64,000 bases of DNA from Methanomicrobium mobile BP (GTDB lineage: Archaea; Halobacteriota; Methanomicrobia; Methanomicrobiales; Methanomicrobiaceae), in NCBI RefSeq assembly GCF_000711215.1, contig NZ_JOMF01000004.1:1-64000 (forward strand). Reading direction: 5' to 3'. A program made the translations under genes and the position numbers. The notes under the pieces were generated by a model. It searched no databases. It worked only from the letters and a program-made list of their open reading frames with translations, and had not been told where the DNA came from. This document shows, piece after piece, positions 1 through 64,000 of this stretch (the stretch's first letter is position 1; the number at the start of each line of letters is the position of its first letter).

Positions 1-17
1 GCAGGATCAACCAGAAT
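1..17 (-). rRNA. 16S rRNA, 5-prime end (partial)
   Basis: Read on the minus strand, positions 17 to 1 give ATTCTGGTTGATCCTGC, the conserved first bases of archaeal small-subunit rRNA. The gene runs leftwards out of the window, so only its mature 5-prime end is present. The next several hundred bases carry no convincing gene and hold a hairpin and a strong minus-strand TATA box, as expected for an rRNA operon leader. Confidence 0.9.
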
Positions 18-216
18 TGAGTTGTTTTATCTTTTTTAGATCCGATGTGTCTCACCGGTTTTGAAGATACGTTTCACTTCGGCACACTGATTCTATCGAC
101 TTTGTTTAAATCTAAAGGAATTAGCGGTTAATAAATAAATTTCCGCATTATCAGTACCAACGTCGGAACCAACACTCCCATCCGAGCGGTTTTGGCTCCC
201 CATCAGAAGAAATTCG

Positions 217-262
217 AGGAAACAATATTGGACTTTATTACTAATAAAGTACGTTGTTTCCT
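217..262. repeat. two-stage hairpin in the 16S rRNA leader
   Basis: The outer arms AGGAAACAA (217-225) and TTGTTTCCT (254-262) are perfect 9-bp complements. The inner arms ACTTTATT (232-239) and AATAAAGT (243-250) are perfect 8-bp complements around a 3-nt loop. The whole element lies within the predicted pre-16S leader, so a role in rRNA folding, processing or transcription control is plausible but inferred. It is not the classical processing stem, which would pair with sequence beyond the 3-prime end of 16S, outside this window. Confidence 0.6.
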
Positions 263-416
263 TCTCATACAGCGGACTTTTTCTGCTCGCGGTTTTTCAC
301 CGTTTCTTTGAGCAATCCACGATATTTTTGAATTTCTGCTCTATTACGCCGCATTTCTCACGGGCGTTTCCCGCGGTTAGGGCGTAATACTTTCAGCCTT
401 ATTATGTTGGAGCGTG

Positions 417-428
417 GCATATATAATG
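417..428 (-). promoter_or_regulatory. probable rRNA operon TATA box
   Basis: On the minus strand this reads CATTATATATGC, close to the archaeal TATA consensus. Transcription would start about 25 bp further left, near 393-396, and run into the 16S gene. The position and strength of the match suit an rRNA promoter; the start site is inferred. Confidence 0.55.
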
Positions 429-588
429 GTTGTCAATTGCGGATACGATACCCGATACACCCGGGACAATATGCACCGGCGCCGGATTGCAGAATCATCT
501 GCGCGCGATACCGACGCAAGATTGAGCATGATTACAATCTGCACTTATCATCAAATATATCAGATAAGGACTCTTGATAGATACATAG

Positions 589-2007
589 ATGATTCTGCTG
601 ATAGTCTGTCTGGTATGCCTTCTGCTCGGCTATCTTATATACAGTAGATTTGCCGAGAGTATGATCCTCCCGTTCAAAGATACGACTCCTGCCATCACCC
701 ACCCCGACGGCATGGACTTCGTCCCTATGTCGAAGATGAAGAATCATCTCATCGAACTGCTCAATATCGCGGGAACGGGCCCTATATTCGGCGCACTTAT
801 GGGTGCCAAATGGGGACCCATAGTCTTCATCTGGATAGTGGCAGGCACCATCCTCGGCGGCGCCGTCCATGACTATATGAGCGGCATGATGTCCACCCGC
901 AACAACGGCAAATCCACATCCTACCTGATACGACATTACATAGGCGAGAGAGCGAGATACCCCATTCTCATACTGATCATCTTCGTCATGATCATGGTAA
1001 CCGCGACCTTCGCAAGAAGCGCAAGCGACCTTCTCTCCGGCATAACGGGAATACCTACGATGATCTGGGTAGTCCTCATACTGATCTATTTCCTCATATC
1101 GACCGTCCTCCCCATCGACAAGGTAATCGGAAGAATCTATCCGGTTTTCGGCGTGCTCCTCATCCTTATGGCGGTTACCGTCATAGGCGGTCTTGTGATG
1201 GGAGGTTACACGTTCCCGACATTCGCATTTGAAAATCTCCACCCCGCAGGACTGGAATTCTTCCCCGACATGCTCATCACGGTCGCCTGCGGAGCCATCT
1301 CCGGATTCCACGCAACCCAGGCGCCTATGACCGCCAGATGCCTTAAGGACGAGAGGGACGGAAGAACGGTCTTCTACGGCGCAATGATCGTCGAAGCTGT
1401 CATAGCACTCTTCTGGGCAACCGCGGTACTGGCATTCTACGGAGGCACGGCCGCTCTGACGGATGCCCTTGGTGCCGGAGGTGCCTCGGGCGTGGTATAC
1501 GACATCGCCGTCGGTGTCGCAGGTCCCGTGGGAGGTATTCTTGCTGTAATCGGAGTCATCATCTGCCCGATAACCTCGGGAGATACCGCACTCAGGTGCT
1601 CAAGGCTCATGATACAGGATGACAGGAACTATGATTCGTCGAAGATAAGGAACGGTCTCATGATCACCGTTATTCTGATGATGCCCATTATCTTCCTGTG
1701 TTCCATAGACTTCTCCGTCCTCTGGAATTACTTCTCATGGCTCAACCAGACACTGGCATGCCTCGTCCTCTGGACAGCCACGGTATTCATCATCTCCTAC
1801 AGGAAGAAGGCCAAATATGCGCTCATAACGGCACTGCCTGCCGTATTCATGACTATGGTAGTATCGTCCTTCATCCTCCACTCCAATCTCGGACTGAGGC
1901 TTGATTACACAACGTCGATTGTAACGGGGCTCATCATCACGATAGCGATAACGCTCCTCTTCGTAAAATACTTCATAGTGGACAAAAGAGCATATGCGAT
2001 AGATTGA
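589..2007 (+). CDS. cstA: CstA-family carbon starvation protein / peptide transporter
   Basis: A 472-residue polytopic membrane protein with about 12 or more hydrophobic segments over its whole length. Family features include the early GTGPIFGALMGAKWGP stretch (residues about 62-77), a conserved HDYMSGMMSTRNNGKS region, and SGFHATQAPMTARC (about 235-248). Members of CstA/BtsT take up peptides or pyruvate, probably proton-coupled. It is the shorter form (about 470-480 residues) common in archaea, not the 700-residue enterobacterial form. The ATG at 589 lies about 30 bp after a TATA-like AAATATAT, suggesting a short leader. It stands alone and converges on scpA. The exact substrate cannot be read from sequence. 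Confidence 0.9.
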   Translation: MILLIVCLVCLLLGYLIYSRFAESMILPFKDTTPAITHPDGMDFVPMSKMKNHLIELLNIAGTGPIFGALMGAKWGPIVFIWIVAGTILGGAVHDYMSGMMSTRNNGKSTSYLIRHYIGERARYPILILIIFVMIMVTATFARSASDLLSGITGIPTMIWVVLILIYFLISTVLPIDKVIGRIYPVFGVLLILMAVTVIGGLVMGGYTFPTFAFENLHPAGLEFFPDMLITVACGAISGFHATQAPMTARCLKDERDGRTVFYGAMIVEAVIALFWATAVLAFYGGTAALTDALGAGGASGVVYDIAVGVAGPVGGILAVIGVIICPITSGDTALRCSRLMIQDDRNYDSSKIRNGLMITVILMMPIIFLCSIDFSVLWNYFSWLNQTLACLVLWTATVFIISYRKKAKYALITALPAVFMTMVVSSFILHSNLGLRLDYTTSIVTGLIITIAITLLFVKYFIVDKRAYAID

Positions 2008-2059
2008 ACGATAGATGATAGATTAAACAACAGATTAACCGATTTTCATAAAACGCGGA

Positions 2060-2066
2060 CAAAAAA
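2060..2066 (-). terminator. possible T-run terminator after scpA
   Basis: Downstream of scpA on the minus strand there is a short run of T (A on the plus strand, around 2060-2065). Archaeal RNA polymerase terminates at oligo-T without needing a hairpin. Weak evidence. Confidence 0.3.
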
Positions 2067-2124
2067 TACGATTGATGACGGGCGGGCACGGGGATACGGC
2101 AGGCGCATTGCAGACGTCTGATGT

Positions 2125-3087
2125 CTAATAGACGTTGCCGAGAAACTCCCCCATGCCTTCGTCGGCATCATCATCGGCATCCTCTTTTGAATCATTCTCA
2201 GAATCCCCTTCCCCCTCTTCCGCAGGCACGGTCTGCTCCGCATTCTCATCCGGCATCTCATCCGCTTTCTCACCCGACTCATCACCGGACTCATCACCCG
2301 ACTTTGCTTTGGACTTTGAACGCTTGCGCGGCTTACCCGCCGCAGACTTCTTTACCGGCTCTTCGGGCACCTCATCTTTAAACATATCCTCGGTCGGCAG
2401 AGTAACGAAGATATCGCCGTAGAACTCCTCCTGATAGAGAACAAGCCTGCCGTCGAGCATGAGGAAGAGAAGCGGCAGATAGACCGAGCGCAGATCCGTA
2501 TTCATATCCTCGCAGATCGCCCGCAGCGCGACCTTCTCGCCGTTTGGCGCAAGTTTGCCGTAGGAAGAGAAGACGCGGGCGGCATCATCCGCGAAATCCT
2601 CCTCATGCGCAACCGAGACCACATCCTCGGCCTCAAGGAAGAATCCCGCATCGGGACTCGACCTCCTCTGGCGGCGGCGAAACATCTTCTCCGCGGTCTT
2701 CAGCTGCTTGATAAGCTCGTAAAGAGTAACCGGGCGCTTCCTGTGATCCTTCCTCTTAATGCGCCTCTGAATCTCGCGCTCGAAACGATCAATCGGATTT
2801 GCCGAGGCCTCGTCATCCGAAAAATCGTCAAAACCCTCGCCGAACCCGCCGAAATCATCCTCTTCGGACTCGGGTGGCTCCTCGGGCTCCTCCATGAAAT
2901 CGGACTTCATCCTCAGAAGGCTCGACGCAAAAAAGAGAGTTCTGCCCGAGATCTTCAGATCCAGCTTCTTCATCCTGTCGAGTTCGGACAAAAAGCGGTC
3001 GGTAACCTCGATAATATCAATATTCCAGGGATCGATAGCGCCCGACTCCGCCATCTTCAACAGGATCTCAACCGGTTCCTCATCCAT
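2125..3087 (-). CDS. scpA: segregation and condensation protein ScpA
   Basis: A 320-residue kleisin subunit that bridges SMC heads in chromosome condensation and segregation. The N-terminus (residues 1-65, with PVEILLKMAESGAIDPWNID) and the YELIKQL segment are typical of ScpA. The winged-helix-like C-terminal part (about 150-235) binds the SMC head. After about residue 240 the chain becomes a low-complexity acidic/basic tail with short repeats such as GDESGDESGE, probably disordered and species-specific. The start ATG overlaps the smc stop by 8 nt, so the pair is translationally coupled. No scpB is present in the window. Confidence 0.92.
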   Translation of the reverse strand: MDEEPVEILLKMAESGAIDPWNIDIIEVTDRFLSELDRMKKLDLKISGRTLFFASSLLRMKSDFMEEPEEPPESEEDDFGGFGEGFDDFSDDEASANPIDRFEREIQRRIKRKDHRKRPVTLYELIKQLKTAEKMFRRRQRRSSPDAGFFLEAEDVVSVAHEEDFADDAARVFSSYGKLAPNGEKVALRAICEDMNTDLRSVYLPLLFLMLDGRLVLYQEEFYGDIFVTLPTEDMFKDEVPEEPVKKSAAGKPRKRSKSKAKSGDESGDESGEKADEMPDENAEQTVPAEEGEGDSENDSKEDADDDADEGMGEFLGNVY

Positions 3088-6000
3088 TGCTCTTTACACC
3101 GGTAACATAAGTGGACTTGTCGGGTCTGATGGTAACGCCTATCATCCTGTCGGAACGATCGATGGTCGGACGCCTCAGAGAGACGCAGATGGTCTGCGCA
3201 TTCGCGGACAGCTCCGCAATCATCGTCGAAACGCGCTCGACATTGGAGCCGTCCAGCATCATATCGATCTCATCGAGAGCGTAGAAAGGCGCGGGAATAT
3301 ACTGCTGAATCGAGAAGATAAACGCAAGCGTGGTCAGCGACTTTTCTCCGCCCGAGAGAGCCGAGAGAAGATGAACCTTCTTGTCGCGGGGCTGAACAGC
3401 AAAGGTCATGCCGCCGCTGAACGGATCGGACGGATTCTCAAGGACGAGACTGCCCTGACCCTCGGTAAGTCTGGCGAAGATCTTCCTGAAATTCTTGTCG
3501 ATGGCATTGAAAGCCTCGGTAAACGTATCGAACTTCATCTTCTCGTAATGCTCGATACGCTCGAGAATATTGGCGCGCTCCTTCGAGAGAACCTCCTTCT
3601 TCTCCTTCTTCTCGGCAACGCGCTCGCTCGTCTTCTCGTATTCCTCGATGGCGAGCATATTGACGGCGCCTATTTTCTTAATCTCCTTCTCTGACTTCTC
3701 TATGCCCGCGGTTATCTCCGCAAGCGTCATATCGGTCTCGATATCGCCCGCCTGCCCGCGAAGTTCCTCAATCATGCCGGTAAGGGTCGTCTTCCTCTCG
3801 GCAAGCGAATTTGTCGCAAGTCTGAGCCTGTCGATCTCGCCGTCGATCTCGATAACGCGCTTCTCCTCGGCATACAGCCTGTCGCGTGCCTCCGACTGCT
3901 TCTTCTGAAGCGCCTTCAGCTCCTCCGAAGAACTGTCGATCTCGCTCTGAAGCTTCTTTACCTCGGCCTCGTTCGACTTAATCTCGTCGCGGGACACGAC
4001 AATCTCATCGTTCGCCGACTTGATCTCGGCATCGATGCCGGCTCTCTCCCCCTTCAGTTCTTCAAGGCGGCTTACGAAGTGCTTCTTCTCCCTCTGAGCA
4101 TCCTGAATCGTGAAATCCTTCTTGTTGAGCCTGCCCTGCGTGTCGTCAACCTGACCCTTAATGCGCTCGTACTGCTCGGTCAGCTCGGGAATTCCCGTAT
4201 TCGCAAGCTCGCGCTTGAGTTTATCGGTCTCGGCGGTCACTTCCGCTATCTCTTTCCCGATCTTCGCGAGCTCCTCCTCGATCTCGGCAAGCCGCGTGCT
4301 TCCGGACTTAACCTCCTCGGCCATCTCTTCGCGCCTCGCGGAGATCTTCGCTTTTTCTTCGTTCAGCTCATCAATGCGGCGCGTATTCTCGTTTATCAGG
4401 AAATCGGTCTGATAAAGGGTATCGGCTATCTCTTTGCGCCTGTTCCTCTTCTTATCGCCCTCATCGGTAAGTCTTGCGACCGCACTCTCAAGCGTGCTCT
4501 GCTCCTGCGAGAGTTTTGCCATCTCGGCGCGGATATTCTCAATCTCGTTATCGGCGGAAACGCCGAACATTGCGAGATTGCGGTTCTGTGAACCGCCGGT
4601 CATCGCACCCGCCTTCTCGACGATATCGCCTGCCAGCGTGACCATTCTGTACTGACCGATCATCTTTCTGGCGGTATTCAGGTCTTTTACGACGACGGTT
4701 GTTCCGAAGATATACCTGAAGACCACATCGTAGAGCGGGTCGTAATCGAGCAGATTCACGGCATAATCTATAATGTCGCGGTTCTTAAGCGGCGGCAGCT
4801 CGGGTGCGCGCAGCTTGTTGAGCGGCAGGAAGGTCGCCCTTCCGAGAGAATTGTCCTTAAGGTATCGGATACCGTCGGCGGCGACCTGATCGCTCTCGCA
4901 GACCACGTTCTGCATCCTTCCGCCCGCCGCCGTCGAGAGAGCGACGGCATACTCCTGCGGCGCTTTTCCGAGCTGTCTTACCGTGCCGTAAACGCCGTCC
5001 ATTCCGAGAATCGCCTCAAGTCCGCGCCCTCCCGGACCTCCCGACGCTCTCTGCATGGCTTCGAGATTCATGAGTTCACGCTCATACTTCCTGTACTCGG
5101 AGATTACCTTCTCAAGCGCGTTCTTGTTCTCGAAGAGCTTTGATTCGGTCTTTGACAGCTCGCCGTCCAGAAGACTCTTCTCCGCATTCAGAGACTCGAC
5201 AAGTTTGCGGCTCTCGAGAAGCGAGCCCGATTTCTCATTAATCTCCTCATCAATCTTTTGAATATCCGAATCCAGTCTGCTCTTCTCTTCCGTGCGCAGA
5301 CGGCTCTTCTCAATCAGAAGACCCTGTTCGTTGAGAATGCCGGACTTGACCTCTTTCTTCTCATCGAGCGCGGACATGAGATTGGTGAGTTTCTCGCGTG
5401 CGCCCTCGACACTGCTGCTCTTCTCGTCCAGCGTCTTCCTGACGTTCGTCAGATCCGCGTTAAGCGAGGCAAGTTCCATATTGAGATTGGAACGGTCTAT
5501 CGAAAGATTTCTGATTTCGTCCGTCAGTTCGCCGATCTTCGTCTCCGTCCTCTTCAGATCGCCGAATAACTTGTCAATCTGGGTCTTCTTTGTCTCCTTG
5601 AGCTGTTCGAGCCTTGCGATATTCTGCTTTGCAAGGTTTATCTTACCCTTGGATTCCTCGATTGCGGCAAGAAGTGCGCGGTATTCGTCGCCGCTCTTGG
5701 CATTTATCTCGGCATCGAGGGACGAGATTTCGTTGTGCAAATTCCCGATGTTCTCTTCCGCGGCTGCTTTATCATCGTTGAGTTTGAAGAGTTTTGCCTC
5801 CTGATCCGCCTCGAGAGTGGCAATTCCGAGCAGCTCCGCCTCGCAGTCGCGGAGTTTTGCGGCGGAGAGACAGCTGTTGTAGTATTCGAGTTTGGCAGAG
5901 AGCTCCCTGTATTTTACAGCCTGCGCCTTCTCGGTCTCGAGCTCGGAGAGACGTTTCTCAAGTTCAGCGAGGAGAAGTTCCTCCCTCTCGATTCTGTCGC

Positions 6001-6520
6001 GGACTATGTCGAGTTCGGACAAAGACTGCTCTTTTTTCTTGTCGAACTCGGATACGCCCGCAATCTCGTCGATAATCTTGCGGCGTTCGCCGTCGCTCAT
6101 CTCGATGATTCGGGTAATGTCGCCCTGCATCACGACATTGTAACCCTCGGATTTTATTCCGAATTTGGCGAGATACTCGACGACATCGCTCTGCTTGCAC
6201 GGGCGGTCATTGATGTAATTGTAACTGTAATAGCCGTTTGCCGTTCTCTTTATTCTGCGGCGTATTTTGGTATTGTCCGAGAACGTGATGGATACTTCCG
6301 CGGAATTGCGGTTTGTGTTGAGATTAATGAGGTCGGTGAGTTTCTCGGCTCTCAGACCGCGTGCGCCCGAGAGCGTCAGGCAAAAAAGGATACTGTCGAT
6401 TATATTGCTCTTTCCGGAACCGTTGGGCCCCGAAACTACGGTAAATCCTTCACAGAAAGGAATTTTGGTTTTTTTACCAAAAGACTTGAAATTATCGATT
6501 TCCAGTTCGGTAATATACAC
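3080..6520 (-). CDS. smc: chromosome segregation protein SMC
   Basis: A 1146-residue condensin ATPase. Walker A GPNGSGKS is at residues 31-38. Long coiled coils (about 165-490 and 660-990) flank a hinge with glycine-rich motifs (SGGPGGRG and MTGGSQN). The C-terminal head carries the signature SALSGGEKSL and Walker B YALDEIDMMLD. Length is normal for the family. The start codon is GTG (complement of 6518-6520), which gives the expected MYITELEIDNFKSFG; no ATG fits better. The stop overlaps scpA by 8 nt. With ScpA it forms the archaeal condensin-like complex that compacts and separates chromosomes. Confidence 0.96.
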   Translation of the reverse strand: MYITELEIDNFKSFGKKTKIPFCEGFTVVSGPNGSGKSNIIDSILFCLTLSGARGLRAEKLTDLINLNTNRNSAEVSITFSDNTKIRRRIKRTANGYYSYNYINDRPCKQSDVVEYLAKFGIKSEGYNVVMQGDITRIIEMSDGERRKIIDEIAGVSEFDKKKEQSLSELDIVRDRIEREELLLAELEKRLSELETEKAQAVKYRELSAKLEYYNSCLSAAKLRDCEAELLGIATLEADQEAKLFKLNDDKAAAEENIGNLHNEISSLDAEINAKSGDEYRALLAAIEESKGKINLAKQNIARLEQLKETKKTQIDKLFGDLKRTETKIGELTDEIRNLSIDRSNLNMELASLNADLTNVRKTLDEKSSSVEGAREKLTNLMSALDEKKEVKSGILNEQGLLIEKSRLRTEEKSRLDSDIQKIDEEINEKSGSLLESRKLVESLNAEKSLLDGELSKTESKLFENKNALEKVISEYRKYERELMNLEAMQRASGGPGGRGLEAILGMDGVYGTVRQLGKAPQEYAVALSTAAGGRMQNVVCESDQVAADGIRYLKDNSLGRATFLPLNKLRAPELPPLKNRDIIDYAVNLLDYDPLYDVVFRYIFGTTVVVKDLNTARKMIGQYRMVTLAGDIVEKAGAMTGGSQNRNLAMFGVSADNEIENIRAEMAKLSQEQSTLESAVARLTDEGDKKRNRRKEIADTLYQTDFLINENTRRIDELNEEKAKISARREEMAEEVKSGSTRLAEIEEELAKIGKEIAEVTAETDKLKRELANTGIPELTEQYERIKGQVDDTQGRLNKKDFTIQDAQREKKHFVSRLEELKGERAGIDAEIKSANDEIVVSRDEIKSNEAEVKKLQSEIDSSSEELKALQKKQSEARDRLYAEEKRVIEIDGEIDRLRLATNSLAERKTTLTGMIEELRGQAGDIETDMTLAEITAGIEKSEKEIKKIGAVNMLAIEEYEKTSERVAEKKEKKEVLSKERANILERIEHYEKMKFDTFTEAFNAIDKNFRKIFARLTEGQGSLVLENPSDPFSGGMTFAVQPRDKKVHLLSALSGGEKSLTTLAFIFSIQQYIPAPFYALDEIDMMLDGSNVERVSTMIAELSANAQTICVSLRRPTIDRSDRMIGVTIRPDKSTYVTGVKSNG

Positions 6521-6653
6521 TTGACCGTCTTCCCCGTATCAGTTGTGCACCGGCATGGATACCGACGATGCACTGCGGCATTTTACGATTTGCGCCAAAA
6601 TTAAGATATTATGGGCGAAGATCAAAACTCTCGCTCTTTTCTCGTTCCCGAGT

Positions 6654-7256
6654 TCAGTTGCGCCTTCTCTTGACCTCGACGGCGTCATCGTCGTCGGCGT
6701 AGATGAGCGGTCTTCTGTCAGCCTCGCGACCTCCGCTTACACGCGGCTGTCTGGCGGCGGCGCGGTGATCCGCAACAATCATGTCTTCGCCGAACTTTGC
6801 CTCGCGCTTCATGGTGCCGTCGGGCTGGATGATAAGGACCTCTTCATCCTCATCTTCGGCAGGCTTCTCCTCGACTTCCTGAACAACGGGCGCACTGCGT
6901 GCCTTCTCAGCCGACCTGCGCTCCGCCGCAACCTTAGGCGACTCGACAACAGGATATTCGCGTCCCTTCTCCGCTTTCTCGGATGATGCGGCTCTCTTCT
7001 CGGCGGGATCCTCCTCAACGGCTTTGGCAAGTTTCTGAACCCATGCCTTCAGATCGAGCATCTCGGCGGTAAGTCCGCGGACAAGCCCTTCAATCTCTTT
7101 AACCTCGCGTTCCAGCTTAACCATCCTCTCTTCGCTGACAGGATTGCTGACATTGTAGTTGTGTATATTTTCTCTTAGCATCTGAATTTCCCTTTCCTTC
7201 TCCTGAACTATATGTTCAAGATCTCTGATTTTTGCATCGGTGTTTACGGTATCCAT
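6654..7256 (-). CDS. hypothetical coiled-coil protein
   Basis: A 200-residue soluble protein I do not recognise. Residues about 5-85 are strongly heptad-like and charged, predicting a coiled coil. Residues 85-145 are rich in Ala, Glu and Lys and probably disordered. A short ordered-looking piece EEVLIIQPDGTMKREAKFGEDMIVADH follows near 138-165, then a basic tail ending in KRRRN. It lies 133 bp upstream of smc on the same strand, so co-expression or a chromosome-related role is possible but unproven. Start ATG at 7256. Confidence 0.75.
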   Translation of the reverse strand: MDTVNTDAKIRDLEHIVQEKEREIQMLRENIHNYNVSNPVSEERMVKLEREVKEIEGLVRGLTAEMLDLKAWVQKLAKAVEEDPAEKRAASSEKAEKGREYPVVESPKVAAERRSAEKARSAPVVQEVEEKPAEDEDEEVLIIQPDGTMKREAKFGEDMIVADHRAAARQPRVSGGREADRRPLIYADDDDAVEVKRRRN

Positions 7257-7645
7257 CTATACTCCCCTTTTTAAAGATAAGCAATTACGATCTTTAATAA
7301 TATTCATATGGTTAAACGTGTTTTTAATTGTTTTCAGTCTTTTTCTGCCGACCCGCTTTTTTTCACGCAAAAATACGCGGTCGGCGGACACTCCGGATAC
7401 CGCACGGGGACTTCATGAGGACTGACGGGGCTGCATGAGGGGGGCATGAAGGATACATGAAGGATACATGATGAATACATGGGGGATGCCTGCGAAACCC
7501 GCTGCGAACTCTGCCGCGAACCCCGATGCGGACTGCATAAGGGAATGCATTATGGCTGTCGCAGCGGGTTGCGGGTGCAATAACACGGCACAATAACGCA
7601 GTACAATAAAATAGTATAACTTCTTAAAAGTCCAAGTTATTTGAT
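7257..7645. other. gene-free spacer with 11-bp repeats and the glyA promoter
   Basis: This 389-base divergent spacer holds no credible gene. Its centre (about 7410-7543) is made of degenerate 11-bp units based on CATGAAGGATA. AT-rich sequence with a TATA-like AGTATAAC near 7612-7619 lies about 30 bp before the glyA start and is the likely glyA promoter. The minus-strand promoter of the coiled-coil gene should lie near 7257-7330 but no clear box was picked. Confidence 0.5.
7445..7543. repeat. 11-bp tandem array
   Basis: Units of 11 bp: CATGAAGGATA at 7445 and 7456 are identical, then CATGATGAATA (7467) and CATGGGGGATG (7478), followed by progressively diverged units to about 7543. The gradual decay suggests an old slippage-generated array. 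It is unrelated in sequence to the other arrays in this window. Confidence 0.65.
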
Positions 7646-8923
7646 ATGTCAGATCTTGCAAAACATGATCCCGAAATCTTTGCACTTATCGAGAAAGAAT
7701 ACGGACGTCAGGTAAACGGTCTGGAGCTTATCGCATCCGAGAACGTAGTCAGCAAATCCGTCCTTGAAGCGGTCGGATCCATCCTCACGAACAAATACGC
7801 CGAAGGATACCCCGGAAAGCGTTACTACGGCGGCTGTGAGTTCCACGACGTCATCGAGAACCTTGCACGCGACCGTCTCTGCAAACTCTTCGGCGCCACG
7901 CACGCCAACGTCCAGGCAGTCTCGGGAAGTCAGGCAAATCAGGAAGTATATTTTGCGGTAATGCAGCCGAAAGACAGGATGATGAGCCAGGATCTGTCAC
8001 AGGGAGGACACCTCTCGCACGGATCACCCGTAAACATCACGGGTAAACTCTACGAGGTCACCCACTACGGCGTCGACAAAGAGACGGAAACTCTGGACTA
8101 CGCTCAGATTGCCGAACAGGCGCGTCAGATTAAACCGCAGATGATTGTCTGCGGCGCCAGCGCATACCCGAGAATCATCGACTTCAAGGCATTCAAGGAG
8201 ATCGCCGAGGATGTCGGCGCATACTGCACGGCGGATATCGCACATATCGCGGGACTTGTTGCCGCAGGCGAACACCCCTCACCCGTAGGCGTCGTTGATT
8301 TCACCACGACAACGACCCACAAGACACTCCGCGGTCCACGCGGCGGTGCCATCATGACCACGGACGACGAACTCGGAGTCAAGATCGACAGGTCGGTCTT
8401 CCCCGGAACCCAGGGCGGTCCGCTCATGCATGTAATCGCAGGAAAAGCGGTCTGCTTCAAGGAGGCACTCTCGCCGGACTTCAAGGCATACGCAAAGCAG
8501 ATTGTCAAAAACTCAAAGAAGATGGCGAAAGTCCTCATGGACGAAGGTTTCACCCTTGTCTCCGGCGGCACCGACAACCACCTCCTGCTCATGAACCTCT
8601 CGACCCTGAAGGATGCGACCGGCAAGCACATCACGGGTCTTGAAGCCGAGACCGTCCTCGGACAGGCGGGAATCACCGTCAACAAGAACACGATTCCGTC
8701 CGAGAAACTCAGCCCCTTCGTAACCTCGGGTCTCAGAATCGGAACACCCGCAGTAACCTCCCGCGGAATGAAAGAGGACGACATGGAAAAGATTGCGCTC
8801 TGGATCTCTCGCGTCCTCAAGGACGTCGCTAAGGACAGAAGTTCAAAGACCGAGATCAACGCGGTTAAGAAGGAAGTCACGGAATTCGCGGCTAAGTTCC
8901 CGTTATACCCCGAAGTCAACTAA
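7646..8923 (+). CDS. glyA: serine hydroxymethyltransferase
   Basis: A 425-residue PLP enzyme interconverting serine and glycine with transfer of a C1 unit to a reduced pterin (tetrahydrofolate, or tetrahydromethanopterin in many methanogens). Visible motifs are the N-terminal [22 protein letters not shown], the cofactor-binding [13 protein letters not shown], and the Schiff-base lysine in [14 protein letters not shown] (about K226). Length is normal for the family. The start at 7646 follows a TATA-like box by about 30 bp. It is followed 16 bp later by folD on the same strand, so the two probably form an operon supplying oxidised C1 units. Pterin choice cannot be read directly from sequence. 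Confidence 0.96.
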
Positions 8924-8939
8924 GAGATATCAGGATATC

Positions 8940-9776
8940 ATGATAATCGACGGAAAAGCAGTCTCCGAAAAGATTCTGGCGGCAGTATCAAAAGAGGTTG
9001 CGGACTCGGGTCTGACCCCCTGTCTGGCAACCGTCATCGTGGGCGACGACCCCGCATCCCAGATGTATGTGAGAATGAAGCATAAGGCATGCGACAGAGT
9101 CGGAATCAAGTCCGTGGGCGTTGTCCTTCCCGGCACTTCGACGACCGGAGAGGTCGTGAACGCGGTTGCAAAACTCAACGCCGATGACTCGGTTCACGGA
9201 ATCCTCGTCCAGCTGCCGCTTCCAAACGGTATAGACACCGAGGCGGTAATCGAATCCGTCTCACCCGAGAAGGATGTCGACGGTTTCCACCCCTACAATA
9301 TCGGTCAGCTCTTCAGCGGCAGACCTGAGTTTGTCCCCTGCACGCCGGGGGGCATAATGACGCTCCTTGCGGAATACAAAATCGATACCAAAGGAAAGAA
9401 GGCCGTTGTCGTCGGGCGTTCCGTGGATGTCGGAAGACCGATGGCGGCTCTGATGATAAACGCGGACGCGACCGTGACGGTCTGCCACTCCAAGACCGAC
9501 AATCTTGCCGATGAGATGAGAAAGGCGGATATCCTCATAAGCGCAATCGGCAGGGCGAAGTTCGTCAAACCCGACATGGTTAAGGAAGGCGCTGTTCTCA
9601 TCGATGTGGGAATAAATCAGGACGAGAACGGCAAGCTCTGCGGCGATGCCGATTTCGAAGCCGTAAAGGACAAAATAAGTGCAATCACCCCCGTGCCGGG
9701 CGGCGTCGGACCGATGACCATTGCCACCCTCATGCAGAATACCCTGAAAGCGGCACGCATTCTCTCCAAAAACTGA
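8940..9776 (+). CDS. folD: bifunctional methylene-THF dehydrogenase / methenyl-THF cyclohydrolase
   Basis: A 278-residue enzyme converting methylene-tetrahydrofolate to 10-formyl-tetrahydrofolate via the methenyl form. The catalytic segment [14 protein letters not shown] supplies the active lysine; VQLPLP, DVDGFHP, the nucleotide-binding [13 protein letters not shown] and the C-terminal [10 protein letters not shown] are all present. The ATG at 8940 ([12 protein letters not shown]) is chosen over an upstream alternative start that would run through glyA. It lies 16 bp behind glyA. FolD is specific for folate-type cofactors in characterised organisms, so its presence argues that this archaeon has tetrahydrofolate or a close analogue. 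Confidence 0.96.
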
Positions 9777-9835
9777 AATATCAGCCAAATAAAACAATAC
9801 TGACAAAAAACAACAACCCATAAAATACCGACATT

Positions 9836-9845
9836 CTTTTTTTTC
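9836..9845 (+). terminator. T-run terminator after folD
   Basis: An uninterrupted T8 (about 9837-9844) lies 60 bp behind the folD stop and before the promoter of the next gene. An oligo-T tract of this length suffices for archaeal termination. Confidence 0.45.
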
Positions 9846-9921
9846 CGCCGTTCTTCGCAATCCCTCAACCCTTGCATTCAGAGGCATTCCAAAGCAATCG
9901 GGGCAATACGCGGCATTCCGA

Positions 9922-9932
9922 TAATTTATAAA
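9922..9932 (+). promoter_or_regulatory. TATA box for the dihydropteroate synthase gene
   Basis: TTTATAAA sits at 9925-9932, about 30 bp before the ATG at 9958. This spacing predicts a leaderless or nearly leaderless mRNA. Confidence 0.55.
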
Positions 9933-9957
9933 ATGCGGGGCAACATAACACTAAGCC

Positions 9958-10770
9958 ATGCGGATATGCAGAATCGGTAATTTCGAAGTCGGCGGAGACG
10001 CGCCGGTAAGGCTCATGGGAATCATAAATTGCAGCCCCGAATCTTTCTTCTCGGGGTCTTATGTGCCTGCCGGCAATATCTACGAAGAAGCATGCGGATT
10101 CATGGATGCCGGCGCGGACATGATAGATCTGGGTGCGAGGAGCACGGCGCCCAACTCGAGAGTCATTACCGAAGCCGAAGAAATTGAACGTCTGAATGCC
10201 GCATTAAACGAGCTCTCCGGAAGCGGCATCCCCGTATCCGTGGATACCATGTATCCGCGGGTTCTTGCCGAATGCATAAAGCACGATATCGACTGCATCA
10301 ACGACATACACGGACTCTGCAATACCGATTACGCAAAGATTGCTGCCGACAGCGGACTGCCCGCAATACTGATGGCGACTTACAGCATCCCGGGCGACCC
10401 CGTAGGCTTTGACTCGGTTATGGGCGCACTCGAGATTGTCCTCGAGAGAGCGGAGCTCTTCGGCATCGACAACCTTATCCTCGACCCCGCCGTCGGAAAA
10501 TGGACGCCGGAGCGCACCGTCGAGGACGACTGGGAACTGTGCAGACGCTTTGACGAATTTGCCGAATTCGAGAGACCGCTTCTTGCCGCAGTCTCGAGAA
10601 AGACCTTCATCGGAAGACTGCTCGACAAAAACCCCGAAGACAGACTCTTCGGAACGCTTGCGGTCACATACGACATTCTCAAGAAAGGGGCATCCATTGT
10701 CCGTGCACACGATGTCGCGGCTACACGCGACCTCATCGACGTATTCGAGAAGGTCGAGCACCGCGGATAA
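9958..10770 (+). CDS. folP: dihydropteroate synthase (DHPS family)
   Basis: A 270-residue TIM-barrel protein with essentially every DHPS motif: MGIINCSPESFFSG near residue 20 (pterin/phosphate site), DLGARSTAP near 58, SVDTMYP near 83, NDIHG near 107, LDPAVGKW near 177, AVSRKTFIG near 212 and the closing RAHDVAATRD. Bacterial DHPS joins p-aminobenzoate to a pterin in folate synthesis; archaeal members may instead act in methanopterin or folate synthesis. Its place just downstream of glyA-folD supports a pterin-cofactor role. It has its own TATA box. The call of the family is firm; the exact pterin product is inferred. Confidence 0.87.
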   Translation: MRICRIGNFEVGGDAPVRLMGIINCSPESFFSGSYVPAGNIYEEACGFMDAGADMIDLGARSTAPNSRVITEAEEIERLNAALNELSGSGIPVSVDTMYPRVLAECIKHDIDCINDIHGLCNTDYAKIAADSGLPAILMATYSIPGDPVGFDSVMGALEIVLERAELFGIDNLILDPAVGKWTPERTVEDDWELCRRFDEFAEFERPLLAAVSRKTFIGRLLDKNPEDRLFGTLAVTYDILKKGASIVRAHDVAATRDLIDVFEKVEHRG

Positions 10771-10911
10771 AAAACCTGCAAAAACTGCAAAAAAACGCAA
10801 AACCAGGAACGAAGGAAAGACAATAATCAAATTATTTTACGGTGTCTCCGAATTTCTGTTAAATTTACTCCCATCAGAATCTTTTTTCATGAGTAAATCA
10901 GATTGAATATT

Positions 10912-11709
10912 ATGGGCAGTTCGTTTAAGGTTTTTGGAATAAAGACAAAGATTCTCGTCCCCGGCGACGACATCTCGCGGATTATCGTCGATAATGCAAA
11001 GGTGACCGAAGGTCTGGAAGGGGGCATCGCCGACGGCGACATCGTGGTCCTTGCCGAGAGCGCTCTTGCAACCGCGGAAGGCGGCATCGTGACCCTCTCG
11101 GAGATTACACCCTCGGAGAAAGCTCTTGAATACGGCGAAAAATACCGTATCGACGCCCGCCTTGCCGAGGTTGTCATCTCGGAGAGCGACAGGGTCGTGG
11201 GCGGCATCCCGGGTTTCCTTCTCTGCCTCAAGAACGGCACTCTTCTTCCCAATGCCGGCATAGACGCCTCGAATGCGCCCGCCGGAAAGGTCGTCAAACT
11301 TCCGAAAGACCCCGATGCCAGCGCGGAAAGGGTCAGAAAAGAGATTCGGCAGCTTACGGGCAGAAATATCGGCGTGCTTGTCATCGACTCCCGCACCCAT
11401 GCCATGAGACTGGGGTGCAGCGGCATTGCGATAGGATGCAGCGGAATGGACGCAATAACCGACGAACGCGGCAAACGTGACTTATACGGTCACGAACTTG
11501 AGGTCACGCGCCGTGCAATCGGCGACGATATCGCCTCCGCCGCCGAACTCGTATTGGGTGAGTCAAACGAATGCACTCCCGTTGCGGTGGTCCGCGGTCT
11601 CTCGCAGTTCCTCTCCGATAACCGCGGCATAGAATCGATTGAGCCGTCGGAGTGCTTATTTATGGGAACGGCGATGAACGCCGACTCTTCCCTTTTCAAT
11701 AGAGAGTAA
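10912..11709 (+). CDS. cofE: coenzyme F420-0:L-glutamate ligase
   Basis: A 265-residue ligase that adds gamma-linked glutamates to F420-0 using GTP. Family features include GIKTKILVPGDD at the N-terminus, DGDIVVLAESALAT (about 43-56), the SEITPSEKAL segment, GIDASNAPAGKVVKLP (about 120-135) and VIDSRTHAMRLGCSGIAIG (about 160-178). The ATG at 10912 gives MGSSFKVFGI; a TTG nine bases earlier is possible but less likely. It converges on cofC: the last 54 bases of the two genes overlap on opposite strands. CofC and CofE act in the same F420 pathway, so this is a functional pair in convergent arrangement. Confidence 0.94.
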   Translation: MGSSFKVFGIKTKILVPGDDISRIIVDNAKVTEGLEGGIADGDIVVLAESALATAEGGIVTLSEITPSEKALEYGEKYRIDARLAEVVISESDRVVGGIPGFLLCLKNGTLLPNAGIDASNAPAGKVVKLPKDPDASAERVRKEIRQLTGRNIGVLVIDSRTHAMRLGCSGIAIGCSGMDAITDERGKRDLYGHELEVTRRAIGDDIASAAELVLGESNECTPVAVVRGLSQFLSDNRGIESIEPSECLFMGTAMNADSSLFNRE

Positions 11710-12306
11710 GTAACCCAACTCCTCAAGATATTTTTTCGAGCGGCTTTTTGCGCCGCCGTGGATCAAGACTTCGGTAAGGTCTTCCTCCTCGTCGATATCG
11801 GTCGAAAGCCTGAAAGAATCGATTACCTCGACGCTCTTACCGAAACTTTCGGCGACAGCCAGATGGTCGAGGAAGCTAGCGCCGTAGAAATCGGCACGGA
11901 ACTTCTGCGGGTCTTTTATGAATATCGAATTTGTTCCCCCGCCGCGTCCGGGCGCAATTGCGATATCGGCGTCTGTCGAGAGCATTTTTCTGACGGCGTC
12001 GGCGTTGAGCAGTGCGATATCGGTCATCATGAGCAGAACGGGCTCGTGAAGGGTTGAAAAATATTCGTTCAGCGCTTCGTTAAGACCAAGATCCATAACA
12101 ACCGTCTCCGCGCCCGAAACCGTATACGGACGCGTCGAGAGAAGAACGGGGCTGCATCCGCCCTCGATGAGCGCACTGACAACGTCGTTGAGCATTGCGG
12201 CGGTAAACTCCTCTCTTTCGGATTCGGAGAGAAGATTGGAGAGACGTGTCTTCGGATTTACGGGTCGGAACGGTATGACTGCCTTTACTGTCGCCTTTAC
12301 TGTCAT
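11656..12306 (-). CDS. cofC: 2-phospho-L-lactate guanylyltransferase
   Basis: A 216-residue nucleotidyltransferase that activates 2-phospholactate (or a similar acid) with GTP to make the side-chain donor for F420. The N-terminal AVIPFRPVNPKTRLSNLLS is the nucleotide-binding loop, EPVLLMMTDIALLNADAV is the metal-site region, and APGRGGGTNSIFI is a family signature. The ATG at 12306 (MTVKATVKAVIPFRP) is preferred to an upstream start at 12381 because it matches the family N-terminus and lies about 25-30 bp after a TATA-like TTTTTATCG (12331-12339, minus strand). Its 3-prime end overlaps that of cofE by 54 nt. Confidence 0.92.
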   Translation of the reverse strand: MTVKATVKAVIPFRPVNPKTRLSNLLSESEREEFTAAMLNDVVSALIEGGCSPVLLSTRPYTVSGAETVVMDLGLNEALNEYFSTLHEPVLLMMTDIALLNADAVRKMLSTDADIAIAPGRGGGTNSIFIKDPQKFRADFYGASFLDHLAVAESFGKSVEVIDSFRLSTDIDEEEDLTEVLIHGGAKSRSKKYLEELGYLLSIEKGRVGVHRRSHK

Positions 12307-12402
12307 TTGTATGAGATTGGTAACCGACCGATAAAAAGAATTGGAAAAAAGACTGCCCCGACCTGCGCATAATATTATCATCTCTCACTCATACCTAATG
12401 GT

Positions 12403-13050
12403 ATGAAATCAGTCTCTCTGATAACGGCACTGGCGATTCTGGTGATCTTTACGGCCGCCGTATCCGCAGGGTGCACGCAGAATGCGCCTGCGCCGCAGGC
12501 AACCGCAACGGCGACAGCGGCAGTGCCGACAGAGAATCCGACCGCGGCACCAACAATATCAACACCTGTCCCAACCCCGACACCGACACCCGCACCGACA
12601 GTGCAGAGTACGGTCGCACCGACGCCGACGCCTGCCGCGACTTCGGCAAACGCCGGCAAAGTCATCTATGACGAGAGAAAAGGTGTTCCCATAGGAAATG
12701 TCCTTGTAATCAAATTCGACGAGAATCTGGATATACCGTTCCTGCAGAAAGGCGAGAAATACCTCTTCGAAGTTCAGTGCACAAAACCCGTGAACATTCT
12801 CTTCATGCAGATGACGGAATACGACTCGAATGTCTATACGCCGCCGAAGTGGGACTCGCTCAAGGGCGAATGGAAATATAACGGCAAGATGACGAAGCAG
12901 TTTGACAATACCCTTCAGAAGAACTTTGAGGTGACCATCCCGCGTATAGGCAAATACTGTCTCTTCATCGACGCCAGAAACACGGACAATGACGTGCTCA
13001 TTGAAAAGGAATCGGTAGCGGCGGACATAAAGATCACAAGACTTGAGTAA
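12403..13050 (+). CDS. predicted lipoprotein with Thr/Pro-rich stalk
   Basis: A 215-residue exported protein. Residues 1-22 form a signal peptide ending in a lipobox-like VSAGC, so the protein is probably lipid-anchored at Cys23 on the outer face of the membrane. Residues 24-85 are a low-complexity stalk of Ala, Thr and Pro, a common wall-spanning spacer and possible glycosylation region in methanogen surface proteins. Residues 90-215 form a compact beta-rich domain with two cysteines; I do not recognise a named family. It is divergent from cofC; AT-rich ATAATATTATC near 12368-12378 may serve as promoter. Confidence 0.8.
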   Translation: MKSVSLITALAILVIFTAAVSAGCTQNAPAPQATATATAAVPTENPTAAPTISTPVPTPTPTPAPTVQSTVAPTPTPAATSANAGKVIYDERKGVPIGNVLVIKFDENLDIPFLQKGEKYLFEVQCTKPVNILFMQMTEYDSNVYTPPKWDSLKGEWKYNGKMTKQFDNTLQKNFEVTIPRIGKYCLFIDARNTDNDVLIEKESVAADIKITRLE

Positions 13051-13125
13051 GAACAACGGAACGAAAACCGAACGAAAACTGAACAAAATGCGGTCAATGA
13101 CCGGAAATGACCGGACGGTAAAATC

Positions 13126-13968
13126 ATGAGCGGCAGTTATGAACATCTCTCGGAATCGGCACTCTCCGAGAGGCAGAAAGAGATAGTCCGTTCCGTAACG
13201 GATTCTCTGAAGGAACTGAGCTATGTCGCGGCGGTATACCTCTTCGGTTCGTATGCGAAGAATACCCATACGCCGTATTCCGATATCGATATAGGTGTCA
13301 TTCTCCACGAGCCCGCAAGCCGGTGGCAATACGAGAAGGCGGGTCAGTTTGCGTCGGATCTCATAGATGTCGAGATATTCAACCGCATGCCCGTCGAGAT
13401 AAGGAATGCCATAGTCTCCGAAGGTATCCTCCTCTACTGCCGCGACGAAGAATACCTCTCCGAAATAATCAAAGAGACCGTGAGGGAATACTCGGTGGGC
13501 AGACCCTATGTCGCCGAGCAGAAAAAGGTCGCAGGCGGTCATGTCATATATGTCCCCGATAAGAAAGAGAGACTCTTATCGGCGATTGCCAAGATTAAGC
13601 AGTATTATACGGAGTATTCGGCAATAACCGCGACGGGAATACCGAAACGCGAGGATTTCATGCGGTATCACTCGGTGTCCATGATAATGTTTGCAATCAT
13701 AAACATGTCCTTCAGCATCGGCGAAGAGGTGATAATGCTGCGCAAACTCCAGCATCCGAAGTCGCACCGCGATATCTTCAAGATTCTGCACCACGCGGGC
13801 ATAATCTCGGAAGAATTGCGCGACGAGATGACCTCGCTCGTCTTCTACCGCAACCATTTCGCACATCAGTATTCGGCAATCGAGGAGGCTGACCTCTACT
13901 CAATCGCGGATAAGATGGACTCCGTTCTCGAATACGTGGACATAATGACCAAAGCCGGTCTAAAGTAG
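13126..13968 (+). CDS. fused MNT nucleotidyltransferase-HEPN protein
   Basis: A 280-residue single chain joining two domains that are usually separate toxin-antitoxin partners. Residues about 12-125 are a minimal nucleotidyltransferase: GSYAKNTHTPYSDID at 41-55 fits GS-x10-D-x-D exactly, and DVE at 81-83 offers the third acidic residue. Residues about 150-275 are a helical HEPN domain with RNHFAHQY at 242-249, matching R-x4-H-x-Y (R242, H247, Y249). In HepT-MntA systems the MNT protein AMPylates the Tyr of this motif and so silences the HEPN ribonuclease. All key residues appear intact in both halves here. It stands alone between a lipoprotein gene and an A-rich spacer. Activity of the fusion is inferred. 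Confidence 0.88.
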   Translation: MSGSYEHLSESALSERQKEIVRSVTDSLKELSYVAAVYLFGSYAKNTHTPYSDIDIGVILHEPASRWQYEKAGQFASDLIDVEIFNRMPVEIRNAIVSEGILLYCRDEEYLSEIIKETVREYSVGRPYVAEQKKVAGGHVIYVPDKKERLLSAIAKIKQYYTEYSAITATGIPKREDFMRYHSVSMIMFAIINMSFSIGEEVIMLRKLQHPKSHRDIFKILHHAGIISEELRDEMTSLVFYRNHFAHQYSAIEEADLYSIADKMDSVLEYVDIMTKAGLK

Positions 13969-13977
13969 CCCGATAAA

Positions 13978-14133
13978 ATGTAAAAAAACTAATCAAAACA
14001 AAAATAAAAAAAAACTCAAAAAAACTCAAAACCCAAAAAACAAAAAACTCAAAAAACTCAAAAAACTCAAAAAACAAAAAAACAATAAAAAACAAAAAAA
14101 CAATAAAAAACAAAAAAAACAAAAAAACAAAAA
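13978..14133. repeat. A-rich low-complexity array (9-bp units in part)
   Basis: About 155 bases almost devoid of G, built from CAAAAAACT units of 9 bp (clear at 14041, 14050, 14059) and decaying copies such as CAATAAAAAA. It separates two convergent genes. On the minus strand it is T-rich and directly downstream of the ferredoxin-thioredoxin reductase gene, so it could end that transcript. Confidence 0.75.
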
Positions 14134-14157
14134 TATTTGAATTGCGCAAAGCGCCTG

Positions 14158-14454
14158 TTATTTCCTGAAGAATAACTGACAGTGACAGCATCCGTCTTCT
14201 TCAATCTCTTTCTCGTGGAATGCGCACGGGCAGATATTTGCCTTATCCTTCTCTTTGTCGCCGCTTCTGACTCTGCACGGGCAGTATTCCTCGCCGTATT
14301 TCGTCTTTAAGCGTGCAAGCCCCTTAAGGATTGTCTCAAGGTGTTTGGCATCGGGGTTTAAGACATAGCCCTTCTTTTCGGCATATTCGACGCAGCGTGC
14401 TCTGATATCTTCCACAAGTGCATTTAATTCGTTATTTTCCGCATTTTCCGTCAT
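14158..14454 (-). CDS. ferredoxin-thioredoxin reductase catalytic subunit-like protein
   Basis: A 98-residue iron-sulfur protein. Seven or more cysteines fall in the CPC (YCPCRV), CPC (ICPCAFH) and CHC (CCHCQLFF) pattern of the FTR beta chain, which binds a 4Fe-4S cluster next to a redox disulfide and reduces thioredoxin-like partners with electrons from ferredoxin. The catalytic chain occurs without the plant-type variable subunit in methanogens. Start choice: the complement of AAAGGAG lies 9 nt before the ATG at 14454, a better distance than for the ATG at 14460. Confidence 0.9.
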   Translation of the reverse strand: MTENAENNELNALVEDIRARCVEYAEKKGYVLNPDAKHLETILKGLARLKTKYGEEYCPCRVRSGDKEKDKANICPCAFHEKEIEEDGCCHCQLFFRK

Positions 14455-14515
14455 CCGCATCAACTCCTTTAGTAACTACCGGTAACAACTCCCGAAGCAG
14501 CAACTCCGGTCGTCC

Positions 14516-15220
14516 TTACTCCCCCTTCGATTCGAGATAATGAATCATCGAATCGAAGACCTTCATTCCGTCCGTGGAGATTAAATGCTCCTCGGATGCC
14601 CTCTCTGGATGCGGCATCATCAGAAGGACATTGTCCTTACATCCGCCGAGGACGCCGGTGATATTATCCGTGCAGCCGTTGGGGTTTGAAGCCGCATCGA
14701 CATTGCCCTTTTCGTCGCAGAACTTGAAGGCAATCTTGTTCTCAGCCTCAAGCCTTGAGAGATCCTCCGGGCTTGCGATATAGCGTCCCTCTTTGTGCGC
14801 AATCGGGATCTTTATGACTTCGCCGAGTCTGAAGCGGTTTGTAAACGGCGACGTATTGTTGAGAACCTTGAGATATACCCCTTTGCAGATGAACTTGGGA
14901 TACTCGTTCATGGTGAAAACGCCAGGAACAAGTTTTGCCTCGGCACCGATCTGAGCGCCGTTGCAGATACCCAGAACGAGACCGCCGGCATCGGCGTGCT
15001 TCACGACATCCGCCATAATCGGCGCTCGTGCCGCAATCGCACCCGCACGCAGATAATCGCCGTATGAGAAACCGCCGGGGAGAATTACGGCATCGTAATT
15101 CTTCTTAAGACCGTCTTTATACCAGACCAGATCGGTATCGACGCCGCAGACGTCCGATGCGACATGTAACGCATCGCGGTCGCAGTTGCTTCCTCCAAAC
15201 TGAAGAACAGCAAATCTCAT
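14516..15220 (-). CDS. purQ: phosphoribosylformylglycinamidine synthase, glutaminase subunit PurQ
   Basis: A 234-residue class I glutamine amidotransferase that releases ammonia for FGAM synthase in purine synthesis. The N-terminus FAVLQFGGSNCDRDA, the oxyanion loop LPGGFSYGDYLRAG, the nucleophile Cys in LGICNGAQIG (about residue 86-95) and the His in MPHPERASE near 205 are all present. Its start ATG overlaps the purS stop (ATGA), and purS likewise overlaps purC. The large PurL subunit is not in the window. Confidence 0.96.
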   Translation of the reverse strand: MRFAVLQFGGSNCDRDALHVASDVCGVDTDLVWYKDGLKKNYDAVILPGGFSYGDYLRAGAIAARAPIMADVVKHADAGGLVLGICNGAQIGAEAKLVPGVFTMNEYPKFICKGVYLKVLNNTSPFTNRFRLGEVIKIPIAHKEGRYIASPEDLSRLEAENKIAFKFCDEKGNVDAASNPNGCTDNITGVLGGCKDNVLLMMPHPERASEEHLISTDGMKVFDSMIHYLESKGE

Positions 15221-15465
15221 GCTTTTTTGACCTCAATCGTATAACTGTGGATAACAGGGTTTGCCAGAAGCCTCTCGCACATCTCGGCAGCCTTTGCCTT
15301 CGCCGCATCCGCATTCTCGGCATCGATACCGATCTCAAAGAATTTGGCGGTGTTTAAGTATTCGCTCTTCATACCGAGACTCGAAAGCGCATGCGAGATT
15401 GCCTTTGCTTCGGGGCTGAGCATCCCGCCTTTCAGCTTTATTACAACATTAACATCGAATAACAT
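15217..15465 (-). CDS. purS: phosphoribosylformylglycinamidine synthase subunit PurS
   Basis: An 82-residue protein, the small subunit that couples PurQ and PurL in the three-part FGAM synthase of archaea and Gram-positive bacteria. The sequence is typical: N-terminal VNVVIKLKGGMLSPEAKAI, internal KFFEIGIDAENADAAKAKAAEMCERLLANP and a final beta strand HSYTIEV. It overlaps purC by 1 nt and purQ by 4 nt, so translation is likely coupled. Confidence 0.94.
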   Translation of the reverse strand: MLFDVNVVIKLKGGMLSPEAKAISHALSSLGMKSEYLNTAKFFEIGIDAENADAAKAKAAEMCERLLANPVIHSYTIEVKKA

Positions 15466-16190
15466 TATTTCACGTTCTCCTTCTGCCAGTTCATTATCTT
15501 CTCGACGACCTTGGCGTATGCCGTCATCACATCGCCCTTGTCAAAGCGGTAGACATCCTTATCGAAGGACTCCTTTGTGACCTTGTCCCACAGGCGCATC
15601 GAGTCCATGCTGATCTCGTCGCCGAGGATGATCTCGCCGCCGCACTTGCCGAACTCAATCTTGAAGTCCACGAAGATGAGTCCCAGTTCGTCAAAGAAGT
15701 CGTAGAGAAGTTTGTTTATCTTATGGGTAATCTCTTTAATCTCGGCAAGCTCATCGCGGGTTACAAGCCCGAGAGCGACTATGAGATCATCGTTGACCGA
15801 CGGGTCACCTCTCTCGTCATCCTTGTAGTCCGTTACGATTACGGGCGGATTTAAGATCTGTCCCTCTTTGAACGGGAGTTTCTTTACGATAGAACCGGCG
15901 GCGACATTGCGCGCAATGACTTCGAGCGGGATCATATCCAGCTTCTTTACGAGCATGGTGTGATCGTCCAGCATCTTTATGAAGTGGGTCTTTACCCCGT
16001 TCTTCTCGAGATAATCGAAGAAGAATGCCGATACAGCCGCATTGTATGCACCTTTTCCGGCGAAACTGTCTTTCTTCACACCGTTGAATGCGGTCATGTC
16101 GTTTCTGAATAAAGAGATTAATTCGTCCTCTTTATCCGTTTTGTAGATTGATTTTGCCTTTCCGACGTAGATTGGTTCTCCGAGTTCCAT
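15465..16190 (-). CDS. purC: phosphoribosylaminoimidazole-succinocarboxamide synthase
   Basis: A 241-residue SAICAR synthetase that ligates aspartate to CAIR with ATP. Recognisable are the N-terminal YVGKAKSIYKTD nucleotide loop, the substrate-binding PLEVIARNVAAGSIVKK (about 92-108) and LIFVDFKIEFGKC near 168-180, plus GDEISMDSMRLWD. It is the first gene of purC-purS-purQ, reading leftward. Start ATG at 16190; a matching promoter should lie in the AT-rich sequence 16200-16330. Confidence 0.96.
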   Translation of the reverse strand: MELGEPIYVGKAKSIYKTDKEDELISLFRNDMTAFNGVKKDSFAGKGAYNAAVSAFFFDYLEKNGVKTHFIKMLDDHTMLVKKLDMIPLEVIARNVAAGSIVKKLPFKEGQILNPPVIVTDYKDDERGDPSVNDDLIVALGLVTRDELAEIKEITHKINKLLYDFFDELGLIFVDFKIEFGKCGGEIILGDEISMDSMRLWDKVTKESFDKDVYRFDKGDVMTAYAKVVEKIMNWQKENVK

Positions 16191-16289
16191 ATGTGTTCAT
16201 CCCGTGTCTTTGATGATTTGCGTTTACTTTGGCGTTTGCTATTATCTATTTCTCGCGCCTGATTGATAGTAATTTTGTGTTTAAATTTT

Positions 16290-16315
16290 GGTTACCATTG
16301 TTAATACAGATAACC
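16290..16315. repeat. short inverted repeat upstream of purC
   Basis: GGTTA at 16290-16294 and TAACC at 16311-16315 form a spaced 5-bp inverted repeat in the purC upstream region, with a TTAAATTT TATA-like stretch 5-12 bases away. It could be an operator but 5-bp arms can arise by chance. Confidence 0.3.
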
Positions 16316-16333
16316 ATTACCGCATGACGGACA

Positions 16334-16396
16334 GGGTAGGGCAGGGAGGGGGGATAGGATGGGGAAGGAAGGGGGGAAGGATACGGGCAGGCAGGG
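16334..16396 (+). repeat. G-run tract (quadruplex-prone)
   Basis: Sixty-three bases with at least eight runs of three or more G on the plus strand and almost no C. The pattern satisfies the G3N1-7 rule for intramolecular G-quadruplexes several times over. It lies between purC (which starts to its left and reads left) and cofG (which ends to its right), so it is just past the cofG 3-prime end. Confidence 0.6.
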
Positions 16397-16428
16397 ATGC
16401 AGCCGCATAACCCGAACGGGCAAATGCG

Positions 16429-17415
16429 TCACAGCCCGGCGTTTCTGTCCGAGATATCGCGGCTGAGCTTATCTATGAGACCCGCAAGTTTGGGATCATA
16501 CCAGCCCTTGTCTATGTATTTCCTATATATGCAGAGCCGCTCGCAGAGCCTGCGGTCTTTTCCGACAATGGCGGAAAGCTCCTCTATCTCCGGCCACGGA
16601 TGCTCGGGATTGACATAGTCTATTGTCACCGGCGACACCCCGCCGAGATCCGTGACGCCGCAGTCTATCAGTTCGCTTGCGTTTATCAGATTCGGCGGTA
16701 TCTGAATGCTTATATCCGCGGGGAGAATCTCCCTTGCAAGCAGGATCAGATCGCGCACCTCGTCGGGACCGGGGACGGCCCACTTCTCCATCGGCGTCGA
16801 GGGTTTGGGACAGAAGTTCTGGATGATTACCTCCTGAATATGGTCGTATCGCCTGTGAACATCCCGTATCACCTCAAGGGATTCTTCCCTGTCGGCGGGC
16901 GTCTCTCCGATTCCCAGAAGAAGCCCCGTGGTAAAGGGAATGCGCAGTTTGCCGGCATTCTCCAGCATCTCTATGCGGACCTCGGGTTTTTTGCCGGCGC
17001 AGTTTCTGTGCGCGGGAATATCCGCGGTCGTCTCGAGCATAAGCCCCATGCTCGGATTAACCTCGCGGAAACGCTTCAGTTCGTCGCAGTCCAGAATGCC
17101 CGCGTTCGTATGCGGCAGAATCCCCATCTCCAATGCAGTTTTGCACATATCGTAGCAGTAATCGAGGACGGTTTCATACCCGATCTTTCGGATATGCTCC
17201 GCAAAACCCTTCTCCTCCTCGGGTCTTTCGCCGAATGTAAAGAGCGCTTCCGTGCACCCCGATGCGACGCCGAGTTTGAGCGTGTCAATGACCGCGGACT
17301 TCTCCATCACGCAGCCTTCGTGCACGGGCTCGCGGAATATGCAGTATCCGCAGTGGTTGCGGCATACATGCGTAAGCGGCAGAAAAACATTGCGCGAATA
17401 GGTTATCGTATCCAT
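16429..17415 (-). CDS. cofG: 7,8-didemethyl-8-hydroxy-5-deazariboflavin synthase, CofG subunit
   Basis: A 328-residue radical SAM enzyme. The CxxxCxxC motif is in THVCRNHCGYCIF at residues 18-26, followed by a TIM-barrel with TNAGILDCDEL, GLMLETTADIP and FTTGLLLGIGET typical of CofG. CofG and CofH together build the deazaflavin chromophore of F420 from a pyrimidine and tyrosine. No cofH is in the window. It lies 12 bp downstream of fen on the same strand, so the two are probably co-transcribed although unrelated in function. Confidence 0.95.
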   Translation of the reverse strand: MDTITYSRNVFLPLTHVCRNHCGYCIFREPVHEGCVMEKSAVIDTLKLGVASGCTEALFTFGERPEEEKGFAEHIRKIGYETVLDYCYDMCKTALEMGILPHTNAGILDCDELKRFREVNPSMGLMLETTADIPAHRNCAGKKPEVRIEMLENAGKLRIPFTTGLLLGIGETPADREESLEVIRDVHRRYDHIQEVIIQNFCPKPSTPMEKWAVPGPDEVRDLILLAREILPADISIQIPPNLINASELIDCGVTDLGGVSPVTIDYVNPEHPWPEIEELSAIVGKDRRLCERLCIYRKYIDKGWYDPKLAGLIDKLSRDISDRNAGL

Positions 17416-17427
17416 AGATATCGCAGG

Positions 17428-18432
17428 CTATCCGAACCACTGATCAAGGGTCTTCTGACCTTTTCCTTTATTCAGTTTCTCGAGTATTGCCTCAATCCTC
17501 GTGCGCGAGAACTCGTAGTCCTCGCAGAGATACGAGAGAATACCCTCGGTATCGGGATCTTTCCAGTTCAGTCTGTAGTCACTGCTGTACGGCGGATTTA
17601 AGAAGAATTTCATTATCTCTTCACAGTCGAGATTCGGGCAGTTCTCCTTTATTGTCTTATCGAAAGCGCCGTCGCGGACGATCTTGAGCGCCTTCTTGGG
17701 ACCTATTCCCTTTATGCCGTCGTTGAAATCCGTGCCAATCAGGATACCCATCTCGATTAAGTTCTCACGCGTTATCTTAAGCCCGCTTAAGAGCTCGGAG
17801 AGCGTGATTATCTCGGGATTCACCGAGATTGTGCGCCCGTGAACCTTTCTCTTACGGCTTACCGTCATATTGCGCACGAGCCTCGGAGTGCCGAAGAGCA
17901 GAGAGTCGTAGTCCTGCGATATCGAGAAGGCGACATCGCCCTTCTGCGCCATCACCGCCGCCTGTGCCTCGCCTTCGCTGGGCGCAACAAACCACGGAAT
18001 GCCCATAAGGGTCAGAAGTTTCTGCGAACTCGAAAAGGTCTCGGCGTCAAGCCGCGATGCCGAACGTGCGTATTTCGACGCCGCCTCAAGATCCCCCGCC
18101 GCGATAGCCTCTTTGTAGGATGCCGCCGCCTCATCCCTCAGCTCGCGGCGTGCCTCTATCGTGACCTGCTTCATCTCCGGCGGTTTGCCGTCGAAGATAA
18201 ATATCGGGCGCATCCCGGACTCAAGGAAATTGGTGACGCGGAAGAAGAGACCCGAGAGATGCGAGGTGATTCTGCCCTGATTGTCCATAAGCGGCGTCCC
18301 GTCGGGCTGGCGTATGGTGGTCACAAACTGATACAGCGCATTGTTGCCGTCAACCGCACATGTCTTTGCAAGGTCGGCGGGTGATGCCGGTTTTTTGTAG
18401 TCCGTCAGTATTTCACGTAAAGAAACGCCCAT
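17428..18432 (-). CDS. fen: flap endonuclease 1
   Basis: A 334-residue structure-specific 5-prime nuclease that removes flaps in lagging-strand maturation and repair. The N-terminal region (MGVSLREI, CAVDGNNALYQF) and internal region (APSEGEAQAA, SISQDYDSLLFG, GILIGTDFNDGIKGIGPKKA) carry the metal-binding acidic residues and helix-hairpin-helix. The C-terminus QKTLDQWFG is a canonical PIP box for the PCNA clamp. Length is normal. It reads into cofG with a 12-bp gap. Confidence 0.97.
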   Translation of the reverse strand: MGVSLREILTDYKKPASPADLAKTCAVDGNNALYQFVTTIRQPDGTPLMDNQGRITSHLSGLFFRVTNFLESGMRPIFIFDGKPPEMKQVTIEARRELRDEAAASYKEAIAAGDLEAASKYARSASRLDAETFSSSQKLLTLMGIPWFVAPSEGEAQAAVMAQKGDVAFSISQDYDSLLFGTPRLVRNMTVSRKRKVHGRTISVNPEIITLSELLSGLKITRENLIEMGILIGTDFNDGIKGIGPKKALKIVRDGAFDKTIKENCPNLDCEEIMKFFLNPPYSSDYRLNWKDPDTEGILSYLCEDYEFSRTRIEAILEKLNKGKGQKTLDQWFG

Positions 18433-18550
18433 TTTATCCCCAAAATAAGATATTTGTCAATATGTATTTGCAATAGATCTGCCAATCCGATAGTCAACCC
18501 GAACTGTCAATCCGAAATGTCAATACCATGTCGCACGCAATATTTCCGCG

Positions 18551-18694
18551 ACTTTCGTTGCATTCTGTGCATTCTATGCATTCGGTGCATTCGGTGAATT
18601 CAGTGCTTTCAGTTCTTACGGCATTTTCGCTATTTTCGGTGCTTTCGGCACTTTCGGCTGTATCGGCGATATCGATGATATCAGCGATAGACGC
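18551..18694. repeat. 9-bp tandem array, about 16 units
   Basis: Sixteen consecutive 9-bp units: CTTTCGTTG (18551), CATTCTGTG, CATTCTATG, CATTCGGTG twice (18578 and 18587), then CTTTCGGCA-like units to about 18694. Most keep T at unit positions 3-4 and C or G around 5-7. The array runs into the last few codons of the membrane protein gene ending at 18681, so part of it is coding. Confidence 0.8.
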
Positions 18695-18995
18695 GGCGCG
18701 AGAGCGTGTCTATAACTACCTCGACATCGTTTGCCATATCGTCGCATCTCTTGTTCACGCTCTGAGTTACGGCATCGAGATTTATCCTCATGGTTCTCTC
18801 GCGTGCGGCGATTGTCTTCTCCAGACTCTCGATCTTTTTGCATAACGAAAGAATGAGGCAGGCTAACGAGAGCATCATAAATCCGGTGGAAACCGCAACT
18901 ATCCAGTCCTGCCAGAGCCTTACGACCATGGCAAGAGTAGAGATGACGAGGATAATTGCGAATACTATGTCCTTGCGGTTGTCATAATCATCCAT
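18681..18995 (-). CDS. small two-helix membrane protein
   Basis: A 104-residue protein of unknown function (112 if it starts at the ATG at 19019). Two hydrophobic segments (IVFAIILVISTLAMVV and IVAVSTGFMMLSLACLI) are followed by a charged coiled-coil-like tail (KKIESLEKTIAARERTMRINLDAV and on). The ATG at 18995 is preferred: an AAAATAAT box at about 19031-19038 (minus strand) would start transcription near 19008, between the two ATGs. The C-terminal codons are built from a 9-bp repeat array. Confidence 0.65.
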   Translation of the reverse strand: MDDYDNRKDIVFAIILVISTLAMVVRLWQDWIVAVSTGFMMLSLACLILSLCKKIESLEKTIAARERTMRINLDAVTQSVNKRCDDMANDVEVVIDTLSRRVYR

Positions 18996-19175
18996 GATTA
19001 AAAATACAGAGATACGCATATTAATCTAACTATTATTTTTCGCGGGGAGCCGCCCGCGGCAACACGGGCAACGGCGGGATAAAAAAATACGTAACCATAA
19101 TCCGTAACCTGAAATTATCGGGGCTGACCGGAAATTATCGGAGATAAGAGGAACGTACGGAGTTGTATCCAATAT

Positions 19176-19183
19176 TTATATAA
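19176..19183 (+). promoter_or_regulatory. TATA box for the presenilin-family gene
   Basis: TTTATATA, a near-perfect archaeal TATA box. It lies about 92 bp before the start codon at 19275, so transcription from near 19207 would give a leader of roughly 65-70 nt. Confidence 0.6.
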
Positions 19184-19274
19184 GCCGAAATAAACAATTA
19201 TTGCGCAATCAACACAGTAATAGCAGAGTAATCGGAAATAACGGGAAAATTATACAGCAGCAATCGGGGAATTA

Positions 19275-20288
19275 ATGTCGAGTGAATCAACGCCGGATAC
19301 AAAAAACTGCGCCGCGGAAGGTGCAACGGGGGGAGAAGTCGTGACCGCGGATACGCCGGCGTATGCATCAAAGAAGACCTTTAAGGATTACATCCCCTTC
19401 ATTGCAATGGGGGTGATGATGATCGCGGTTCAGGCAATTGCCTTAACCATGGCACCGATAATGAACAGCGCGGGGTACACCGCATTCGAGGATCCCGATG
19501 CCTTCGAGAACACGATCTTTTTCATCGCGATTCTGCTGCTCTTTACCGCCGCAATGCTCCTGCTCATTAAATACAGGGGCAAAAAGATACTCTCGTGGAT
19601 TATTGCCGGATCCATCCTTCTGGTGCTTGTATACATATTTGCGGCAATCTTCGCCCTCTTCTGCGACGCGAAACTTCTGACCGACATAGCGGCGATAGTC
19701 GTCGCTGTGCTTGCCGTAGTCTTACTCTACAAATATCCCGAATGGTATGTCATAGACATACTCGGAACGATCATATGCGCGGGAACCGCGGCAATATTTG
19801 GCATCTCCTTTGAGATAATGCCGGTTATCCTGCTCCTCGTTCTCCTTGCGGTCTACGACGCAATCTCGGTCTACAAGACAAAACACATGCTTACGCTCGC
19901 GGAGAGCATTATCAGCACAAAAGCGCCGATTCTCGTAGTTGTGCCGAAAAAAATGAATTATTCCTATATCAGAGAAGGTCTTGAGATAAAGAAGGACAAG
20001 ACGGAGCGCGGCGCTTTCATGATGGGTATGGGCGACCTGATTATGCCGTCGATTCTCGTGGTCTCGGCATTTATCTTCGTTGACGCACCCGCGATTGCCT
20101 TCGGAGTCAGCCTGCCGGTGTTGACCGCAATCATAGGCTCGCTCTGCGGACTTGCGGTTCTCTTATACTTCGTTGCAAAAGGGAACGCCCAGGCGGGTCT
20201 CCCCACCCTTAACGGCGGCGTTATAATTGGTTTTCTGGTTGGTTGCGCGCTGTCAGGTTCTTGGGACTGGATGCAAGGTATTCTCTGA
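19275..20288 (+). CDS. presenilin-family intramembrane aspartyl protease
   Basis: A 337-residue protein with about nine transmembrane segments after a polar 35-residue N-terminus. The two catalytic aspartates are in LAVYDAISV (YD motif, about residue 196) and GMGDLIMPS (GxGD motif, about 252). This is the archaeal presenilin homologue family that cleaves peptides inside the membrane. At the usual PAL site near the C-terminus it has QAGLPTLNGG, close to but not identical with P-A-L. Its last 68 bases overlap, on the opposite strand, the 3-prime end of the NOG1-like gene. A clear TATA box is at 19176. Confidence 0.87.
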   Translation: MSSESTPDTKNCAAEGATGGEVVTADTPAYASKKTFKDYIPFIAMGVMMIAVQAIALTMAPIMNSAGYTAFEDPDAFENTIFFIAILLLFTAAMLLLIKYRGKKILSWIIAGSILLVLVYIFAAIFALFCDAKLLTDIAAIVVAVLAVVLLYKYPEWYVIDILGTIICAGTAAIFGISFEIMPVILLLVLLAVYDAISVYKTKHMLTLAESIISTKAPILVVVPKKMNYSYIREGLEIKKDKTERGAFMMGMGDLIMPSILVVSAFIFVDAPAIAFGVSLPVLTAIIGSLCGLAVLLYFVAKGNAQAGLPTLNGGVIIGFLVGCALSGSWDWMQGIL

Positions 20289-21198
20289 GAAGGGCAACGA
20301 TATCGTTTACGCCCTCTCTTGTCGCCGTTGACATATTGCGGTATCCCTCAAGCCCTTTCATATCCGATTTATTGATTACAACCTCGAGAGGCACGCCTTC
20401 GGTTATCTCTTTTATGCCTTCCATGAGCTTTAACTGGTCTTCGAGCGAGTATCCGCAGCATTCGCTGGCGTCCACTATGAAAAGTATCATATCCGCGACA
20501 TTCGTGATTGCCGAGAGTGCCTGCTGCTCGATATCGTTTCTCTCCTCGACGGGACGGTCAAGTATTCCCGGGGTATCGACGATCTGAATCCTGTCGCGTC
20601 CGACCTCGTGATGACCGACAATTATGCGCTTTGTCGTGAATGCGTAGCCCGCAACCTCCGATGTCGCCGAGGAAACGAGATTGATGAATGAGGATTTACC
20701 GACGTTCGGATAACCGGCAACCACGACCGTAAACTCGTCGGGTCTTATATCGGGGAGTTTTCTAAGGACATTTCTGGCTTCGTTGAGATATTTCAGGTCG
20801 TTATCGACCTGCTGGACTATCGAGGCGATTCTTGCGGTTGCCTGCTTTCTGAGCGCGTTCGTATCCGGCGCTCCCCTCATCTGCCTCGCATACATGCCGC
20901 CGACCTCCCTTACCTTCTCGCCTGCCCACTGAATTGCTCCGAGGGAGTGCTTTATCTTATCGATGCTGAAGAGCAGGTTTACGATATCGGTATAAAACGG
21001 GGAGAGTTCATCGAAATTCGGGAATTTCTGGACGCTGTCCATGAGTTTGTCATAGACCGAACTGTAGACGGAGCGGATGAAATCTTCATTGGCGAGGTCC
21101 CGGTTAGTTTTTAATTTCTTGTTTTTTGCCGCGCGCCTCAGCGACCTGTCGAGGATCTCATCGGCGGTAGGTATTGTCGGTATCTTTTCAAATTCCAT
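20221..21198 (-). CDS. NOG1-like GTPase
   Basis: A 325-residue translation-factor-class GTPase. A helical N-terminal domain (1-155, with ARQMRGAPDTNALRKQA) precedes the G domain: G1 AGYPNVGKSSF near 162, a switch region with FTTKRIIVGH, G3 VDTPGILDRP near 202, and G4 NKSD near 273. This order is that of eukaryotic/archaeal NOG1, which acts in large ribosomal subunit assembly. It is divergent from the HTH-CBS gene across a 45-bp spacer, and convergent with the presenilin gene with a 68-nt overlap. Confidence 0.92.
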   Translation of the reverse strand: MEFEKIPTIPTADEILDRSLRRAAKNKKLKTNRDLANEDFIRSVYSSVYDKLMDSVQKFPNFDELSPFYTDIVNLLFSIDKIKHSLGAIQWAGEKVREVGGMYARQMRGAPDTNALRKQATARIASIVQQVDNDLKYLNEARNVLRKLPDIRPDEFTVVVAGYPNVGKSSFINLVSSATSEVAGYAFTTKRIIVGHHEVGRDRIQIVDTPGILDRPVEERNDIEQQALSAITNVADMILFIVDASECCGYSLEDQLKLMEGIKEITEGVPLEVVINKSDMKGLEGYRNMSTATREGVNDIVALLREYLASSPKNLTARNQPENQL

Positions 21199-21243
21199 GG
21201 AAAACCCATATATTATTTAGGTTTTACATACTCAAATATCCAT
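21199..21243. promoter_or_regulatory. 45-bp divergent promoter region
   Basis: Only 45 bases separate the starts of the NOG1-like gene (left) and the HTH-CBS gene (right). The spacer is AT-rich with ATATATTATTTA at its left side and AAATAT near its right. Both genes must have short leaders or promoters overlapping the neighbour. Confidence 0.45.
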
Positions 21244-22128
21244 ATGGAATTATCCCTGATTCAGAAAGATATCCTGATAACCCTAATCACCCTTTATCAT
21301 CAGAAATCCGCGGCAATAAAAGGGGAGGGGATTGCCGAGGTCCTTAAACGCAATCCGGGAACGGTCAGAAATCAGATGCAGGCACTCAAGGTGCTCGGAC
21401 TCGTTGACGGCGTTCCGGGACCCAAAGGCGGTTATACTCCGACATCCGCGGCTTACAAGGAACTGAACCTTACCGACTACGAGAGAGAATACAGCGTTCC
21501 GATTCAGAGGAACTGCGAGCGCTGCGAGGGCGTCAATGTCGCGGAGATCGATTTTACGACCCTTTGTCACCCCGACCTCTGCCATGCGGTGATAAAGCTC
21601 ATCGGCAGTGTGAAGTCCTTCGAGATAGGCGATGAGGTAACGGTGGGTCCCTCGCCCGTCAACCGTCTCCTGGTCAAAGGCGAGATCTACGGCAAAGACG
21701 AGGTTTCCCAGCAGCTTCTGATAACGATTGCCGAGATAATTTCGCTTCCGAAGAAGCAGATACGCTACTACATGAGTTCACCGGTGATAACACTGAAGCG
21801 CAACGATACCCTGCGTACCGCGATAAAACTCTTCAATGAGAAGAAGATTCACGGCGCTCCGGTCATGGATGTCGATAACGAGAAGATGGTGGGAATTATC
21901 ACCTTAAGCGATCTGATACGGGGGATCGATCGCGAGCAGGCGATAGATGCGAAGGTGGAGCGCTATATGACGAACAATGTCATCATTGTATCGCCCGAGA
22001 TTCACCTATATGAAGTGATCAAGCAGTTCAAAGAGCAGCAGATCGGTCGCGTCATAATTATGGAAAACGGCAAGCCCGCAGGCATTCTGACACAATCGGA
22101 CATAATCAAGGTGTTTCCGGCGCTTTAA
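21244..22128 (+). CDS. HTH and CBS-domain transcriptional regulator
   Basis: A 294-residue protein. Residues 1-75 form a winged helix-turn-helix (IAEVLKRNPGTVRNQMQALKVLGLV, with wing GPKGGYTPT). The middle contains a CERCEGVN...CHPDLCH cysteine/histidine cluster (about 92-117). The C-terminal 125 residues are two CBS repeats (MSSPVITLKRNDTLRTAIKLF and MTNNVIIVSPEIHLYEVIKQF) that normally bind adenosyl ligands. Such HTH-CBS proteins are frequent in methanogens and probably sense energy state or SAM; ligand and targets are unknown. Confidence 0.87.
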   Translation: MELSLIQKDILITLITLYHQKSAAIKGEGIAEVLKRNPGTVRNQMQALKVLGLVDGVPGPKGGYTPTSAAYKELNLTDYEREYSVPIQRNCERCEGVNVAEIDFTTLCHPDLCHAVIKLIGSVKSFEIGDEVTVGPSPVNRLLVKGEIYGKDEVSQQLLITIAEIISLPKKQIRYYMSSPVITLKRNDTLRTAIKLFNEKKIHGAPVMDVDNEKMVGIITLSDLIRGIDREQAIDAKVERYMTNNVIIVSPEIHLYEVIKQFKEQQIGRVIIMENGKPAGILTQSDIIKVFPAL

Positions 22129-22249
22129 GTCCTAAACCCGTATACATATTTTTACATCTGCGCATATGCCGGAAATACGCGATATGACGCCCCGAATCGT
22201 CCATGAAATGTCTGACGCGTGAGAAAATGCGGAGATTTTTTACAAGTCC

Positions 22250-22256
22250 TTATATA
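22250..22256 (+). promoter_or_regulatory. TATA box for the PRC-barrel gene
   Basis: TTATATA lies 31 bp before the start codon at 22281, which predicts a leaderless transcript. Confidence 0.6.
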
Positions 22257-22280
22257 CTATAATTTACACAATCATAAAAT

Positions 22281-22532
22281 ATGAAAAGTACATTCTCCCG
22301 AAGTCTCTCAAAGAAAAAGGTCATGAGCACAGACGGAATGGTTATCGGCACAATAAGAAACATCATGGTTGATCTTGATTCCGGTCAGGTCGACAGTCTT
22401 GTTGTAAGACCCGATGCCGGATTCGACGCAACCGGTTACACGGTTGACGGCGACAGACTCATGATTCCTTTCGAGGCAGTCAGAGATATAAGAGATTATA
22501 TTGTGGTTGACCGCTATCTTTCCAAGCAGTAA
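22281..22532 (+). CDS. PRC-barrel domain protein
   Basis: An 83-residue single-domain protein. The sequence KKVMSTDGMVIGTIRNIMVDLDSGQVDSLVV and the closing IPFEAVRDIRDYIVV are typical of the PRC barrel, a small beta-barrel found in photosynthetic reaction-centre H subunits and in RimM. Stand-alone archaeal copies are common and of unknown partner; the related CdpB proteins act in archaeal cell division, so a role in the division apparatus is possible, but this is inference from family membership only. It has its own promoter. Confidence 0.88.
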   Translation: MKSTFSRSLSKKKVMSTDGMVIGTIRNIMVDLDSGQVDSLVVRPDAGFDATGYTVDGDRLMIPFEAVRDIRDYIVVDRYLSKQ

Positions 22533-22590
22533 AAAACTGTTTAAATCCAATCAAAACCCGCATTTTTTAAACGCTGTTTTATTTGATACT

Positions 22591-22676
22591 ATTTTGGCGT
22601 ATTTTGGTGTATTTTGGCGTATTTTTGAGTGTTTTGGCGTATTTTGTTCATTTCACCCATTTCGTCCATTTAACTT
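22591..22676. repeat. 10-bp then 9-bp tandem array
   Basis: Five units of 10 bp based on ATTTTGGCGT (22591, 22601, 22611, 22621, 22631) followed by four units of 9 bp beginning ATTT (22641-22676). It fills the spacer between the PRC-barrel gene and the convergent HAD gene. Confidence 0.75.
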
Positions 22677-22684
22677 TCAAAATA

Positions 22685-23410
22685 TCATTCAAACAGCGTC
22701 GGGAAAAACTTCTTCACGCTCTCGCAAAAACCGCGCCCGTATTTCTCTTTGCTTACATATCCCGCATATCGGGCAAGCGGAGCATTGTCGGGACCTACCG
22801 ATACGCCCAGACCTGCGCACTTTATCATCTCGATGTCGTTTGAGGAATCGCCGATTGCCAGAAACTCGCTTACCGGAATCGAGATCTCACGGGCGACCTC
22901 CATGAATGCCGTTCCTTTATTCAGATCGCCGGACTGGATATGGAGGGCGTAATCGGAATCGAGGATGTGAACCGGCAGGTCCTTTACCAGATCTCGGACT
23001 GTCGAAGCATCGATTGTTTTCTCAAACGCTATGTCCGCAAAACGATACTCGGGACTGTAAAGATTAAGACGGATATCGTTCGCCTCAAAGTAGTCCTTTA
23101 CCCTTGAGAGTGCCGCTTTACAGGCTTCGTGATTGCCGCAGACCTGAAGTTCGCCAAGATATCCCACACGGTATACGCCGCCGTTCTCCGAGATTATGGT
23201 ACCGTCCGTGCCTATCATCTTGCACAGAAAAGTCATCGCACAGACCGTGTTGCCGCTTGCAAGAACCACGGGAATGCCGCTATCGACAAGAGTTCTTATT
23301 GCGGCGACGGCTTCCAGATCGATTCTGCGCGAGATATCGGTAAGAGTGCCGTCAATGTCGCAGATAAGTGCACGCGGTGAAAAAGAGGAGGGGGGTTTTG
23401 AGATTATCAT
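22685..23410 (-). CDS. phosphoglycolate phosphatase (HAD superfamily, archaeal type)
   Basis: A 241-residue HAD hydrolase with the nucleophile loop ICDIDGTLTD (D18 and D20), a C2-type cap (about 85-165), Lys in LNKGTAFMEV near 174 and acidic motif IGDSSNDIEM near 193. This subfamily (TA0175-like) in archaea is generally assigned to phosphoglycolate phosphatase, though sugar-phosphate substrates cannot be excluded. It ends close to a 9/10-bp repeat array and lies 18 bp downstream of radA on the same strand. Confidence 0.87.
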   Translation of the reverse strand: MIISKPPSSFSPRALICDIDGTLTDISRRIDLEAVAAIRTLVDSGIPVVLASGNTVCAMTFLCKMIGTDGTIISENGGVYRVGYLGELQVCGNHEACKAALSRVKDYFEANDIRLNLYSPEYRFADIAFEKTIDASTVRDLVKDLPVHILDSDYALHIQSGDLNKGTAFMEVAREISIPVSEFLAIGDSSNDIEMIKCAGLGVSVGPDNAPLARYAGYVSKEKYGRGFCESVKKFFPTLFE

Positions 23411-23428
23411 CTGTATTTATGGTTCAAC

Positions 23429-24403
23429 TCAGACAGACTTAAGACCTGCCATTTCAACGGAGAATGCCGCCTCGCCTTCCGGCTGATCGGGACTGTCGAC
23501 AAGTTTCGCCACTCTCTTTCCGCCTTTGCTCTTCCGCAGGTAAACTCTGAACTTGGATGCGTGTCCTACGATATTACCTCCGGTAGGCTTTGTCGGATCG
23601 CCGAAGAATACAGCGGGGTTTGACTGTACCTGGTTGGTGACGATGATGACCGAATTGAACTCCTTGGCGACCTTTGCCAGGTCGTACATGTATTTGTTGA
23701 GTTTCTGCTGGCGTGCGGAGAGTGTTCCGCGTCCCGCATACTCGGCACGGAAATGAGCCATCAGAGAATCGACGATTATCAGTTTCACGGGTCTGTCCGT
23801 GTCTTTGAGTTCGGCGGCAAGCTCCCTTATATTGTCGATAAGAAGCATCTGGTGATCGGATGTGAATGCTTCGGCGACATGGATGTGCTCAAGGAAGTCC
23901 TCCACCGGCGGCACCTCGCAGTCTACTTCAAGACCTTCGACCATCTGTCTGATTCTCTCGGGTCTGAATGTGTTTTCGGTATCGACGTAAATGACCGAGC
24001 CCTGAAGTCCGCCGACCTCGTAGGGCAACTGTGCGTTTACAGCCATCTGATGAGATATCTGACTTTTTCCCGAACCGAATTCGCCGTAGAACTCAATGAT
24101 ACTCATTGTCTCAAGTCCGCCGCCCATCAACTCGTCTAACTCGGGAACGAGCGTACTTAACTTTCGGACTTCTTTTCTCTCTTCCAAAACGGCAATGCCG
24201 GTACGGAAACCGCCGATATCAGCCATCTTTCTGGCTTCCTTGATCATCTTCTTTGCGGTAGCCTCGCCTATCTCGGCATCTTCCGCAAGATCAACATACG
24301 ATGCGGTTGCAATGCTCTCAATCGTGCAGTAACCGCTGTCTCTGAGTTTATCGGCAGTTGTCGGACCGACTCCGGGTAAATCTTCTATCTCATGTTCTGA
24401 CAT
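23429..24403 (-). CDS. radA: DNA repair and recombination protein RadA
   Basis: A 324-residue archaeal RecA/Rad51 recombinase. The N-terminal helix-hairpin-helix domain ([18 protein letters not shown]) is followed by the ATPase core with Walker [10 protein letters not shown] near 106 and Walker [16 protein letters not shown], plus the L2 region [20 protein letters not shown]. Length is normal. On the minus strand CTTTATACC (24452-24460) is a good TATA box about 50 bp upstream and AGAGGT lies near the start codon. It follows the RPA gene, another homologous-recombination component, on the same strand. Confidence 0.97.
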
Positions 24404-24571
24404 TTCTTTAACCTCTAACGAACATTCTTACATCTTAGTTGCATCCCGTGGTATAAAGGAGTACACCGTGCGGTGCGAAAGTGATTTTTTGCGATCGGAC
24501 ACGGTTGCAATTCCGCGGAATAGACTCCCGAATTACGAAATAACCTACCATACTCAACAGATTAGATTTCA

Positions 24572-26251
24572 TCACTCTGAGATGTCATCATCGAATCCGA
24601 GCTTATTCTCAAGGTTTTCAAGCCGCTTTATTACATCCGACACACCTCGTGAGACGGGATTTACCAAGACGGCGCGGATGACATGCCCCGCGATTCTTCC
24701 CGATATCCTCACCTCGCCGCATCCGGCAAATTGCGGGAGGACAGCCTCCTGTGCCTTCTCCTGCGCCACGACAGTATACCTATCCCCGCTGCCCGATTCA
24801 ATAATGCATAGCCCTTCCGGAAATTCCATGATGACGCCGGAGATCTCCCCGTATCCGCCGTCGCCGTGCATGATCTTCACGCAGGAATTGCCGCCGGCAT
24901 GAATCTCAAATCCCGAATCAACCGCCGCGTTTTTCAAATCGCCGCGGGTATCCGTCAGGTCCGCATTCCTGATACTGCAGTTGTAAACACGCACAATATC
25001 GCCGTTTGAAACAGGGATCTCCGCCTGCCTGCCCCAGAGAACCAGACGCGCGGAAATCCCCGATCTTTCGGAAGCATCGGAGACAATGCATCTGCGGACT
25101 CTGAAGATATTCTCCTGCCTGTAAATGTCATCGACCGCGCCGCCCGCAGATTCGGATTCCACATTCGCCGCATCCGAACCGTAACCCGCGTCACCAAAGC
25201 CCCTTCTTCTCTGCTTACGCGGCGGGCGCAGATACGAAGCGACATGCCCCGCACCCTCCACTCTCACGCTTACAGAGATCTCACCCGAATCATCGGGTAA
25301 ATCCGCAAGCCTCTCAAACGGGACCTCCGCCGGTACGAAATCTTTTGAAAAGAGAATATCGTCATCGGCGGGACGGCATACGGTCACCGAGGATTCATCG
25401 CCGGCATTGAAATGCACAAACCGCGACGGTCTCCGCGTTATGCCGCAAAGTTCAACAACCGCACCCTCGCCCGCTTCCCTCAGGGTCGCCGCAACGGCGT
25501 CACCGAAGACGCGAATCCTTGCAAAACAATTCACATTGCCCGTGACCCCGGGCTCCGCTTCGGAACCGGCACCTTTCGCCGATGGGGAAACATGTCCGTC
25601 AATCACCCACACATACGCATCCGAAAAACGACGCCGCGGCGCATTCCCGATATTATCGGCACCGGGATAATCCCCATCCTCAAGCGAGAGAATCTTTACC
25701 CTAAGATTCTGCGGCCTAAGCGTCTTCATCCCCGACTTTCGGAGGCATACGTCAATTCCCTTATCCGCCTCCTGAAGATCGACGGCGATGACATTTGAAA
25801 GACCTCGGAAACGTGCCGCAACCTCAAGCACGTCGCCGACGCGGATATCCTGCGTCCCGTGAACCTTCATGTCCCGAAATACCAGAACAGCCTCCCCCGT
25901 CTCGTCGCCGACAAGCACACGCCTTAAAAGCCCGGGCGGCTCGGCATCCGGCGATTCCGTGACGAAGAGATCGTCATCCGGGTCAAGATACGAATGCGCA
26001 CCCGCCTCGGAATCTCTGTCAAAACGTATGATATCGCCTTTCTCGATAACCTTACAGAAAAAAGAGCAGAGCGTGGGTCCCCTCTTCAGATCCGCGATCT
26101 TCACATGAAGGCGCCCGAGGCTTTCGGCAACCGACCTTGCCGCCTCGGTCTCGGCATCCTCATCGTTCTCCTTTTGACATACGGCACCTACTTTCGCCTC
26201 AAACTCCTCCCAGGTCAGAAGATCGTCGACAAGTGCATGGTATGCCCGCAT
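24572..26251 (-). CDS. replication protein A, multi-OB single-stranded DNA-binding protein
   Basis: A 559-residue protein fitting the archaeal RPA family of euryarchaea. After an N-terminal helical part (1-50) I see about four OB-fold-like regions: about 50-150 (VKIADLKRGPTLCSFFCKVIEKG, with GDETGEAVLVFRD), 180-290, 320-440 and 455-535 (GEISGVIMEFPEGLCIIESG). RPA coats ssDNA in replication and repair. There is no obvious zinc finger. The Ala/Gly-rich insertions between the OB folds are long. It lies 168 bp upstream of radA on the same strand. Domain borders are approximate. Confidence 0.8.
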   Translation of the reverse strand: MRAYHALVDDLLTWEEFEAKVGAVCQKENDEDAETEAARSVAESLGRLHVKIADLKRGPTLCSFFCKVIEKGDIIRFDRDSEAGAHSYLDPDDDLFVTESPDAEPPGLLRRVLVGDETGEAVLVFRDMKVHGTQDIRVGDVLEVAARFRGLSNVIAVDLQEADKGIDVCLRKSGMKTLRPQNLRVKILSLEDGDYPGADNIGNAPRRRFSDAYVWVIDGHVSPSAKGAGSEAEPGVTGNVNCFARIRVFGDAVAATLREAGEGAVVELCGITRRPSRFVHFNAGDESSVTVCRPADDDILFSKDFVPAEVPFERLADLPDDSGEISVSVRVEGAGHVASYLRPPRKQRRRGFGDAGYGSDAANVESESAGGAVDDIYRQENIFRVRRCIVSDASERSGISARLVLWGRQAEIPVSNGDIVRVYNCSIRNADLTDTRGDLKNAAVDSGFEIHAGGNSCVKIMHGDGGYGEISGVIMEFPEGLCIIESGSGDRYTVVAQEKAQEAVLPQFAGCGEVRISGRIAGHVIRAVLVNPVSRGVSDVIKRLENLENKLGFDDDISE

Positions 26252-26363
26252 ATAAATCTGTAAGACCTGATTTGATATATCTTTGATTAATTGATAATTG
26301 ATTGAGAATTAATCGAGATTGATTAAGAACCGCAGACGGCAGGAGCCTTCATAAAAAAGTGAC

Positions 26364-26433
26364 GATACAGTGAATGATAAAGAAAACGATAAAGTGAACA
26401 ACAAAGTGAACGACAAATTGACGATAAAGAAAC
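26364..26433. repeat. 12-bp tandem array
   Basis: Units GATACAGTGAAT, GATAAAGAAAAC, GATAAAGTGAAC, AACAAAGTGAAC (12 bp each from 26364) then two 11-bp units to 26433. It lies in the 247-bp spacer between lysA (ending at 26499) and the RPA start. Confidence 0.75.
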
Positions 26434-26498
26434 GATGTGCTAAAAAATAAAATTGAATTTCAAGGCATATTTCAGCCTTATTTCAGCCTGTTTGAGCC

Positions 26499-27794
26499 TT
26501 ATTTCTCATGCCACGGGAGTCTCTTCATCGTATTGACGATATCGACGACGCTCTCCCCTCTTCTCATAATGCCGTGGCGATCCTCGAAGATCATAACCTC
26601 GGGACAGCGCGGGCGGCAGTTATACTGCGAAGCCATGGAATAACCGTATGCACCCGTATCAAGAATGGCAAGGACATCTCCGCTCTCAAGCTCCGGAAGC
26701 TTCCTGTTCTCGGCGAGGATATCGCCCGTCTCACAGATCGGACCGGTAACCGTATACTCCTCGGTCTTCTCCTCATCCGCCTTGCCGACCGCAATCACAT
26801 CGTGGTGCGAGCCGTACATCGCCGGTCTTATGAGCAGGTTGAAACCCGCATCCACATTGACGAACTTCTTGTGCGAGGTCTTGACCGAGTTCACTCTTGT
26901 CAGAAGAATCGTCGTGTCGCCGACGAGGTTTCTGCCGGGCTCAACCCATAACTGCGGCTTTATTCCGAGTTTCTGTATACCCGCGATAAAGACGGGCATA
27001 ACCGCATCCGCATACTCCTTCGGTGTCGGAGCAACCTCTTTCTCGTGGTCGTAGGCAATACCGAGACCGCCGCCGATGTCTATGAACTTTAAGTGAACGC
27101 CCATCTTTGTGATCTCGCCCGCGACCTTCAAGAGAACCTCCATCTCCTTGACAAACGGAGTCACGTCAAGTATCTGCGAACCGATATGGCAGTGCATGCC
27201 CACGGGGTCGACGTTCTCGCACTCCAGCGCCGCTCTGTAAGCATCGACTATCTGGTCCGCGGGAATACCGAACTTGCTTGTGGCAAGACCAGTCGCAATC
27301 TTGGGGTGTGTCGGCACATCGATTGCAGGGTTGACTCTGAACGAGACCTCGACAATCCTTCCGAGTTCGCCCGCAATCTTATCCAGCTGCTTTAACTCAT
27401 CGAAGGAATCCAGAGATATGCGCACGCCCTTCTCGACGGCAACCCTGAGATCGTCGTGCGTCTTCGAACTGCCGTTGAAGAGAAGCTTCTCGGGCGGGAT
27501 TCCCGCAAGAAGCGCCAGATGCAGTTCTCCGGACGAGAATACGTCCGCACCCGCACCGAGTGAGGCGAATATTTTCAGGATCGAGAGATTTCCGTTCGCC
27601 TTTGCGGCGTAGAGAAGCTGAACGTCGCTATAATGGGCTTTAAGCGCATCATTGTAGCGGATAAAGTTCTGCCTGAGTTTTTCTTCGTCTGTCACATATA
27701 CGGGTGTCCCGTACTCCTTTGCAAGATCGTTGCAGTCATGCATTCCGATATACAGGTGCCCTTCATGAATTGTAAGGTGTTCCGGAAGTGTCAT
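26499..27794 (-). CDS. lysA: diaminopimelate decarboxylase
   Basis: A 431-residue fold type III PLP enzyme that makes L-lysine from meso-diaminopimelate. Motifs: [12 protein letters not shown] (PLP lysine near 64), HCHIGSQI near 198, the GGGLGIAYD phosphate-binding loop near 244, PGRNLVGD near 288 and [11 protein letters not shown] near 350. The ATG overlaps the dapL stop by 4 nt, so the two genes form a lysine operon. Confidence 0.97.
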
Positions 27795-28942
27795 TCGAAA
27801 TTAAGCCTCCCCATGCGGTCGATTGCCTCTTTGATCCTCGACACGTCGCGGGTGATTGCGAATCTCACGTAGCCGTCTCCGTTCTTTCCGAAACCGACGC
27901 CGGGTGTCACGACAATGCCTGCTTCGTTGAGCATCTTTTCGGCAAACTTCATGCTGTCATTTACTCTCATCCATACATAAAATGTTGCTTTCGGAGTCGG
28001 CACATCGAAACCGAGGCTCTTAAGACCGCTTACTAGCACGTCGCGCCTTTCCTGATAGATCTTGCAGGAATCGGCGACACACTGCTGCGAGGATGTAAGA
28101 GCGGTTATTCCCGCCCTCTGAATTGCATTGAAAGCGCCCGAATCGATATTTGTCTTGATTCTGCCCAGTCCCGCGATGACTTCCTCACCGCCGACCGCCA
28201 TTCCGAGTCTCCAGCCTGTCATATTGTAGGTCTTTGAGAGGGAGTGCATCTCCATGCCGACCTCTTTTGCGCCGTCGACCTGAAGGAAGGACGGGGCTTT
28301 GTAGCCGTCGAATGCAATCTCCGAGTAGGCATTGTCGTGGACGACGACTATATTGTTCTCTTTTGCGAACTCGACAACCTCTTCGAAGAAGGACATCGGT
28401 GCCGTTGCGGCAGTCGGGTTGTTCGGATATCCGAAGAAGAGAAGTTTTGCTTTCTTCAGGACATCCTTCGGAATTGCGTCAAGGTCCGGAAGGAAGTTGT
28501 TCTCTTCGGTGAGCGGAAGTTCGTGAAGTTTTCCCTCGGCAAAGAGCGTCGATGTCTTATATACGGGATATCCGGGGTCGGTTGCCAGAACGACGTCGCC
28601 CGGGTTGACAAATGCCTCGGGGACATGGGCAATGCCCTCTTTAGAGCCGATAAGTGCGAGGACTTCGGTCTTTGCATCGAGAGAGACATTGAATCTCCTC
28701 TTGTACCATGTCGCGACTGCCTCGCGGTATTCGAGCATACCCGTGTAGTCCGGATAGTGGTGGGTTGACGGGTCACGTGCGGCTTCACAGAGTGAGTCCA
28801 CAATGTGCGACGGTGTCGGCAGATCGGGATCTCCGACGCCCAGATCAATTATATCAATGCCCTGTGCTCTCTTCTCGGATTTCAGTTTGTCAATCTGAGC
28901 AAAGAGATATGGCGGAAGATTGTCAAGACGCTTTGCATACAT
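27791..28942 (-). CDS. dapL: LL-diaminopimelate aminotransferase
   Basis: A 383-residue fold type I aminotransferase converting tetrahydrodipicolinate to LL-diaminopimelate in one step, the lysine route typical of many methanogens. Visible are [21 protein letters not shown] and the PLP lysine in [14 protein letters not shown] near 235. Placement directly before lysA supports the DapL assignment over a generic aspartate aminotransferase. A 17-bp palindrome at 28971-28987 overlaps its likely TATA region and may be an operator. Confidence 0.93.
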
Positions 28943-28970
28943 GTTACCTACATGTTGTATCTGCTATCAG

Positions 28971-28989
28971 ATAATCTTAAGGATTATAT
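28971..28989 (-). promoter_or_regulatory. palindrome overlapping the dapL TATA region
   Basis: ATAATCTTAAGGATTAT (28971-28987) reads ATAATC-TTAAG-GATTAT, a near-perfect palindrome. On the minus strand AATATAAT at about 28982-28989 looks like a TATA box about 45 bp before the dapL ATG. A repressor bound here would block transcription of dapL-lysA; lysine control is a guess. Confidence 0.45.
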
Positions 28990-29179
28990 TCAGGTAGAAA
29001 TAATCTTCCGCCATAACCGAAGACCGTTTCAGTAGTCCCCGTTGCAATAGTCGCCGTCGCCGCACGTTCTGCGGATATATCCGATAATCCCTATTCATCA
29101 CAAAAATCCCCATTCATCCGGAAAATCGTGATGTAAGCATACAAAAATACATAAACGTAAGTGTCAATCTCTAAGTATT

Positions 29180-29542
29180 ATGAAAAAAGAGATTCCGAAT
29201 AAAGACAGCCCCCTGTTAAAAGACAAGAACGGCGATTTTATCCAGAACCGTTGCGTTAATAAACTGCGTGCCGAGGTTTTAAAGGAGAAGACCACGCAGG
29301 AGGATGCACTGGAATATCTCAAGAAGAATACTGCCGAGATATACGAGCTCCACGAAGGATTCCAGCTGAAAGGCATTGCGATTTTGGGAGTGCCGCCCGT
29401 ATATCTTGGACTTAAAATAAAGAAGAAGGAGATTGTCTTCTACTTCCACAAGCCGTGTTTCGGCATATATCTCATGAAAATAAAGGCTACCGACGATGAT
29501 TTCGCATACATCAGAGCGAACAGCAAATTAGTTAAGTTCTGA
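29180..29542 (+). CDS. hypothetical protein
   Basis: A 120-residue soluble protein with no family I recognise. The first 65 residues are charged and helical (VNKLRAEVLKEKTTQEDALEYLKKN). The second half is beta-rich and hydrophobic (IAILGVPPVYLGLKIKKKEIVFYFHKPCFGIYLM). It lies 26 bp before fdhD on the same strand, and the spacer is almost entirely a hairpin. Co-transcription with fdhD is likely; a link to formate dehydrogenase is unproven. Confidence 0.7.
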   Translation: MKKEIPNKDSPLLKDKNGDFIQNRCVNKLRAEVLKEKTTQEDALEYLKKNTAEIYELHEGFQLKGIAILGVPPVYLGLKIKKKEIVFYFHKPCFGIYLMKIKATDDDFAYIRANSKLVKF

Positions 29543-29568
29543 AGTTTCCCAATACTATTGGGAACTTC
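29541..29568 (+). promoter_or_regulatory. hairpin ending at the fdhD start codon
   Basis: GAAGTTTCCCAA (29541-29552) and TTGGGAACTTC (29558-29568) pair over 11 bp with one bulged T and a 5-nt loop. The left arm overlaps the stop codon of the upstream gene, and the right arm ends on the base before the fdhD ATG. No ribosome-binding site is visible in this spacer, so the hairpin could govern fdhD translation or be a DNA operator. Confidence 0.55.
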
Positions 29569-30402
29569 ATGACAGACGAAAATTATGCCGGTGCCGCGGA
29601 ATTCATCGACGCGGTCAAAGTCACCGGCGGCAAATCGGAAAATATCGAAGACCTGACCGCTTTGGAGGATCAGGTCACTGTTCTTTTAAACGGCGTTACG
29701 GTCACCTCTCAGGTGGCAACAAGCAGCAATCTGGACGAACTGGGCGCGGGTTACGTCATCACCGAAGGTCTGTGTAAGGATGTCAAATCCGTGCACACCG
29801 ACGGAAATACAAACACGGTTTACGTCACCTCCGATTCCGTGACAGAAAATTTCAGAAAGATTCAGAACAAGACGGCGGCGACTCAGACGGGCACATCGGG
29901 GGGTGTCGAATACGCAGACGCGGCGACCGCTTCAAAGAGAAAGGCAATTGCGACCGTCAAAGCGCCGCATGTAATCGAATCCGATATTGCGATAGGTATC
30001 GATGACATATACCGTGCGACCAAGGAGATTATCTCGGATCTCTGGGTGAAGACCGGCGGCGTTCACTGCTCGGTTCTGTTCCGCGAAGGCGGAGAGATTG
30101 TCGCGGTCATGACCGATGTCGGCAGGCACAACACGGTCGACAAGGTCGTCGGAAGTGCAATCTTAAACGGCATTGACCTGAATAAGTGCTTCCTCGGATG
30201 CACGGGACGCCAGCCCTACGGCATGGTCAAAAAATGCATGAATGCGGGAATTCCTATTATCATATCAAAAGCCGCATCCACTGCCGACGGCATAAGACTT
30301 GCAAGGGAGTCGGGCATTACCCTCATCTGTTTTGCCAGAGGAGAGCGCTTTACCGTATATTCCAATCCGCAGAGAGTTCGCGGAGTGAAGACGGATCAAT
30401 AA
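29569..30402 (+). CDS. fdhD: FdhD-family sulfurtransferase for formate dehydrogenase
   Basis: A 277-residue protein of the FdhD family, which in E. coli carries sulfur from IscS to the molybdenum cofactor of formate dehydrogenase. Typical segments are NLDELGAGYVITEG near 55-67, VGRHNTVDKVVG near 184-195, CTGRQPYGMVKKC and STADGIRLARESGITLICFARG. In E. coli the sulfur-bearing cysteines are in a CxxC loop in mid-chain; the matching loop here, TQTGTSGGVEY near 106-116, has no cysteine. Cysteines occur elsewhere (GVHCSV, KCFLGCTG). Whether sulfur transfer works as in E. coli is therefore open. Confidence 0.9.
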   Translation: MTDENYAGAAEFIDAVKVTGGKSENIEDLTALEDQVTVLLNGVTVTSQVATSSNLDELGAGYVITEGLCKDVKSVHTDGNTNTVYVTSDSVTENFRKIQNKTAATQTGTSGGVEYADAATASKRKAIATVKAPHVIESDIAIGIDDIYRATKEIISDLWVKTGGVHCSVLFREGGEIVAVMTDVGRHNTVDKVVGSAILNGIDLNKCFLGCTGRQPYGMVKKCMNAGIPIIISKAASTADGIRLARESGITLICFARGERFTVYSNPQRVRGVKTDQ

Positions 30403-30438
30403 ATCAGTGTCAATATAATCAGTGAACAATTACCGTAA

Positions 30439-30482
30439 CTTTTTTTCTTTTTTGGATTTTTTGAATTTTTTTGGCTTTTTTG
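30439..30482 (+). terminator. multi-T terminator after fdhD
   Basis: Five runs of six to eight T interrupted by one to four other bases, starting about 40 bp after the fdhD stop. This is a strong archaeal-type intrinsic terminator for the plus strand, and it protects against read-through into the convergent U32 gene. Confidence 0.6.
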
Positions 30483-30488
30483 CATTAT

Positions 30489-33350
30489 TTACACGCCGCG
30501 TCTGAAATGTCCTTCGGTAATGCCGCCCTGAGATATCTTTGCGACCCTCTTCTTCAGGTCATCGAGTTCGTTCTCCAAAGCCATGCCCGACCCCCTTCCA
30601 GACCAATCGCCGTCAGATACGGCACGAAGACCTTCCTTATAGGCTTTTACGACCGCAGACGCGTAATCGTATGTCTTGTGCCTGCCGTCAACCGATAAGG
30701 TGTCAAGACCCATATCGCAGAGTTCTGGCAGGGAATCGATTAGGCAGGTCTCGACAGCATTGAAGATATGAGTTCTGCCGCAGGCGTCAACATATATCGG
30801 GAAGTCGCGGTCGCGCTCATCGAGCAGAGAATAGGTCTTCTTCGGATCGTAAGTCCCGTAGTCCGAAAGCCCCGATAAGGGCAGATTGTTCTCGGTGACC
30901 ATGAGTTCGACGGCGCCGTTAACGAGATACTCGGTCTCGACCTTCCCGCGAAGTTCGGGGGGGATTCTGCCGATAAGATCGCGGATATTTTCGGCGGACG
31001 CCTCCGGCGATATGACGGCGCCGCAGAAGAGGTCGGATATCTGCGCAAGGCTCAGCGAATTGTAGATGTTCATGCCGCTTCCGCCGTAGATACGGGCATA
31101 CGGCGCAACCCTGCGTATCGCGGCAGCACTGCCGTAACTCTCGACAATTATCCCGCAGACGCCGAGACCGAGAACTTTCTCCACAAGCGGCAACGCGGCG
31201 GAGATATACGCGTCATCCGCAATCCGCGGCCATTTCCAGATTAGTTCGCAGCCGCGTTCCTTACATGTCTCCGCCGCCGACGAAAGTGTCTCAAGTATTC
31301 CTTCCTCAAACGCCGGATTTACAGAGCCGTCTTTGAGAACGGGCGCAACGTCACATTCGCAGTATATCCTGTCGCATCCCGAATCGGCGGCGGCTCTGAC
31401 GCATTCGGGACTGTCGGCATAGAATGCGAGTTTCGGTCTCCGCACCGGCACATCATATCTTACGAAATTGCTCAGGAACCGCGAATAATTTTCGCGGGCG
31501 GCATCCAGAGAGGCTTCGTCGGGCAGATACGACCCGATTACCGCCCTGTCTGCGGACTTGAGGAAATTGCGCCTGAGTTCGTTGAGCAGGCTCATGGGGA
31601 GAAATAGATTGCCGGAATATTCCGCCTTGAAAGAGCGCATCTCATACTGCGTGCCGCCGCATTTTGCAAAGACTTTCTTCAGATCATCGGTCAGCACGGG
31701 CTTATTCTGCGCATCCGCCATCTCGGTGTCCGAGGTATAAACGGTCTCGTATTTTACGCCCTTTATCGCGAAACTGCCGCTGACGACAGGCGTTCTGCCG
31801 TTTTTGCCCCCGAGTTTAAAGGAGATATCCATGGGAATCTTCCGGTACACGCCGCCGTCGCGGGCTTTTATCTCTCCGGCAAGGTCATCGAGACTGCCGC
31901 GATTCGTGATGAAGACCCGATCGCCGCGTCCGAGCCGGCACTTGGTCCTGAAACGGAGTTCGCCGTTTCGTATCTCATACGGCTTTCTTAGGAAGAAACC
32001 GTCATCCGAGCCGTGCTTCCTGCGTATTGTAAGACCGTCGCCGTTGCGCGGCTTTGTATCGCCCGTCAGCCTTACAACCCCGCTCTCATACCGCGGGTCG
32101 TAATCCGTGACCGTGCCTATGAATATTCCGCGGTTTGCGGGTCGGTCATAGGACATGAGAGCCGCATTTTTGTCGCCGCCGACATAACCCGAGGTAAAAC
32201 GCCGGTTGAAGGCTATCAGAAGGTTCTCTCTGTCCTCTTTCGAGACGCCGTCGACCGTATCACCCGAGTTGCCCGCGGGAGAGTTTTCCGCGACCGCATC
32301 AAGCGCCCTTCTGTATATTGAAGTGACAATCGCGACATACTCCGGCGATTTCATGCGTCCCTCAATCTTAAGGGATGCGATATCAAGCCGTGCCATGCTC
32401 CCGAGGTTGTCGCAGGAGCAGAGATCGCGCGGAGAAAGAAGATATGCGCCTTTCGTCCGGCATCTCACCGAAGATGCGGAGTCAATCTTTCCGTATCCGT
32501 CGACCGTGCTCTCCCGCAACTCATAGGCTTTCCTGCACGGCTGTGCGCACATTCCGCGGTTTCCGCTCCTGCCGCCGAGAAGCGACGAGAAGAGGCACTG
32601 ACCCGAGTAGCAGTAGCAGAGAGCGCCGTGGACGAAGACCTCGAGTTCGGGCGGATTCTTAAGCGGCGTCTCCGAATAGGGATCGGCTGCATCTTTGAGA
32701 GCGGCGTTAATCGCGCCAATCTCATCATACGAGAGTTCGCGGGCAAGCACGATTCTACGGATATTCATACTGCCGGCTTTGAGCGCACCCGCCGTGCTGT
32801 TTATCGTCATCTGCGTGGATGCATGCAAAACAAGGTCGGGGAAGCACTCGTTTGCCGCTTTCAGAAGCCCCAGGTCCTGAACAAGCACGGCATCGGCGCC
32901 GATTGAGTAGTAATACATCATCTCGGAGAGGGCGCGGGGCATCTCTTCATCGGAGATAAGGGTGTTTAAGGTGATATAAACGCGAACGCCGCGGGTGTGG
33001 CAGTATTCCACGGCGTCTTTGAGCTCGTCCTCGTTGAAATTTGCGGCAAAACGTCTTGCGCCGAAGTTGCGACCGGAGAGATATACGGCATCGGCACCTG
33101 CGCAGACTGCCGCGTGAAGAGCCTCGGGGCTTCCCGCCGGCGCAAGAAGTTCGGGGATGCGTATCTTTGCGCCTTTACCTTCGGCTCCGCTCTTCGCCCC
33201 TACCGCTGTCGACGATGCCGAACCCGAAGATCGCGAAGATATCGAAGATCCCGAAGACGCAGATTTAACGGATTTAACGGATTTATTAACTTTTTTCCCA
33301 CGAGAGTTTTTCCCGCCGTGACTGCCGCCCATGCCGATCATACCGCTCAT
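30489..33350 (-). CDS. peptidase U32 family protein
   Basis: A 953-residue protein. Residues about 68-420 are the U32 domain (PELLAPAGSPEALHAAVCAGADAVYLSG; VHGALCYCYSGQCLFSSLLGGRSGNRGMCAQPCRKAY, a cysteine-rich signature). The later part matches the long U32 architecture with extra beta-barrel and a second U32-like half (SGMNIYNSLSLAQI, VTENNLPLSG). Related U32 enzymes either degrade proteins or hydroxylate tRNA/prephenate-derived substrates; function here is unknown. The first 65 residues are a Ser/Gly/Lys-rich extension; part of it (33226-33288) is encoded by 9-bp tandem repeats and may be a recent species-specific addition. Confidence 0.87.
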   Translation of the reverse strand: MSGMIGMGGSHGGKNSRGKKVNKSVKSVKSASSGSSISSRSSGSASSTAVGAKSGAEGKGAKIRIPELLAPAGSPEALHAAVCAGADAVYLSGRNFGARRFAANFNEDELKDAVEYCHTRGVRVYITLNTLISDEEMPRALSEMMYYYSIGADAVLVQDLGLLKAANECFPDLVLHASTQMTINSTAGALKAGSMNIRRIVLARELSYDEIGAINAALKDAADPYSETPLKNPPELEVFVHGALCYCYSGQCLFSSLLGGRSGNRGMCAQPCRKAYELRESTVDGYGKIDSASSVRCRTKGAYLLSPRDLCSCDNLGSMARLDIASLKIEGRMKSPEYVAIVTSIYRRALDAVAENSPAGNSGDTVDGVSKEDRENLLIAFNRRFTSGYVGGDKNAALMSYDRPANRGIFIGTVTDYDPRYESGVVRLTGDTKPRNGDGLTIRRKHGSDDGFFLRKPYEIRNGELRFRTKCRLGRGDRVFITNRGSLDDLAGEIKARDGGVYRKIPMDISFKLGGKNGRTPVVSGSFAIKGVKYETVYTSDTEMADAQNKPVLTDDLKKVFAKCGGTQYEMRSFKAEYSGNLFLPMSLLNELRRNFLKSADRAVIGSYLPDEASLDAARENYSRFLSNFVRYDVPVRRPKLAFYADSPECVRAAADSGCDRIYCECDVAPVLKDGSVNPAFEEGILETLSSAAETCKERGCELIWKWPRIADDAYISAALPLVEKVLGLGVCGIIVESYGSAAAIRRVAPYARIYGGSGMNIYNSLSLAQISDLFCGAVISPEASAENIRDLIGRIPPELRGKVETEYLVNGAVELMVTENNLPLSGLSDYGTYDPKKTYSLLDERDRDFPIYVDACGRTHIFNAVETCLIDSLPELCDMGLDTLSVDGRHKTYDYASAVVKAYKEGLRAVSDGDWSGRGSGMALENELDDLKKRVAKISQGGITEGHFRRGV
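33226..33288. repeat. 9-bp tandem array inside the U32 gene
   Basis: Seven 9-bp units: GAAGATCGC, GAAGATATC, GAAGATCCC, GAAGACGCA, GATTTAACG twice and GATTTATTA. The unit keeps the frame, so it encodes a three-residue repeat in the N-terminal extension of the U32 protein (SVKSVKSASSGSSISSRSS). Confidence 0.75.
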
Positions 33351-33375
33351 ATTACACCTGCCAACCGTATTACCA

Positions 33376-33517
33376 AATTATTATCAGATTATTATCAAAT
33401 TACTATCAAAGTATTATCAGATTATTATCAAATAACTATCAAAGTATTATCAGATTATTCCCAAATTATTATCGTATTATTGTCAATTATTATCCGATTG
33501 TATTCCGATTATTATCA
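33376..33517. repeat. 11-bp tandem array with 33-bp higher-order repeat
   Basis: Thirteen consecutive units of the type GATTATTATCA (the last is 10 bp). Units 2-4 (33387-33419) and 5-7 (33420-33452) form a 33-bp block repeated with one mismatch, showing block duplication on top of the 11-bp unit. The period is close to one helical turn, which places its A/T steps on one face of the DNA. It starts 26 bp upstream of the U32 start codon. Confidence 0.85.
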
Positions 33518-33690
33518 AAATTCATTACGGATCATATTACGGATCATATAAATGCTCACTGATCAATGTCACGGACTGCCGCAGGCTTGAGCGGACACGC
33601 GGATCATAAACAGGCAATAAGCCCGTTGCAGCCTTAACGTCCGAATCCGACGACTAAACAGAGACTTACAAAAAGAGTGAATCCGTGCTT

Positions 33691-33708
33691 AAATAAAGCG
33701 CTTTATTT
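33691..33708. repeat. perfect 18-bp palindrome
   Basis: AAATAAAGCGCTTTATTT is identical to its reverse complement. TTATAATGCATAAT follows at once, so it may be an operator upstream of a promoter for the HEAT-repeat gene, although that gene begins 180 bp further on. Confidence 0.6.
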
Positions 33709-33886
33709 GTTATAATGCATAATAATTATACGAACGCGGTTAAAATATTCAAAAACCGCAAAACCGAAAAATAACAGGAACATGCCGTAATCGGCATATA
33801 ATATCGGCAAAATAGCCAATACAGATATAGGGCGTGCGGCGCCGCAGGAATTTACGTAAAAACACCCCGGGGAACTTGACTGCCAT

Positions 33887-36800
33887 ATGGCACTATTTGA
33901 GAGAAAAAAAGCACCAAAAGAGTCCGACTCAGACGACGGCGGCGAGATAGGCTCACTTATCAAACTGCTTTCGTCCAAGAACTGGGAGGAACGCGGTAAT
34001 GCCGCAATACGCCTCTCGGAGATAGGTCAACCGGCAGTAGTGCACCTCTTAAAAGCGCTGGATTCCGAAAATTCTCTCATACAGACCGGCGCCGCCGAGG
34101 TCCTCGGAACATTCGGAGAGGCGGCACTCCCCACTCTTTTAAAAGTAGTCTTCTTCGGAAAAGAACGTGCACGCGACGGTGCGGCAAGAGCGGTCGGTCA
34201 GAACGGCGCGGCTGCGATACCGCAGCTCAAGGAAGCCCTGGGCAATAAAGAGAGTGCCTCGGTGAGAAGCGGCGCCGTACTATGTCTTGGCTATATGGGT
34301 TACATGAGTCAGGATGTCGAAGGAATGCTCGTCGAAGCCCTCCGCGACAGCAACTCGAACGTGCGCATTCAGGCGGCAAAATCCCTTGAGAACATAAACT
34401 GGATACCAAAGACCAAGACGCAGAGGGCGCAGTTCTTCCTCGCAAAAGGCGACTACAACTCGCTTGCGAAACTCGGAAAGGATGCCCTGCCCGCGATACA
34501 GTCCGAAGTCCTCTCCGGCTCGACCGAGACAAAGAAGAAGATTGCCGAAATTCTCCCCAAAATCGCGGCAGAAGAATCCCTCTATGTCCTCTTAAAACTC
34601 ATCGAGGACTCGGATGCGCAGGTCAGGCAGAAGACCGTTGCCGCAATGAGCGAGGCAAGCGACAGAAGACTCATCCCTTATATCATAAAATCGCTCGACG
34701 ACGAGGACTCATACGTCAGGATGGAGGCTGCATGGTCTCTCGACAGAAAAGGCTGGAAACCGTCTAACAACGATGAAAAAGCCAAATACCTGATGATCAA
34801 GGAGAAGTGGACCGAACTTCTCCAGATGCGCGATGCTGCAGTCCCCATCCTCATCGCCTCACTCAAGGACAAGAATCCGGGTATCAGGCTCAAATCGACC
34901 GAAGTTCTTCGTGCAATGGGCAATGTCGGCTACGCTGCCATCAACGAAGCACTCAAGAGCGAGGATCCCGCGCTGAAAGCCGGCGCCATGGAAGCGGTTG
35001 CGGTCATCAAGAAGAAGAATGCCGCCGCAGCCAAGGCACAATCCGAGAAGAAGAAAGCCCAGACCCCCGACGAAGAGGTCGAAGAGCAGTTAAAGCGCCA
35101 CAAAGAGGAGATGAAAGCCCGCAACGGCAATTCCAAGACCGAGGAACAGTGGGCCAAGATAATGCGCAAGAACGGTCTCGACGAGGACAGAATCGCAAGA
35201 TTCTCCAAAGCCCTCTCGGACGAGAACGAGATCATGCGTGCCGCCGCCGTCGAGAACCTGAAGGCAACCGGCAACTGCGGTATCGAGTGTATGATCATTC
35301 TCCTTGCCGACCCGAAGAATAATGTGAGAATCGCGGCTATCGAGTCTCTCGGCGATCTGAGGGCGAAGCGTGCCGCAAAATACCTTGTCAAACTCATAAA
35401 GGACAAGAACGAGAATGTCAGAATGGCATGCGTCCATTCTCTCGGTCAGATGCACGATCCCGAGACTCTCGGAAGCATAGTCGGAAGGCTCTTCGATCCG
35501 AATGCCGCCGTGAGGAACAAAGCCATCGAGACCGTCGCCAAGTTCGGATCGGAGGCGCTGCCGCATCTCAAGGAGCATCTCTCGATTCAGGATATGGCAG
35601 TCCGCATCATTGCCATCAGGACAATCTCGAAGATCAGTCACCCCGATTCGATTGCCCTCTGTATCAGGATGCTCAACGATACGGAATACGATGTAAGGCA
35701 GTGTGCCGAGGCGGCTCTTCTGGCACTTGCAGATACGCAGTTCAACCCGCTCGTTGATTATGCGTTCAAGATATCCAAGCGCGGCAAGACTCTCGAGAAG
35801 ACGGGTATTATCGCCGTGCTTGCGCAGATAAAGGACAGCAGGGCACAGCAGGCGATAGCGTTCTTCCTGCAGGACTCCGAGGAGAAGGTCGTCGATTACG
35901 CCAAGAAATGCCTGCAGGGTCAGCAGCAGGAAGAGTTTACCCCCGAACTTCTGAAGAATCTCGAGGAGCAGGCACATGCGGCAATGCGCACGCGCAGCGA
36001 GGCAAAGCCGACCGCGACCGCGAAGACGGGAACGGCAAAGCCTGCGGATCAGGCGGAGCATACAGGAAAGGCGGATACGCCGGTCGCGACAGGCGAGGTG
36101 CCCGCGGCATCTGCGGAAACGGCGACAACAGCGGCAGCCGCGGACGCGGATGTTACGGCCCGGGTGTCTGCGCCCGTATCCGCGCCTGTATCGGCTCCAA
36201 AGCCCGAAGAAGAAGGGTTAACGCCGGAGGAGGAAGCCGCCGCCGTGGCAAGAGATCTAAAGAGCACGGACAGCGCCGTTCAGATGAAAGCCGCAGAGAA
36301 GGTCTTTATGATGGGCGACATCATTATTCCGCCGCTCATAGAGGCTCTCAACGACGAGAATCCCGAGACCAGGACTTTCATCGCCGAGATACTTATCGGT
36401 CTGGGCGATACCGCGATTCAGGGGCTTGTAAAGGCGCTCGAGAACCCCGAGCCCGCAATCCGCATGACCGCGGCGCAGAGCCTCGGAAAGATTCCCGACG
36501 AGGTCACGATAACGGCTCTCTGCGGCGTTCTCGAGAATGACCACAACTCGCTCGTAAGGACGGTTGCCGCTGAATCTCTGGGATTCATGGGCGACAAGCG
36601 TGCCCTCAATCCCCTTATCGCGGCTTCCAAAGAGAACGACAAGGCTCTGAAATCGGCGGCTCTGAGGTCGCTCGGATACATCAACGACGAGCAGGCGATT
36701 CCGACACTCATAGAGACCCTCAAGAATGCCGATCCCGAGATTGTCAAGATTGCCACCGCCGCTCTCACGCAGTACGGTTACGAGGCGACAAAAGCCCTTG

Positions 36801-37138
36801 AACAGGCTCTCAAGACCGAAACGGGACTTGCAAGAGAGAAGATCACCTATGCTCTCGACGAACTCGGCTGGGTTCCCGAGACCGAGGACGCGATCTCGTA
36901 TTACTTCATCGCAAGAAAGCAGTGGACGGAGCTTGAGGAGATCGGCGAGGCGGCTATTCCCGCACTGCAGTCGGCAATCGCGGATTCAAGCATAGAGGTA
37001 AAGATCTCTGCCATGAACACGATAGCAAACATAGGCGGCGATCAGGCAGCCGCGGCTCTGGAGAGCATTATAGAGAGTTCCTCGGACGAAACCGAGAAGA
37101 CTCTCGCAAAAACCATGCTCAAAAAGATCAAAAAATAA
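33887..37138 (+). CDS. large HEAT-repeat scaffold protein
   Basis: A 1083-residue protein built almost wholly of PBS-lyase-type HEAT repeats, each a helix pair such as VRIQAAKSLENI or LIQTGAAEVLGTFG. Two arrays (about 15-690 and 785-1080) are split by an Ala/Thr/Pro-rich linker (about 696-785, with VSAPVSAPVSAP). A charged piece at 372-445 interrupts the first. Three modules share a pattern GW-P-(x)n-A-Y/F-W-x-x-L (after INWIPKTKT, KGWKPSNND and LGWVPETED). There is no catalytic motif, so it is probably a protein-binding scaffold. Partner unknown. Confidence 0.85.
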   Translation: MALFERKKAPKESDSDDGGEIGSLIKLLSSKNWEERGNAAIRLSEIGQPAVVHLLKALDSENSLIQTGAAEVLGTFGEAALPTLLKVVFFGKERARDGAARAVGQNGAAAIPQLKEALGNKESASVRSGAVLCLGYMGYMSQDVEGMLVEALRDSNSNVRIQAAKSLENINWIPKTKTQRAQFFLAKGDYNSLAKLGKDALPAIQSEVLSGSTETKKKIAEILPKIAAEESLYVLLKLIEDSDAQVRQKTVAAMSEASDRRLIPYIIKSLDDEDSYVRMEAAWSLDRKGWKPSNNDEKAKYLMIKEKWTELLQMRDAAVPILIASLKDKNPGIRLKSTEVLRAMGNVGYAAINEALKSEDPALKAGAMEAVAVIKKKNAAAAKAQSEKKKAQTPDEEVEEQLKRHKEEMKARNGNSKTEEQWAKIMRKNGLDEDRIARFSKALSDENEIMRAAAVENLKATGNCGIECMIILLADPKNNVRIAAIESLGDLRAKRAAKYLVKLIKDKNENVRMACVHSLGQMHDPETLGSIVGRLFDPNAAVRNKAIETVAKFGSEALPHLKEHLSIQDMAVRIIAIRTISKISHPDSIALCIRMLNDTEYDVRQCAEAALLALADTQFNPLVDYAFKISKRGKTLEKTGIIAVLAQIKDSRAQQAIAFFLQDSEEKVVDYAKKCLQGQQQEEFTPELLKNLEEQAHAAMRTRSEAKPTATAKTGTAKPADQAEHTGKADTPVATGEVPAASAETATTAAAADADVTARVSAPVSAPVSAPKPEEEGLTPEEEAAAVARDLKSTDSAVQMKAAEKVFMMGDIIIPPLIEALNDENPETRTFIAEILIGLGDTAIQGLVKALENPEPAIRMTAAQSLGKIPDEVTITALCGVLENDHNSLVRTVAAESLGFMGDKRALNPLIAASKENDKALKSAALRSLGYINDEQAIPTLIETLKNADPEIVKIATAALTQYGYEATKALEQALKTETGLAREKITYALDELGWVPETEDAISYYFIARKQWTELEEIGEAAIPALQSAIADSSIEVKISAMNTIANIGGDQAAAALESIIESSSDETEKTLAKTMLKKIKK

Positions 37139-37159
37139 TCGCAGGAAAGAGGAAAGCGG

Positions 37160-37870
37160 TCAGGCACGGGTCAGGACTTCCTCAAAGTAGTCCATGATAT
37201 CGGATACGAGTTTTGTCGACGCCGCCATGTATTTTGTATCGGTTACTTCCTTAAGAGTCTGAATATACCTGCCCGTTTTCGTAATCGGCTCATCCTCAAT
37301 GAGACTCTCGAGTGTCGGCGTTATCATCTCGGGGTGATTCTGAAGGGCAAGGACTCTGTCGCCGTATGAGAATCCCTGATTTTTGCAGGCTTCGTTTGTC
37401 AGCAGATGGACGGCGCCGCGGGGTATCTCAAACGTATCGCCGTGCCACTCGAAAGTAACGAATTCCTTCTTAAAGAGGCGGTCAAACGGGCTGTCCGCGG
37501 CGGACTGCGTCTTATACACCCTGTGCCAGCCGATCTCCTCATCGGCATTTCTCGTGACCTTTCCCCCCAAGACTACCGATATGAGCTGACCGCCGAGGCA
37601 GATACCGAGCACCCCTTTGCCTGCGGCGACGGCTTCGCCGATGAACTTCTTCTCCGGCGTCAGGAACGGGTATTTATCGTCTTCATAGACGTTCATGGAC
37701 CCGCCGAGGACGGCAAGAAGATCATATGAGTCATGACCAGGGAGAGCGTTTACCCGCGGATCGTCGAGGTAGAGATGACTCTCGGCGTATTTCCAGCCTT
37801 TTTCCTCCGCAAGCCCTCTTATGCATCCCGTATCTTCGCTTGCCATATGCAAAAGCGCATGAATCCTCAT
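37160..37870 (-). CDS. class I glutamine amidotransferase-like protein
   Basis: A 236-residue single-domain GATase. LLAVLGGSMNVYED near 51 is the oxyanion strand, the nucleophile Cys is in LGICLGGQLISVVLGG near 90, and the triad His/Glu are in LQNHPEM near 180. FEWHGDTFEIP supports the stand-alone GMP-synthase-like subgroup, whose members act on gamma-glutamyl compounds or as ammonia donors. The substrate is unknown. It converges on the HEAT gene with a 21-bp gap. Confidence 0.83.
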   Translation of the reverse strand: MRIHALLHMASEDTGCIRGLAEEKGWKYAESHLYLDDPRVNALPGHDSYDLLAVLGGSMNVYEDDKYPFLTPEKKFIGEAVAAGKGVLGICLGGQLISVVLGGKVTRNADEEIGWHRVYKTQSAADSPFDRLFKKEFVTFEWHGDTFEIPRGAVHLLTNEACKNQGFSYGDRVLALQNHPEMITPTLESLIEDEPITKTGRYIQTLKEVTDTKYMAASTKLVSDIMDYFEEVLTRA

Positions 37871-37924
37871 TATTGTCCTCCAATCACATTTTGAACGGCT
37901 TATTCATTAATTCCGCCGATATCC

Positions 37925-39658
37925 TCAGCTTCGGGCGGCATACGCCTTCATTCTGCCTGCGGATCGCGGTCTTGAACGATGTCCGCGATGTCCCGGCATG
38001 CCTTCGGAGTTATCGGAACTCACGGGTTTCCCCGAATGCCCGTTATTTACGGCGTTGCCGTTGCCTTCGGCGTGCTTTTTAGCCTTGCCCCACACCTTCG
38101 GAGAAGTGCCCGCGCCCTCACCCGCTCCGACCGAGGCAACACCCGACTGTGCACTCACGGGAGCGCCGCTCCGACCGCTCTGATTTTCATGATCTCCGCG
38201 ATTTTCCCGCTTCGATTTACCGGTTCTCCTGCGGGGTTTAGACTGCGGCATTTTTCCGGGCTTGCCGTTTTTGCCGTTTTTACCGATATTGCCGTTTCTG
38301 ACGGCTTTGCTTCTGCCGGATTTGCCCCCGCGTTCGGGATAATCCCCACCGTTATTACAACCCCTGCCGCCAGTATTCTGATTATTACGGGAATTCTCCG
38401 CCGCATTATCCGTCACTTCGGAGATACCCGACTGCCTCTCTTTACTCTCGGCACTGTCTTTACCGCCTTTAAGGTCTTTCGAGGCTTCGTTTCTGCCCTT
38501 CTTAGGTGTCTCGGCGGCGCAGTCGAGGAAGACCTCGGCGTATCTGCCGGCAACGTCGCTTCCCAGAGTGGGTCTGAGACTCTCGAGCCAGAGGTAAAAT
38601 CCCGTCATCTGCGGCGTTCTCTTGCTCTCGACCTTGAGTTCGCCGGACTTCTTGCGGACGATCTTTAAGTATTCGTTCTTCTTCTTAGACCGCAGGTAGA
38701 TTACAGGCTCATACTCGGGGATATCGACCGCGAGAACCATCTTCGAGAACTCGTTTTTCATATCGTCATAGACATACTTCTTCGAGTTCATGGTATAGGT
38801 GCGGTTATGCATGAGCGACCTGATTGCGGCTGGGTAGAGTGCGCCGAAGAGCACTTTCTTCGAGACCGGCGGTATCTCGTCGGGTCTTGCCATCTCCTCT
38901 TTTCCGCCGTCGTTCATCATTATCTCCAGAGTGCGGTCGCGCTTCATGTCATGGAGCTTTTTGTAATCGAACGGGCGTTTTATCGGAATCTTCTCTATTC
39001 CGATTAGGCGGCTGTTATCCACGGGCTTTCGCGGAACGCCGTGAATGCTGTCCCTGTGCAGAACGTTCTTGAGCTCCTCGCAGGTCGGCGTTACGATAAG
39101 GGTGCTCTCGGTCTCCCTCATAAGCCTCTTCATTATCGACGACCGCGATATGTCGACGGAGGAGAAAAGAACGAACGGGACGACCGCCTGCGCGTAGAGG
39201 TAACTGAGGAGCTTTTTCTTGTAGTGGACCTCGGCTTCCATGTCCTTTAAGTCGGAGGCGGAGGTGACAATCTCGCAGAAGCAGATTCTGTCCATGTAGT
39301 CGACGAAGACGATATCGAATTCGGCGATGTCCTGACCGTTGCCGCGGATATTGATGTCGCCGCGGTTTGAATAGAATATGCCGTTCTGACCGAGTTTTAT
39401 CTCAATCGGCGGGAACGGGGCATCCGCACCTTTTCTGACGACATACTTGACCTTGCCCGTGGTCTCGGTGAGTTCGAGGAGCATCTCGTATATGAGCGAC
39501 TCGTACCATCTGCCTTCCGCGGCTCTCATCTGAGAGAGTTCGGGCGAGAACAGCTGTGTCTTCTCGAGCTTCTTCAGATGGCGGATTGCACGCCTTGCAA
39601 TGGTCTTGTCGGGCTTCTTCCTGTAAAAGTTGGCATTAAGCCAGTTCAGCATTTCCAT
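37925..39658 (-). CDS. unknown protein with possible nuclease-like domain and long disordered tail
   Basis: A 577-residue protein of no family I know. The first 55 residues are basic and helical. Residues about 60-170 are alpha/beta with AEFDIVFVDYMDRICFCEIVTSA, which resembles the core of PD-(D/E)xK nucleases (D, then E-x-V where E-x-K is expected). Residues 170-380 are mixed and basic (IEKIPIKRPFDYKKLHDMKRDRT). Residues 385-577 are low complexity, rich in Gly, Asn, Ser, Arg and Lys, with RGG-like pieces, probably disordered and nucleic-acid-binding. It stands alone. A defence, RNA-handling or housekeeping role cannot be told apart. Confidence 0.75.
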   Translation of the reverse strand: MEMLNWLNANFYRKKPDKTIARRAIRHLKKLEKTQLFSPELSQMRAAEGRWYESLIYEMLLELTETTGKVKYVVRKGADAPFPPIEIKLGQNGIFYSNRGDINIRGNGQDIAEFDIVFVDYMDRICFCEIVTSASDLKDMEAEVHYKKKLLSYLYAQAVVPFVLFSSVDISRSSIMKRLMRETESTLIVTPTCEELKNVLHRDSIHGVPRKPVDNSRLIGIEKIPIKRPFDYKKLHDMKRDRTLEIMMNDGGKEEMARPDEIPPVSKKVLFGALYPAAIRSLMHNRTYTMNSKKYVYDDMKNEFSKMVLAVDIPEYEPVIYLRSKKKNEYLKIVRKKSGELKVESKRTPQMTGFYLWLESLRPTLGSDVAGRYAEVFLDCAAETPKKGRNEASKDLKGGKDSAESKERQSGISEVTDNAAENSRNNQNTGGRGCNNGGDYPERGGKSGRSKAVRNGNIGKNGKNGKPGKMPQSKPRRRTGKSKRENRGDHENQSGRSGAPVSAQSGVASVGAGEGAGTSPKVWGKAKKHAEGNGNAVNNGHSGKPVSSDNSEGMPGHRGHRSRPRSAGRMKAYAARS

Positions 39659-39730
39659 GTAATTGTCCTTTTTGCGTTATTTTTGCGTTATTTACGCCGC
39701 TTTCGCTCTTTGCATCGCTGTCGGCTTTGA

Positions 39731-39778
39731 GCGGATTTCAGTGCGTATTTCCGAGCGAATTTCCAAGCGTATCCGAAT
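39731..39778. repeat. 12-bp tandem repeat, four units
   Basis: GCGGATTTCAGT, GCGTATTTCCGA, GCGAATTTCCAA and GCGTATCCGAAT follow each other without gaps. Confidence 0.6.
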
Positions 39779-40017
39779 TTTCGGCAGACCTTCCATTCCG
39801 GAGATTTTAACCCGAATTATTCGGATTATTCAGACCGGAATGAATTCGGGGTTATGAATTCGTTTGAAATGATTTGAGTTGAAATGATTTCGGTTTAAAA
39901 AGTGAGACTGCGGCGATGGGGACTGCGGGAACGGTGAATACGATGATAGCGGTCGATTATCTCAGACAATCTAGGACAAACGCCTTCAATCGCCAATCAT
40001 CGCATATCCCGACAGTT

Positions 40018-40107
40018 ATTGCAGATATTGCAGATATTGCAGACATTACAGGTTGCCGGTATCGCAGGTTGCATGTATTGCAGACATTGCAGAAATTACA
40101 GACATCA
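40018..40107. repeat. 9-bp tandem array, about ten units
   Basis: ATTGCAGAT (40018 and 40027), ATTGCAGAC (40036), ATTACAGGT and further diverged units to 40107, all in a 9-bp register. It abuts the 3-prime end of the tRNA methyltransferase gene at 40139. Confidence 0.7.
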
Positions 40108-40138
40108 CATTTGCGGGATTCCGCAGGAATTCGCCGGA

Positions 40139-41092
40139 TTATTCCAGGACCATTATCCTGCGGGTCAGACTCTTATGCACTCTCTGTTCATGATACTGAA
40201 CTATCGTAAAGTGCCGTTTTGCAATCTCGCGTATATCGATATGGGTAACAACAACGGCACGCCTGCCTTTTTTGAGCACCCGTCGCATCTCACTCAATGA
40301 ATCATTATAAAGCGCGTTCATTGATTCCGCTTTTATACAGACCGACTGACCGTACGGAAGATCCGTGGCTATAGTGTCTACAGAACAGTCTGTTATAGGA
40401 AGTTTGGTTGAATCAACCTTTAATACCTCGGTCTGCGGGAGGTTGGAAAGACAGCCTTTCAGCATCGCAATGTCCATATCCGTGCCCACCGTGCGCATGT
40501 TGAGCATAAGCCCTTCGAGCAGTATGCCGCCCGTTCCGCAAAACGGGTCCAATAAGAGGTCGTTTTCCTTTCCCTGCGCAATGTTTACAAGGGTGCGTGC
40601 AAGTATGGGCATCATGACGCCCGGGTGGAAAAACGCTCTGCGCATCGGATTTCGATATTCGTAGCTTCCTCGGTCGATTTTATAGAGGACAACACCGAAA
40701 TAGCAGGTCGTTCCCGAGAAGATCGCGCGGTACTCCCGCTGCGGATTCTTAAGCGAGACCGTTCCTTTGATATGCGCCCCCATGCACCTCTCAAGATCGA
40801 GCTGAGATTCGGGTATGGTTGTATCCTGTATTTTTTTGACCCGGCATGCGAACGGAAGGTCGGATGTTATGGCAAGCGAATCGAGCATCTCCTTGAATCT
40901 GCCCGCATCCGCGGGGCACTGCCCCAGATAAGAGATTACGCAGTGCGTCATTGCAAGGCGCCCCGCCGCGTTCTCATCATCGCATTCGACGACGGCGACC
41001 TGCATCCCTTTCTCGATAATTCTGCCGATACACTCCGCTTCGGCGAAGGGGAGGGTCGGGTGTTCTCCCGAGAGTTCCAGAATCAGTTTCAT
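40139..41092 (-). CDS. tRNA (guanine10-N2)-methyltransferase
   Basis: A 317-residue protein with a THUMP-type N-terminal RNA-binding region (1-150) and a Rossmann methyltransferase (about 170-317). SAM-binding DPFCGTGGILLEG near 197 and the catalytic DLPYGQS near 260 match the archaeal Trm-G10 enzyme that makes N2-(di)methylguanosine at tRNA position 10. THUMP is shorter than in some family members. It is a single gene divergent from the EamA pair. Confidence 0.9.
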   Translation of the reverse strand: MKLILELSGEHPTLPFAEAECIGRIIEKGMQVAVVECDDENAAGRLAMTHCVISYLGQCPADAGRFKEMLDSLAITSDLPFACRVKKIQDTTIPESQLDLERCMGAHIKGTVSLKNPQREYRAIFSGTTCYFGVVLYKIDRGSYEYRNPMRRAFFHPGVMMPILARTLVNIAQGKENDLLLDPFCGTGGILLEGLMLNMRTVGTDMDIAMLKGCLSNLPQTEVLKVDSTKLPITDCSVDTIATDLPYGQSVCIKAESMNALYNDSLSEMRRVLKKGRRAVVVTHIDIREIAKRHFTIVQYHEQRVHKSLTRRIMVLE

Positions 41093-41224
41093 GTCTGCCC
41101 TAATTAGTTGGTTCTTCGAGTGCTAAAAGTGATAGCATGCGCATGCCTCCGGCAGCGCCGCCGACCATGAATGATTGGATTTTTTATCGCCCGCGACCTA
41201 TACCTATAGAGAGCAATTACCAAG

Positions 41225-42265
41225 ATGAAACCCAACCGTGCTTTATTTCCAATCCTCGTTTTTCTCGGCGGCTGCAGCTACGGACCGTCGTCATCGGTAA
41301 TCAAACTGGGATACGCGGACGGTTTCACACCACTGACATTTCTCTTTGCAGAGTATTTCACCGGTCTTTTTCTGCTCTTGCTTATTGCCGCCGTCCTGAT
41401 TGCATATACATACTTCAGGCACGGCAGAACGGATATCTGGAACATGTATATGCCTGCGGAGCGTGAATCGTCCGCACGGAGCGGGCAGGCACACGAAGCC
41501 GCAGCGACCGAACAGGCACCGGAAAAGACGTCGACGAAACCACGCGGGGACGGTATTCTGCGCATGTTCGCATGCGGTCTCTCGCTTGCCCTTGTCAGCA
41601 CATGCTACATAGTCTCCCTGAATATGATCTCGGCGTCGCTTGCCGTTCTTCTGCTCTTCCAGTTCACATGGATGGGCGTAATCCTTGAAGCCGTCATAAA
41701 ACGTCGGTCTCCGTCGCGAAACGCCTGCATATCGATAATTATCCTGATTTCCGGAACCGTCCTGGCATCGGGAATCCTCGGCGGCGTCGGCAGCATGGAC
41801 CCGATAGGCGTCATATTCGGTCTGGGATCGGCGTTCTTCTACACGATTAACATGTATCTCCTCGGCGATTCGAAGACCGAGATGCATCCGTTCTTCAAGA
41901 GCCTGACCACGCTTCTCTTTGCATGCGTTGCCGTGGGCTTCATATTCGGACCCATGCTCATCGGAAGCGGCGGCGTGGACGAACTTCTCAACCCTTCGCT
42001 GATTCCGTATGCCCTGATGCTCGGAATAATCGGCTGTGCCCTGCCCGTATCCCTCTTCTCGATAGGGATGCAGAGGCTGCCGCTCGGGTTTGCGACAACG
42101 CTCAGTTCCTCGGAGCTTCCGGCGTCGATAATCTGTGCGGTTCTGATAATCAACGAGACCGTTATGTGGTATCAGTGGATCGGCATAGTGATCCTGCTCT
42201 ACGGCATCTCGTATCGCTATATGTTCGTAAAGGGTCGGAAAAAACCCGTTATTCCTTTCTCATGA
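41225..42265 (+). CDS. EamA-family (DMT) transporter, copy 1
   Basis: A 346-residue membrane protein with ten predicted transmembrane helices in two EamA halves. Typical segments are NMISASLAVLLLFQFTWMGVI and TLSSSELPASIICAVLIINE near the C-terminus. A cytoplasmic loop of about 40 residues (near 75-115) is hydrophilic and low complexity. DMT transporters export amino acids, purines or other metabolites; substrate unknown. It is followed 61 bp later by a close paralogue. Confidence 0.86.
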   Translation: MKPNRALFPILVFLGGCSYGPSSSVIKLGYADGFTPLTFLFAEYFTGLFLLLLIAAVLIAYTYFRHGRTDIWNMYMPAERESSARSGQAHEAAATEQAPEKTSTKPRGDGILRMFACGLSLALVSTCYIVSLNMISASLAVLLLFQFTWMGVILEAVIKRRSPSRNACISIIILISGTVLASGILGGVGSMDPIGVIFGLGSAFFYTINMYLLGDSKTEMHPFFKSLTTLLFACVAVGFIFGPMLIGSGGVDELLNPSLIPYALMLGIIGCALPVSLFSIGMQRLPLGFATTLSSSELPASIICAVLIINETVMWYQWIGIVILLYGISYRYMFVKGRKKPVIPFS

Positions 42266-42326
42266 AGGACATGAAAAACGCGGATTCATGAGGGGTCGGG
42301 TTGAAAATTAAGTATAAGTTGATAGT

Positions 42327-43313
42327 ATGAATTACAGCCGTGCATTATTCCCCCTGCTCGTCTTTATCGGGGGTATCAGTTTCGGTCCGCTGTCACCGTT
42401 CGTGAAGATAGCGTATACCGAAGGTTATTCATCCGTCTCAATGATATTCGCGCAGTACGGCGGCGGCTGGCTCTGTCTCTTCATACTTGTCGCGATTTTC
42501 ACGCTCTGCAGAATACTGACCGGGAAAAAGAACGGCATAAATGACGGCGCATCTCAAAGATCTCAACCATCTCAAGCATCTCAACCCTCTCAAACGTCGG
42601 TTAAGACACGTTTGAAGGATTGTCTGCTCATATTTGCCTGCGGTCTCTCGATTGCCCTGTGCAGTTCCTGCAATATCTTTGCGCTGAACACCATCTCCGT
42701 CTCGCTTGCCGTTCTTCTGCTCTTTCAGTTCATCTGGATGGGCGTCATCATACAGTGCATAGTAAAGCGGTCGCTGCCGTCAAAGGAGACCTTAATCTCG
42801 GTGCTCCTGCTCGTTATCGGAACGGTTCTCGCCTCCGGTGTGCTTATAGCAGGTACCGGATTCGAATTAATCGGCGTCCTTTTCGGTCTCGGGTCGGCGC
42901 TTTTCTTTGCGATATACGTCTTCTTAATCGGACATGTCGCGGTTAAGATTCACCCGGTATATCGGAGTTTTCTCGTGATGAGCATGGCGCTTCTCTCAAT
43001 CCTTGCAATCTTCGGCTTATCGCTTGCGGAGAATGCGGCGCAGATAGATACGGGTCTTTTCAGGTACGCAATGATAATCGGTCTCTTCGGATGCGCAATC
43101 CCGATGTTCTTCTTTGCAATAGGCACACCGAAGATTCCCACGGGTGCGGCAACAATCCTCAGCTCCTCGGAACTGCCCGCAACCATCATCTGTGCCGTCA
43201 TCATCATTCACGAATCCGTAACGGCATTTCAGTGGGTCGGCGTGGGTCTTGTATTTCTGGGAATCGCATATCCCTATCTTGCCGCGGCATTAAAGGAAAA
43301 ATACGGAAAATAA
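42327..43313 (+). CDS. EamA-family (DMT) transporter, copy 2
   Basis: A 328-residue paralogue of the gene before it: both begin with an R-ALFP-LVF-GG pattern and share KSLAVLLLFQF-WMGVI and LSSSELPA-IICAVIIIHE-like segments. The hydrophilic loop near 75-90 (SQRSQPSQASQPSQTS) is encoded by a 9-bp tandem repeat. Tandem duplication is the simplest origin. AAGTATAAG near 42310 may be its own promoter, or the pair may be co-transcribed. Confidence 0.86.
   Translation: MNYSRALFPLLVFIGGISFGPLSPFVKIAYTEGYSSVSMIFAQYGGGWLCLFILVAIFTLCRILTGKKNGINDGASQRSQPSQASQPSQTSVKTRLKDCLLIFACGLSIALCSSCNIFALNTISVSLAVLLLFQFIWMGVIIQCIVKRSLPSKETLISVLLLVIGTVLASGVLIAGTGFELIGVLFGLGSALFFAIYVFLIGHVAVKIHPVYRSFLVMSMALLSILAIFGLSLAENAAQIDTGLFRYAMIIGLFGCAIPMFFFAIGTPKIPTGAATILSSSELPATIICAVIIIHESVTAFQWVGVGLVFLGIAYPYLAAALKEKYGK
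42550..42594. repeat. 9-bp tandem array inside EamA copy 2
   Basis: CATCTCAAA, GATCTCAAC, CATCTCAAG, CATCTCAAC and CCTCTCAAA form five 9-bp units in frame. They encode the SQ-x repeat in the loop between the third and fourth membrane segments. Copy 1 of the transporter has an unrelated low-complexity insert at the same site. Confidence 0.8.
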
Positions 43314-43444
43314 GGAAAAAGCGTAAAGGTCTGAAGGGAAGCATAACATCGTAAGCGGACACGGATAACGGCAGACGGATTTTCGGACGCCGATATCTTT
43401 ACACGCAACGATACATTAATTTGATTTCGTTCAGATTGTAATTC

Positions 43445-44812
43445 ATGGACGCTGTTGCTATTTTGATAATTACTCTGGTGTTCATTACCGTTCTTGCTTT
43501 CTCACGAAAAGTGCCCATATTTCTGACTCTGTTTTCGGGAGCCGTTCTTATGGGTCTTCTTGCGGGATTCGGATACGAGCAGGTCATTAATTGGACGATA
43601 AAAGGAATAGGCAGTACCTTCACCGGATTTGCCGTGGTAATACTCTCCGGAATTGTCATAGTAAGACTGCTTTACGACCAGGGTCTTCTGGATATAATAA
43701 TCTCGGGATTGAGTTTCGGCACAAAAGATCGCGGCATTAACGCAGGTATTCTCGGTTACATACTTGCGATTCCGACGACGTGCTGCATGACCACTTACAT
43801 GATGCTTGCCCCCGCAATGAAAAAGGATGGGGACATAAACCCGAAATCAAACCGACCTCTGTATCTCCTTGCGGTCGGCAGTATCATCTCATATGTCCTG
43901 ATTTTTCCGACACCGGTTACGATGCCGATCCTGACTTCTCTTGCGCCCGATTATTCGATCTTTAATCTGGACGCAATAACAATCCCTATCTCGTTGGGTG
44001 TTCTTGTAATCATAATGCTGCTCTTCCGCTTCCTTTACCGCAGTACAAAAGAGACCGGCGAAGAAAAAGGCGGGGATAACGGCGCGAATAAAGTCGGAGA
44101 TGCGGGCGGAGACATTAACGCGGAACCTGTCGAATCCGCGGAGCCCGTAAAGACCGAAAAGATTTCACTCAATCTCAAACTGCGGGCATGGGCTCCGTTT
44201 ATCGCAATGATTGTGACGATGCTGGCGGGATTTTTCATCTTCCATCTGTCCCACATAATCATCATGCAAACCATAATGCTCGCGGGACTGATAACCGCCC
44301 TTGCGCTTGCTCCTGCCGATATCAGAATGAAAAGCTTCTCGGAAGGTGCCAAATTTGCGGGTCTGATACTCTTTGATCTCTGTGCAGCGGGTGCGATCGG
44401 AAGGGTAATCAGAGAATCGGGTCTTGCGAGCGGCATTACGGATTCGATGATCCCCGTACTTCCCGACATTATGATTCCCTTCATAGTCACCGCGATATTT
44501 GCAATCGCACAGGGATCCAGAGTAACGACCGCGGTCATAGCCTCGGAGATAATTGCAGCCTCCGGACTTGCGGCAACAATTCATCCTATTCCGATGATAC
44601 TTATGATAGCGGCGGGAACCTGCTTTGTTGTTTTCTTTACGGATCCGTACTTCTGGCTTGTGCAGAAAACAACGGGCGATGACATAAAGACGGTGCTGAA
44701 GAACTATACACTGCCGCTTGCTGTCGCGGCTGTCATCATATTTGTTGTCGCACTTCTGCTTACGGCATTTTTCTTCCCGTATGTCGAAGACGCGGCTCTG
44801 CTTATGGGATAA
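43445..44812 (+). CDS. GntP-family permease
   Basis: A 455-residue protein with about 12 membrane segments and features of gluconate/H+ symporter relatives: KVPIFLTLFSGAVLMGLLAGFG, IPTTCCMTTYMMLAPAMKKDG, FAIAQGSRVTTAVIASEI near 365 and FFTDPYFWLVQ near 400. A hydrophilic loop (200-240) is low complexity. Probable substrate is an organic acid; which one is unknown. It follows the EamA pair at 131 bp on the same strand. Confidence 0.86.
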   Translation: MDAVAILIITLVFITVLAFSRKVPIFLTLFSGAVLMGLLAGFGYEQVINWTIKGIGSTFTGFAVVILSGIVIVRLLYDQGLLDIIISGLSFGTKDRGINAGILGYILAIPTTCCMTTYMMLAPAMKKDGDINPKSNRPLYLLAVGSIISYVLIFPTPVTMPILTSLAPDYSIFNLDAITIPISLGVLVIIMLLFRFLYRSTKETGEEKGGDNGANKVGDAGGDINAEPVESAEPVKTEKISLNLKLRAWAPFIAMIVTMLAGFFIFHLSHIIIMQTIMLAGLITALALAPADIRMKSFSEGAKFAGLILFDLCAAGAIGRVIRESGLASGITDSMIPVLPDIMIPFIVTAIFAIAQGSRVTTAVIASEIIAASGLAATIHPIPMILMIAAGTCFVVFFTDPYFWLVQKTTGDDIKTVLKNYTLPLAVAAVIIFVVALLLTAFFFPYVEDAALLMG

Positions 44813-44845
44813 CGCTTCATGAACGATAACTGAAAAAATATACAC

Positions 44846-44853
44846 TTTTTTTT
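44846..44853 (+). terminator. T8 terminator after the GntP permease
   Basis: Eight T in a row 34 bp behind the GntP stop codon, typical of archaeal intrinsic termination. Confidence 0.5.
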
Positions 44854-44864
44854 CGAAATAAAGA

Positions 44865-45028
44865 GATGCAGATATTAATAGATGCAGAAATTAAGTGATG
44901 GAGATATTAAGTGATGCAGAAATTAAGTGATGAAGATATAAAGAGATAAGAAAAATAAAGAGATAAGAAAAATAAAGAGATAAGAAAAATAAAGAGATAA
45001 GAAAAATAAAGAGATAAGAAAAAAAGAA
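44865..45028. repeat. 16-bp to 17-bp tandem array after dnaJ
   Basis: Five units of 16 bp based on GATGCAGAAATTAAGT (44865-44944), then four identical 17-bp units GATAAGAAAAATAAAGA (44945, 44962, 44979, 44996) and a partial one to 45028. The unit length and sequence change within one array. It ends 3 bp before the dnaJ stop codon. On the minus strand it is T-rich, so it may also end the dnaJ transcript. Confidence 0.85.
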
Positions 45029-45030
45029 GA

Positions 45031-46185
45031 TTACTTCTTCTTTTTATCGTTCTTGCCTCCGAAGACATCCTTGAAGAATCCCGTCTTTTTGCCCGACTCC
45101 GACTTTTTGCCGGATTCTATCTCAAGAAGTCTGCCGTAGAGCTGTTTTTCCTCTTCGTTAAGATTCTTCGGAATCTCAACCTTTACCCTGACCAACATAT
45201 CACCGGGTCTGCCTCTTCTCTTGACACCCTCGCCCGCAATCTTAAGAGCGGTGCCGTGCTGAACACCGGCGGGTATCTTGAGCTCGACATCGCGGCCGTC
45301 AATCGTCTGGATATCAACCTTGGTTCCGATAGCCGCGCCTGCCGCCGAGATGGCGACCGTCGTCTCGAGATCGTCGCCGATACGTCTGAAGTTCGGGTCG
45401 GGCAGGACCTCAATCTCGATATAGAGGTCGCCGTTGGGCGCGCCGGGGTCTCCCGCCTCGCCGTAACCCTCCATCCTCAGACGCATGCCGGTATCGACAC
45501 CGGCGGGTATCGCAACGCTGATGGTCCTCTTGACCCTCGAATGTCCAGTGCCGCCGCAGGTCTTACAGCGCTCTTCGGGTATCTTTCCGCGACCGCCGCA
45601 CTGCGAACAGGTGACCATGCTGACGAAATTGCCGAACGGCGTCTTGCTCTCGCGTTTTTCCTGACCCGTGCCGCCGCAGCGCGGACATGTGCGTGTCTTC
45701 TTGGTCGTGCTTCCCGTACCGTCACAGTCGGGACACGGCTCGGTATGCATCACATCGACATCGCGCGATGTTCCCAGCGCCGCATCCTTAAGAGAGATGG
45801 TAAGGCGCATGAGCAGATCCGCGCCTGCCTGAGGACCTCTCGGACCGCGTCTCTGTCCGCCGCCGCCGAAGAAGGCATCGAAGATATCCCCGAATCCGCC
45901 GAAATCGGCACTGAAACCCGCACCGTTGAAACCGCCGCCGCTGTACTGCCCTTTGGAAGCGTTGGTGAAGGTCTCGTGACCCATGCGGTCGTACTGCGCA
46001 CGTTTCTGACTGTCGGAAAGGACGCTGTAAGCCTCGTTTATCTCCTTGAACTTCTCTTCGGCGCCCTCTTCCTTGCAGATATCGGGGTGATATTTTTTGG
46101 TCAGGGTGCGGTAAGCCTTCTTAATCTCCTGTTCTGTAGCCGTTTTCGGAACATTAAGGACATCGTAATAGTTTTTCGCACCCAT
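45031..46185 (-). CDS. dnaJ: chaperone protein DnaJ
   Basis: A 384-residue type I Hsp40. J domain 4-70 with the HPD motif ([10 protein letters not shown]), a Gly/Phe-rich part (80-115), a zinc domain with four CxxCxGxG repeats ([32 protein letters not shown] at 151-215) and a C-terminal substrate domain. It recruits substrates to DnaK and stimulates its ATPase. It lies downstream of dnaK with 134 bp between them; TTTTATAAG at 46228-46236 (minus strand) gives it a probable promoter of its own. Confidence 0.97.
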
Positions 46186-46227
46186 ATTATCGCCTGTAGA
46201 TTATCGTATTTTATTCGCCCCTAACCC

Positions 46228-46236
46228 TTATAAAAT
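46228..46236 (-). promoter_or_regulatory. TATA box for dnaJ
   Basis: On the minus strand TTTTATAAG lies about 45 bp before the dnaJ ATG, predicting a leader of about 20 nt. Confidence 0.5.
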
Positions 46237-46319
46237 GGATTAAAGTTTTAATCGACGGGATTGACATAACCAATCCGCGATTAATCTGTATTTTGTGATT
46301 TACCGGATCGCAAAGGATC

Positions 46320-48170
46320 TCAGTTCTTGTCGTCCTTGACCTTGAAGTCGGCATCGACAACGGTGTCGTCGGACTTCTTGTCTTCGGCACCTGCGCCGCC
46401 TTCTTTTGCCTTGTTTGCCTCGGCTTCCGCTGCGGCTTTCTGATACATCTTTGTGGATGCCGCAAAGACGGCTTCCTGAAGTTCCTCGACGTCCTTCTTG
46501 ATTGCATCTATGTCGGTGCCCTCGACGGACTTCTTGACCTTCTCGACGCCGGCTTCAATCTTTGAGACATCGTCGGCTTCGAGCTTGTCCTTGCCTTCCT
46601 TGAGGAGTTTTTCGGCGGCGAATATCGAGTTGTCGGCGTTGTTTCTGATCTCAATCTCTTCGCGCTTCTTCTTATCCGCCTCTTCGAAGTCCTTGGACTT
46701 CTTGATCATCTCTTCGATCTCTTTCTCGGAAAGTCTCTTGTCGCCGGAGATTGTGATTGCCTGGCTGTTGCCCGTGCCCAGATCTTTTGCCGAGACATTG
46801 ATGATGCCGTTAGCATCGATATCGAATGTGACCTCGATCTGCGGGATTCCGCGCGGCGCCGGCGGGATGCCTGTCAGCTGGAACTTGCCGAGCGTGAAGT
46901 TATCGGCGGCAAGCGCACGTTCACCCTGAACGACGTGAATCTCGACGCTGGTCTGGTTGTCGGCCGCGGTCGTGAAGATCTGACTCTTCTTTGTCGGGAT
47001 TGTGGTGTTTCTCTCGATGAGTTTTGTTGCGATACCGCCCATTGTCTCGATTGAGAGTGTAAGCGGGGTTACATCCAGAAGGACTACGTCCTTTGCTTCT
47101 CCGGTCAGGACACCGCCCTGAATCGAAGCACCGACTGCGACACATTCATCGGGGTTGATTCCCTTGTCGGGCTCTTTTCCGAGGAGTGCACGGACTCTCT
47201 CCTGAACGAGCGGGACACGTGTCGAACCGCCGACAAGGAGGACGTGGTCGATATCGGATGCCGTAAGACCCGCATCTTCGAGTGCCTGCTTTACGGGTCC
47301 GATTGTCCTGTCGACTAAAGGACCGATGAGCTGCTCGAACTTTGCGCGTGTAAGGTCGATATCGAGGAACTTCGGACCTGTTGCGTCGGTTGTGATGTAA
47401 GGCAGGTTGATGTTTGTCTTCTGAACGGTCGAGAGTTCCATCTTTGCGTTCTCGGATGCGTCGCGGATACGCTGCATTGCCATCTTGTCTTTCGAGAGGT
47501 CGATGCCTTCCTTCTTCTTGAATTCTTCGACGATGTAGTCGGTGATTGTCTTATCGAAGTCGTCGCCGCCGAGGTGGTTATCTCCCGCGGTCGCCTGAAC
47601 CTCGAACACGCCGTCGCCGAGTGTCAGGATTGAGACATCGAAGGTGCCGCCGCCGAGATCGAATACCAGTACGGTCTTGTCCTCTTCCTTGTCGATACCG
47701 TATGCGAGCGCACTTGCGGTAGGCTCGTTGATGATACGCATGACCTCGAGACCCGCAATCTTACCTGCATCCTTTGTTGCGTTCCTCTGAGCGTCGTTGA
47801 AGTATGCCGGGACGGTGATGACTGCCTTCTTGATCTCTTCGCCGAGGTAGGCTTCGGCGTCGACCTTTAACTTCTGAAGGATCATTGCGGAGATCTCCTG
47901 CGGCGTGAACTTCTTGCCGTCGATCTCCACGGTCTCGCTTGTTCCCATCTTTCTCTTGATTGAGATGATTGTTCTCTCGGGGTTTGTTACCGCCTGACGT
48001 TTTGCGACGTTGCCGATAAGGCGCTCACCCTCCTTTGAGAAAGCCACTACCGACGGAGTTGTTCTTCCGCCTTCCGCATTCGGAATTACAACCGGCTTTC
48101 CGCCTTCCATGATAGACATACATGAGTTTGTAGTTCCGAGATCAATACCTAAAATTTTGTTTGATGCCAT
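46320..48170 (-). CDS. dnaK: chaperone protein DnaK (Hsp70)
   Basis: A 616-residue Hsp70. ATPase domain 1-365 with [25 protein letters not shown] and [15 protein letters not shown]; the linker [14 protein letters not shown]; substrate domain 380-500; helical lid to the end. Hsp70 systems in archaea are patchy and are believed to come from bacteria by transfer. It sits 3 bp behind grpE and upstream of dnaJ. Normal length, no lesions seen. Confidence 0.98.
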
Positions 48171-48173
48171 GTT

Positions 48174-48851
48174 TTATTCCTCCTTTCCTTTGGATACCGC
48201 GACTTTTGCACATCTGAGGACTTTGTCGCCGATGGTGTAGCCGCGAATCAGTTCATCTATTATGATTCCCTCTTTCTCATCAGACGGGACATATGCTATT
48301 GCTTCGTGTTTGTTCGGATCGAACTGTGCGTTTTTTGACTCAATTGGGGAGATTGAATGGTTTTCCAGAATTTTTGCGAGAACTTTCTGAATCTGCACAA
48401 CACCTTCACGCAATGCCTTCTCATCTGCCGCAAGTGCACGGTCGATGTTGTCGACGACGTCCAGAACCTCGATTGCGAAGTTTTCGGTGGCACGTGCTGC
48501 ACGTTCTCCCGATTCTTTCGCACTGCGTTTTCTGAAGTTGTCGAAATCGGCGGCAAGGCGAAGGTATTTGTCCTTGTATTCATCTACCTGAGCTTGCAGT
48601 TCTTCCTCGCGGGTGGGCTTCCTGCCTGCTTCGGATGCCTCCGAGGCTTTATCGGCTGCGTTGACTGCATCGGCTGCATTGACCTTATCAGCACCGTTTG
48701 CCGCCTCCTTTTCTGCCTTTGTTTCCGTGTTGCCGGCAGAACCGGCGGTTTTATCCGCGTCAGACTGTTTGCCGCTGTTGCCGGATGTCTCCGCGGAGTT
48801 CTTCTTCAGTAACTCTTCGGCTTCATCCTTCTCCGACGTTTTCTGATTCAT
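48174..48851 (-). CDS. grpE: nucleotide exchange factor GrpE
   Basis: A 225-residue protein. The first 90 residues are low complexity, rich in Ala, Asp, Glu and Lys, and include duplicated AADAVNAADK-like pieces. The conserved part begins near LQAQVDEYKDKYLRLAADFDNFRKRS (a long helix) and ends in the beta domain HEAIAYVPSDEKEGIIIDELIRGYTIGDKVLRCAKV. It releases ADP from DnaK. The ATG at 48851 (MNQKTSEKDE) is preferred to the longer frame beginning at 48911. Followed by dnaK after 3 bp. Confidence 0.94.
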   Translation of the reverse strand: MNQKTSEKDEAEELLKKNSAETSGNSGKQSDADKTAGSAGNTETKAEKEAANGADKVNAADAVNAADKASEASEAGRKPTREEELQAQVDEYKDKYLRLAADFDNFRKRSAKESGERAARATENFAIEVLDVVDNIDRALAADEKALREGVVQIQKVLAKILENHSISPIESKNAQFDPNKHEAIAYVPSDEKEGIIIDELIRGYTIGDKVLRCAKVAVSKGKEE

Positions 48852-49211
48852 CTCATTTCTCCAATTGTTAACCGTGATTGTTGTGTGATCTTTAGTTCTG
48901 CCATAATACATGGTCTGGAGTTCTATATATATGTTTTGATGCTTATGTTTGCAGTTCTATATAATGATTGTTTTACGATCCCGCACCGCGTTTACAAATA
49001 TATCAGCCCCGTTTCGCATAAACGGCGCACATATTCCCGCAATATCAGCCCGACCCCTCCGCCGTCGGATGCCGTTTCGCATACCCGTAAGTCAGCCCGA
49101 ATAATACGGGCGCGTCTGCGAAGCACAAACCCGGCACACACCCGCATAAGTCACACCGTGATACTGCAATCTGCACATTTTATGCGGACAGAAACCAAAT
49201 GAAAATGTACA
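48852..49211. other. 360-bp divergent spacer between grpE and purH
   Basis: No credible gene is seen; an open frame at 48885-49202 lacks family resemblance and is rejected. Two copies of AGTTCTATATA, at about 48919-48930 and 48952-48963, lie on the plus strand; read on the minus strand they give TATA boxes for grpE. Further right the sequence is C-rich with a 6-bp inverted repeat CCCGTA/TACGGG (49084-49110). The purH promoter must be in 49110-49190 but no clear box is seen. Confidence 0.5.
48920..48963 (-). promoter_or_regulatory. duplicated TATA-region motif upstream of grpE
   Basis: GTTCTATATA occurs twice in direct orientation about 34 bp apart. On the minus strand the nearer copy contains ATATATATAG, a good TATA box about 75 bp before the grpE ATG. 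The repeat may represent tandem promoters or binding sites of a heat-shock regulator. This is inference from the repetition only. Confidence 0.5.
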
Positions 49212-50708
49212 ATGAAGTATGCACTCCTATCGGTCTGGGATAAGACCGGCATAGTTGAATTTGCACAGTTTCTGGTCTCCAAAGGATACTCCCTGCTAAG
49301 TTCCGGCGGAACGGCAAAAGCGATAGCACAGGCGGGTATTCCCGTGACCGAGGTCTCGGACTACACGGGCGCTCCCGAGATGATGGACGGACGCGTGAAG
49401 ACGCTCCATCCCAAGATCCACGGCGGACTGCTCGGAAGACGCGGTATCGACGACAAAGTCATGGCAGAGCGCGGCATTGAGTGTATAGACATTCTCGCCG
49501 TCAACCTCTACCCCTTCGAAGAGATGTCGAAGAAGAACCTGCCGTTAAACGAGCTCATTGAGTATGTCGATATCGGCGGTCCCGCCATGATTCGTGCGGC
49601 GGCAAAGAACTTCAAGGATGTCGCCGTCGTCATCGACCCCGCAGACTACACGGGCATCATGTATAAGATAAACAACGGCGGTCTTTCCGAGAAGGACAGA
49701 CTCGTGCTTGCAAGAAAGGTCTTTGCAAGAATGTCGGCATACGACGGCGCCATCTCGAACTACCTCTACGGACTCGACAACGAACTCCCCGAGGTCTACT
49801 CAGTGCAGTTTAAGAACGGCAGAAAACTCCGCTACGGTGAAAATCCGCACCAGAAAGCCGCGGTCTACGGCACTACGGGTATTGCGGGGCAGATTCCCCT
49901 TCAGGGCAAGGAGATGTCGTATAACAACTATCTCGATGTCGATGCCGCCGTAGGTCTCCTGAGAGAGTTCGACGAGACCGCCGCCGTTATCGTAAAGCAC
50001 AACAACCCCTGCGGCGTTGCCCTCGGAGATACTCTTCTTGCGGCATACCTCAGAGCACGCGATGTCGACCCCATCTCCGCATACGGCGGAATCGTGGCGC
50101 TCAACCGCGAGGTCGGCGAGGATGTCGCGAAGGAACTGGCATCGACCTTCATCGAGGTCGTAATCGCGCCCTCATACACCGAGAAAGCCCGCGAGATTAT
50201 GAAGGTCAAGGAGAACATGCGTGTTCTTATTCTCCCCGAGGAGAAGCCCGTCGAGTCGCTGCGCACGATAGACGGCGGCGCTCTCGTTCAGATTACGCCA
50301 AAGGAGATTCACGAGGAGTGGAAGGTCGTCTCCGAGCGCGAGCCTACAGCTGCCGAGGTCGCCGGCATGAAACTTGCCATGAAGATCTGCAAGCACACGA
50401 AGAGCAATGCGATTGTCTACGCAAACGAGAGGTCTGCGCTGGCAATAGGCGCAGGTCAGATGAACCGCGTCAACTCCGCTCAGATTGCCGCGCTTAAGGC
50501 AAAAGAGACTAACAACTCGCTCAAAGGCTCGGTTGTCGCATCCGATGCGTTCCTGCCGTTTGCGGATACTCTCGAAGCCGCGGTTGCCGCCGGTGCAACG
50601 GCACTTCTTCAGCCGGGAGGATCCATCCGCGATGCCGAGGTTATCGAGTGCGCAAACAAAAACAACGTCGCAATGGTCTTTACCGGCGTGCGCTATTTCA
50701 GACACTGA
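49212..50708 (+). CDS. purH: bifunctional AICAR formyltransferase / IMP cyclohydrolase
   Basis: A 498-residue enzyme for the last two steps of IMP synthesis. The N-terminal cyclohydrolase part (1-195) has LLSSGGTAKAI and DGRVKTLHPKIHGG. The transformylase part (200-498) has LRYGENPHQKAAVYG, KHNNPCGVA near 267 and ending RDAEVIECANKNNVAMVFTGVRYFRH. The formyl donor in known enzymes is 10-formyl-tetrahydrofolate. Most methanogens use PurP and PurO for these steps; PurH here fits the presence of folD, glyA and a DHPS in the same window. Confidence 0.96.
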   Translation: MKYALLSVWDKTGIVEFAQFLVSKGYSLLSSGGTAKAIAQAGIPVTEVSDYTGAPEMMDGRVKTLHPKIHGGLLGRRGIDDKVMAERGIECIDILAVNLYPFEEMSKKNLPLNELIEYVDIGGPAMIRAAAKNFKDVAVVIDPADYTGIMYKINNGGLSEKDRLVLARKVFARMSAYDGAISNYLYGLDNELPEVYSVQFKNGRKLRYGENPHQKAAVYGTTGIAGQIPLQGKEMSYNNYLDVDAAVGLLREFDETAAVIVKHNNPCGVALGDTLLAAYLRARDVDPISAYGGIVALNREVGEDVAKELASTFIEVVIAPSYTEKAREIMKVKENMRVLILPEEKPVESLRTIDGGALVQITPKEIHEEWKVVSEREPTAAEVAGMKLAMKICKHTKSNAIVYANERSALAIGAGQMNRVNSAQIAALKAKETNNSLKGSVVASDAFLPFADTLEAAVAAGATALLQPGGSIRDAEVIECANKNNVAMVFTGVRYFRH

Positions 50709-50758
50709 AAACCGGAAGATCAGACAGATCAAATCAATCGGATAACCGATAAAAATAA

Positions 50759-50845
50759 CAAAAAAATCGAAATACAAATCAAAAATAAATCAAAAAAAAA
50801 AACTAAAAACAAAATCAAAATCAAAATCAAAATCAAAAAAAATCC
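50759..50845. repeat. A-rich spacer with 6-bp AAAATC repeat
   Basis: An A-rich stretch with four perfect AAAATC units at 50811-50834 and scattered AAATCAAAA copies. It follows purH; a T6 run at about 50849-50854 may terminate that gene. Confidence 0.65.
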
Positions 50846-50941
50846 AACTTTTTTCGGTCCGTCTTCCTCGTGTTTTTCCTTATCCGAACTGCCTGTAAAT
50901 AGATCGTGTTATATGTTAGCACGGCACACGATAATAACGAT

Positions 50942-51049
50942 ATGTTTGGATTACCTGTTGAGACAATTCTTGCAGTGGGTGCGGGAATTGCGATATTGAC
51001 AATATTTCTCATAGTATGGGGTCTGAGATTCAGGGAGCTTGAGATATGA
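50942..51049 (+). CDS. symporter small accessory membrane protein
   Basis: A 35-residue protein: polar N-terminus MFGLPVETI, one hydrophobic helix (LAVGAGIAILTIFLIVW) and a charged tail RFRELEI. Its TGA stop overlaps the ATG of the sodium:solute symporter (ATGA). Small single-span proteins placed like this before SSS transporters are known in archaea and bacteria. The ATG at 50942, AT-rich sequence upstream and the overlap all favour a real gene. Role in stability or activity of the transporter is inferred. Confidence 0.75.
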   Translation: MFGLPVETILAVGAGIAILTIFLIVWGLRFRELEI

Positions 51050-52617
51050 ATTTCGATCCGCTTACAGTAGGAGTATTAATCGTTTACGCAGCCGTTCTTA
51101 TCTATATCGGAAGCAGAACATCAAAGAAAGTTCAGAACTCCGAAGACTATATCCTTGCGGGGCGCTCGCTGGGATTCTGGCTCTTTACGATTCTGATGGT
51201 CGCATCGGTCTGCAGCGGCATGACGCTTCTCGGCGTATCGGCGTTCGGATACACCTCGGGATGGCCGGGTATCTGGGAACAACTCGCGGTTCCGTTCGCG
51301 GCATCGTTCGCAATCGTCTTCTTCGGCGCAAAGCTCTACTATATCGGCAAAAAGTCGGGCTATATGACGGTCGAAGACTATTTTGCACACAGATTCGAGA
51401 GCCCGCGCGGCATGAGAGCGCTCTCCGCCGTCGCCGGTATTGTTGTTTCACTTATCTATCTTGTCGGACAGTATACCGCAATCAGTATCGTTCTTGTCTG
51501 GCTCTTTGACATCGATCACAATGTTGCGCTGATAATCGCGGCGATAATCATCACCATGTATACGGTTATCGGCGGCATGTATGCGGTCTCGTGGACCTCG
51601 CTCGTTCAGGGCGGTCTTCTGATTCTGGGCGTTCTTATCATGGCGCCGCTTGTGATTATGAAAGCCGGCGGACTCACCCATATCAATGAAGTCATTGCCG
51701 GAATCGATCCCAATCTGGTCGAGCCTTTCTTCCCGTCGGCATACGCATCCTATGCTTACTGCACGCCGGAGTTCCTGTTTTCGTTTGTCATCATGCTCAC
51801 GGTAGGTCTTGCCTGTGCGCCGCATGTCGTCAACAACGTTCTCGCGGTTAAGGATCAGAAATACTTCAAGTGGGTGCCGCTGGCGGCGTTCCTCATATAT
51901 CTCGTCGTCATGCTCCTTGTGAAGACCACGGGATTTGCGGTCAGAACACTCGTCGAGGAAGGCTCTCTTGTGCTGCCCGCCGCCGTCAACTCGCAGGATT
52001 ACGCATTCATGTACGGTGTCGAGTTCGCGTCGCCGAGCGTCTTCATCTGGGCATTCTTTGCCGTTATCGTCCTCTCCGCCGTCATGTCGACGACGGACAG
52101 GCTGATGCTTACCATAGGCACCATGTTCTCGTGGGATATCTACAAGAACATCATAAATCCGAAAGCCAACGACAGCGAGGTCTTGAGGCTGAGCAAGATC
52201 TGCGTCGTTATCGTCGCTGTTGTCTCGATTGCGCTTGCGATTAACCCGCCCGAGATGCTTGCCTTCCTTATCTGGATGGCAATCGGCGTCATGCTCTCGA
52301 CGTTTGCGGTCCCGTTCCTTGCCGGTCTTTACTGGAGAGGTGCGACAACAAAGGGCGCAATCGCTTCGGTCATTGTCGGTCTTGTAAGCAGCGGAATCTT
52401 CGGTTACTACTATCAGTATGTCGCCAAACTGCCCATGCACTTCTCGATATACTCACTTGCATGTGCGGCGATTGCGATGGTTGTCGTAAGTCTGCTGACA
52501 AAGAAGAACTCCGAGAAGGTCCTCGACGAGACATTCACGGGATTCTTCATCCAGCCGAAGAGTCTTCCGCTTAAGAAGAAGACGGAACAGCCGGCAAAGG
52601 AACAAACTGAAAACTGA
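51046..52617 (+). CDS. sodium:solute symporter (SSS family)
   Basis: A 523-residue transporter with about 13 membrane helices. Family features: SEDYILAGRSLGFWLF near 31-46, YMTVEDYFAHRF, LVGQYTAISIVLVWL and the sodium-site region FAVIVLSAVMSTTDRLMLTIG near 345. It is closest in pattern to the pantothenate/acetate/proline-type branch; the substrate is not certain. It begins in an ATGA overlap with a 35-residue membrane protein. Confidence 0.92.
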   Translation: MNFDPLTVGVLIVYAAVLIYIGSRTSKKVQNSEDYILAGRSLGFWLFTILMVASVCSGMTLLGVSAFGYTSGWPGIWEQLAVPFAASFAIVFFGAKLYYIGKKSGYMTVEDYFAHRFESPRGMRALSAVAGIVVSLIYLVGQYTAISIVLVWLFDIDHNVALIIAAIIITMYTVIGGMYAVSWTSLVQGGLLILGVLIMAPLVIMKAGGLTHINEVIAGIDPNLVEPFFPSAYASYAYCTPEFLFSFVIMLTVGLACAPHVVNNVLAVKDQKYFKWVPLAAFLIYLVVMLLVKTTGFAVRTLVEEGSLVLPAAVNSQDYAFMYGVEFASPSVFIWAFFAVIVLSAVMSTTDRLMLTIGTMFSWDIYKNIINPKANDSEVLRLSKICVVIVAVVSIALAINPPEMLAFLIWMAIGVMLSTFAVPFLAGLYWRGATTKGAIASVIVGLVSSGIFGYYYQYVAKLPMHFSIYSLACAAIAMVVVSLLTKKNSEKVLDETFTGFFIQPKSLPLKKKTEQPAKEQTEN

Positions 52618-52631
52618 AGACAATAATTTCC

Positions 52632-52639
52632 TTTTTTTT
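52632..52639 (+). terminator. T8 terminator after the symporter
   Basis: Eight T 15 bp behind the symporter stop codon. Confidence 0.5.
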
Positions 52640-52746
52640 ACCGCACTTTCCGTATTTCCCGAATATCATTCACGGATACCATTCCCCGATACCATTCTCT
52701 GACATCACTTTGAAATCACCATCACTCACACAATAATACAACAGCC

Positions 52747-52802
52747 AATCACACAATCACGCGATCAAACAATAACACGATCACAAAATCACGCAATCAC
52801 TT
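52747..52802. repeat. 8-bp tandem array
   Basis: Seven units of 8 bp: AATCACAC, AATCACGC, GATCAAAC, AATAACAC, GATCACAA, AATCACGC and AATCACTT. It is upstream of the dinB TATA box. Confidence 0.7.
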
Positions 52803-52822
52803 TCACGGTGCAGAGGCTTTTC

Positions 52823-52829
52823 TTATATA
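52823..52829 (+). promoter_or_regulatory. TATA box for dinB
   Basis: TTATATA within CTTATATACT; transcription from about 52853 would put a GTG (52864) just downstream. Confidence 0.55.
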
Positions 52830-52863
52830 CTAATCCGACATACCGTTGAAGTATCGATGACCT

Positions 52864-54336
52864 GTGCGAACGGGATTGAACGGTATAAACGATATAAATG
52901 GTATGACAGGCATGAACGGGGCGGATGAGACCGCCGGGGCAACCGACCCGCAGTCGAGAATTATACTTCATATCGACATGGACAGTTTTTTTGCGTCGGT
53001 GGAGATGCGCGAGAATTTCGAGCTGCGCGGAAAACCTGTCATCATCGGCGCCGATCCGCGCAACGGAAGCGGACGCGGGGTCGTGAGCACATGCTCCTAT
53101 GAAGCCAGAAAATACGGAGTTCACTCTGCAATGCCGGTTTCAAAGGCATATATGCTCTGCCCGCAGGGGATTTTTCTGCCGGTGAACATGCCGCTCTACC
53201 GTGAGGTCTCGCACAATGTGATGGAGATTCTTCGCGAATACTCGGATAAGTTCGAGCAGGTGAGCATAGACGAGGCGTATCTGGACGTCAGTCATCTCGG
53301 GAGCTTTGCCGCCGCGGAAATTCTTGCGGAGGAGATTCAGCGCCGCATCAAGAGCCATGAGCGGCTGACATGCTCGGTCGGCGTCGGCAAATCGAAGGTT
53401 GTCGCAAAGATAGCCTCGGACTTCAGGAAACCCGCGGGCATTACGATTGTCCCCGCCGAAAAGAGCGAGGAGTTCCTGCGACCTCTTCCGATAGGCAAGG
53501 TGCCGGGCATAGGGAAGAAGAGTCAGAAGGTGCTCACGGATGCGGGAATCGTGACGGTCGGCGATCTGCTCGATTTCGATGTCCAGAAGTTAATCTCGAT
53601 TCTCGGACGGCATGCCGCGGATCTGAAGGAGTTCGCCGCCGGCAACGACTCCCGCGAGGTCGAGGAGAGGGACGGGCAGAAATCCGTGGGACGCGAACGG
53701 ACATACCAGGAAGATACAAAGGATATGACGAAGATCCTCGAGACCGTCGGCTTTATCTGCACCGAGGTGCACAGGGTCATCAGTTCAAACGCGCTTTTAT
53801 TCAGGACGGTTACGGTCAAGATACGCTATACCGGCTTTATCACAAAGACGCGGAGTGTCACGCTGCCGCGAAGCACAAACGACGTTGATCTCATGTATGA
53901 GACGGCGGTGGCTCTGATAAATGCCAATCTCGACAGGGAAAAGGCGGTGCGGCTCATAGGAGTCTATGTATCCAATTTCGACTCTCTTAAGGGACGGCAG
54001 ACGAAGATCCCCGACTGGCTGGAGCATTTTGAGAGGGTCTTCGGGGAGAGAGAAGTTTTCGAAACGGCGGATACGACCAGGATGTCCGAATCCGCCCCTG
54101 CCGCCCGCACCGTGCATAAACCCGCATCCTATCAGGCGGGGATTGTCGCGGACTTCAGGGAGGAATACCTGAGCGGCATCCCGGACATCTCCGACGGTAG
54201 CGGTTCGGATTCTTCTGATTCTTTGGATTCGTTGGAGTCTTCGTATTCTCCCGATTCGGTCGGCAATTCGGTCGGAAATACGGAAAACGGCGGGAAGAAG
54301 AGATCGCATAAAACGCGGTTGCAGAACTGGTTTTAG
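52864..54336 (+). CDS. dinB: DNA polymerase IV (Y family)
   Basis: A 490-residue translesion polymerase. Catalytic acids are in ILHIDMDSFFASVE (about 34-47) and VSIDEAYLDVS near 137-147; HhH region GKVPGIGKKSQKVL near 215; little-finger domain 270-385. The end (TRLQNWF) looks like a PIP box for the PCNA clamp. Residues before about 32 and 390-485 are low complexity and encoded by 9-bp repeats. GTG at 52864 is taken as start because of the TATA box 40 bp before it; ATG at 52903 is an alternative. Confidence 0.92.
   Translation: MRTGLNGINDINGMTGMNGADETAGATDPQSRIILHIDMDSFFASVEMRENFELRGKPVIIGADPRNGSGRGVVSTCSYEARKYGVHSAMPVSKAYMLCPQGIFLPVNMPLYREVSHNVMEILREYSDKFEQVSIDEAYLDVSHLGSFAAAEILAEEIQRRIKSHERLTCSVGVGKSKVVAKIASDFRKPAGITIVPAEKSEEFLRPLPIGKVPGIGKKSQKVLTDAGIVTVGDLLDFDVQKLISILGRHAADLKEFAAGNDSREVEERDGQKSVGRERTYQEDTKDMTKILETVGFICTEVHRVISSNALLFRTVTVKIRYTGFITKTRSVTLPRSTNDVDLMYETAVALINANLDREKAVRLIGVYVSNFDSLKGRQTKIPDWLEHFERVFGEREVFETADTTRMSESAPAARTVHKPASYQAGIVADFREEYLSGIPDISDGSGSDSSDSLDSLESSYSPDSVGNSVGNTENGGKKRSHKTRLQNWF
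52873..52926. repeat. 9-bp repeat at the dinB 5-prime end
   Basis: GGATTGAAC, GGTATAAAC, GATATAAAT, GGTATGACA and GGCATGAAC follow in a 9-bp register and make the Asn/Gly/Met-rich N-terminus if translated from 52864. Confidence 0.65.
54208..54279. repeat. 9-bp repeat near the dinB 3-prime end
   Basis: GATTCTTCT, GATTCTTTG, GATTCGTTG, GAGTCTTCG and further diverged units to 54279, encoding SDSSDSLDSLES in the linker before the C-terminal PIP-like motif. Confidence 0.75.
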
Positions 54337-54397
54337 GTATCCTAATCGGCTTGCGGAAAAGGATAAAGGGAAAAGAGAAAACGAAAAAAGGAATTGT

Positions 54398-54826
54398 TCA
54401 GTTTCTTGCGCCGACTGCGCCCACGCTGTCCTGATAGCGTCCGTTGTAGAGGGTTTTGCCGTCCGTGACCTCGTGCATAATTGCCTGCACGCAGCGCTCG
54501 CCTTTCTTCAGGAGATAATCTTCGGGTCCCATATTGACAAGGCAAAGCGTCAGATTTCCGCGAAATCCGGGGTCAACGTAGCCGCCGCCGATGAGGATGC
54601 CCCTTCTTCCGAACGAGGATCTGCACATGAGAGTCGCGGCAACATCCCCGGGAAGCCCTATCTTTTCCATCGAATGAACAAGGGTAACCTCGCCTTTCTT
54701 CAGGAGATAGTCTTCGCCGGCTCTTAAGTCATAGGATGCCGGCTGCTGGGATTCCTCGCTGTACGGCTCGAGGATGATATTGCCGCTCTTTATTCGCGCC
54801 TGAATGTTTTCCTTTGAAAGAATCAT
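54398..54826 (-). CDS. dUTPase / dCTP deaminase family protein
   Basis: A 142-residue protein of the Dcd/Dut trimer family: PASYDLRAGE near 29-38, MCRSSFGRRGI near 67 and GGYVDPGFRG near 81-90. In dCTP deaminases a glutamate ten residues after the VD aspartate (DPGF-RG-x-x-x-L-E) performs deamination; here the position is Cys in GNLTLCLV. That argues for dUTP hydrolysis rather than dCTP deamination. The segment EDYLLKKGE occurs twice (about 38-46 and 101-109), encoded by a 28-nt direct repeat. It is shorter than most Dcd proteins (about 160-200). Confidence 0.82.
   Translation of the reverse strand: MILSKENIQARIKSGNIILEPYSEESQQPASYDLRAGEDYLLKKGEVTLVHSMEKIGLPGDVAATLMCRSSFGRRGILIGGGYVDPGFRGNLTLCLVNMGPEDYLLKKGERCVQAIMHEVTDGKTLYNGRYQDSVGAVGARN
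54497..54524. repeat. 28-nt direct repeat, copy 1 (inside the dUTPase-like gene)
   Basis: Matches 54689-54716 with a single mismatch. Both copies encode EDYLLKKGE in the same frame of the minus-strand gene, 192 nt apart. Confidence 0.8.
54689..54716. repeat. 28-nt direct repeat, copy 2 (inside the dUTPase-like gene)
   Basis: Second copy of the repeat described at 54497-54524. It lies in the N-terminal third of the protein, directly after the conserved YDLRAG motif. Confidence 0.8.
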
Positions 54827-54882
54827 ACAGATATCTTATATCGCCGACAAAATAGGTCTTTTTAATTTGAAAAAGGGATTTA

Positions 54883-54930
54883 GGTTCTGCCCCAGATTCT
54901 GCCCCGGATTCTGCCCTTAGTTCTGCCTCT
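54883..54930. repeat. 12-bp tandem repeat at the hps-rraA 3-prime end
   Basis: GGTTCTGCCCCA, GATTCTGCCCCG, GATTCTGCCCTT and AGTTCTGCCTCT are consecutive 12-bp units. The last unit is coding (end of the Hps-RraA protein), the rest is spacer. Confidence 0.7.
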
Positions 54931-56257
54931 TCTCCCACTTGTAAAGCTCGAGAAGGTCGGAAAGCGTGCCGCCGGACTTTATCTCCGCTCTTATCCGCAC
55001 CTCGTTTCTGTGAATCTCGAGGGCACGCCTTGCAACCTCGTAGGCACGCTCCTTCGGGACGACGACAACTCCCGACTCGTCGGCAACGATCCAGTCGCCG
55101 TTTCTCACGCTCTGCCCGCAACAGTTTATCTCCGCGCCGATTTCGCCGAATCCTTTCGGCTCCCCCGCATTCGGACAGACGCCCTTCGCAAACATCGCAA
55201 CGCCGGTCTCTTTTATGCCGTCGATGTCCCTTACGGCGCCGTCTATGACCACTCCGACAACCCCTTTCGAGACGCAGCTCCATGTCGCAAGCTCACCCCA
55301 CGGCGCCGCGTCGATCCTGCCGCCGTTGTCTATCACTATAATCTCGCCCTTCTTTGCCTTATCTATGGCTTCTACGGGTTTTGCCCAGTCGCCGGCAATG
55401 GTCCTCACGACAAGGGCTTTGCCCGCGACCTTAACATTGCCGCAGTACGAGACAAGACCGCTCATTGCGCCCTTTCTGTGCATGGCGTCGGTGACGTTGG
55501 GCGCCGAAACCTGCATGAATATCTCATAGATCTCTTCGTCGGCATCCTTCCGCGACGTATTTGCCGCCTTTGACGTTTTTGCCGTCTTTGACACGGCATT
55601 ATCCGAAAGCGTGCCGTAAGCCGCAACCGCCGACTTCTTTATCTCTGCCGCCGCCGCTCTCACATCTGCCGCCTTCGTGATACTTCCGCCGACGAGAAGT
55701 ATCGAAGCGCCGGCTATTACAGCCTCGCCCGCCGAGACTGCGTCCAGACCCCCAGCGGCGCCGATCGGGAGATTTACCTTCCCCGCAATCTCCCTCAGAA
55801 GCGAGAGTGTGTCCATGCCCTTCATCTGCTGATCGATGCCGACATGAGCAATCAGGATATCCACCCCCATCTTCTCGAGCTCAAGGGAGCGTTCAAGCGG
55901 ATTTCGGACATTGAGGAGGTCGGCGGCAATTTTGACGCCGTAGAGGTTGCCGGCTCTCACCGCTTCCTCGATGACGGAGTTGTCCGAGGATGCGAGAACG
56001 CAGACGATGTCCGCGCCCGCCTTTGCCGCCATCTCCACTTCAAGCGTTCCCGTATCGGCTATTTTCATATCGGCAACTATTGTATTGTCCGGAAATTCGC
56101 TCTTGAGAGTCCTGACCGCGTTCATCCCCTCACTTTTTATAAGCGGCGTTCCTACCTCAATCCAGTCGGCACCGCCCGAAACAGCCTCTTTTCCAATCTG
56201 CACGGCTCTCTTTAATTCGGTTAGGTCGAGTGCCGCCTGAAGTATGGGTCCTGACAT
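54917..56257 (-). CDS. fused hexulose-6-phosphate synthase / RraA-family protein
   Basis: A 446-residue two-domain enzyme. Residues 1-210 are an OMP-decarboxylase-type barrel, 3-hexulose-6-phosphate synthase (LQAALDLTELKRAVQI, VADMKIADTGTLEVEMA, IAHVGIDQQ). After a linker (about 210-240) comes an RraA/DlpA-like domain (SAPNVTDAMHRKGAMSG, VVIDGAVRDIDGIKE) to 446. Hps in archaea runs in reverse to make ribulose 5-phosphate for nucleotides and fixes formaldehyde. RraA-like domains include aldolases and regulators; its task here is unclear. Fusion of the two is known in methanogens. Confidence 0.9.
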   Translation of the reverse strand: MSGPILQAALDLTELKRAVQIGKEAVSGGADWIEVGTPLIKSEGMNAVRTLKSEFPDNTIVADMKIADTGTLEVEMAAKAGADIVCVLASSDNSVIEEAVRAGNLYGVKIAADLLNVRNPLERSLELEKMGVDILIAHVGIDQQMKGMDTLSLLREIAGKVNLPIGAAGGLDAVSAGEAVIAGASILLVGGSITKAADVRAAAAEIKKSAVAAYGTLSDNAVSKTAKTSKAANTSRKDADEEIYEIFMQVSAPNVTDAMHRKGAMSGLVSYCGNVKVAGKALVVRTIAGDWAKPVEAIDKAKKGEIIVIDNGGRIDAAPWGELATWSCVSKGVVGVVIDGAVRDIDGIKETGVAMFAKGVCPNAGEPKGFGEIGAEINCCGQSVRNGDWIVADESGVVVVPKERAYEVARRALEIHRNEVRIRAEIKSGGTLSDLLELYKWEKRQN

Positions 56258-56367
56258 TTGTTATGATAGATTCAATTCTATATCCTTTAAACTTGTCTAT
56301 CACACCTTCGGCAATTGACGTATCCGCGGATGCGGCACGATTTTCCGAATGATTCGGAATATAAAAA

Positions 56368-56421
56368 AGTCAAAAACAGTCTATGAATAGTCTATGAATA
56401 ATCTAAAAACAGTCAAAAAAA
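56368..56421. repeat. 11-bp tandem repeat
   Basis: AGTCTATGAAT twice (56378 and 56389) flanked by diverged units AGTCAAAAAC, AATCTAAAAAC and AGTCAAAAAAA. It lies in the 234-bp spacer upstream of the hps-rraA gene and downstream of the nitroreductase gene; on the minus strand its T runs could end the nitroreductase transcript. Confidence 0.6.
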
Positions 56422-56491
56422 CAGATACGGATTTTTGAATCCGTCCTTCAATTATTCTTGGTTACCGTTACTTACTCTGCTTTGCCTTCAC

Positions 56492-57019
56492 TTACTCTTC
56501 CTTGTATTCTTCCATGAAGTAGATCTCGTCAAGCTCCTTCTTTGACGGGACCGTGACTTCGGCGGGGTAGCCTGCCGGAATTAGCGAGACAAGTGTGTAT
56601 GCATCGGGGACGTTGAGAAGTTTCTGCACCTCGGGTGCATGGGGCATCTTGTCGCCCGCAACCCAGCAGGTGCCGACGCCGAAGGACTGCAATGCCATGA
56701 TAATCTGCATGGTGGCGGCGGAACCGTCCTCAACGTAGAACTTGTGATCCTTCTTCGCGAAGACCGCGAAACAGACGGCGGCTTCTTTGATGAATTTGCC
56801 TGTCTGAACCAACTCGCCGAGTTTTGCAAGGCGCTCTTTCTCCCTGACAACGCCAATAAGCCAAGGCTGGACGTTTCTTGCCGTCGGCGCAAGCCTTGCG
56901 GCTTCGAGCGTGCTCATGATGATATGCTCTTCAACGGGTGTGTCTTTGTATTTTCGGATGCTCCTTCTTCCTTTGATGATGGTCAGTCCGAGATTTATCG
57001 TTCCTGTATGCTCTGACAT
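56492..57019 (-). CDS. nitroreductase family protein
   Basis: A 175-residue FMN-dependent oxidoreductase of the NfsA/FRP fold. RRSIRKYKDTPVEEHI near 18-33 and ARLAPTARNVQPW near 41-53 bind FMN; ALQSFGVGTCWVAG near 109-122 is also typical. It is likely a flavin-dependent reductase with an unidentified substrate; methanogens have many, some using F420. ATG at 57019. Confidence 0.88.
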   Translation of the reverse strand: MSEHTGTINLGLTIIKGRRSIRKYKDTPVEEHIIMSTLEAARLAPTARNVQPWLIGVVREKERLAKLGELVQTGKFIKEAAVCFAVFAKKDHKFYVEDGSAATMQIIMALQSFGVGTCWVAGDKMPHAPEVQKLLNVPDAYTLVSLIPAGYPAEVTVPSKKELDEIYFMEEYKEE

Positions 57020-57175
57020 AGTAATATCTCTGTATGTATGTGAAAAAAAGTTTTTGACTGAGGGAATGCACGGGTTGAAAAGGAGCGGTAAAAGAGGGAG
57101 GATAAGTGGGAGGGAGGCGGGAGTGGAAGTTGAATCGGGGTAAGGATCGGGGTATGGAACAAAATTCTGCGGAGT

Positions 57176-58390
57176 TCAGCGGAACAGACCGCTTATCCAC
57201 GCGACGAGATTGTTGAATCCGTCCACGAAGACAACGGTCGGGTCTATTCCGAGAATCGGGAATATGAAGATGAAATACGCAAATGTTCCGAGCATACTGC
57301 CGACGTTTGCAAGCGCCGCCACGAATATAACCTTAAACATCGGCACCTGCCTCATATCCGAGAAAGACTCGGCATCGATTATCTTCTGAAGATCGGAAGC
57401 CTTCGGTTTCCTGACTTTTGCCTCGGTTACCGCCGCAAACCAGCCTGCCGCGAGGAAGGGGTTGAGTGATGTCAGCCACGATACGCAGAATGCCGTCAGA
57501 GCCGAGAGCGGATGACCGCCGGCAATCAGGGTAAAACCTGCGGCAAGCACGCCGTTTATGATGACCCAGTAGACTACGGCGCCGAGAAGAACGTCCACGC
57601 CGACACCCGAGAAACCTATGAGCAGGAGTATGAAGGCGAACATTGCGATGATGACGCCGCCGATAATCAGTTTCCAGTTATGAGTCTTCTGCTGCGCAGT
57701 AAGGGACTCAAACGGCGGCAGAGTCTCGGGTTTTTCAAAGTAGCGCTGAATTCCTTTCATATGCCCCGCGCCAACGATTCCCAGAACTTTCTCGTGTCTC
57801 TGCGAAAGTCTCAGAAGCGAATGCGCAAGGTAGGCATCGCGTTCGTCTATGAGGGCATAGGCACCGTTGGGCGAGAATTTGTGAAACTCATCGATAGCCA
57901 TCTCGATGAGGTCTTTGTCCTTTGTCAGAGCCTCGATGTCAATCTTATCCTCTTCGTCGTCGCCCTTGCCGCTGATTATCGTTCCCATGAGGGCGTATAT
58001 CAGCCGCAGCTTCTCAAGGACGGTCATGCCTCTCCAGAAACGCGAGAGCGTGATTCTTATGTCGCGGTCGGCGAGTGCGACGGGTATCTGTCGGGATTCG
58101 GCTTCGTTTATAGCCGCAAGCATCTCGGCACCGGGTTCAATGCCGACATCCATGCCTATCTTTCGCTGAATATAGGCAAGCATCCACTGCACGAGCGTCT
58201 CGTTGAAGTTGCCGCCCTTGATGATGTCGTCCATCTCGGGAGGTTTGCCCTCCTTCTTTATCGCCGCAAACCGACCGCGGTCGAGCTCAACCGCGACGAC
58301 GTCCGGCTCAAACTCTTCGATTGCACGCTTTACTTCATCGATACTGTTCTGTGAAACGTGAGCCGTTCCAACGAGTCTTATCTCAGACAA
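57176..58390 (-). CDS. TraB-family membrane protein
   Basis: A 404-residue protein. The N-terminal part (1-235) is the TraB/GumN-like domain with GTAHVSQNSIDEVKRAI, VVAVELDRGRF near 32 and GIVGAGHMKGI near 207. The C-terminal 160 residues have about four to five hydrophobic segments. TraB was named for pheromone shutdown in Enterococcus; archaeal members have no known function. The start is TTG at 58390, supported by a GGGAG about 9 nt upstream; it overlaps the preceding stop. The protein would otherwise lack its conserved N-terminus. Confidence 0.87.
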   Translation of the reverse strand: MSEIRLVGTAHVSQNSIDEVKRAIEEFEPDVVAVELDRGRFAAIKKEGKPPEMDDIIKGGNFNETLVQWMLAYIQRKIGMDVGIEPGAEMLAAINEAESRQIPVALADRDIRITLSRFWRGMTVLEKLRLIYALMGTIISGKGDDEEDKIDIEALTKDKDLIEMAIDEFHKFSPNGAYALIDERDAYLAHSLLRLSQRHEKVLGIVGAGHMKGIQRYFEKPETLPPFESLTAQQKTHNWKLIIGGVIIAMFAFILLLIGFSGVGVDVLLGAVVYWVIINGVLAAGFTLIAGGHPLSALTAFCVSWLTSLNPFLAAGWFAAVTEAKVRKPKASDLQKIIDAESFSDMRQVPMFKVIFVAALANVGSMLGTFAYFIFIFPILGIDPTVVFVDGFNNLVAWISGLFR

Positions 58391-58997
58391 TTTCTTTTAC
58401 TCCCTCACTGTCGATAACGCATCTTTTTATGCCGGATTCACGGATTTTCTGAAGGCTTATCTTTGTGTAAACCGATTTTATCTTCATAAATTCCGTGTCT
58501 TCGTTTATTTTGCGGGATATCAGATCGTCAGCCTGAATACCCGCTTCTTCATCGGTAATTTTGTTGCCGTAGCAGAGGCATTCGGATTTAATCAGGTTTG
58601 TTTCCGTGCAGCCGCATTCCGCGACGGCGTCGGCAAGCATGAGCGGATAAGTCCTGCAGATCCACGGTCTGTGCTCATAGATCGTGCAGCGGTTATCCGC
58701 ACCCTGAAAGACGCAGGATCTTTTGCCTTCCGGATGCCTTCGGATGCACCAGTCGAATGTATACGAGACGCCGTCTTCTTCCAGAAGGTCGGGATACGGC
58801 TCGGCAACCTCGTCCCACGAAAGCCCCGTTGCCGCCATTATCTCCCGCACTTCCGGTGCGCTCATTATTATCAGATTCGAGTCGGCGGTGTTCATTCGGC
58901 AGCACTCCCCGCACATGCCGCACGAAAAACCCGTCTCTTTCAGAGCCGCAATAAGTTCCTTTCTGAAATCAGAACTTTCATCCGATCCTTCGGTCAT
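58383..58997 (-). CDS. YkgJ-type cysteine-cluster protein
   Basis: A 204-residue protein with SCGMCGECCRMN near 24-35, the CxxCxxCC cluster thought to bind Zn or Fe-S, and further conserved cysteines (RHPEGKRSCVFQGADNRCTIYEHRPWICRTYP near 86-117; ECGC and CLCYG). Function in archaea is unknown. It overlaps the start of the TraB-family gene by 8 nt and so is co-expressed with it. Confidence 0.9.
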   Translation of the reverse strand: MTEGSDESSDFRKELIAALKETGFSCGMCGECCRMNTADSNLIIMSAPEVREIMAATGLSWDEVAEPYPDLLEEDGVSYTFDWCIRRHPEGKRSCVFQGADNRCTIYEHRPWICRTYPLMLADAVAECGCTETNLIKSECLCYGNKITDEEAGIQADDLISRKINEDTEFMKIKSVYTKISLQKIRESGIKRCVIDSEGVKEIV

Positions 58998-59010
58998 TGC
59001 AATGCCTTGC

Positions 59011-59571
59011 TTACAGATTTTCGCGTGTTATCCTGTCGAAATTCTCGAAGACGAGTTTGCCGTTCTGCGTATGCGCCACTTCGGGATGCCACTGAACGCC
59101 GTAGATGTGCTCCTCCTCATTTGCAATCGCTTCCACGGGGCAGATATCGGATTTTGCAAGGAGTTTGAAGCCTTCGGGGATCTTCTTGACCTCATCGGCA
59201 TGAGACGCCCAGACAGGAATATTCGAGTCATAGCCGCTTAAGATTCCCGAGTTGTCAATAACTTCGACGTCGACGCCTCCGAATCCGCCCATGGTTCCGG
59301 GAGCGACGGTACCGTTCCTGCGGGTCGCGATTATGTGAAGACCGAGGCATATTCCGAGGACGGGGAGCCCGAGGTCCACATACTCGAATCCGTATCCGGC
59401 GCGTTCGAGCGTCGGACCGCCGCCGAGGATAATTCCTCTGCATTCGTCGCGGACGGTCTCGGGCGGAGTGTCGTTCTTAATCATCTCGGCTTCGATATCG
59501 AGGTCGCGAAGCATCCTTTTTATCAGGTGGTTCGTCTGCCCGTAATTATTGACAATGTATATGGGACGCAT
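59011..59571 (-). CDS. guaAA: GMP synthase, glutamine amidotransferase subunit
   Basis: A 186-residue class I GATase providing ammonia to the separate GuaAB subunit in GMP synthesis, the archaeal arrangement. PIYIVNNYGQTNHLIKR begins the fold, the nucleophile Cys is in GICLGLHIIATR near 72, and the His-Glu pair in VQWHPEVAHT. The glutamine-site motif is normally GHQ after CL; here CLGLH is seen. The ATG at 59571 is chosen because it starts the conserved N-terminus and follows AAATATAATA (59596-59605, minus strand) by about 30 bp. Confidence 0.9.
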   Translation of the reverse strand: MRPIYIVNNYGQTNHLIKRMLRDLDIEAEMIKNDTPPETVRDECRGIILGGGPTLERAGYGFEYVDLGLPVLGICLGLHIIATRRNGTVAPGTMGGFGGVDVEVIDNSGILSGYDSNIPVWASHADEVKKIPEGFKLLAKSDICPVEAIANEEEHIYGVQWHPEVAHTQNGKLVFENFDRITRENL

Positions 59572-59595
59572 TTTGTGTACATATGGATTTTTTAT

Positions 59596-59605
59596 GATAT
59601 TATAT
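59596..59605 (-). promoter_or_regulatory. TATA box for guaAA
   Basis: On the minus strand AAATATAATA, placed about 28 bp before the ATG at 59571, predicts a leaderless transcript. Confidence 0.5.
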
Positions 59606-59678
59606 TTGGTTAAAGCGGTAGTAGGGACTGCCGCGGATCCGCCGCGGATCCGAGATCCGATATCCCGCAAAGCGGACT

Positions 59679-60779
59679 TCAGAACGTATGCGACATGGCA
59701 TTGTTCATGAAATCGCGGATTGCCGTCCTTATTTCTTCCTCCGAGTATCCGAGAAGGTGTGCGAGGAGTATGGAGCCACCGAATATTGTGCCTTCCTTGA
59801 CCTCGCCTTTACAGTATCTCTCAAGCGGCGGTATGCCGATATTCTCGAAGTGCGAGTCGACAAAGATGCATTTTGCGCCTATCTGACGTATTCCGTCCTC
59901 GATGGCGGCGGATTTGTCGTCGCGGACATACTTCGTCGTGATGAAGGGCGGCATCTCGTCGCCGATTGCCTTTATTAATGCACAGACCGCAAGCATCTGA
60001 GTGCCGCCGGAGAGCACGACGTTTCCTACGCTGCCGCGTTTTTTGTTGGCTTCCCGAAATCCTCTCACAATGCCGCAGACGACCGGCATCATGGGGTCGC
60101 CGGCATACTTCATGACCTCGAAGGCATCCTTCGTGTCTATGCCGGAGTCGCGGATTCGCTTCAGGACGGCGTTACAGATCTCCTCCTTAAGTGCCGTGGG
60201 GCTCACGGGGAAACTGCTGGATGCGCTTGCGTTATAGCCCAGCGCTTTCATGACGCAGAGCGCGGTTGTGGTGCCACCGGGGACGCATTCGCCGAGGATG
60301 AGCAGGTCGGCGTATGTGCCCCACTGAGTGCCTACTTTGACGCCGCGCCTGTAGAGAAGCCGAGGGTCTTTCAGTGCGAAATCATGACGCGGGTCCTGCC
60401 CGACCTCGCCGTAAACGTCGGTGCAGACAAAGTCGGGGCGGTGCACAAGTCCCGCATTGACGACGACCGGCTCTATTCCGCACATTCCGAAGAGTGCGTG
60501 GACGACGACCGCGGGGGATACACATCCGAGAGGGCTTACGGGGACGTCTTTTCCCTCCCCGGTGCCGGAGAGAATCAGCCTCGCGTCAAGGTTCGGTGTA
60601 AAGAGAGTGTCCTCGGGGGTTGCTCCCGCAGCCGATACGCCTTTGACCGCCGATAACATCGAGTTTCCTATCACCATCGCCGCCATCGGCTTTGTGAATT
60701 CCATATCTATCGGCTCCGAGAACATTGAGGTTCCCGCGCTGCCGTCCCGGAAATTATTGTGCTTTTTGCCATCCGCCAT
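59679..60779 (-). CDS. cobT: nicotinate-nucleotide:base phosphoribosyltransferase (archaeal CobT)
   Basis: A 366-residue enzyme that activates the lower base for cobamide synthesis by moving it onto nicotinate mononucleotide-derived ribose phosphate. Archaeal CobT features include VSPLGCVSPAVVVHALFG near 82-99, ILGECVPGGTTTALCVMKALGY near 161-182 and VLSGGTQMLAVCALI near 254-268. The lower base used cannot be read from sequence; methanogens often use hydroxybenzimidazole. It is divergent from cobS across 258 bp that includes a strong hairpin. Confidence 0.9.
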   Translation of the reverse strand: MADGKKHNNFRDGSAGTSMFSEPIDMEFTKPMAAMVIGNSMLSAVKGVSAAGATPEDTLFTPNLDARLILSGTGEGKDVPVSPLGCVSPAVVVHALFGMCGIEPVVVNAGLVHRPDFVCTDVYGEVGQDPRHDFALKDPRLLYRRGVKVGTQWGTYADLLILGECVPGGTTTALCVMKALGYNASASSSFPVSPTALKEEICNAVLKRIRDSGIDTKDAFEVMKYAGDPMMPVVCGIVRGFREANKKRGSVGNVVLSGGTQMLAVCALIKAIGDEMPPFITTKYVRDDKSAAIEDGIRQIGAKCIFVDSHFENIGIPPLERYCKGEVKEGTIFGGSILLAHLLGYSEEEIRTAIRDFMNNAMSHTF

Positions 60780-60907
60780 TTATCTCACCGCATTTACGCC
60801 GAATACGTCCGTGCCCTTAAATAATCCATCGGCAACTTCGGCAGTTCTGCCGTAGTAAGAATCTGTTTTATCCGATATAATTTTATGAGTTTGAACGCCG
60901 ATTATGA

Positions 60908-60938
60908 AAGATCAATTGTTGTTTCGGCAATTGATCTT
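60908..60938. promoter_or_regulatory. perfect 11-bp hairpin between cobT and cobS
   Basis: AAGATCAATTG (60908-60918) and CAATTGATCTT (60928-60938) are perfect complements around a 9-nt loop. On the plus strand GTGTTTTTCC follows. It is about 100 bp before cobS and 130 bp from the cobT start. It may be an operator for both cobamide genes or an attenuator; a canonical cobalamin riboswitch is not visible. Confidence 0.5.
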
Positions 60939-61037
60939 GTGTTTTTCCGCATTTTACAATAAAATTGAATAAATGCGAGATACAGAATATCTGTCAGAAA
61001 CATCTGCGTGATTGTCGTGAGATAACGGCGGGAGAAC

Positions 61038-61943
61038 ATGGCTGAAGAGAAAGTAAAGGCGGAAGTAAAGGAAAATCCCGATGCGGAAAGTGCGGGTGCG
61101 GACGTGTGCGGCGGCGAAGATAAAAGGGTAGCCGTAGCTTCGCCGGCTTCGGCTTCACCTGCGGGAAAGATATCCTTCATCACCTCGATAATCGCCGTAT
61201 TCCAGTTCTTTACGATTCTGCCGCTCGGCACCTGCCGTGACTATGAGGCATTTCCGCGCCGTCTTTATCTCTCGCCGCTTGCGGGCTGGCTCGTCGGAGC
61301 GGCGGGCGGCGCCGTCTTTCTGCTATTCATGCACCTTAACATGCGGATATTTGCGGCAGCGGCGGCAGTGGCGACGATAATGGTGCTCTACGGATTCAAC
61401 CACTTCGACGGCGTTCTCGATCTCGGCGACGGGCTTATGGCGCACACGAGCCGCGAAAAACGAATCAAAGCGCTTACCGATCAGAACATAGGCGCGGGCG
61501 GCACGGCATGCGGAATGTTTCTCATTCTGCTTACGGTCGCCGCCGTAGTCTCCATCCCTGCGGAATCGGTCTTATTCGCGCTGATAATTGCGGAAGTCGC
61601 GGCAAAATACGTGCAGGTGCTCTTTCTGGTATTCGGCAGACCTCTTCGTGAGGGCATGTTCTCTTACCTGCATTCGTTTGCCAAACGCCGTTTTGCAGTC
61701 TATGCGCTGATATTATGTCTGCCGCTCCTTCTGCTCCCGATTGCACCCGCGGCATATATCGGGGCGGCGCTCGGGGCGCTCCTTGTCTTCTTCGTGCTTA
61801 AAGGTCTCTCGTATAGGCTGTTCGGCGGCGTTAACGGCGACATTACGGGGGCGGCGAACGAACTTACAAGACTTGCGGTATTGACGATTATTGCCGCAAT
61901 CGCGGGACTGCCCGCCGGAATCGGCGGCATACTCATAATTTAG
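61038..61943 (+). CDS. cobS: adenosylcobinamide-GDP ribazoletransferase
   Basis: A 301-residue membrane enzyme that joins the activated lower base to adenosylcobinamide-GDP, the last step before phosphate removal in cobamide synthesis. FFTILPLGTCR, the metal-binding FDGVLDLGDGLMAH near 121-133 and GGVNGDITGAANEL near 264-277 are typical. The first 45 residues are a low-complexity Ala/Glu/Lys extension. It is the divergent partner of cobT. GGGAG lies directly before the ATG. Confidence 0.93.
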   Translation: MAEEKVKAEVKENPDAESAGADVCGGEDKRVAVASPASASPAGKISFITSIIAVFQFFTILPLGTCRDYEAFPRRLYLSPLAGWLVGAAGGAVFLLFMHLNMRIFAAAAAVATIMVLYGFNHFDGVLDLGDGLMAHTSREKRIKALTDQNIGAGGTACGMFLILLTVAAVVSIPAESVLFALIIAEVAAKYVQVLFLVFGRPLREGMFSYLHSFAKRRFAVYALILCLPLLLLPIAPAAYIGAALGALLVFFVLKGLSYRLFGGVNGDITGAANELTRLAVLTIIAAIAGLPAGIGGILII

Positions 61944-61954
61944 ACCGCAACAGC

Positions 61955-62017
61955 AATTGCCTCAATTGCCGCAATTGGCACAATCAGCACAATTACCGCG
62001 ATTACAACTATTATCAG
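61955..62017. repeat. 9-bp tandem array downstream of cobS
   Basis: Seven 9-bp units: AATTGCCTC, AATTGCCGC, AATTGGCAC, AATCAGCAC, AATTACCGC, GATTACAAC and TATTATCAG. It lies between cobS and the promoter of the sulfite-reductase-like gene. Confidence 0.75.
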
Positions 62018-62033
62018 GTCACATTAACAGGTC

Positions 62034-62042
62034 TTTTATAGA
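62034..62042 (+). promoter_or_regulatory. TATA box for the siroheme reductase-like gene
   Basis: TTTTATAGA about 25-30 bp before the ATG at 62063, so the mRNA is probably leaderless or nearly so. Confidence 0.5.
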
Positions 62043-62062
62043 CACAAAACCTCTTTTTATCT

Positions 62063-62920
62063 ATGATCGAAGATCCCGGTATGCATATGAAGGGTGGAAT
62101 CATCACCCAGAAAAATAAGGATTACTGCACAATAAGAACCCGAATGCCGGCGGGCATACTCTCAATAGAAAAAATGCGCGGACTTGCCGCGATTGCCGAA
62201 AAATACGGTCAGACCGAGGTGCATCTGACAACACGCCAGACCATAGAGATACCCCATATCCACCACACAAAACTCGAAGCAATCGAGGCGGATCTCCTGA
62301 AGAACGGCACCCCCGTAGGCTCAGAGAGAGACGAGATCGTAAACATCGTCGCATGTCCGGGTACGGACAGGTGCAAATTCGCAAACATTGACACGATAAG
62401 TCTGGCAATGAAACTCGACGAGAAGCTCTTCGGCAAGGAGATGCCGACAAAACTGAGAATCTCGATATCGGGCTGTCCGTATGCCTGCACAAGCCCCATC
62501 CTGAACGAGATAGGCATCACGGGGCGCAAAAAACCCCTAAGAACTCCGGGGCTCTGCACAGGCTGCGGTCACTGCACGGAATACTGCCGCGAATCGGCAA
62601 TCGAGGTCAGGAACGGCGCGGCAGTGGTCAATGACGCCAAGTGTTTCCAGTGCGGCGTCTGTATCGAGTCCTGCCCGTTCAAACTTATAGGAATCGAGAC
62701 GCAGGGCTACAGGATAACGGTCGGCGGCAGACGCGGCAGGCATCCGAAACTCGGACGCGAACTCGTCGAGGTCGAAACCGAGGATGAGGTCGTCGAGATT
62801 ATAGAGAAACTCTCATACTGGATATACCGCCGTGCATGGTCGGGCAGACTCCTCTCCGACCAGCTCGACGACATTCAGTTCGAGAAGTTCAAGGAAGAGA
62901 TTCTCTCCTCCAGAAACTGA
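62063..62920 (+). CDS. small siroheme sulfite/nitrite reductase-like ferredoxin protein
   Basis: A 285-residue protein in the Dsr-like family of methanogens. Residues 1-95 form the half-domain with MPAGILSIEKMRGL and TTRQTIEIPHI. The siroheme/4Fe-4S cysteines are ACPGTDRCKFA near 97-107 (C-x5-C) and SGCPYACTSP near 136-145 (C-x3-C). Two ferredoxin clusters follow (LCTGCGHCTEYC near 164 and CFQCGVCIESC near 195). Such small Dsr-like proteins may reduce sulfite or an organic substrate; function is unproven. Confidence 0.88.
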   Translation: MIEDPGMHMKGGIITQKNKDYCTIRTRMPAGILSIEKMRGLAAIAEKYGQTEVHLTTRQTIEIPHIHHTKLEAIEADLLKNGTPVGSERDEIVNIVACPGTDRCKFANIDTISLAMKLDEKLFGKEMPTKLRISISGCPYACTSPILNEIGITGRKKPLRTPGLCTGCGHCTEYCRESAIEVRNGAAVVNDAKCFQCGVCIESCPFKLIGIETQGYRITVGGRRGRHPKLGRELVEVETEDEVVEIIEKLSYWIYRRAWSGRLLSDQLDDIQFEKFKEEILSSRN

Positions 62921-62925
62921 AAACC

Positions 62926-62981
62926 GAGAATATGAGAATCTGAAAATATGAGAATATAAGATACTGAAAATAAGAAAAATT
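62926..62981. repeat. 8-bp tandem array
   Basis: Seven units of 8 bp beginning GAGAATAT, GAGAATCT, GAAAATAT, GAGAATAT directly behind the siroheme reductase-like gene. A T7 run at 63001-63007 follows and probably terminates the transcript. Confidence 0.65.
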
Positions 62982-63100
62982 GATTGAAATTACAATATTC
63001 TTTTTTTATTCCGCTTTGTGATTCTGTTTCAGATTTTGCTTTGCATTTTGTTTGTTTTGTGATACTGTATTTATCGGATTTTATCCATCATGCATTGAAT

Positions 63101-63403
63101 TTATCGGTCATACATTGAGGTATAACCCGCGCCCTCGTCATCCTCGCAGAGAATCGCCGAACCGTCGCGGATGAGGGTGTTAAACATCATCGCAGCGTTC
63201 ATCAATTCTTCATCGGGCGTGTTTCCGCGCCTTATTCCCTCGATCTTCTCTTTCTGGGGTGTCGGGAAGACACGCTTGCCTACCTTTACGCCGTTGCAGA
63301 ATTTACAGTAAGCGCATCGGCTGTACACCGAAACCTCCTTTTCTGCGCACTTTACGGTCACTTTGTCCTTCACGGGATCTCTTATCAGTTCTAACGTCTT
63401 CAT
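63101..63403 (-). CDS. small conserved-looking Cys-containing protein
   Basis: A 100-residue soluble protein. A CAEKEVSVYSRCAYCKFCNG stretch (about 19-38) carries four cysteines, suggesting a zinc site or Fe-S centre. The second half (PDEELMNAAMMFNTLIRDG) is helical. ATG at 63403 (MKTLELIRDPVKDK) is preferred to an upstream start at 63424 because CTTATAATA (63425-63433, minus strand) lies about 25 bp before it. No family recognised. Confidence 0.7.
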   Translation of the reverse strand: MKTLELIRDPVKDKVTVKCAEKEVSVYSRCAYCKFCNGVKVGKRVFPTPQKEKIEGIRRGNTPDEELMNAAMMFNTLIRDGSAILCEDDEGAGYTSMYDR

Positions 63404-63424
63404 TAAAAAAAGATGTACAGCCAA

Positions 63425-63433
63425 TATTATAAG
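63425..63433 (-). promoter_or_regulatory. TATA box for the small Cys protein
   Basis: On the minus strand CTTATAATA about 25 bp before the ATG at 63403; the transcript would be leaderless. Confidence 0.5.
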
Positions 63434-63514
63434 TGTTTGCCTCTTTTACCGCGGTGTTTTGCCGACGCACCGGATCACGGGCACACAACGAAATGTTTTA
63501 TACCACTGATTTCC

Positions 63515-63523
63515 ATATATAAG
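63515..63523 (+). promoter_or_regulatory. TATA box for EF-1A
   Basis: ATATATAAG within CATATATAAG; transcription from about 63545 would give a 40-nt leader with GAGGT about 6 nt before the ATG at 63588. Confidence 0.6.
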
Positions 63524-63587
63524 ATACTCGTATCTATGCGATCAGGCGTACTTCGTCTGTCGTTAGTTGATATATTGAGGTTTGATT

Positions 63588-64000
63588 ATGGCAAACGAGA
63601 AGCCACACATGAATCTGGCTGTGATCGGTCACATCGATCACGGAAAGTCCACAACAGTAGGACGCTTATTATTTGAGACCGGTGCTGTGCCCGCGCACAT
63701 CATTGAGAACTACCGTAAAGAAGCCGCCGAGAAAGGAAAGGCATCCTTCGAGTTCGCATGGGTTATGGATAACCTGAAGGAAGAGCGTGAGCGCGGTATC
63801 ACAATCGATATTGCACACAAGAGATTCGATACCGATAAGTACTACTTCACGGTTGTAGACTGTCCGGGTCACCGCGACTTCATCAAGAACATGATCACCG
63901 GTGCATCACAGGCTGATGCTGCACTCCTCGTCGTCGCTGCAACCGACGGTCCGATGGAGCAGACAAAAGAGCACGTCTTCCTTTCAAAGACACTCGGTAT
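63588..64000 (+). CDS. tuf: translation elongation factor 1A (partial)
   Basis: The first 137 codons of aEF1A; the gene continues past the right edge. The frame gives [19 protein letters not shown] (G1 P-loop, residues 9-27), [15 protein letters not shown] (switch) and [14 protein letters not shown] (G3). It delivers aminoacyl-tRNA to the ribosome. Strong TATA box at 63515 and GAGGT before the ATG agree with high expression. Confidence 0.98.

Follow-up and report, generated by a model that had tools for sequence, protein, structure and literature searches.

Methanomicrobium mobile BP is a methane-producing archaeon of the rumen. In the window (the whole stretch of DNA that was analysed, 64,000 nucleotides from contig NZ_JOMF01000004.1), one open reading frame joins an MNT adenylyltransferase (MntA) to a HEPN RNase (HepT), and the question raised by this locus is whether an RNase can gate itself; fusions that could show this have been noted before, rarely. 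In the separate proteins of S. oneidensis and the archaeal Thermococcus cleftensis, MntA (motif GSX10DXD) AMPylates the tyrosine of the RX4HXY motif and neutralises the HepT RNase, and the modification is lost in GS-to-AT or tyrosine mutants (PMC7641770). These type VII HepT/MntA systems (class I HEPN/MNT; S. oneidensis SO_3166/SO_3165, PDB 5yep, 6m6u and 7bxo; T. cleftensis CL1_0071/CL1_0070) belong to the families NF047751 and NF047752, as do the two parts of the M. mobile protein, and they share with it the GSX10DXD and RX4HXY motifs (PMC7641770). Whereas the known systems consist of two proteins in variable ratio, the M. mobile fusion is one chain with a fixed 1:1 ratio.

Domains and active-site residues of the fused frame

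The frame lies at 13126-13968 on the plus strand and encodes 280 amino acids, as described in the original prediction. Pfam identified the protein as a match to HepT-like (PF01934; E=1.3e-15) over residues 151-263 and to Polbeta (8.9e-16) and NTP_transf_2 (1.7e-14) over residues 23-109; scores were 57.6 bits for PF01934 (cut-off 23.5) and 54.4 bits for PF01909 (cut-off 21). The NCBIfam equivalog models also matched both parts. The MntA model NF047752 aligned to residues 30-123 (13213-13494, plus strand) with 65.5 bits against a curated cut-off of 60, and the HepT model NF047751 aligned to residues 155-263 with 61.6 bits, narrowly passing its curated cut-off of 60; the orthologue at locus L021, described below, reached 56.1 bits with the HepT model, just under that cut-off. 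The top solved-structure (PDB) matches of the fusion are the HepT and MntA chains of S. oneidensis. Based on the Pfam, NCBIfam and PDB matches, the HEPN domain was placed at residues 151-280 (13576-13965, plus strand), and the profile searches thus assign the C-terminal half to HEPN and not to another fold. Because it comes from Pfam and NCBIfam profiles, this domain assignment is independent of the motifs.

Within the MNT domain, the GS-x10-D-x-D motif GSYAKNTHTPYSDID occupies residues 41-55 (13246-13290, plus strand), and within the HEPN domain the R-x4-H-x-Y motif RNHFAHQY occupies residues 242-249 (13849-13872, plus strand). The sequence features of a type VII MNT (GSX10DXD plus a third acid: G41, S42, D53, D55, D81) and of a type VII HEPN (RX4HXY: R242, H247, Y249) are therefore all present. 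The two motifs occurred together in 0.0095% of shuffled copies of the protein (200,000 trials). The claim that MNT and HEPN domains are fused in one chain with key residues intact thus holds, with Pfam, NCBIfam and motif positions in agreement, and every residue number given for it (G41, S42, D53, D55, D81, E83, R242, H247 and Y249) is exact. The proposed D-x-E third acid at residues 81-83 fared less evenly: D81 (13366-13368, plus strand) is conserved in eight of nine MNTs in alignment A3, whereas E83 is shared by the nearest relatives only, its position being Q, S, N or R in other MNTs. D81 is most likely the third carboxylate of the nucleotidyltransferase site, judging from an alignment that is ambiguous by one or two residues relative to S. 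oneidensis MntA around D81-E83. AlphaFold predictions from three-sequence alignments gave a pLDDT of 41 for the whole protein and 52 for the HEPN domain alone, a confidence too low to judge whether D53/D55 could reach Y249.

Relatives and frequency of the fused arrangement

Beyond the genus, the fusion is most closely related to adjacent two-gene pairs (MNT then HEPN) in two genomes of the same family (G023 and G024). These pairs carry the same motifs as the fusion and align to it with 46-48% identity in the MNT domain and 45-51% in the HEPN domain; however, each domain has an ORF of its own, and a gap separates the two. The contrast with two-gene systems that had been drawn from the M. mobile frame is supported. 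The MNT tree and the HEPN tree agree, each placing the fused clade as sister to the G023/G024 pair with full support. The GS motif and the arginine of the HEPN domain are 201 residues apart in the fusion, versus 203 if the two proteins of the G023/G024 pair are joined end to end, so this is an end-to-end fusion without an added linker. The near relatives retain the residues corresponding to R242, H247 and Y249, and R-x4-H-x-Y is retained in nearly all of 51 related HEPN rows. One two-gene HEPN relative (L029, in G203) reads RNRLAYQY, with the catalytic His replaced by Tyr. Genome G023 also holds a second two-gene pair (L012; G023:C1:1871395-1872216), in which the genes are in the same frame with one TAA between them and GF replaces GS in the MNT.

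A joint-profile search of 232 genomes of the class found strong matches in 28; among these 232, and for this subfamily, both domains are read through without a stop only in three genomes of the same genus. In a phylum sample of 394 genomes, with at most six candidates scored per genome, we identified one distant full-length fusion, in a genome of another archaeal family (G380; L087:3786-4616). Like the M. mobile protein it is one chain, passes both NCBIfam models and has both motifs intact; however, it is very distant in both domain trees. Among the sampled rows the trees require the fused label to change at least three times, so separate origins of the fusions are probable, and the G380 fusion probably arose independently. 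In another genome (G145; L088, C30, about 35987-36520, minus strand), a single ORF holds both domains with the catalytic Arg changed to Gln (QN for RN) and a shorter GS-to-DxD spacing; judged by its sequence, it is a fusion fitting the published inactive pattern, which is taken up below. Among plasmid records, both domains and both motifs occur in one frame only in Cytobacillus NZ_CP097350.1 (L044:2977-3777), a singleton. That record is annotated with a DUF86 gene alone and its relatives have two genes, and the frame could represent a genuine fusion or result from a frameshift. Chain I of PDB entry 9z7q (Cmr1-MntA, 438 aa) matches the MNT profile; to judge by its name, it is a further case of an MNT in a single chain, here attached to a CRISPR subunit.

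The architecture itself has been reported. An HEPN-MNT fusion on the Agrobacterium plasmid pAgK84 was mentioned in 2009 (PMC2701414), and DUF86 was listed in 2013 as "occasionally fused to MNT" (PMC3710099, Table 1). The same paper remarks that the RNase residues are typically missing from MNT-fused HEPNs, which are probably inactive and were exapted for substrate binding (PMC3710099, section 14). Whereas those fusions share the architecture and were mentioned without study, the M. mobile fusion keeps all catalytic residues, and it is apparently a conserved, active-site-complete exception to that remark. The literature searched, with subscription journals mostly outside it, yielded no experimental work on a fused HepT-MntA.

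Constraint on both domains and readings of their function

Uninterrupted orthologues with 95% and 90% identity occupy the same locus in two other Methanomicrobium genomes (L020 and L021), and public records matching these two genomes are goat abomasum and water-buffalo reticulum MAGs of Methanomicrobium. Comparison of the three genomes gave dN/dS values of 0.05-0.13 for the MNT half and 0.035-0.07 for the HEPN half, with no change at any catalytic residue. With purifying selection on both domains in three species, neither active site looks abandoned. The junction that links the C-terminal MNT helix to HEPN helix 1 (residues 136-146; 13531-13563, plus strand) falls inside the least constrained stretch, residues 124-150, where dN/dS is 0.14-0.37 and where L021 carries a one-codon insertion. 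No internal start codon near the HEPN N-terminus is conserved in the three orthologues. An internal start yielding a free HEPN was rejected, as GTG119 is GTA in the two other genomes and GTG124 is GTT in L021.

Type VII systems have two separate adjacent genes with separable products, whereas in three genomes the fusion is a single uninterrupted ORF. Since this feature alone is missing and all sequence features are present, it is less likely that the fusion is an ordinary type VII member; the proposal that it works like one is unaffected.

We lean toward the reading that the fusion is a type VII toxin-antitoxin pair collapsed end to end into one self-AMPylating, self-gated RNase chain. HEPN domains dimerise mainly via alpha1, alpha2 and the tyrosine loop (PMC11586414), and by homology those of two fusion chains would dimerise to form the RNase site with two MNT domains tethered to it. 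The MNT domain of the same or the neighbouring chain would then use ATP to place one or more AMPs on Y249, the predicted acceptor. This AMPylation would keep the RNase off by default, and RNase activity would appear if Y249 were left unmodified or lost its AMP, whether through low ATP at synthesis, damage to the MNT site or a putative phosphodiesterase. Such self-gating is plausible. In the S. oneidensis complex the nucleotide does not lie near Tyr104 of the HepT bound to it (PMC7641770), and the fusion is a natural construct for asking if an MNT domain acts on the HEPN domain of its own chain or of another. Known MNT:HEPN complexes have ratios of 2:6, 2:2 and 1:4, and their geometry might therefore be out of reach for a chain fixed at 1:1. 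With the 1:1 ratio fixed and no release of toxin by antitoxin decay, the fusion also makes AMPylation control separable from differential stability. A fuller version is offered tentatively and with considerable doubt: the protein may be a single-chain RNase that AMPylates itself within a homodimer and is active when fresh until ATP-dependent silencing, a timer or ATP sensor and not an addiction module, which has arisen more than once in archaea.

It is unlikely, in our assessment, that the protein is instead a domesticated nucleotidyltransferase, in which the HEPN domain would serve as a substrate-binding or dimerisation module similar to that of kanamycin nucleotidyltransferase, the MNT domain would modify another protein or a small molecule, and the RNase site would be incidental. 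Kanamycin nucleotidyltransferase and DrrA/SidM differ from the fusion in lacking an RX4HXY RNase site and in having other substrates. Like the fusion, they combine a nucleotidyltransferase and a helical HEPN-like domain in one chain (PMC3710099), and the published remark on MNT-fused HEPNs, along with the fixed chromosomal place of the gene in a housekeeping neighbourhood in three species, is in keeping with domestication. However, R242, N243, H247 and Y249 are all retained under strong purifying selection, as they are in two-gene relatives, and the presence of R242 and H247 in three orthologues sets the fusion apart from the inactive substrate-binding class, whose HEPNs are without the RX4-6H residues. 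The Arg-to-Gln fusion in G145 shows what loss looks like.

Less probable again is a steric restraint, in which the tethered MNT C-terminal helix would block the HEPN cleft and AMPylation would be secondary or absent. The alpha4 helix of S. oneidensis MntA inserts at the RX4H site of HepT (PMC7641770), and the stretch of the fusion matching alpha4 leads straight into the HEPN domain. In S. oneidensis, however, binding without modification was insufficient to neutralise HepT (PMC7641770), and a protein restrained in this way would have no need to retain GS, D53, D55 and Y249.

Chromosomal setting

In all three genomes the gene order is folD, a pterin-synthase-like gene, cofE, cofC, a lipoprotein-like gene, the fusion, a ferredoxin-thioredoxin reductase subunit, purQ, purS, purC, cofG and fen; the reductase was checked with Pfam, and the other neighbours were named from their translations. 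In three other genomes of the same genus, which are without the fusion, cofC adjoins the reductase gene with a gap of about 80-155 bp, indicating that a unit of about 1.7 kb (lipoprotein gene plus fusion) is either there or missing as a whole. The lipoprotein-like gene directly upstream (12403-13050, plus strand) encodes a signal peptide, a Cys and a long Pro/Thr linker, and has no Pfam match. Its close relatives were found only in the three fusion-carrying genomes, always just upstream of the fusion and on the same strand, and it diverges faster than its neighbours; it is a possible operon partner of the fusion.

This setting bears on whether the locus is a classical mobile or addiction toxin-antitoxin system, or a phage-defence module, that has merely lost a stop codon, a reading we consider very unlikely. 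The family is patchy, and the absence of the fusion from three genomes of the same genus fits mobility; however, the shared locus and the strong constraint across three species, the housekeeping neighbours and the lack of close plasmid, phage or viral relatives all speak against it, and differential antitoxin decay is impossible with a single chain. As toxin and antitoxin cannot be degraded separately, a chromosomal self-gated switch is probable here, and not an addiction module. The role in phage defence suggested in the original prediction was not borne out, given the housekeeping neighbours and the lack of relatives on phage or viral contigs. PADLOC returned only partial matches to the nucleotidyltransferase half, the best at 35 bits to the candidate PDC-S09, and no defence island was seen at the fusion locus among the neighbours read in three genomes. 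A viral or phage origin was likewise rejected, as searches of phage and viral contigs, with the MNT profile left out, gave no matches. Finally, although the genome is a 12-contig draft, a frameshift, an assembly error or a decaying pseudogene is refuted, because two other genomes hold the same unbroken ORF and dN/dS in each domain is far below 1: the fusion is a maintained gene, not a relic or an assembly error.

A domain search of the M. mobile genome found no other HepT-like domain and one other NTP_transf_2 match, a 462-residue frame that looks like a CCA-adding enzyme. The idea that another MNT or HEPN of this genome acts in trans was rejected, since the genome search gave only this likely CCA-adding enzyme.

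Repeats flank the fusion on both sides. The gap between the lipoprotein gene and the fusion (13055-13115) holds short degenerate repeats, AACCGAACGAA three times and AATGACCGGA twice, and sequence resembling them is present in L020 and L021. Downstream, an A-rich tandem array of about 150 bp (13982-14133) is built of units AAAAACTC and AAAAACAA, and neither L020 nor L021 showed a long array of this kind. On the minus strand this array is T-rich and closely follows the reductase gene's 3' end, where it is likely an oligo-T terminator of the purC-purS-purQ-reductase run.
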